A program made the translations under genes and the position numbers. Under the pieces are notes generated by a model. The model was not told where the DNA came from and did no database searches. It worked only from the letters and a program-made list of their open reading frames with translations. From positions 1-22,132 of IMG/VR virus record IMGVR_UViG_3300015264_000467: a stretch of 22,132 nt of DNA; one strand, 5' to 3'. This document shows positions 1 through 22,132 of this stretch, piece by piece. Numbering within the stretch: the first letter of the stretch is position 1; every line of letters starts with the position of its first letter. Origin of the DNA: a virus.

Positions 1-566
1 CTGCTCCTGACGATCTTTGCACCGTTGCAGAACTCAAATCATGGCTGCCCAACCAGGGCAACAATGACGATGTCACTCTGCAAAGCCTTATTTCCAATGC
101 CAGCCTGCAAGTGTTGCAGTACATCGATCGCCCGCACATTCTGTCGTCGGTGCTGGGCGCGCTGACGGAAAACTATGACGGCAACGGTTCCGACCGTCTC
201 TTGCCGCGCAATTTCCCCATCATTTCCGTGAGCAGCGTCAGCATCGATGGCGTGGGTATTCAGCTGGCGACAACTCCTACAACCGCAGGCTATTTGTGGG
301 ACGGCCGGCGCATTCTGCTGCGCGGCTTTCGCTTCTGCCGCGGCGTGCAGAATATCCAGCTTTCTTATGGTGCAGGCTACCCGACTGTGCCGATCGACCT
401 GAAGCAGGCAGCGATTGAGGCGTTTGCTTTGACTTATCGCCAGCGCGTGCGCATCGGCGAAAAATCCAACAGCATGGGCGGCCAGGTGACGATCTCATTC
501 GACATGAGTGATGTGCCGCCGCGTTCGATGGCCGTTTTCAGCCAGTACAGGAGGTTGGCGCTGTGA
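1..566 (+). CDS. Phage head-tail connector (gp6-like), 5' partial
   Basis: The frame is open to the left edge of the window, with codons in phase from base 3. The GTG at 111 is therefore probably internal: upstream residues read ...CTVAELKSWLPNQGNNDD... and then a helical stretch, which is the usual N-terminus of the gp6-like connector family (LEELKxxL...DDxxLxxLIxxAS). The rest contains the IDRPHIL segment, a beta-rich middle and an aromatic C-terminus, all compatible with the family. About 187 residues are visible, so little is missing. Such proteins form the ring joining the portal/capsid vertex to the tail. The stop overlaps the next GTG start (GTGA), so translation is probably coupled. 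Family assignment is from sequence pattern and operon position. Confidence 0.75.
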   Translation, partial: APDDLCTVAELKSWLPNQGNNDDVTLQSLISNASLQVLQYIDRPHILSSVLGALTENYDGNGSDRLLPRNFPIISVSSVSIDGVGIQLATTPTTAGYLWDGRRILLRGFRFCRGVQNIQLSYGAGYPTVPIDLKQAAIEAFALTYRQRVRIGEKSNSMGGQVTISFDMSDVPPRSMAVFSQYRRLAL

Positions 567-1027
567 TTAGCGTAAAGATTGACGATTCAGCCGTGCAGCA
601 ACTGCAGCAGCGGCTTGCCGGACTCGCGCCTCGTCTGGTGGCCGACGTTTATAAGGCGCTTCAGCCGCTCATTTATCAATCGCTGCGCAACGCGGTACCG
701 AAATATTTTGCGGGATCAGCGGGCAAAGGCGGTTCCAGTGACGTGCTGACCTCGCGCAGTGGCAAGCTTCTGAATTCTGTCTTGCAGTCGATTGAGACCA
801 AAGTTGATGGCCAGAGCCTGACCGTCAGCATCGGATCGAAGCTGCCGTACGCCGGTATTCACGAATATGGCGGCTTCGCCGGTCGGCGCGGGCCATATAA
901 GAAAAAAGATGGGCATCGCTCTTATATCCGACCACGGCCTTATCTGCGTCCGGCAATCAATGATCTTCAAAAGGCATTGCCTGCTCTGCTTGAGCAGGCG
1001 ATCCAGCAAGTTCAGGTGTCGGAGTGA
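563..1027 (+). CDS. HK97 gp10-like / tail completion protein
   Basis: This 154-residue protein has the layout of the HK97-gp10/gpS-like tail completion family. An N-terminal helix is rich in Gln and Leu. Then come a Ser-Gly-Lys-Leu segment (SGKLLNSVLQSI), the hallmark YAGIHEYGG near residue 100, and the Arg-Pro-rich IRPRPYLRPA before a C-terminal helix. Members bind at the neck and help join head and tail. It starts with GTG inside the connector stop and ends inside the next gene's GTG start, placing it between connector and tail terminator, the canonical siphophage position. It could be called a minor tail protein or neck protein in other schemes. Confidence 0.75.
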   Translation: MISVKIDDSAVQQLQQRLAGLAPRLVADVYKALQPLIYQSLRNAVPKYFAGSAGKGGSSDVLTSRSGKLLNSVLQSIETKVDGQSLTVSIGSKLPYAGIHEYGGFAGRRGPYKKKDGHRSYIRPRPYLRPAINDLQKALPALLEQAIQQVQVSE

Positions 1028-1476
1028 TTTTTCCCCGCGAGCAAATTTATTCCGCGTTGTTCTCCACGTTGCAGAGCGCGCTCCTAACGCCGGCTGGTCC
1101 GTTTAAAACGGTCAGCCGGCGCTGGCAGGATCCATCGCAGCTTTCGCCCGCGGACCGTCCGTCGTTGTACCAGGTGCAGAAGGACGAACTCACAGGCACC
1201 AGCGTGAATGGTCTTCCCATCCACGCCAGATTGGCGGTGGATCTTGTGTTGTACACCGCGGGTGACAGCGAACCAAATTCGGTCCCGTCCACCGAACTGA
1301 ATGCGCTGTTGGATGCAGTGGAAGCGGCCATTCGCAGCGCGACGCCGGGGATAGCGCAGTCGCTGGGTGGCAAGGTTTCGCACTGCCGCATTGAGGGGAA
1401 GATTGAGATCGTCGAAAACGTTGTTGGCTCCATGGCTCTCGCCGTTGTGCCCATAGAAATTCTCACCACCGCTTAG
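1024..1476 (+). CDS. Tail terminator-like protein
   Basis: This is a 150-residue protein directly after the gp10-like gene, starting with GTG in a 4-base overlap. It begins with an amphipathic helix containing LFSTLQSALL and has the pattern RPSLYQVQKDE followed by a beta strand (ARLAVDLVLYT). It ends with IEGKIEIVE and a hydrophobic strand, AVVPIEILTT. This helix-plus-beta-sheet plan, the RPAxYxxE-like motif and the position before the major tail protein fit the tail terminator / minor tail protein U-type family, which caps the finished tail tube and lets it join the head. The function rests on position and pattern, not on a strong catalytic motif. An 88-base gap with a GGGAG/CTCCC hairpin (1526-1546) and the Shine-Dalgarno AAGGAG separate it from the major tail gene. 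Confidence 0.6.
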   Translation: MIFPREQIYSALFSTLQSALLTPAGPFKTVSRRWQDPSQLSPADRPSLYQVQKDELTGTSVNGLPIHARLAVDLVLYTAGDSEPNSVPSTELNALLDAVEAAIRSATPGIAQSLGGKVSHCRIEGKIEIVENVVGSMALAVVPIEILTTA

Positions 1477-1564
1477 ACACCACATCCAGTTCACAAACCG
1501 CAGTCGTTCCGCGGCTTCAATTTATGGGAGTGCAGGACCGGCTCCCCAAAAGGAGAAAGAAAAA

Positions 1565-2317
1565 ATGTTTGAATTTGGCGCAGGTACCTTGTGGGGCTTT
1601 CCCGTAGGCGGCAATACCGCTGCGAACCCCACTCCCATGAAATTCGGAACGCTGCAGGATGTTTCGCTCGATATCTCGGGCGACGTCAAGCAGCTTTACG
1701 GACAGAAACAGTTTCCTGAGGCCGTGGCCCGGGGAAAATGCAAGATCACCGGCAAGTCAAAGTTTGCCGCCATCAACGGCAAAATGCTGAACGACTTGTT
1801 CTTCGGCCAGACGATGCCCGTCGGCATGAAACAGGTGTCTCTTGATGAATCTCACGCCATCCCCGCAACGCCTTTCCAGGTGACGATTGTCCCGCCAAAC
1901 TCCGGCGTGTTTGTGCAGGATTGGGGAGTACGTTACGCGGCCACCGGGCTTCCATTTACCCGCGTTGCTTCTGGCCCCGTGGTGGGACAGTATTCCGTCA
2001 CTGCAGGCGGTGTTTACACGTTTGCATCGGCGGATAACGTCGCTGGCGCTGTAGCTCTTATCAGTTACACATACTCGCTTGCGGCTGTCGGATCACAGCT
2101 CAATATCACCAATCAACTCATGGGCTTCGCGCCGACCATCCAGGTGCTATTGGAAAACGTGTACAACGGAAACCAGTTCAACGTGCTGCTGTATTCGGTG
2201 GTGGCGTCGAAGCTCAGCTTTGCTACTAAGCAGGAAGACTTCATCATCCCTGAGTTTGACTTTGAGGCCTTTGCCAATGCCGCCGGCCAGGTCATCGACA
2301 TGTATTCCAACGAATAG
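1565..2317 (+). CDS. Major tail tube protein
   Basis: The ATG is preceded by a strong AAGGAGAAAG ribosome site. The 250-residue protein has a Gly-rich N-terminus, a segment typical of tail-tube proteins near residues 28-75 (LQDVSLDISGD, then KLYG-like and FAAINGKMLND), and a C-terminal strand-rich part ending FEAFANAAGQVIDMYSNE. It would polymerise into the tail tube. Residues about 94-174 look like an inserted small beta domain (VVGQYSVTAGGVYTFASAD...ISYTYS) that recurs in the tail-tip protein of this same phage. It is the only gene here bracketed by a strong ribosome site and an immediate terminator, fitting the high expression of a main structural protein. Confidence is high for tail role, good for major tail protein. 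Confidence 0.75.
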   Translation: MFEFGAGTLWGFPVGGNTAANPTPMKFGTLQDVSLDISGDVKQLYGQKQFPEAVARGKCKITGKSKFAAINGKMLNDLFFGQTMPVGMKQVSLDESHAIPATPFQVTIVPPNSGVFVQDWGVRYAATGLPFTRVASGPVVGQYSVTAGGVYTFASADNVAGAVALISYTYSLAAVGSQLNITNQLMGFAPTIQVLLENVYNGNQFNVLLYSVVASKLSFATKQEDFIIPEFDFEAFANAAGQVIDMYSNE

Positions 2318-2329
2318 CTCTCTCCAAGT

Positions 2330-2363
2330 GCGGGCCGGGCTCCTTGCCGCACCCGCTTTTTTT
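2330..2363 (+). terminator. Intrinsic terminator after the major tail gene
   Basis: The stem GCGGG (2330-2334) pairs with CCCGC (2352-2356), with an inner CGG/CCG pairing and an eight-base loop, followed at once by seven T residues (2357-2363). It lies 13 bases past the major tail stop. It probably acts as a partial terminator that lowers expression of the chaperones and downstream genes relative to the tube protein. Confidence 0.65.
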
Positions 2364-2400
2364 ATACAACGGCTTTGCCAATTTCTATCAGGAGGAAATC

Positions 2401-2712
2401 ATGCTTAAGCAGCAAACTGTCCCCACATCGCTGGGACAACTTACGGTCTCATCGCTCACGCTCGGTGAGTTGCGCCAGCTGGATTCGTTGTTCCAGGAAA
2501 AACCGTCCGCCGAAAATTCCGGGCTGGCTTCCTTGCTCCGGTATTTGCCGGTAATCCAGAATGCCGTAAGAAAAGTCCACCAGGACCTGACCGCAGAGCA
2601 GCTCGAGAGCGGCCTCACCTTTGACGACTTCACTGTTCTTTTCAATGCCATGCTTGAGGTGTCCGGACTCAAGAAGGCGACCGCGGGGGAACCGATTCCG
2701 GTACCGGTATAG
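2401..2712 (+). CDS. Tail assembly chaperone (G-like)
   Basis: The start is ATG 2401, chosen because AGGAGG lies just upstream (about 2391-2396); an earlier in-frame start at 2344 lies inside the terminator and is rejected. The 103-residue protein is mostly helical with a Leu-rich core (SSLTLGELRQLDSLFQ, then LLRYLPVIQNAV). It sits between the major tail gene and the tape measure, where siphophages keep the G/GT chaperone pair. These coat the tape measure protein before the tube polymerises. The last 18 codons overlap an open -1 frame that continues into the T-like partner. Confidence 0.7.
   Translation: MLKQQTVPTSLGQLTVSSLTLGELRQLDSLFQEKPSAENSGLASLLRYLPVIQNAVRKVHQDLTAEQLESGLTFDDFTVLFNAMLEVSGLKKATAGEPIPVPV
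2683..2691 (+). promoter_or_regulatory. Candidate -1 ribosomal frameshift site
   Basis: The -1 frame of the G-like gene is open only from 2658 to beyond 2712, so a slip must happen there. The only homopolymer is five G residues at 2685-2689 (gcG GGG GAA). A tRNA on GGG can re-pair perfectly one base back. The following codon re-pairs poorly (GAA to GGA), so this is not a textbook XXXYYYZ heptamer. A short TGGCC/GGCCA hairpin lies at 2718-2737. The frame relation is seen; the exact slip position is inference. Confidence 0.45.
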
Positions 2713-2993
2713 CCGATTGGCCGTTTGTTTTTGGCCACGTCGCCACCGCTACCGGATGGACCATGCGCGAGATCGAGCAGCTGACTTTGTGGGAACTGAA
2801 CGACCTGATGGCTTACTGGAAAGACTATCCGCCCACTCACGTGCTGGTGGCGGCTTACCTGATGGGCGGCAAGGGAAAAGGGGCCGGCAAGAATCGGCGC
2901 CAGGCTGCCGGACACTTTGATGAACTCACGCAGGCCGTGTCTTTCGCCGGCGGAAGCGTCAGCAAAAAACTTCCGCAGATCTATAAGACATAA
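2688..2993 (+). CDS. Tail assembly chaperone, T-like part (made by -1 frameshift)
   Basis: The first ATG in this frame is at 2763, but protein-like sequence clearly begins upstream. Codons from about 2709 read IADWPFVFGHVATATGW and run into TMREIEQLTLWELNDLMAYW, the arrangement seen in GT-type chaperones (an aromatic segment followed by GWT.EEI..LTL..L..L..YW). No ATG, GTG or TTG in frame precedes this block, so it is best made as a -1 frameshift extension of the gene starting at 2401, giving a fusion of roughly 197 residues. The C-terminus is basic and Gly-rich (GGKGKGAGKNRR) and ends at 2993. In lambda the T domain recruits tail tube protein to the tape measure; the same job is inferred here. 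The start coordinate assumes slippage in the G run. Confidence 0.65.
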   Translation, partial: GTDSGTGIADWPFVFGHVATATGWTMREIEQLTLWELNDLMAYWKDYPPTHVLVAAYLMGGKGKGAGKNRRQAAGHFDELTQAVSFAGGSVSKKLPQIYKT

Positions 2994-3071
2994 CTTTTTA
3001 AAGCATAACTCGCTCACGGCAGGATGGAGCTCTTTAGAATGTACGTTTGATTGGTGTAACTAATTTTGATC

Positions 3072-3101
3072 TTTACAACCGGTGAAACGTTCCATTAGTA
3101 T
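3072..3101 (+). promoter_or_regulatory. Candidate sigma-70 promoter of the lipoprotein moron
   Basis: TTTACA (3072-3077, five of six to the -35 consensus) is followed by an 18-base spacer and TAGTAT (3096-3101, four of six to the -10 consensus). It lies 27 bases before the lipoprotein ATG in a 135-base, relatively AT-rich gap, unlike the tight packing of the tail genes. Confidence 0.45.
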
Positions 3102-3128
3102 CTCGCAGTTCCCGAGGAGAGTTGCTCA

Positions 3129-3806
3129 ATGCGCAAGGCGGTCGTACTGTTACTGTTTGTCTTATTGGGGTGTTCCGGCAACAAGTTGGATCAGAATACC
3201 GCCGAGGGATTGATGAAGCGTATTCTATTGTCCAACCCGGCCAGGTTTAGCCTCGATGTGGGCCGGGTTGGGACCCAGTGCCCCTACCTGAATTACAAAG
3301 GTCAGCAAGCGGAACTGCCCCTCGACCTAACGCCTCAATCGCAGCCCACTACCGTCTTTGCCGAGAGCGCCGGATACATCACAGTGAACGCGGACGGGAA
3401 TGGATTTTGGAAGGTCGCTTTGACGGACTCAGGCAAGAAGCTCCTTCAGGAAAGTGGCGGGAAGCACCTCAGCAATGCCGCACTGAACGGGTGTGACTAC
3501 GAAACCGATTTTCTCAACGTTGCTGTACCGGAACTGGTCAAGGTGACCGCAATCACCCCTGACGAAAATTCTACTGAAATCGCCTTTGTATGGAAATGGA
3601 ATGTGACCGATCTCGGAAAAGGGTTGCGCCAGGATGGAAAATTTTATTCCATGCTGGCTCCGCCACAGCGCGAAAGAATGCAGCGCTCTATTAACCATAT
3701 TGACTTTGGTTTCCAAAAGATCCCGCTTCCCGTGCCTCCGGAAGGCTTCACCGCAACCGGCAACGTTCGCGTGAGAAAAGGCGAAAACGGCTGGGGCCCC
3801 GCATAA
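3129..3806 (+). CDS. Putative lipoprotein, moron within the tail operon
   Basis: The 225-residue product begins with a lipoprotein signal peptide: Arg-Lys, a Leu/Val core and the lipobox LLGC with Cys15 as the lipidation site. It has an internal IAFVWKWN strand and ends in a basic stretch (VRVRKGENGWGPA). I do not recognise the mature domain. The ATG has GAGGAG about 9 bases upstream. The gene carries its own candidate promoter and a strong terminator, and sits between the chaperones and tape measure, where phages do not normally encode an envelope protein. That is the classic moron layout: a gene expressed from the prophage independently of lytic transcription. A plausible role is superinfection exclusion or host fitness, but this is inference only. 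Confidence 0.65.
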   Translation: MRKAVVLLLFVLLGCSGNKLDQNTAEGLMKRILLSNPARFSLDVGRVGTQCPYLNYKGQQAELPLDLTPQSQPTTVFAESAGYITVNADGNGFWKVALTDSGKKLLQESGGKHLSNAALNGCDYETDFLNVAVPELVKVTAITPDENSTEIAFVWKWNVTDLGKGLRQDGKFYSMLAPPQRERMQRSINHIDFGFQKIPLPVPPEGFTATGNVRVRKGENGWGPA

Positions 3807-3824
3807 GAAATCTCATTCCTAACG

Positions 3825-3849
3825 AAAGCAGCCTTCGGGCTGCTTTTTT
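3825..3849 (+). terminator. Intrinsic terminator closing the moron
   Basis: A nine-base stem, AAAGCAGCC (3825-3833) with GGCTGCTTT (3838-3846), is closed by a TTCG tetraloop, with the T run continuing to 3849. It begins 18 bases past the lipoprotein stop. Downstream tail genes must be read through it, or need anti-termination. Confidence 0.85.
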
Positions 3850-3883
3850 ATTGGTCACGAAATCTGTCTGGAGAACCAAGCGC

Positions 3884-5728
3884 ATGTCCGAAATCATCAA
3901 CATCGAGATACAGGCCGATCAATCGGGAGCCGAAGAAGCTCTCCAGCAGGTCAACAATTCGCTGAAGGAAGGAAAAGAAGCCGCCGAAGCACTGAGCCAT
4001 GTTCTTGATGGCGACCTGGCGGACGCTTTCAAGTCCCTGGGCGAACTGGGCAAGACGCTGGGAGTCACGCTCGATCTCGCATTTAGCCCGGCTGAAATCA
4101 TCGCGTTTGTTCAGGTCATTGCCGATGTAACCGACAAGCTGAGCAAGCTGATCGCAGACACCTTCATCTATACCGACGAGCAAAAGGCCCTGGATGCCCA
4201 GATCAAATCGTCAAATCTAGTTATCGCGGGTTATGCAACGGATATCAAGAAGCTGGACGATGAATTCGAGAAGATGGGTAAGACCGCGTCGCAGAAGACC
4301 GCGATCGATATCGCAAAGCTGAAGTCCGAATTGAAAGCCGCCAGCGAGGCAGTGTTTACGCTCACGGGAGACCTGAGGCAGGCGAAAGAGAACGCTGGGG
4401 ATCGCAACCTCATTAATGCGCTGGGCAACGCAAACGCCATACCAGGTTTGAATGACATGCTCGGAGTGGCGCAACAGCATCTAAAACTCCTTCTCGCCCA
4501 GATGCGCAATCTCAAAGAGGCGTTCCGGGAGCAGCACGCCGCCGAATCAGAAGTAAATGCTGAAGCACAGAAGAGTAAGGCGGCATTCGAAAAAGCGCAG
4601 AACGATAAAGTTAATACCGTAAATACGACCACCACGGCCATTATTGCAATTGACGAAAAGGGCAACCAGCAAACAATGGCGGCAGATTTTGCCGCAATCA
4701 AAGCGGAGAACGATGTTGTCATCAAAGCCTCGAATCAGCAACTCCAGACATGGGATGAAGGCTACAAAGGCCAAATCGAAGTCGCCAAGATCGCCAGCGA
4801 AACCAAAATCCAGCTGATCACGCAGGACTTTGAAAAGGGCAAGATCACGCAGCAGCAGGAAATCGCACTGATCGCCAAAGCGAAACAGGATGAGCTTCAA
4901 CTGGAGATCTTCTATCAGCAAAAGCGGCAGGCGCTTTGGGACAATGATCCGAAGAAAGTCCAGGAAATCCAGAACCAGATAAACAAGATCAAGGCACAGG
5001 GCGAGTTGGTTGCGGCCAAAGCGCAGACTGACAGTCTGCGGTTGCAGCAAAAAAATCTCGACCAATTTTTCTCCAGGGCCAAGAGCGCCATGGATCAATC
5101 CATCAGCGGCTTTCTCAAGGGGACTGAGAGTTTTGCTAAAGCCTGGCAAAACATGTGGGCGGACATGGTGGTTTCCATGGTGCAGAAGCTGGCAGACATG
5201 ATGCTGAAGTGGATTGAGCATCACGTAGCCATGCTGGTGATACATACCACAGAAAAAGAAGGCGAGGTAGCAGCGGACGCTTCCGCGGCGGCCGAATCAA
5301 AAGGGATCAGCCTGGCTGATGCTATCGCCAAGATTCACCACAGCGCGGCAGCAGCAGCCTCGCGAGTGTACGAAGCGGAAGCGCCTCTTGGACCGGTTAT
5401 CGCCGGACTGCTGGCTGCTGGAACCTATACGGCTGTGCTGGGTTTTGGGGCAATGGCATCCGCCGAGAGCGGCCAATACTACGTCCCGAACAATCAGCTC
5501 ACCATGCTGCACCCCCAAGAGATGGTGCTGCCGGCGGGAATCGCCAACCAGATGCGCAGCGTTATTGGCGGTGGCGGTGACGGGAGCGGCGGCTCCGGCG
5601 TGACCGTGGTCGTGAATCACTCTGTCAGTGCGGTAGATGCTGCTTCATTCCAGGGCCACATTCGCCGGCACGGCAACATGATCGCCAATGAGGTAACGCG
5701 GGCGCTCAAGCGGAAAGGAGTCAGATGA
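3884..5728 (+). CDS. Tail tape measure protein
   Basis: I prefer ATG 3884 (GGAGA 10-15 bases upstream) over TTG 3851, which abuts the terminator. The 614-residue protein starts with a charged beta/helix segment (IINIEIQADQSGAEEALQQ), then long Ala/Lys/Gln/Glu-rich coiled-coil helices through about residue 400, then FLKGTESFAKAWQNMWADM, typical of the tape measure C-terminal helical part. A Gly/Ala-rich hydrophobic stretch follows near residues 505-535, then YYVPNNQLTMLHPQEMVLP, a motif common at the end of phage tail length proteins. It would set tail length and be ejected at infection. By the usual 1.5 angstrom per residue, the tail would be about 90 nm. The stop overlaps the next ATG (ATGA). 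Confidence 0.85.
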   Translation: MSEIINIEIQADQSGAEEALQQVNNSLKEGKEAAEALSHVLDGDLADAFKSLGELGKTLGVTLDLAFSPAEIIAFVQVIADVTDKLSKLIADTFIYTDEQKALDAQIKSSNLVIAGYATDIKKLDDEFEKMGKTASQKTAIDIAKLKSELKAASEAVFTLTGDLRQAKENAGDRNLINALGNANAIPGLNDMLGVAQQHLKLLLAQMRNLKEAFREQHAAESEVNAEAQKSKAAFEKAQNDKVNTVNTTTTAIIAIDEKGNQQTMAADFAAIKAENDVVIKASNQQLQTWDEGYKGQIEVAKIASETKIQLITQDFEKGKITQQQEIALIAKAKQDELQLEIFYQQKRQALWDNDPKKVQEIQNQINKIKAQGELVAAKAQTDSLRLQQKNLDQFFSRAKSAMDQSISGFLKGTESFAKAWQNMWADMVVSMVQKLADMMLKWIEHHVAMLVIHTTEKEGEVAADASAAAESKGISLADAIAKIHHSAAAAASRVYEAEAPLGPVIAGLLAAGTYTAVLGFGAMASAESGQYYVPNNQLTMLHPQEMVLPAGIANQMRSVIGGGGDGSGGSGVTVVVNHSVSAVDAASFQGHIRRHGNMIANEVTRALKRKGVR

Positions 5729-6390
5729 GCAACCTTCTCTTTCCAAAAATTCGCGGGCTCGGCTGGAGTATCACGAAGAATCCCACGTTCGCGACAGAAA
5801 TCCAATCCTCACTCGCCGGTCGCGAAGTCAGGGTGCAGAACTTTCAGAACCCAATCTGGGAGTTCACCCTGGCTTATGAATATCTGTTGAACGATCCTCG
5901 ATCCAGAGACGAAAACGAGCAGACGCCACTGGAAACGCTGATTGGCTTCTTTCTAGCACGGGGCGGGCAGTTCGATGATTTTCTCTTGAACGAAAGCGAC
6001 CTAACCGGCCGGTTGGAAGATTCGGTTTTCTCCGGCCAGCCCATCGGCACGGGAGACGGAGTAACAAAGACGTTTCAGCTTGTGCGTAACTTCGGCGGAT
6101 TTCTTGAGGCTTGCCAGAACCCAGCGAACCAGGCGGCGACGATCTATGTGAGCGGACGTACGCCGCCCCTTCAGGTTCAGGGCACGGATTACACCATCGC
6201 CCTGGGACTGGTGACGTTTACCGCAGCTCCGGCGAACGGCGCCGCGATCACGGCAGACTTTACTTTTCTGCATCGTGTCCGCTTCGATACTGGAACATCG
6301 CGCAGCGGAAAAGAAGGAATCGAGCTCTCGAATTTCTACTTCAACCTTTACGAGTGCAAGGAAGTGCAGTTGATTTCAGTTAGAAAATAA
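5725..6390 (+). CDS. DUF2460 distal tail protein
   Basis: A 221-residue protein starting in the tape measure stop codon. The N-terminus LLFPKIRGLGWSITKNPTF..., then EVRVQNFQNPIWEF and a conserved GDGVTKTFQLVR segment, and a C-terminal RVRFDTGTSR followed by LYECKEVQL, match the DUF2460 family well. In the Rhodobacter capsulatus gene transfer agent the homologue follows the tape measure and forms the distal tail ring that receives the hub. Length and position are as expected. After the stop the operon is interrupted by an inverted repeat. Confidence 0.85.
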   Translation: MSNLLFPKIRGLGWSITKNPTFATEIQSSLAGREVRVQNFQNPIWEFTLAYEYLLNDPRSRDENEQTPLETLIGFFLARGGQFDDFLLNESDLTGRLEDSVFSGQPIGTGDGVTKTFQLVRNFGGFLEACQNPANQAATIYVSGRTPPLQVQGTDYTIALGLVTFTAAPANGAAITADFTFLHRVRFDTGTSRSGKEGIELSNFYFNLYECKEVQLISVRK

Positions 6391-6397
6391 ATCGTTT

Positions 6398-6484
6398 TTT
6401 ACCACAAAGGACACGAAGGATCACAAAGGTGCTTCGCTCACGAGCCACAAACCCTCGTGTTCCTTTGTGTCCTTTGTGGTTAAA
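6398..6484. repeat. Imperfect inverted repeat inside the tail operon
   Basis: The left arm (6398-6430, with ACCACAAAGGACACGAAGGA) and right arm (6451-6484) are inverted copies of about 33 bases with four mismatches, around a 20-base loop. The same kind of palindrome is dispersed in intergenic spaces of many Acidobacteriota-like genomes. It lies between two structural genes and its right end supplies the AAAGG used as ribosome site by the next gene. Confidence 0.8.
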
Positions 6485-6492
6485 GGTTTGCT

Positions 6493-7359
6493 ATGAAAAC
6501 ACCGACAAATATCGGCGGCAACAATTTAGTTACGTGGCTCCAGAGCGCAACAGAAATCCGCATGGCAGACCTCTACACCATCACTCTCAAGAGCGGCACG
6601 GCGTTGCGCTACACAACCTGGGACGCGAACCTGACGGTGCTGGGAAACACGTTCCTGACGGGCCCGCCGAATATTGCTCGATCGGCGATAGAAGAGAAGC
6701 TTGGCATGGACGTGGCGACGCTGGAGATCACGATCGAAGCCAGCCTGTCCGACACGCTCAATGGCATGCCGATTCTCCAGGCTATTGGCCAGGGCTTTTT
6801 TGACGGCGCAGCGTTTCGAATCGACCGCCTGTTCATGGATTCTGCTTCGAACCAGATTGGCACGGTGTTGAGGTTTTCCGGCTTCATCGGCGCCCTGGAC
6901 GAACTCACGCGCTCATCCGCCAAGCTGACCGTCAACGCCGGCACGGCCTACCTGAGCATGCAACTTCCGGCGCTCATCCTGCAGCCAGGCTGCACGAATA
7001 CGCTCTTCGATGCGCGCTGCGGATTGGCGAAAACCAGTTTTGCCGACAGCCTTGTGGTCCAGGCGGGAAGCACTGCCAACAAGATCATCACAACCTCGGC
7101 ACGGCCGGATGGCTATTTCGACAATGGCCAGCTTGTATTCACCAGCGGCCCGAACAATGGACTGGTGAAAGCTGTCCGCCAATACCAGGGCGGATTGATG
7201 TCGTTCAATTCTCCGCTGCCGTTCGCGCCCAACGCGGGGGACACTCTCACTGCCTACCCGGGTTGCGACAAGAGACAAGTCACCTGCTCCGGAAAGTTTG
7301 CCAACCTGGTGAACTTTGAAGGCTTTCCTTACGTGCCTGCACCGGAAACTGCAATCTAG
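6493..7359 (+). CDS. DUF2163 tail hub protein
   Basis: A 288-residue protein of the DUF2163 / phage BR0599-type family. The N-terminal block (LVTWLQSATEIRMADLYTITL...), ARSAIEEKLGMDVATLEI, and the C-terminal YPGCDKRQVTCSGKFANLVN with NFEGFPYVP are diagnostic. It contains exactly four cysteines (167, 176, 258, 265) in two pairs. Related hub proteins (lambda gpL, the gene transfer agent hub) bind an iron-sulfur cluster, so cluster binding is a reasonable inference. It would form the hub between the DUF2460 ring and the tail-tip protein. The start is ATG 6493; the only ribosome-site-like element is AAAGG at the end of the preceding repeat. Confidence 0.85.
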   Translation: MKTPTNIGGNNLVTWLQSATEIRMADLYTITLKSGTALRYTTWDANLTVLGNTFLTGPPNIARSAIEEKLGMDVATLEITIEASLSDTLNGMPILQAIGQGFFDGAAFRIDRLFMDSASNQIGTVLRFSGFIGALDELTRSSAKLTVNAGTAYLSMQLPALILQPGCTNTLFDARCGLAKTSFADSLVVQAGSTANKIITTSARPDGYFDNGQLVFTSGPNNGLVKAVRQYQGGLMSFNSPLPFAPNAGDTLTAYPGCDKRQVTCSGKFANLVNFEGFPYVPAPETAI

Positions 7360-7370
7360 GAGGATGGCAA

Positions 7371-7871
7371 ATGGAACGACTGACGATGGAGCAGCGAACG
7401 AACATTGTGCGCACTGCCAAAGAGTGGCTGGGCACGCCATATCACCATCATGCGCGGGTGAAGCGGGCCGGTGCGGATTGCGCCATGTTTCCGCTGGCTG
7501 TGTACCAGGAGTGTGGCGCGCTGCCGCGGGAATATGAGCCTCCGCATTACTCGGTGCAATGGCATCTGCACCGAAGTGAAGAACTTTACCTGAAGGAAAT
7601 CGAAAAGTTTGTGGTGGAAATTGAAACACCGCCGCGGCCTGCCGATTTCATCGTGTTCCGATTCGGGCGCACGTTTTCCCATGGCGCAATCGTGGTGGAA
7701 TGGCCGATCGTAATCCACTCTTACATTCCTCATGGCGTTCTTCTGAGTGACGCCTTGCGCGATGGTGAACTGTTAAGCAGGGAATACAAATGTTTTGAAG
7801 TGCAGTCAGTGGCGGCGAGGGAAGCTGGTAGTCGGGTCAGCGCAGCTTCATTGCTGACAAGCAGCTATTAA
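7371..7871 (+). CDS. NlpC/P60-type tail peptidase
   Basis: A 166-residue cysteine peptidase of the phage-tail NlpC/P60 group. Cys37 sits in RAGADCAMF, His104 in FSHGAIVVE and a third polar residue, His116, in VIHSYIPHGV, giving the expected Cys-His-His order. The N-terminal TAKEWLGTPYHHHARV is also typical. The enzyme would cut peptidoglycan stem peptides locally so that the tail can reach the inner membrane. AGGAGG overlaps the stop of the previous gene, 7 bases before ATG 7371. It lies between DUF2163 and the tail-tip gene, the order found in gene transfer agents. The usual Ser/Gly/Thr after the catalytic Cys is Ala here, a minor oddity. Confidence 0.85.
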   Translation: MERLTMEQRTNIVRTAKEWLGTPYHHHARVKRAGADCAMFPLAVYQECGALPREYEPPHYSVQWHLHRSEELYLKEIEKFVVEIETPPRPADFIVFRFGRTFSHGAIVVEWPIVIHSYIPHGVLLSDALRDGELLSREYKCFEVQSVAAREAGSRVSAASLLTSSY

Positions 7872-7893
7872 CCACGACAAGACGAGGTCATGT

Positions 7894-10800
7894 ATGGCTC
7901 TGATGGGCGGAAAAGGCGGCGGGAAGGGCGCTCTCGCGGCAAAACCGAATCTGCTTTCTGCCTTGCGCGTGCAAACCAGTTCTTACGGGCAGGTGATACC
8001 GATCCTTTACGGACAGAACCGCATTGCAGCGCGGCTGATCTGGGCTGGTGACTTTGCGGCCATTCCGCACACATCCACAACTAAGGTAGGCGGCAAGGGG
8101 CTGGGCTCCGGCGGCGGCAACGCAATTTCGAATACGACTTACACATATCAGACCGCAGTCGCCATGGCGCTTTGCCAGGGGCCAATCTTGAATATTCACA
8201 ACGTCTGGGACACTAAGGGAAAATTGACCATGATTTCCGCCACGGTGCCCTTTACTGTTCCCGGCGGCGGCGGTGGGATTACCGTTACACCTCCAGGTGG
8301 CGGCGTGTTTCATTCGCACCGTGGAGTAGGCCGAGCGGACGCTTACAGTTTCTCGCAAACCGACTTCGGCTCAGACGGCTCAGTACCTTTTTCCGGAACG
8401 CAGCAGACGCCCATGACGCAGGTAGGCAGTTCTCCCGGCGCCGGACAGTTCACGCAATCGGGCGCGGCTTTTGCTTTCTCCGCGGCGGACGCCGGCAAAG
8501 TTGTCACCATCAGCTATGTCTATTCTGTTCCTGATTCCAACTCGAACGGCCAGCCGCAGCAAAAGCTGAGCCTTACGCTGTTTCTGGGCTCGCGTCCGCA
8601 GACCGCATGGAGCTATCTGACTTCGGCGCATCCTGGACAGGATCTTGGATACAACGGCATCGCCTATGTCGCCGCATCCGCCATGGATCTGGGCGAGAGC
8701 GGCACGCTGCCGAACCTGAGTTTTGAGGTGCTGAGCGCTATCACTTTCGGCGCGGGCATTGCCGACGCTGAGCCTTCCGTGATTATCGCCGACATCCTGG
8801 CTAACCAGTTTTACGGACTGGCCGGCGTGGTCACTCCGGGCGATCTCACGCAATACAAAAATTTCTGCACTGCCAACGGGCTCTTTCTTTCGCCGGTGCT
8901 GGACGCGCAAAAAGCCGCCAGCGACTGGATACAGGAAATCCTTGATATCACCAACGCCGCAGCGGTGTGGAGTGAAGGCGTTCTGAAAATCGTTCCTTAT
9001 GGCGACACCACGGCCGTGGGCAACGGAGCAACGTTCATTCCCAACACGTCGCCCATTTATGACCTGACCACCAGTGATCTTTTGACGCCTGTGCTGATCA
9101 AGCGGCCATCCGTGGCAGACGTGATGAATTCCGTCTCGATTGAATTTGCCAATCGCGCCAACGACTATAACCCGGACGTGGCGGAAGACAAAGACGAGGC
9201 CATGATCGCGCTTTACGGTTTGCGGAAGGCGTCACCAGTTCAGGCGCATTCGATCACGACAACCACTGTGGCCAAGTTTGCGGTCAATCTGCTGCGCAAG
9301 CGCTCGGTTGAAATCCGGGCGACATATACGTTTTCTCTCGGCTGGCAATTCAACCTGCTTGAGCCCATGGATCTGGTAACGCTCACCATCCCTGAACTGG
9401 GATACAACAAGAAGCCCGTGCGGATCACCGCCATGCGGGAAGACGATTCCGGCAAGCTTGAAGTGGACGCCGAAGACTTCCCCTGGGGCACTGCAACGCC
9501 TACGCTTTACCCGCATCAGACAGGAACGGGGTATGTGGCTCAGGCCAATTCTGATCCCGGCGCAATTTCAACGCCGATTATCTTTGAAGCCAATGACCGG
9601 CTGAGTTTGACTGGCAACTATGAAGTGTGGCTTGGCGCCTGCGGTCCCACAGTTGCGATCACCGGAGCAACGAATATCGCGGGCACGCCCATCAAGATCA
9701 CGGCCACTGGGCACAAGTTCAAGAGCGGACAGAAAGTGACCATCGCCGGCGTTGGCGGGAATACCGCGGCAAACAGCACATGGACGATCACGCAGATCGA
9801 TCCTGATAATTTCACGCTGGACGGCTCCATCGGCAACGCGGCTTACACTTCCGGAGGCGTTGCGGTGAATCAGGATTGGGGCGGCGCGTCGGTATGGGTT
9901 TCACCGGACAACAGCAACTATGTGCAGATCGGCAAAATGTACGGACCGTCGCGTATGGGAGTGCTCACGGCGCAACTGGTGTCATCGGCTGATCCTGATA
10001 CCACGCATACGATTGCCGTCGACGTCACGCAATCATCGGGGACGCTCAACTCCGGCACTCAATCAGACTGTGACAACTTTCGCACTCTCTGTTATGTGGA
10101 TGGCGAACTCATCAGCTACGAAGACGCGACGCTTACCGGTGCTTATCGTTATGACCTGGGCGCGCACGGTTCGCCGGCATCCATTACCGCGGCCAGCAAT
10201 GCCAGCCCGATCAAGATCACCGTGGCGAACCATGGCTTTGGCTCCGGCGAAACGATAGTGATCGCCGGTGTGGGCGGAAACACGGCGGCAAATGGAACGT
10301 GGGCCATCACCCTGGTCGATGCCAACAATTTCACTTTGAACGGCAGCACCGGAAACGGCGCGTACACATCGGGCGGAACAGCCGTGATTGCAGCGCGCCT
10401 CAGGCGCGGCGTCTTTGGATCGCCGAATACCACACACAACATTGGTTCTGTGTTCCTTCGGCTGGATGATGGAGTGTTTGTCTGGGAAGCCGATCCCACG
10501 CTGGTAGGAACGACCATCTGGTTCAAGTTCACCAGCTTCAACCGCATGGGCCTCATGGAACAGTCGCTGGCCAATGCCACAGCGTATAGCTTTGCGTTTA
10601 ATGGCACGTTCGGAAATATCGGCGATCCGCCATCGAACAACGCCACACTGGATTCCACTTTCATCAGTGGCACAGCCGACAACATCAGGATTTACGGCGC
10701 ATCCGTGGGCAGCTCATACACGGCATGGAAGCGCGATCAGACCCAACGCACCATTCCCGCGCAGACCTTGACGTTGGATAACCGGGGCACGGCAATCCAG

Positions 10801-11022
10801 GTCACCACGAATTATTGGGTGTCGTATGACTTCAACCAGGGCACTCACGTTGCCTGGATCAATTTGAATGATTACGTTCAGGCCATCGGACGCGGACAGA
10901 TGCGCGTCGGGCTGGTAAGCACGGTCAATTCATCCGGCACCGGAGGCACTACCGGCGGGCAGGGCTCATCGCCGGGCGGCGGCGGCTCCGGCGCTCCCGG
11001 ACGGCCATTGCCGGGGCTGTAA
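7894..11022 (+). CDS. Tail-tip / host-recognition protein (TipJ-like)
   Basis: A 1042-residue protein, start ATG 7894 after GAGG. The Gly-rich N-terminus leads to SYGQVIPILYGQNRIAARLI and QTAVAMALCQGPI, typical of the large tail protein following the NlpC gene. Residues 380-540 hold LKIVPYGD, VMNSVSIEFANRANDYN and the LEPMDLVTLTIPELGY region of the phage tail hub. Residues about 116-212 carry a beta domain also found in the major tail protein. Two 72-residue copies of an FCCH-like repeat sit at 587-658 and 763-833, each apparently inserted into a conserved motif (VWLGACG...WGGASVWVS, and YDLGAHG...ARLRRGVFG). The end is Gly/Ser-rich. It would bind the host surface or hold the fibres. Confidence 0.85.
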   Translation: MALMGGKGGGKGALAAKPNLLSALRVQTSSYGQVIPILYGQNRIAARLIWAGDFAAIPHTSTTKVGGKGLGSGGGNAISNTTYTYQTAVAMALCQGPILNIHNVWDTKGKLTMISATVPFTVPGGGGGITVTPPGGGVFHSHRGVGRADAYSFSQTDFGSDGSVPFSGTQQTPMTQVGSSPGAGQFTQSGAAFAFSAADAGKVVTISYVYSVPDSNSNGQPQQKLSLTLFLGSRPQTAWSYLTSAHPGQDLGYNGIAYVAASAMDLGESGTLPNLSFEVLSAITFGAGIADAEPSVIIADILANQFYGLAGVVTPGDLTQYKNFCTANGLFLSPVLDAQKAASDWIQEILDITNAAAVWSEGVLKIVPYGDTTAVGNGATFIPNTSPIYDLTTSDLLTPVLIKRPSVADVMNSVSIEFANRANDYNPDVAEDKDEAMIALYGLRKASPVQAHSITTTTVAKFAVNLLRKRSVEIRATYTFSLGWQFNLLEPMDLVTLTIPELGYNKKPVRITAMREDDSGKLEVDAEDFPWGTATPTLYPHQTGTGYVAQANSDPGAISTPIIFEANDRLSLTGNYEVWLGACGPTVAITGATNIAGTPIKITATGHKFKSGQKVTIAGVGGNTAANSTWTITQIDPDNFTLDGSIGNAAYTSGGVAVNQDWGGASVWVSPDNSNYVQIGKMYGPSRMGVLTAQLVSSADPDTTHTIAVDVTQSSGTLNSGTQSDCDNFRTLCYVDGELISYEDATLTGAYRYDLGAHGSPASITAASNASPIKITVANHGFGSGETIVIAGVGGNTAANGTWAITLVDANNFTLNGSTGNGAYTSGGTAVIAARLRRGVFGSPNTTHNIGSVFLRLDDGVFVWEADPTLVGTTIWFKFTSFNRMGLMEQSLANATAYSFAFNGTFGNIGDPPSNNATLDSTFISGTADNIRIYGASVGSSYTAWKRDQTQRTIPAQTLTLDNRGTAIQVTTNYWVSYDFNQGTHVAWINLNDYVQAIGRGQMRVGLVSTVNSSGTGGTTGGQGSSPGGGGSGAPGRPLPGL
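9652..9867 (+). repeat. FCCH-like domain copy 1 (coding)
   Basis: It encodes residues 587-658 of the tail-tip protein, from VAITGATN to SGGVAV, with the core VTIAGVGGNTAANSTWTIT and DNFTLDG. It is homologous to the copy at 10180-10392 and interrupts the motif that normally joins VWL.A.G to the WGG.xVWVS segment. Confidence 0.75.
10180..10392 (+). repeat. FCCH-like domain copy 2 (coding)
   Basis: It encodes residues 763-833, with the core IVIAGVGGNTAANGTWAIT and NNFTLNGSTGNGAYTSGG. It is clearly a paralogue of the copy at 9652-9867 and lies between YRYDLGAHGS and ARLRRGVFGS, which are adjacent in ordinary family members. Confidence 0.75.
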
Positions 11023-11125
11023 AGCAAGCAAATGTGAAGCGGCAATATTACAGTTTCCGCTATCTCCATGAGACATTTTGCGTAACTCCCCACATGGAAT
11101 CGGGTTTAACTGATCAGATTGAACT

Positions 11126-11156
11126 TTGAAGGAACCCTTAAGTTACCGATTATACT
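11126..11156 (+). promoter_or_regulatory. Possible promoter of the antitoxin-Doc module
   Basis: TATACT (11151-11156, five of six to -10) is preceded at 19 bases by TTGAAG (11126-11131, four of six to -35). It lies in the 298-base gap after the tail-tip gene, where no other gene is visible. The spacing is slightly long. Confidence 0.35.
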
Positions 11157-11174
11157 AAGGTGATACACTGGATT

Positions 11175-11320
11175 CGCTTCTTATTCCGCTTGACGGAGCG
11201 GAATGAAGCGGGGTACAAACAGGCTTGGGAAACGGATGCCAACCTGCATCCCTGCAGGGCCGTCAAGCATCATATAACTGTAACAATTAACAGGGTTTAA
11301 CCACCCGAGAGAGGAACCCT
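11175..11320. other. Structured leader before the small antitoxin-like gene
   Basis: Three inverted repeats are stacked here. CGCTTC-TT-ATTCCGCT pairs with AGCGGAAT-GAAGCG (11175-11210, 14 pairs with a TT bulge). GGATGC pairs with GCATCC (11234-11251). AGGGTT (11292-11297) pairs with AACCCT (11315-11320) around the ribosome site GAGAGG. There is no T run, so these are not intrinsic terminators. They may be operators or RNA structure controlling the module; this is inference. Confidence 0.45.
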
Positions 11321-11488
11321 ATGACACAGAGAGCCTTAAAGCAGCTCCGAGTTCTCAGTGCCGCGACCGTGCGTAATTCTCCACGCGTCCATCGTAAACT
11401 CTCGAAGGCGGGGAAGAGGGCTGATTCAGCCGTCGTCACGTCAGCGGCAAAGTACTATGTTGCATTGAAAAAGCTTGCCGAGAAGTAA
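11321..11488 (+). CDS. Small basic protein, putative antitoxin of the Doc module
   Basis: A 55-residue ORF with ATG 11321 and GAGAGGA about 7 bases upstream. The product is basic and helical, ending with AAKYYVALKKLAEK, and has no membrane segment. I cannot assign it to a named antitoxin family. The case for an antitoxin is its size, its position immediately before a Doc-type toxin frame, and the inverted repeat over its ribosome site, which could support autoregulation. The TAA stop is in the same frame as, and directly abuts, the toxin reading frame with no start codon between them. Alternatively it is the N-terminal part of one longer gene split by the stop. Confidence 0.5.
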   Translation: MTQRALKQLRVLSAATVRNSPRVHRKLSKAGKRADSAVVTSAAKYYVALKKLAEK

Positions 11489-12061
11489 GCCGATAATCGG
11501 CATCATGCTGCCTATATTGAGTATCTCCACGATTTCGGGATAGCGCTTTCTTGGCCCGGACTTGAGTCAGTCAAAGAGTACGACTGTTTAGATCTGAATC
11601 TGCTCGCATCAGCAGCAGAACAACCATTGCAGGCCGGATTTGGCGTAGAGTTTTACCCGACAATCTACGACAAGGCGGCCTGTTATTTTTTCCTCATTGC
11701 CGGTGGTCACATATTCGGCAACGGCAATAAGCGAACTGCTGTTCTGGTGGTCGATCAGTTCATGTGGGGGAACGGCTATTATCTCAATCTGTCGAATGAC
11801 AGGATCAGAAAACTTGCGGAACAAACTGCTTCTTATAAACCGCGTGGGGAAAATCACAAAGACGTGATCGCTGCCCTCAGTCGACTAATTCAAGATAACA
11901 GCTTTCCGTTCAGGTTTATTCGCAAGTCCAGGCCAAAACAATATCGCAAGTTTCACGAAATAAAAAACACAGTCAGGAAAGCCTTAGAATCTTGCGCCGA
12001 CGATCCAACGCAGCAAGCGGTTCGACATCTCGGTAAAATACCGCCAGCAACACGCCTTTAG
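11489..12061 (+). CDS. doc: Fic/Doc-family toxin (death-on-curing), start codon missing
   Basis: The frame encodes the Fic motif HIFGNGNKRTAV (family HxFx[D/N]xNKR), preceded by FYPTIYDKAACYFFLIAGG as in Doc proteins. Doc toxins phosphorylate EF-Tu and stop translation, and are held in check by an upstream antitoxin. The first conventional start is TTG 11627, but Doc-like sequence extends upstream: YIEYLHDFGIALSWPGLESV and LDLNLLASAAEQP match the usual N-terminal helices. That stretch runs back to the antitoxin TAA without ATG, GTG or TTG; an ATT lies at 11516. So the gene is either inactivated, started at an unusual codon, read through from the upstream ORF, or truncated at 11627. About 40 basic residues follow the Fic core. 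Family assignment is firm; activity is doubtful. Confidence 0.7.
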   Translation, partial: ADNRHHAAYIEYLHDFGIALSWPGLESVKEYDCLDLNLLASAAEQPLQAGFGVEFYPTIYDKAACYFFLIAGGHIFGNGNKRTAVLVVDQFMWGNGYYLNLSNDRIRKLAEQTASYKPRGENHKDVIAALSRLIQDNSFPFRFIRKSRPKQYRKFHEIKNTVRKALESCADDPTQQAVRHLGKIPPATRL

Positions 12062-12093
12062 GACACCCCCTCAATAATCTCAGGAGAAAGACT

Positions 12094-13725
12094 TTGAAAA
12101 AACTGCTAACAGTTTTCGCATTCGTGTGTCTGGGGCTCGGCGCCCACGCGCAGAATCTCACCACTGTGAACGGCTCCAACATTACCGATATCAACGGGAC
12201 CAAGCTGGCGGCCGGGCAGCTCTGCTTTCTGATTACCGACAGCCAGGACAACCCGATTTCCGTCTCCATTGGCGGCGGTGGACAGGCGCTCAAGCGCGGC
12301 TATTGTTCCACGGTGACGGCGGGTGTGGTTACATCGTTCACCGTGCCGAATCCGGCCAACACGTCGCCCACGGGTATTTACTACCGCGTGACGGTCAAAG
12401 ACTCTTCCACGGGACAGGAAGTGTTGCGCTATGCGCTCGTGAGTTTTACCGGGGCGACTTTCAATTTCGATAACTACGCTCCCACGAACCTGGCGTCCGC
12501 TGCGCCTCTCACCGGGACCGTCGTAAACGGAAACTTGAGCGGCAACGGCAACGCCACTTTCACTGGGACCGTCACGGGATCGAATATCCCCAGTTCGATC
12601 ATTCAGCAAATTTTCAGCGCTGGAATCGGACAAACACAGCGCACGGGGGTGAACTTCTTTTCCGGCATCACCTGTTCCGATAACGCGGGAACATCGCGGA
12701 CAGATTGTCGCCCGGGAACATTGAACACGTTGACATTCTCAGCCACGCCCACATTCGATTGCTCTTTGGGCAGCGTGCAAAAACTCACGCTCACCGGCAA
12801 CGTAACCAGCTCATCGCTGGCGAACTGCCAGGCGGGGCAGTGGGTGGCTTTTGAAATCTGCCAGGATGCGACTGGGGGGCGGACGTTCGCAAATCCTACC
12901 GGACTGAATCAGTGGAGCGCTTTGCCGATTGCTGCAAACGCCTGCGCCGTTCAACAGTACTCATTTGATTCGCTGAATGTGGGCTTCCCGGACATGATGC
13001 CCGCGCTCACGGGCGATGTCACAAGCTCGGCCACGTCCACCGTTACCACGGTTGCGAAGGTGAATGGAGTAAGTTATCCCTCCGGCCCTGCAACACACAG
13101 CGTTCCTGTGACCACGGCGGCAAACACTGAGACGTACAAAGTGATTCCAGATTGTACGGATACGACCGGCAACCACATCAACTACACGCAGAGCACAGAT
13201 GTCTGGAGCTGCGGCGTGAGCGTTCCAGCGAATACCGTCACGACCACTGCGACACAGACGCTGAGCGCAAAGACGCTTGCCAGCGCCGCGTTTACTGGGA
13301 CGGAAACAGGGATGTCGATCACTTCCCCGGCAATCTCTGATCCGACGATAACCGGCAACACTAATGTAAAGCGCCTTAAAGCCAATCAAGGATCGTCTCT
13401 TGTGGTGGGGGACGTTGGCGGTTTGGGCGCCGGCTGGGGATCTACCGCAAGCGTTTCATCTGTGGTGGGAAACGATGTAATTGGTCAGATCAGCATCACG
13501 TCGAATGGAACGGGGCAAGCCGTCAATGCCGGTCTGACTCTCACGTTTCATGATGGCACTTGGACAACTGCGCCCATCTGTCTTGCGGTTAGGGGAGACG
13601 GTTTTTCCCCGCAAGGCATAATGATAGCGAATGCTGCGACCGCGACAAACGTATCATTTTTCTTCAATGCGCTTCCAGTTGCAGGAACGACTTACACATT
13701 GAGTTTCATTTGCGTTGGAAAGTAA
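12094..13725 (+). CDS. Secreted fibre-like protein with Sec signal peptide
   Basis: The start is TTG 12094 after AGGAGAAAG. The 543-residue product opens with a clear signal peptide (MKKLLTVFAFVCLGLGAHA, cleavage likely before Gln20). The mature protein is rich in Thr, Ser, Gly, Asn and Ala and low in charge. It has repeated short beta motifs (LTGTVVNGNLSGNGNATFTG, LTLTGNVTSSS, ALTGDVTSSATSTVTTVAKV), the pattern of phage tail fibres and beta-helix adhesins. The C-terminus (LTFHDGTWTTAPICLAVRGD...) resembles fibre tip domains. Position after the tail module suggests a fibre, but a signal peptide is odd for a virion protein assembled in the cytoplasm. It may instead be exported by the lysogen. 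I cannot name the family. Confidence 0.6.
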   Translation: MKKLLTVFAFVCLGLGAHAQNLTTVNGSNITDINGTKLAAGQLCFLITDSQDNPISVSIGGGGQALKRGYCSTVTAGVVTSFTVPNPANTSPTGIYYRVTVKDSSTGQEVLRYALVSFTGATFNFDNYAPTNLASAAPLTGTVVNGNLSGNGNATFTGTVTGSNIPSSIIQQIFSAGIGQTQRTGVNFFSGITCSDNAGTSRTDCRPGTLNTLTFSATPTFDCSLGSVQKLTLTGNVTSSSLANCQAGQWVAFEICQDATGGRTFANPTGLNQWSALPIAANACAVQQYSFDSLNVGFPDMMPALTGDVTSSATSTVTTVAKVNGVSYPSGPATHSVPVTTAANTETYKVIPDCTDTTGNHINYTQSTDVWSCGVSVPANTVTTTATQTLSAKTLASAAFTGTETGMSITSPAISDPTITGNTNVKRLKANQGSSLVVGDVGGLGAGWGSTASVSSVVGNDVIGQISITSNGTGQAVNAGLTLTFHDGTWTTAPICLAVRGDGFSPQGIMIANAATATNVSFFFNALPVAGTTYTLSFICVGK

Positions 13726-13744
13726 TGCGGTAAGATGAGGGGTT

Positions 13745-14380
13745 GTGAACGTTCACTCATTCTATCGGCCAATTCTCCAGCACTTCCGTAAAGGTCGCAT
13801 GGCCTTGTTCGCTGATCGCTTTGCCATCGATCAAAGAACTACGGTGTTGGATATGGGGGGCGGCGCTTTCAATTGGACGATGGTACGAGAGCGCCCCGAA
13901 CTCACCATCCTTGACGTGTACGACCATCCAAATAAAGCGCCGTGGGCTGTCTACGTTGTCGGCAATGGATGCGCAACGGATTTTGAGACCGGCAGTTTTG
14001 ATATCGTCTTCAGCAACTCGGTGATCGAGCATGTCGGCGGGGTTGAGCGGCAGCGGCAATTCGCCAATGAGTGTATGCGGTGTGGGCGCAGCTTTTTCGT
14101 TCAGACGCCGAATAAGTGGTTCCCGTTCGACACCCACACCCTGATGCCGTTTGCCCATTGGCTACCACAGTGGATGTTTAGAAAACTTCTGCGCTTTTCT
14201 CCCAGATTCTTGGTTTTCAAGTCAGACGCGGGAGATTTGGAGGATTTCGCTAATATGCGCCTGTTGACGAAGCGAGATATGCAAGAACTGTTTCCGGGCG
14301 CTGAGATAATTGAGGAAAAGTTTTGTGGGATTACGAAGAGCCTTATCGCGGTTTCGCCTCTTCCTTGTTCAGATCAATAA
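13745..14380 (+). CDS. Class I SAM-dependent methyltransferase
   Basis: A 211-residue protein starting with GTG 13745, 3 bases after GAGGGG and 19 bases past the fibre-like gene. Motif I is VLDMGGG (residues 34-40), an acidic loop LDVYD follows near 57, and FDIVFSNSVIEHV (85-97) is the typical post-motif segment of Methyltransf_11-type enzymes that act on small molecules or glycans. A C-terminal region (FDTHTLMPFAHWLPQWMFRK) is seen in enzymes near sugar or lipid modification genes. The substrate is unknown. It probably shares a transcript with the secreted protein. It overlaps by 38 bases the end of a convergent small membrane gene. Confidence 0.7.
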   Translation: MNVHSFYRPILQHFRKGRMALFADRFAIDQRTTVLDMGGGAFNWTMVRERPELTILDVYDHPNKAPWAVYVVGNGCATDFETGSFDIVFSNSVIEHVGGVERQRQFANECMRCGRSFFVQTPNKWFPFDTHTLMPFAHWLPQWMFRKLLRFSPRFLVFKSDAGDLEDFANMRLLTKRDMQELFPGAEIIEEKFCGITKSLIAVSPLPCSDQ

Positions 14381-14504
14381 AGTCATCTGGCCCGACCCCT
14401 GGACCTCGATGATGCAATTTGAGATACACAAAGGCGATTGCCCCCAGCAGAAAAGGGGAAATAACAATCGCCAATGTGATCAAAATAATCCACCGCCAGG
14501 GCAT
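14343..14504 (-). CDS. Small single-pass membrane protein
   Basis: This 53-residue minus-strand ORF starts with ATG at 14504. It has one strong transmembrane helix (WIILITLAIVISPFLLGAIA) after a Trp-Arg-Trp start, then a His/Lys juxtamembrane patch (KLHHRGPGVGPDD) and a charged tail ending EEAKPR. Hydrophobicity, positive-inside signals and clean ending make it credible despite its size. It lies 71 bases after the minus-strand methyltransferase stop and its 3' end overlaps the convergent methyltransferase. In-frame codons upstream of the ATG also read as hydrophobic (FFWAAFTVTALSISI) up to a TAG, so the gene may be a truncated two-helix protein. No function recognised. Confidence 0.5.
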   Translation of the reverse strand: MPWRWIILITLAIVISPFLLGAIAFVYLKLHHRGPGVGPDDFIDLNKEEAKPR

Positions 14505-14575
14505 GACGGCAAGTCTATCACTAATGGAAATTGAGAGCGCCGTAACGGTAAACGCCGCCCAAAAGAACTAGATGG

Positions 14576-15223
14576 TCATGAAATCACGGCCGTCACGGCC
14601 GTATTCGGGCGACCGTAGTTGTTTCCCAGGAACATTTTCTTCCAGTAGAAACCAATGAGATGCCGCCGGCCAATGAGTCTCCAGCCGCCATTGAACTGTT
14701 CGCGCTGGGTCACGGTGAATCCAGAGCCTTCCAACATGCTACAGAGAAGCTGCAAGGGGTAGGGGCGAACGTGAGTTGGATCCAGCCAGAATATTTCGCC
14801 GATGATCGTAAGGTCTTCGGGGTTTGGGGTGACGATTACCAGCTTGCCGCCTGGGCGCAGAACGCGACGGCAGGCCTCGATCAGGCGCGTTGCATTTTCG
14901 AAATCCATGTGCTCGATGACATGGCTGCAAAAGATCCCGCCGAACTTCTGCTGCGTGGTCTCGAGAAAAGGGAGGCACTCAGCCTGCTCGATATTGAACC
15001 CATGGCCGCGCGAAGCCTGCACCGCTTCATCGGCGTGGTCAAGCCCGACTGCTTCAATGCCGGCATCTTTGAGCAGAGAAAGAAAAATTCCGCGACCGCA
15101 GCCAATGTCCAGTACCGGAGAGCACCCACGGAACCGTTGCACAAAACGTTGTTGAAGGTACCGTACCGCGCCCTCGCTGGCGCCAAATTCATAAAGCGAG
15201 TGTTTCATCTGCCTTGACTCCAT
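14576..15223 (-). CDS. Class I SAM-dependent methyltransferase
   Basis: A 215-residue enzyme on the minus strand. Motif I is VLDIGCGRG (37-45), the acidic residue ending motif II is in GLDHADEA (62), and FGGIFCSHVIEHM (94-106) followed by RRVLRPGGKLVIVTPNP gives a full set of Methyltransf_11/23 motifs. The ATG at 15208 (fifteen bases in) has GGAG nine bases upstream and could be the true start. The fold is certain; the substrate is not visible. With the plus-strand enzyme at 13745 and the next minus gene it forms a three-methyltransferase block beside the fibre-like gene. Such blocks in prophages often modify surface polysaccharide. Confidence 0.75.
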   Translation of the reverse strand: MESRQMKHSLYEFGASEGAVRYLQQRFVQRFRGCSPVLDIGCGRGIFLSLLKDAGIEAVGLDHADEAVQASRGHGFNIEQAECLPFLETTQQKFGGIFCSHVIEHMDFENATRLIEACRRVLRPGGKLVIVTPNPEDLTIIGEIFWLDPTHVRPYPLQLLCSMLEGSGFTVTQREQFNGGWRLIGRRHLIGFYWKKMFLGNNYGRPNTAVTAVIS

Positions 15224-15332
15224 TTTCCCGGGAAAGAAGAGAGTTTATCAGAGCGAACTATTGCAGCGAGACAGTCGGGAGTCGATCACAACCACCGGGG
15301 ACTGCGGGTAGCCGCCGTTCCGAGGCGGGCGG

Positions 15333-16142
15333 TCAACGCTTGAAGGCGGCTCCAAAGCGGTTTCCCACCAGGGACAGACCGACTTGTTTGCCGGCGATGA
15401 AGCGGGCGAAAGCTTTGCCCATATGGATGTCGTCGGAGAGAAGAACGCCGCTGGCGGCCATTTTTTGCCAGGCGGCATTGAATTCAAAAGTCATATTTCT
15501 AGTGGTGTGCAGGCTGTCATGAAGAAACAGATCAGGCGCAGGCAGGTCCCGCAGAAGGCGCGGGAGAAGATCGCGGGAGCGGCCGCGTAACAGGGTCCAG
15601 CGGCTGCGCAAGTGTTGCGGAACAAAGCTTCCGGCGAATTCTTCAGCGCCGATGGGCGGCAGGTCAATGCTCCAGAGATGGCCTTCACCGTTGGCGGCAA
15701 GGGCCTGCAAAATGAAAGCGGTCGTCACGCCGCTGCCGACCCCGGTTTCCACCACCACGCGCGGACGTAAAGCCCGGCAAATGACATAACAAAAATCCGG
15801 CAGTCCCGCATCGGCATCATGAACTGCCGCCGACGCTGGCCTGTTTAAGCGTGCTCTGCTGGCGGCGATGTGCTCACGTATCTCCACCGCTGCTGGCTCC
15901 TGGTGAAACCCGTTCAGTTCCACTCCGAGATATTTCGAGCTCAGATCAAGCATCGCCGCAAGATCAAGCCCGGTGGAAGCAGCGGGAAGTTGCGGCGGCG
16001 AGACCATCCCTTCGGCTTTGGTCTTGACGCGGTCATAAAACTCGGAGGGACGTCTGAACAGCAGTTTCAACAGCAAGCGATATTTCTGAAATGAGGCCTG
16101 ATGCACAGTCGGCATTTTAGCTGACGCGGCCGCCGCGTTCAC
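15333..16142 (-). CDS. SAM-dependent methyltransferase (Methyltransf_24-like)
   Basis: A 269-residue protein with a long helical N-terminus, then VVVETGVGSGVTTAFIL (129-145) as the SAM-binding loop, LWSIDLPP (157-163) as the acidic-loop strand and PDLFLHDSLHT (203-212), the pattern of the class often placed in glycan or cephalosporin-hydroxylase-like O-methyltransferase groups. The given GTG start (16142) lacks a clear ribosome site; ATG 16115 is an alternative nine residues in. The gene lies 109 bases upstream of the second minus methyltransferase, same strand, so they may be co-transcribed. The substrate is unknown. Confidence 0.7.
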   Translation of the reverse strand: MNAAAASAKMPTVHQASFQKYRLLLKLLFRRPSEFYDRVKTKAEGMVSPPQLPAASTGLDLAAMLDLSSKYLGVELNGFHQEPAAVEIREHIAASRARLNRPASAAVHDADAGLPDFCYVICRALRPRVVVETGVGSGVTTAFILQALAANGEGHLWSIDLPPIGAEEFAGSFVPQHLRSRWTLLRGRSRDLLPRLLRDLPAPDLFLHDSLHTTRNMTFEFNAAWQKMAASGVLLSDDIHMGKAFARFIAGKQVGLSLVGNRFGAAFKR

Positions 16143-16195
16143 GTGTACGCGGTTTTTTATTTTTTGAGTGAATCATTTTTCTTCGGAGAGGACCC

Positions 16196-16360
16196 ATGCA
16201 AATCCACTTTACCGACTTTGTTACGGCAGCGAACCTGCTGGTGCTGCTGGGGATTTATCGCAAGATGTCAATCATTGTGTATCAGCACAAGCTGATGTGG
16301 ACAGACTTTGCCGAGCGCAAAGGCATCAGCGCGAACGGAAAGCATGCGGCCAGTGTTTAG
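16196..16360 (+). CDS. Small phage membrane-associated protein
   Basis: A 54-residue ORF with a strong GGAGAGG six bases before ATG 16196. It has a short hydrophobic stretch (FVTAANLLVLLGIY) and then KLMWTDFAERKGISANG. The W.DF..R.GI.NG ending is one I associate with many small proteins in phage tail or lysis regions. I do not know the function. It is divergent from the minus-strand methyltransferase and is followed by an inverted repeat. Confidence 0.6.
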   Translation: MQIHFTDFVTAANLLVLLGIYRKMSIIVYQHKLMWTDFAERKGISANGKHAASV

Positions 16361-16390
16361 CGCGGCAGTCTGCGGCGATCAAGGAACGAT

Positions 16391-16472
16391 TTAGCCACGA
16401 ATGAACGCGAAGATCGCGAATAGAAATCATTCTTAAGTCCTGATTCGTGTTCATTCGCGCAATTCGCGGCTG
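16391..16472. repeat. Dispersed palindromic intergenic repeat
   Basis: The left part begins TTAGCCACGAATGAACGCGA and the right part carries its imperfect inverse (GATTCGTGTTCATTCGCG...CGCGGCTG), separated by about 20 bases. It fills the gap between the small membrane protein and the HNH gene. The motif family (AGCCACGAATGAAC) recurs in variant form at 20853-20889. Confidence 0.7.
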
Positions 16473-16522
16473 TTATGGCTCGTCTCTCCAGTGCTACAAG
16501 CTGCTTTTTCAGGTGAATTCCA

Positions 16523-17041
16523 ATGAAACTTACTCCAAGAGAAAGATTTCTGGCCAAGGTGTGTCCCGAGCCGGGCAGCGGATGCTGGCTGTGGCGCGGG
16601 ATGGTGGTTGCCAGCGGCTACGGCATGGTGCGCTTTGAACGAAAGATGTATCCAGCGCATCGGCTGGCGTGGAAGTTTTTTCGCGGCGAGATAGCGCCGG
16701 GCCTGGTGGTCTGCCATAAGTGCGACGTGCGGGCCTGCGTGAATCCCGATCATCTGTTCCTGGGAACGATGATGGACAACATGCGAGATATGAAGGAAAA
16801 AGGCAGGAGTCCACGTGGAGACGAACACAGCCGGTCCAAGCTGACAGCGAAGACGGTAAGCAGGATCAAAGCGATGCTGGCGCAAAGGCACATGCGCGTG
16901 AGCGAGATAGCACGCGCGTTTGGCGTGTCCCACGCGACAATCGACTGTATCGCGAAAGGGAGGACGTGGCGGCATGTGAAGGCGGCCCCGGCGGTTGGCG
17001 ATGAAATGGCTGATGGGGAAGATAGTTCAATGAATGAATGA
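16523..17041 (+). CDS. HNH endonuclease with C-terminal helix-turn-helix
   Basis: A 172-residue protein. The HNH_3-type core runs from GCWLWRG (20-26) through AHRLAW (His46), VCHKCDVRACVNPDHLFLGT (His65, Asn74, His77, with Cys64/67/72 as a probable zinc site) to MMDNMRDM. A C-terminal helix-turn-helix (VSEIARAFGVSHATIDCIAKGRTW) follows, the layout of phage-borne free-standing HNH homing nucleases. It would cut double-stranded DNA at a specific site and spread itself. No adjacent intron or intein is visible. The ATG at 16523 has only a weak ribosome site (CAGGTG). Confidence 0.8.
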   Translation: MKLTPRERFLAKVCPEPGSGCWLWRGMVVASGYGMVRFERKMYPAHRLAWKFFRGEIAPGLVVCHKCDVRACVNPDHLFLGTMMDNMRDMKEKGRSPRGDEHSRSKLTAKTVSRIKAMLAQRHMRVSEIARAFGVSHATIDCIAKGRTWRHVKAAPAVGDEMADGEDSSMNE

Positions 17042-17319
17042 GAGTGCACGCTTCGTTTCTCGCGATGGCGGTTCCTCGTTAGAACTCCCTGAGGCTGAAT
17101 TGAAGGGTGAGCAGTGCAGGGATCCTTCGACTCCGCGCTCATGATTCCTACAATCGTCAACAACGCTTGAGGCGCTTCGCTCAGGATGACAGCAGTAAGC
17201 GGCGACGCGACAAGCGAATACTTTCGTAAGTCGACAGTCGTTTAACCCAGCAGCCAAAAGCCAAAAGCTCTTCCAATATCTGCATTAAAAACAACTTCAA
17301 TCGAAATGAGGACAACACC
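17042..17319. repeat. Gene-free gap with dispersed repeat (17121-17190)
   Basis: No credible ORF. The segment 17121-17190 starts GATCCTTCGACTCCGCGCTC and ends GCGCTTCGCTCAGGATGAC, an intergenic repeat type common in several soil bacterial genomes; a related CGGGATGAC end occurs near 18410. The rest shows nothing notable apart from the region before the next ATG. Confidence 0.5.
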
Positions 17320-18120
17320 ATGAACCTTAGAACCTGGTTCAAGGGGCTGGGCGTATTTGCGCTGAGCTCAATGATTACCGCGCTGGCCACCATGCAACTG
17401 GATCCGGCGAACTTTAACTTTTCCAAAGCCGGGCTGACGAAAGTTGGCGCCGCAGCGCTGGTGATTGGCGTGAAGTCAGTGCTGCTGTATTTGAAGCAAT
17501 CGCCGCTGCCGGGAAGCCAGCAGGGGCGCATCACTGACTGGACGAAGATTACCGGCGTGGTGGCGTTTTGCGTGATTATCCCGGCGAGCGCGCTGCTGGC
17601 GGGATGCGTGAGTTCATGGGACCGGACGACGTATGCGTCACTGGCGGCGAGCAAAGCGCTGATCGATTGCGCGGTGGCGGGCTACAACCATTTTGATGCC
17701 GACATCCGGCACGCCTGCACCGCCGATTCACAGAATGCCGCGCAGGATGCGTCGTTTGATCCGCAAACGTTTTATCTGCCGCAGACGCGCGAAGCCCAGC
17801 AGGCCGTGGAGAAAGCGCGCCAGGCGCAGGTGGCCGCAGTGGATGCCTTTGCCGCGTATGCCGTGGCCAAAGTGGCGAAAGATAAGTCTGCATCGTTGCA
17901 GGAGAAACAGGCGGCGGTGGTGGGGCTGCTGGAACAGTTTCCCGCGCTGCTGAATGCAGTGCGCGGTTTGATGGGGAAGAATCCGGTGGGAGCCGCGGCG
18001 ATGCCGGATGTTCGGGATCCCGTGGCGGCGGTGGCGGCGTTGAAGCCGGCGATATTTCAGGGGCTGAAGCCTCGGACATTTTTAGATCGTCCAGACGGCA
18101 CGAGTGAACTCGTGCCCTGA
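17320..18120 (+). CDS. Holin-like / lipoprotein fusion, C-terminus written by a repeat
   Basis: A 266-residue protein with two parts. Residues 1-65 resemble small phage membrane proteins of the holin type: two hydrophobic helices (about 9-26 and 41-58) around LDPANFNFSKAGLTKVG, then YLKQSPLPG. Residues 78-266 look like a separate lipoprotein: hydrophobic VVAFCVIIPASALLAGC with lipobox LLAGC (Cys96), then SSWDRTTYASLAASKALIDCA and Ala/Gln-rich helices. Such parts are normally two adjacent genes; here no stop separates them. The last 20 residues (from Gln247) are encoded by a dispersed palindromic repeat at 18058-18121, so the original C-terminus is probably replaced. A role in host lysis (pore and envelope-spanning parts) is inferred. 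Confidence 0.55.
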   Translation: MNLRTWFKGLGVFALSSMITALATMQLDPANFNFSKAGLTKVGAAALVIGVKSVLLYLKQSPLPGSQQGRITDWTKITGVVAFCVIIPASALLAGCVSSWDRTTYASLAASKALIDCAVAGYNHFDADIRHACTADSQNAAQDASFDPQTFYLPQTREAQQAVEKARQAQVAAVDAFAAYAVAKVAKDKSASLQEKQAAVVGLLEQFPALLNAVRGLMGKNPVGAAAMPDVRDPVAAVAALKPAIFQGLKPRTFLDRPDGTSELVP

Positions 18121-18121
18121 C
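18058..18121. repeat. Dispersed palindromic repeat, copy A
   Basis: It begins CAGGGGCTGAAGCC and ends with the hairpin GGCACGAG-TGAA-CTCGTGCC (18097-18116) plus CTGA. It shares beginning and end with the unit at 18165-18224. It overlaps the 3' end of the preceding gene and provides its stop codon. The hairpin may also act as a terminator-like 3' end. Confidence 0.75.
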
Positions 18122-18164
18122 ACTTGTCTCGCACGAGGGGAGTTTTATGCAAATGGAAAAACGG

Positions 18165-18224
18165 CAGGGGCTAAAGCCCAATCTGAAAAAGCGACTAACG
18201 GCGCGGCTAAAGCCCGTGCCCTGA
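18165..18224. repeat. Dispersed palindromic repeat, copy B
   Basis: It begins CAGGGGCTAAAGCCC and ends GGCTAAAGCCCGTGCCCTGA, the same architecture as the unit at 18058-18121 with a diverged middle. The GGGCTTTAGCC-type half-sites are typical of the repeats I associate with Acidobacteriota intergenic DNA. Confidence 0.7.
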
Positions 18225-18475
18225 TATGAACCTGCATCGAGGAAACTCATAACGCAGCCGGCGATGAAGCCGGCGACGGAGTTGCAGGGTAAATGGCGCA
18301 AGGTCCCTCACCCCTACTCAGGCGCTGACGACCACCCCATCAAGCGAAAACCGCGCTTGCTGGGGACCCCGGTAGAAAGCGCGCCTTCGCTGACGGGGTT
18401 CGGGATGACGACCAAATACTAAATACCAATCACCAATTACTAAAATACCAAATACCGATTTTCACGAGGTGCAAC
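18225..18475. other. Gene-free gap with hairpin and short A/C-rich direct repeats
   Basis: No credible ORF. CCCCATCAAGCG (18335-18346) pairs with CGCTTGCTGGGG (18354-18365), twelve pairs with one mismatch. GCCGGC-GATGAA-GCCGGC lies near 18255. Around 18414-18460 there are short direct repeats of the AAATACCAA / AATTACTAA type. All look like dispersed intergenic elements. Confidence 0.55.
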
Positions 18476-18760
18476 TTGGCAACAAATCCTGTAGCAAGCA
18501 TTTCCACGGCAGACAAACTGAAACAGCAACTGAAGACGGTAAAAGATGCCGCGCTATTTATCGAGGAACTGATTGGGCAAGCGGACGGCGTGGGCGGATT
18601 CGACGCAGCAGGAGCGGAGCGCCTCACAGAAGCATTTGCTAACCTGGCGGCAATCGCGATTCAGGCGGCGCATGACGCGTCGGGCAGCGAGATCACGCCG
18701 GACAGCGTGATGGCGCTGATGCCGGTGAGCACGCCGTTACAGCCGGCGGTCGAGGGATGA
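18476..18760 (+). CDS. Small conserved-looking phage protein, unknown function
   Basis: A 94-residue soluble protein starting with TTG 18476, with ACGAGGTG about 7 bases upstream. It is acidic and Ala-rich with helices (STADKLKQQLKTVKDAALFIEELIGQAD), a Gly-rich hinge (GVGGFDAAG) and ends PVSTPLQPAVEG. I do not recognise a domain. Position between the holin-like gene and the integrase suggests a late phage accessory gene. Confidence 0.5.
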   Translation: MATNPVASISTADKLKQQLKTVKDAALFIEELIGQADGVGGFDAAGAERLTEAFANLAAIAIQAAHDASGSEITPDSVMALMPVSTPLQPAVEG

Positions 18761-18976
18761 AAAGCGGCGGAGGCTGCGGCATGCCATAGGCAATCCGCAG
18801 TTGCAGGTCGAGCGGGGAATTCCATGATTTCCGCGGGGATTTTGGCGAAAAACTATATGTTGTGGGCCAGGGTCCCCTGACTCCGCTACATTTTGTTGTA
18901 GCGAAAGAAACACGAACCGCATAGAATGACGGCTGAACCCAAGTAAGCGGCTCTCCCGGCTACTCCCTACGGCCGG
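18761..18976. other. Gap before the integrase with a hairpin
   Basis: CGCTACA (18884-18890) pairs with TGTAGCG (18897-18903) around TTTTGT, flanked by GGTCCCCTGACTC. It lies 74 bases before the integrase ATG and could be a terminator of the late operon or an integrase operator. TAGAAT at 18922-18927 might serve as -10, but no well-spaced -35 is visible. Nothing else seen. Confidence 0.4.
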
Positions 18977-19966
18977 ATGGCCGCAAAAAGCAAGGTACGA
19001 GCCCTTATGAGAATGATAACGCCATTAAAGTTTCGCACACTTCCTTTTGAAGAAGCAGCCCGGCAATGGCTGGAGATCAAGAAAATGCACAGCAAGAAGC
19101 CACGTACCATCGAGATGTATGAATGGTATGTAAGAAATTTGCAGAAAGTGTTTGCGGGCGTGTTGCTGTCGCAGATCCATATTGGGCATTTTCTGGAATA
19201 CCAGCGGCAAAGGCGGCTGGAAGCAGGAGCATCTTGCGTGAACCATGAGCTGAATACGCTGGCGCAGATTTTGAAGACCGCGGAGTTGTGGGATTTAATC
19301 GAGAAGCATTATAAGCCGCTGCCGCTGCCGAACTGGACGCCGCCCAAGGTGCTGACCGCGGAGGAAGAAGAAAGATTCTTTCGCGTGGTGGCGGGGAATC
19401 CGGATTGGAGTGTGGCGTACTGGGCGGTGTCGCTGACGAATAATACGTCGGCCATGGGAATTGAGCTGCGGTATCTGCAGATGAAACATGTTTTCCTGGA
19501 CCATGAGCCGCCGACGATCCATATCCCTGATACCAAGGTGAAAAATGAGTTTCGCGCGCGCGTGGTGCCGCTGAATGTGGTGGCCGCGAAACAGGTACGG
19601 AGGATCGTGGAGCGCGCAAGACGCCTGGGAGCGTGGCATCAGGACCACTACATTTTTCCGTACCGGCTGAAGCGCGGGAGCTATGACGTTGGGAAGGCGG
19701 CGTCGCCATACTTTATACGGTCGGCATTCAGGACGATGCGCAAGAAGACCGGGCTGGAGTGGCTGCAGCCGCGAAACTTTCGCAACCAGATCATCACCAA
19801 ACTGTTTGAATCAGGAGCGCCCGATGAAACGATCATGTCGATTGCGGGTCACCAGTCGATCAAAATGTCCCGGTATTATTCCAGAATTCGGATAACCGCC
19901 AAAGCGGAAGCGCTCAATGCTATTTGTCCTAGAAATACGGCTTTTGACACTATAGTGGAAGGATAG
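18977..19966 (+). CDS. int: Tyrosine recombinase / integrase with altered catalytic boxes
   Basis: A 329-residue protein. The N-terminal SAM-like core-binding domain (about 22-110) contains EEAARQWLEIKKMHSKKPRT and NHELNTLAQILKTA. The catalytic domain follows: NTSAMGIELRYLQMKHV (156-172), the beta-hairpin Lys in PDTKVKNEFRARVVPL (187/189), RNFRNQII (266-273) with Arg269, AGHQ (290-293) and Tyr300/301 in SRYYSR. Compared with the family T-G-x-R and H-x-x-R-H, the first Arg appears to be Met160 and the HxxR His is Arg266, so activity is uncertain. It would integrate or excise the prophage. Start ATG 18977 lacks a good ribosome site; ATG 19007 is possible. It lies about 290 bases from a tRNA-like candidate att site. 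Confidence 0.8.
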   Translation: MAAKSKVRALMRMITPLKFRTLPFEEAARQWLEIKKMHSKKPRTIEMYEWYVRNLQKVFAGVLLSQIHIGHFLEYQRQRRLEAGASCVNHELNTLAQILKTAELWDLIEKHYKPLPLPNWTPPKVLTAEEEERFFRVVAGNPDWSVAYWAVSLTNNTSAMGIELRYLQMKHVFLDHEPPTIHIPDTKVKNEFRARVVPLNVVAAKQVRRIVERARRLGAWHQDHYIFPYRLKRGSYDVGKAASPYFIRSAFRTMRKKTGLEWLQPRNFRNQIITKLFESGAPDETIMSIAGHQSIKMSRYYSRIRITAKAEALNAICPRNTAFDTIVEG

Positions 19967-20400
19967 ATTAGAATAAACCGTTAGAGCTTGTTGAACTAAA
20001 AACTCGCCATATTTTCTTAGATCTAAGAATAGTAACATAAATGTTTTGTACCTATTTAACACCGACGGAGATTTTAAGTAATCTTTATTAATGCCAACCG
20101 GGATAAGCTAATATTTTAGATGCGTAAAAAATTAATATTTATGAAACCCAGAACTTTAATCAGGATGCTCTCTACAAAAATATTTCTCCTAGGATGAGTT
20201 GCGTGATCATTGATAACAAGGAAATAATAGCCCACAGCCGACATATCCCGTCCCTCTGCCTTCTAAGCAGAGGGTCACGGATAGTATTTATATATAATGA
20301 GTCATTTAGTTATCTCATTTCATAAACACTAACTAAAGAAAAGTAGTTGACTCCGCCACAATAAGACGCAACGCATAACTAGCCTCGACCGATTTTCTCC
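19967..20400. other. AT-rich, gene-free stretch next to the integrase
   Basis: Base composition drops sharply to AT-rich compared with both sides, and no credible ORF is visible. The only feature I recognise is the tRNA-Arg anticodon-arm fragment at 20254-20280. Such an AT-rich patch between an integrase and an attachment core often holds integrase and IHF arm sites; that is inference. Confidence 0.5.
20254..20280 (+). other. Candidate attachment site: tRNA-Arg(UCU) anticodon-arm fragment
   Basis: CTCTGCCTTCTAAGCAGAG is a perfect anticodon arm: a stem around the seven-base loop CTTCTAA with anticodon TCT, followed by GGTCAC as in the variable region. Neither a D arm to the left nor a T arm and acceptor stem to the right is present, so it is not a functional tRNA. 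It lies about 290 bases after the integrase stop. Tyrosine integrases commonly use the anticodon arm as core. The lack of a tRNA 3' half on the host side is unexplained. Confidence 0.45.
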
Positions 20401-20459
20401 GGATCAATTTTTTGGGAATTAGCAAAATGGCGATTGAGCATATGACGAACATTCGTACG

Positions 20460-20800
20460 TCCGCACGATGGCCAGTGGAAATCTTGCCGCCGGTGTTTGG
20501 CGAGGCCGCGGCGGACCGATAGGAGACGGGCGGATATGGAGGAAGGCCGAATAAAGTGTTGAACGATTGCTATAGAGTTTTGCGTACTAGACACAGTGCA
20601 AGATCTGCCGAACCGCTACCCGCTATATCAACCTGCCATCGAAGGTTTCAGCAATGCAGCGGAACGGGCGGTTCGAATGTGTTTGCAGGCCCTGGCCATG
20701 ACTTGGTCGAACGGGGAGGAAGAGATCTGGGAGAAACTCCATGGATGCTTCCTTTAGCGGAACAAAAAAAGGAGTCACGGCGGAAAAAGTGTCTATCGGA
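20460..20800 (+). pseudogene. IS5-family transposase remnant, multiply frameshifted
   Basis: Reading the three plus frames in turn recovers the IS5 transposase order. Frame 1 has DGQWK (20467) and RPRRTDRR; frame 0 has NKVLNDCYRVLRT (20550-20588); frame 1 has DLPNRYPLYQ (20602-20631); frame 0 has TCHRRFQQ (20631-20654). Frame 1 then has LQALA, frame 0 HDLVERGGRDLGE (20697-20735), and frame 2 MDASFSGTKKG (20741-20773), which carries the second catalytic Asp. In intact members these read as one chain (VLNGVLWVLRTG...WRDLP.RY..YQTCHRRFQ...L.ERGG.DLSE.FIDA.F...KKG). At least five frame changes and in-frame stops make it dead. The rest of the transposase is missing. Confidence 0.7.
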
Positions 20801-20852
20801 TTTCGTGAAGTGCAATCGGGTGGTTCGTGCAGGGGATGTACGACTAAACGTT

Positions 20853-20889
20853 TTTTAGCCGCAGATTAGCGCAAATGAACGCAGATCGG
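20853..20889. repeat. Dispersed repeat half-unit
   Basis: TAGCCGCAGATTAGCGCAAA followed by TGAACGCAGATCGG is a single arm of an intergenic palindrome type (AGCCGCAGAT..ACGCAGAT). It abuts the transposase remnant. Just after it, GAAATTTAAAATA occurs twice in tandem (20896-20908 and 20915-20927). Confidence 0.55.
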
Positions 20890-20979
20890 AAAAAGGAAAT
20901 TTAAAATAGAAAAAGAAATTTAAAATAAAGAGGCTGCATTTGCAATCTCATTTTATTGCATAGTTGCTTAATCGATTCG

Positions 20980-21582
20980 TTACCGGCTGTCACCGCTGGG
21001 ACTGGAGCCGACAGCTTTGCCTTTATCCAGTTTGGCATTCATCTGCTGGGCTTTTTCCAGATGTTTTTGCAGCGTGGGGAGCGTCTTGCCGGCCCATTGC
21101 TTTACGTCAGGATCTTTGGCGGTCTCTGACTTGTCCGTAAATTCCTGAACATCTTTTTGATGGTCCTCGACCATGCTATCCATATAGTCTTTATCGAGTT
21201 GTTTACCGGTGTCGCTGGACAGTTTTGCCTGGAGCGTTTTGGCGTCGTCGGGCAGATCGTCATTGAAATTGAGATTCTTGGATTGCGCGAGTTCCTGCAG
21301 TTCATTGAGCGCGGTGGTGTGGTCCTTCACCATCATCTGGGCAAACTGCTTTACGCTGGGATTCTTACTCTTGGCGGCGACGATTTTTCCCAGCTCGATT
21401 TCAGCGCTATTGCCCTGGGCTGCCCTGGTGACGAAGTCCTGATCAGAGCTGCTGGAAGGGCTGGAAGCAGCGGCTCCTGAATTTGGTTGAGCTGCGGTAT
21501 CAGGCGTGGACGCTTTGTTTGTGTTGGTGCAGCCAACACTTATCAAACCCAGTATCAACAGGGCGAATAGGCTGTGTTTCAT
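20980..21582 (-). CDS. DUF4142 lipoprotein
   Basis: A 200-residue protein on the minus strand, ATG at 21582 after AAGGAG. It has a lipoprotein signal peptide ending SVGC (Cys18), a Ser/Ala-rich linker to about residue 48, and the DUF4142 ferritin-like helical domain: FVTRAAQGNSAEIELGKI, VKQFAQMMVKDHTTALNEL, MDSMVEDHQKDVQEF and WAGKTLPTLQKHLEKAQ. The paired His residues in KDHTTA and EDHQKD are typical. Members are envelope proteins of unclear role, frequent in soil bacteria. It lies outside the phage module and on the opposite strand, so it probably marks host chromosome. Confidence 0.85.
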   Translation of the reverse strand: MKHSLFALLILGLISVGCTNTNKASTPDTAAQPNSGAAASSPSSSSDQDFVTRAAQGNSAEIELGKIVAAKSKNPSVKQFAQMMVKDHTTALNELQELAQSKNLNFNDDLPDDAKTLQAKLSSDTGKQLDKDYMDSMVEDHQKDVQEFTDKSETAKDPDVKQWAGKTLPTLQKHLEKAQQMNAKLDKGKAVGSSPSGDSR

Positions 21583-21907
21583 GGATAAAAACTCCTTCGG
21601 CGGTATTGGAAAGTGTGATGTGAGGAAGAAGCGTGGGGATGTCGGGAGTTGTGCGAAGCGCGCATGTCGGCGTGAGTGCCGCCCCGCCGGGGCTTACAAA
21701 TGATTTTCTCCAGCGCACCCAAGCCCTTCCGGGCTGGGCTACCATGTTTCGCGCCTTCGGCGCTAGCTTGATCAGGGAATGATTTTATGGCGAAGTTGAA
21801 CGCCTGGCGGAATGTGGAGAGGGCAAAAGCAAAGAATGTGTCGCCCCGCTGGAGTCTGTGTCATAGCTAGTTCTTGATTTGCGTAAGAAAATGAGAGACA
21901 AAAGCTC
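21583..21907. repeat. Intergenic gap with hairpin-rich repeat (21680-21770)
   Basis: Three hairpins occur in a row: GCCCCGCCGGGGC (21681-21693), AGCCC-TTCC-GGGCT (about 21722-21735) and GCGCC-TTC-GGCGC (21751-21763). This is another dispersed intergenic repeat type. No credible gene; a 27-codon ORF at 21787 has no support. Confidence 0.55.
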
Positions 21908-21973
21908 ATGTCACGATTCTTTCCTTACGATCCGGATCAGGCGTACTTGCTGCCGCCCAAAGACCATCGCTAA
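21908..21973 (+). pseudogene. 5' stub of an IS1182-type transposase
   Basis: The 21-codon ORF reads MSRFFPYDPDQAYLLPP and then KDHR before TAA. The first 17 residues match the usual start of IS1182-family transposases (xRFxPYDPDQxxLLPPS...). The D-H following directly suggests an internal deletion that joined LLPP to a later D-H-L segment. Nothing of the catalytic domain follows. It lies 34 bases from the end of pepA. Identification is by a short but distinctive motif. Confidence 0.45.
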
Positions 21974-22006
21974 TAGCTCACCACAAAAAAAGCCAAGAGC
22001 CAACAG

Positions 22007-22132
22007 CTATTTCCCCTCAAAAGTTCTGACGAACTCAATCAGACTGCGCACGCCGATTCCGGACGGGCCTTTAGCAATCCAGCTCTTGTTCTCTTCCATC
22101 CACGCGGTGCCGGCGATATCGAGGTGCAGCCA
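22007..22132 (-). CDS. pepA: Leucyl aminopeptidase, C-terminal end (partial)
   Basis: The minus strand carries 41 codons and a TAG, running off the right edge. The sequence WLHLDIAGTAWMEENKSW followed by KGPSGIGVRSLIEFVRTFEGK is the conserved C-terminus of M17 leucyl aminopeptidase (HLDIAGTAW...KGPTGxGVRxLxEF). It is a cytosolic, metal-dependent hexameric exopeptidase that releases N-terminal residues. The catalytic residues are off-window. It is a core host gene and shows that the prophage has ended to its left. Confidence 0.9.
   Translation of the reverse strand, partial: WLHLDIAGTAWMEENKSWIAKGPSGIGVRSLIEFVRTFEGK

Follow-up and report, generated by a model that had tools for sequence, protein, structure and literature searches.

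Can a toxin be made from a frame that opens directly behind the stop codon of another gene and has no start codon of its own? This question is raised by a temperate phage from IMG/VR (record IMGVR_UViG_3300015264_000467, positions 1 to 22,132; the whole stretch of 22,132 nucleotides is called the window below). Translation of 11321-12061 yields one frame, M...KLAEK, stop, ADNRHHAAYIEYLHD...TRL, stop, with a lone internal stop codon. A 55-codon ORF and a Doc/Fic frame thus abut in phase at TAA 11486-11488, as the preliminary description of this DNA had claimed. The locus is probably best explained as a Doc-type toxin–antitoxin moron of which the toxin was inactivated at its N terminus, leaving an intact and probably expressed antitoxin of 55 aa. 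The features of the locus are listed in Table 1.

Table 1. Features of the toxin–antitoxin cassette in the window
Feature	Position	Strand	Remark
Cargo (moron) segment	11023..12093	.	Missing at the same site in sister phages
Inverted repeat ATTCCGCT-6-AGCGGAAT, candidate operator	11183..11204	+	5′ of the antitoxin-like gene
Antitoxin-like gene, 55 aa, predicted helical	11321..11488	+	In L128 and L129, homologs stand immediately 5′ of Doc
Spacer GCCGATAATCGGC, 13 nt, inverted repeat	11489..11501	+	Length as in L128 and L129
ATC at the place of the L128/L129 toxin ATG	11502..11504	+	One base fewer than L010 right after
Sole ATG close by, in another phase than the toxin body; its frame ends after 12 codons	11505..11543	+	Reads MLPILSISTISG, then stop
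Doc/Fic toxin body, open, HIFGNGNKRTA motif, C-terminal extension past typical Doc length	11516..12061	+	Profile matches

The Toxin Frame, the Small Upstream Gene and Their Location

Death-on-curing toxins (TIGR01550) are characterized by toxicity and by phosphorylation of EF-Tu. The Doc/Fic frame of the window is open for 190 codons (11489-12061) and its assignment, made earlier from the letters alone, is borne out by matches to Pfam Fic (PF02661; 3.3e-9), to NCBIfam TIGR01550 (39.9 bits, 4.1e-10, above the curated cut-off of 38.65) and to PHROG 577 'Doc-like toxin' (1.1e-16). By these matches, the frame is a real coding sequence. It additionally matches the solved death-on-curing protein 9vzc, and when the 181-codon toxin body was shuffled 20,000 times, no shuffle remained open. 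The active-site motif HxFx(D/N)(A/G)NKRT is present as HIFGNGNKRT, in which the N in place of the motif D is shared with other Docs in the alignment. The complete N terminus and usable start of the TIGR01550 class are lacking in the window toxin. The toxin was modelled poorly by AlphaFold (pLDDT 57), and this model was left unused.

In type II toxin–antitoxin pairs, a small protein neutralizes the toxin. A small gene directly 5′ of the toxin, kept together with it, is found in the window and its nearest copy as well as in two distant phage records, L128 and L129, and because of this position in three records the 55-aa protein is taken to be an antitoxin. Neither Phd nor any other antitoxin family of Pfam, NCBIfam, PHROGs or PADLOC matches this protein; in NCBIfam it hits a helicase-like model alone, and that marginally (E 0.079). 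AlphaFold predicts two helices (pLDDT 82), a model too simple for a useful fold search. The gene is intact and probably expressed; it is preceded by the ribosome-binding-like AGAGAGGA, and a promoter scan found none.

The cassette sits between a tail protein gene (7894-11022) and a putative fibre gene (12094-13725). The tail protein is present at 37 loci, of which only that of the nearest copy, L010, has the cassette as well. In 12 sister loci having both flanks, the tail-to-fibre gap measures 18-300 nt and contains no cassette. This absence from at least 12 sister phages at the same site indicates that the cassette is a mobile moron. In another locus, L025, the same tail-to-fibre slot holds a different cargo ORF (9130-9727; a 152-codon open frame on the minus strand), which suggests a general moron site. 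Further along the window (13745-16142), three different methyltransferase-like genes, two of them on the minus strand, are flanked by the putative fibre gene and an HNH endonuclease gene and are possibly surface-modification cargo. Past the integrase, a DUF4142 gene (20983-21582) possibly belongs to the host chromosome, so that the record may represent an integrated prophage end. From gene content, the host can be guessed to be one of the soil Acidobacteriota.

Start Codon and Reading Frame at the Junction

After the TAA, the toxin frame contains no ATG, GTG or TTG until TTG 11627; the only codons close to a start are ATT 11516, ATA 11540, CTG 11594 and CTG 11600. The preliminary description had stated this absence correctly for the toxin frame but had omitted ATG 11505, which is out of phase with the toxin body. 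It had also rightly placed TTG 11627 inside the domain. That a complete domain natively starts at this codon is ruled out, as the codon lies downstream of the N-terminal part common to relatives and initiation there would cost approximately 37 of the shared residues.

The junction can be compared with that of L128 and L129, in which the same pair has an intact toxin (identities of 45% and 35% for the antitoxin and of 38% and 35% for the toxin, respectively). In both, the antitoxin TAA is followed by 13 nt ending in GC and then by the toxin ATG in the +1 frame, without any overlap. In the window, the TAA and 13 nt ending in GC are followed by ATC, directly behind which the frame is off by one base. 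The earlier model, in which an ancestral TAATGGCC overlap (TAATG) lost its TG, is abandoned because of the junctions of the two intact relatives, neither of which has an overlap. That the toxin body now lies in the antitoxin frame is explained instead by loss of the start codon together with a frameshift, 13-16 nt behind the TAA. The spacer at 11489-11501 is a perfect palindrome, which the distant pairs do not share.

The nearest copy, in IMG/VR 3300048997_000315 (L002/L010), is a near-identical cassette at the same position. Its junction has ATC too and then continues in frame with the toxin body, being three bases shorter than in L128 and L129, and its toxin carries deletions of 10 nt and 1 nt further in. 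Over 7.75 kb of approximately 98% identity, window and L010 differ by only three indels (1, 10 and 1 nt), all of which fall in the 573-nt toxin region; random placement would bring all three there with a chance of about 4e-4. Substitutions between the two number three in these 573 nt and zero in the 168 nt of the antitoxin, which is 100% identical. This identity is compatible with selection on the antitoxin, for which it would be a weak argument, as at such divergence it does not amount to proof. The L010 tape-measure gene (790-1400) has two frame breaks beside short homopolymers, in a region that is strongly unlike the window and lies outside the 7.75 kb. Due to these breaks L010 is an imperfect witness, and the lesions in its toxin may stem in part from misassembly or from the general decay of a prophage.

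Probable Silencing of the Toxin and Competing Readings

The silenced toxin beside an intact antitoxin, which the preliminary description had put forward as one outcome, is the best-supported reading: with start codon and reading frame lost, the toxin is most likely silenced, and we infer from the sequence that it is not made. In the lineage of the window phage, the cassette would have entered the genome between the genes of the tail protein and the fibre. The ancestor shared by window and L010 would then have lost the ATG by substitution or by a 3-nt deletion, and a one-base deletion beside the lost start would have followed in the window lineage. What the phage keeps would be a harmless remnant, with a small expressed antitoxin and a toxin that is untranslated or barely translated. 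As the body is fully open and the catalytic motif kept, toxin decay may be recent, or low-level expression may continue.

A variant of this history, in which the toxin is likewise silenced, takes ATG 11505 as the ancestral start and places a 7-nt deletion before 11516. The ATGCTG at 11505 equals the ATGCTG start of L129, but a spacer longer by 3 nt, the 7-nt deletion and the extra base of L010 make three events vs. two, and the preferred history also preserves the 13-nt length of the spacer. This variant is accordingly considered rather unlikely, and loss of the ATG plus a 1-nt deletion is the simplest history, because it needs fewer events.

It would be more surprising still if the toxin were produced at a very low level by design, through readthrough of TAA 11486 or with the near-cognate ATT 11516 as start codon. 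Such a design would account for a body that is open over 190 codons with an intact motif, and ATT 11516 lies only a few residues inside the start of the relatives. However, no relative has this arrangement, the intact ones use ATG, the nearest copy is broken further in, and the RNA fold around the stop (z = -0.52) offers nothing notable for readthrough. The window is out of frame by no more than one base, which may be a sequencing error. A full artefact of sequencing or assembly, under which the true N terminus is in frame as in L010, with a TTG start inside the antitoxin end, profits from this one deciding base and from the in-frame TTG start overlapping the antitoxin that L010 does have (ORF from L002 4971). 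Nevertheless, this explanation appears improbable, since the other phage genes inspected in the window are long uninterrupted ORFs and the missing ATG is common to both records, so that at least the start loss is not the error of one assembly.

Antitoxin-like Genes with and without a Toxin in Other Phages

The intact pair of L128 and L129 belongs to a different phage group and stands at another genomic site, where it follows a conserved 128-aa gene. In five of the eight records of this group neither gene is present in the stretch after the 128-aa gene. A further member, L209, has an antitoxin homolog (35% identity), but its whole 21.6-kb record is free of Doc matches. Altogether, the toxin is intact in two, broken in two and absent in one (L209) of the five antitoxin copies found. 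Because of the L209 orphan, an antitoxin without a working toxin is a recurring pattern, albeit in small numbers. Other searches covered plasmids and phages (antitoxin, nothing found) and genome contigs (single toxin query, nothing found), and a repeat scan with an antitoxin profile of four members gave no more copies. A profile scan returned general Docs without the window-type antitoxin.

Compared to Phd-Doc of phage P1 and the TIGR01550 toxins, the window has a homologous toxin with an intact HxFx(N/D)(G/A)NKRT motif, an antitoxin-like gene directly 5′ and a temperate phage as carrier. It differs in that the small protein comes out as Phd or AbrB-like in none of the libraries searched and that the toxin has a C-terminal extension and has lost start and frame. 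Streptococcus prophages also carry phd-doc morons as cargo, located in the terminase-portal interval in Javan575 (L008), but there the antitoxin is an annotated Phd and the toxin gene is uninterrupted. The antitoxin-like gene without a working toxin further resembles orphan antitoxins for which anti-addiction roles have been proposed, although their common use remains to be demonstrated (PMC7354431).

The leftover antitoxin may be a passing relic, or it may have an anti-addiction role, protecting from Doc toxins that the host or rival elements carry. Only tentatively can it be suggested that long Doc toxins have a new antitoxin family of their own, with the 55-aa helical protein as its founding member, and that phages repeatedly drop the toxin and keep the antitoxin as a shield against addiction or abortive infection. 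The locus adds a candidate antitoxin family, unnamed in current libraries, whose partner in uncultured phages is a Doc subfamily. Phages with the intact pair, with a broken toxin, with only the antitoxin and with no cassette form a small natural series in which toxin loss with retention of the antitoxin is testable. In L209 (4001-5353), two small membrane-like ORFs and a DUF6941 protein come after the orphan homolog, in a position that in the relatives is taken by Doc or left empty; they could be replacement cargo.
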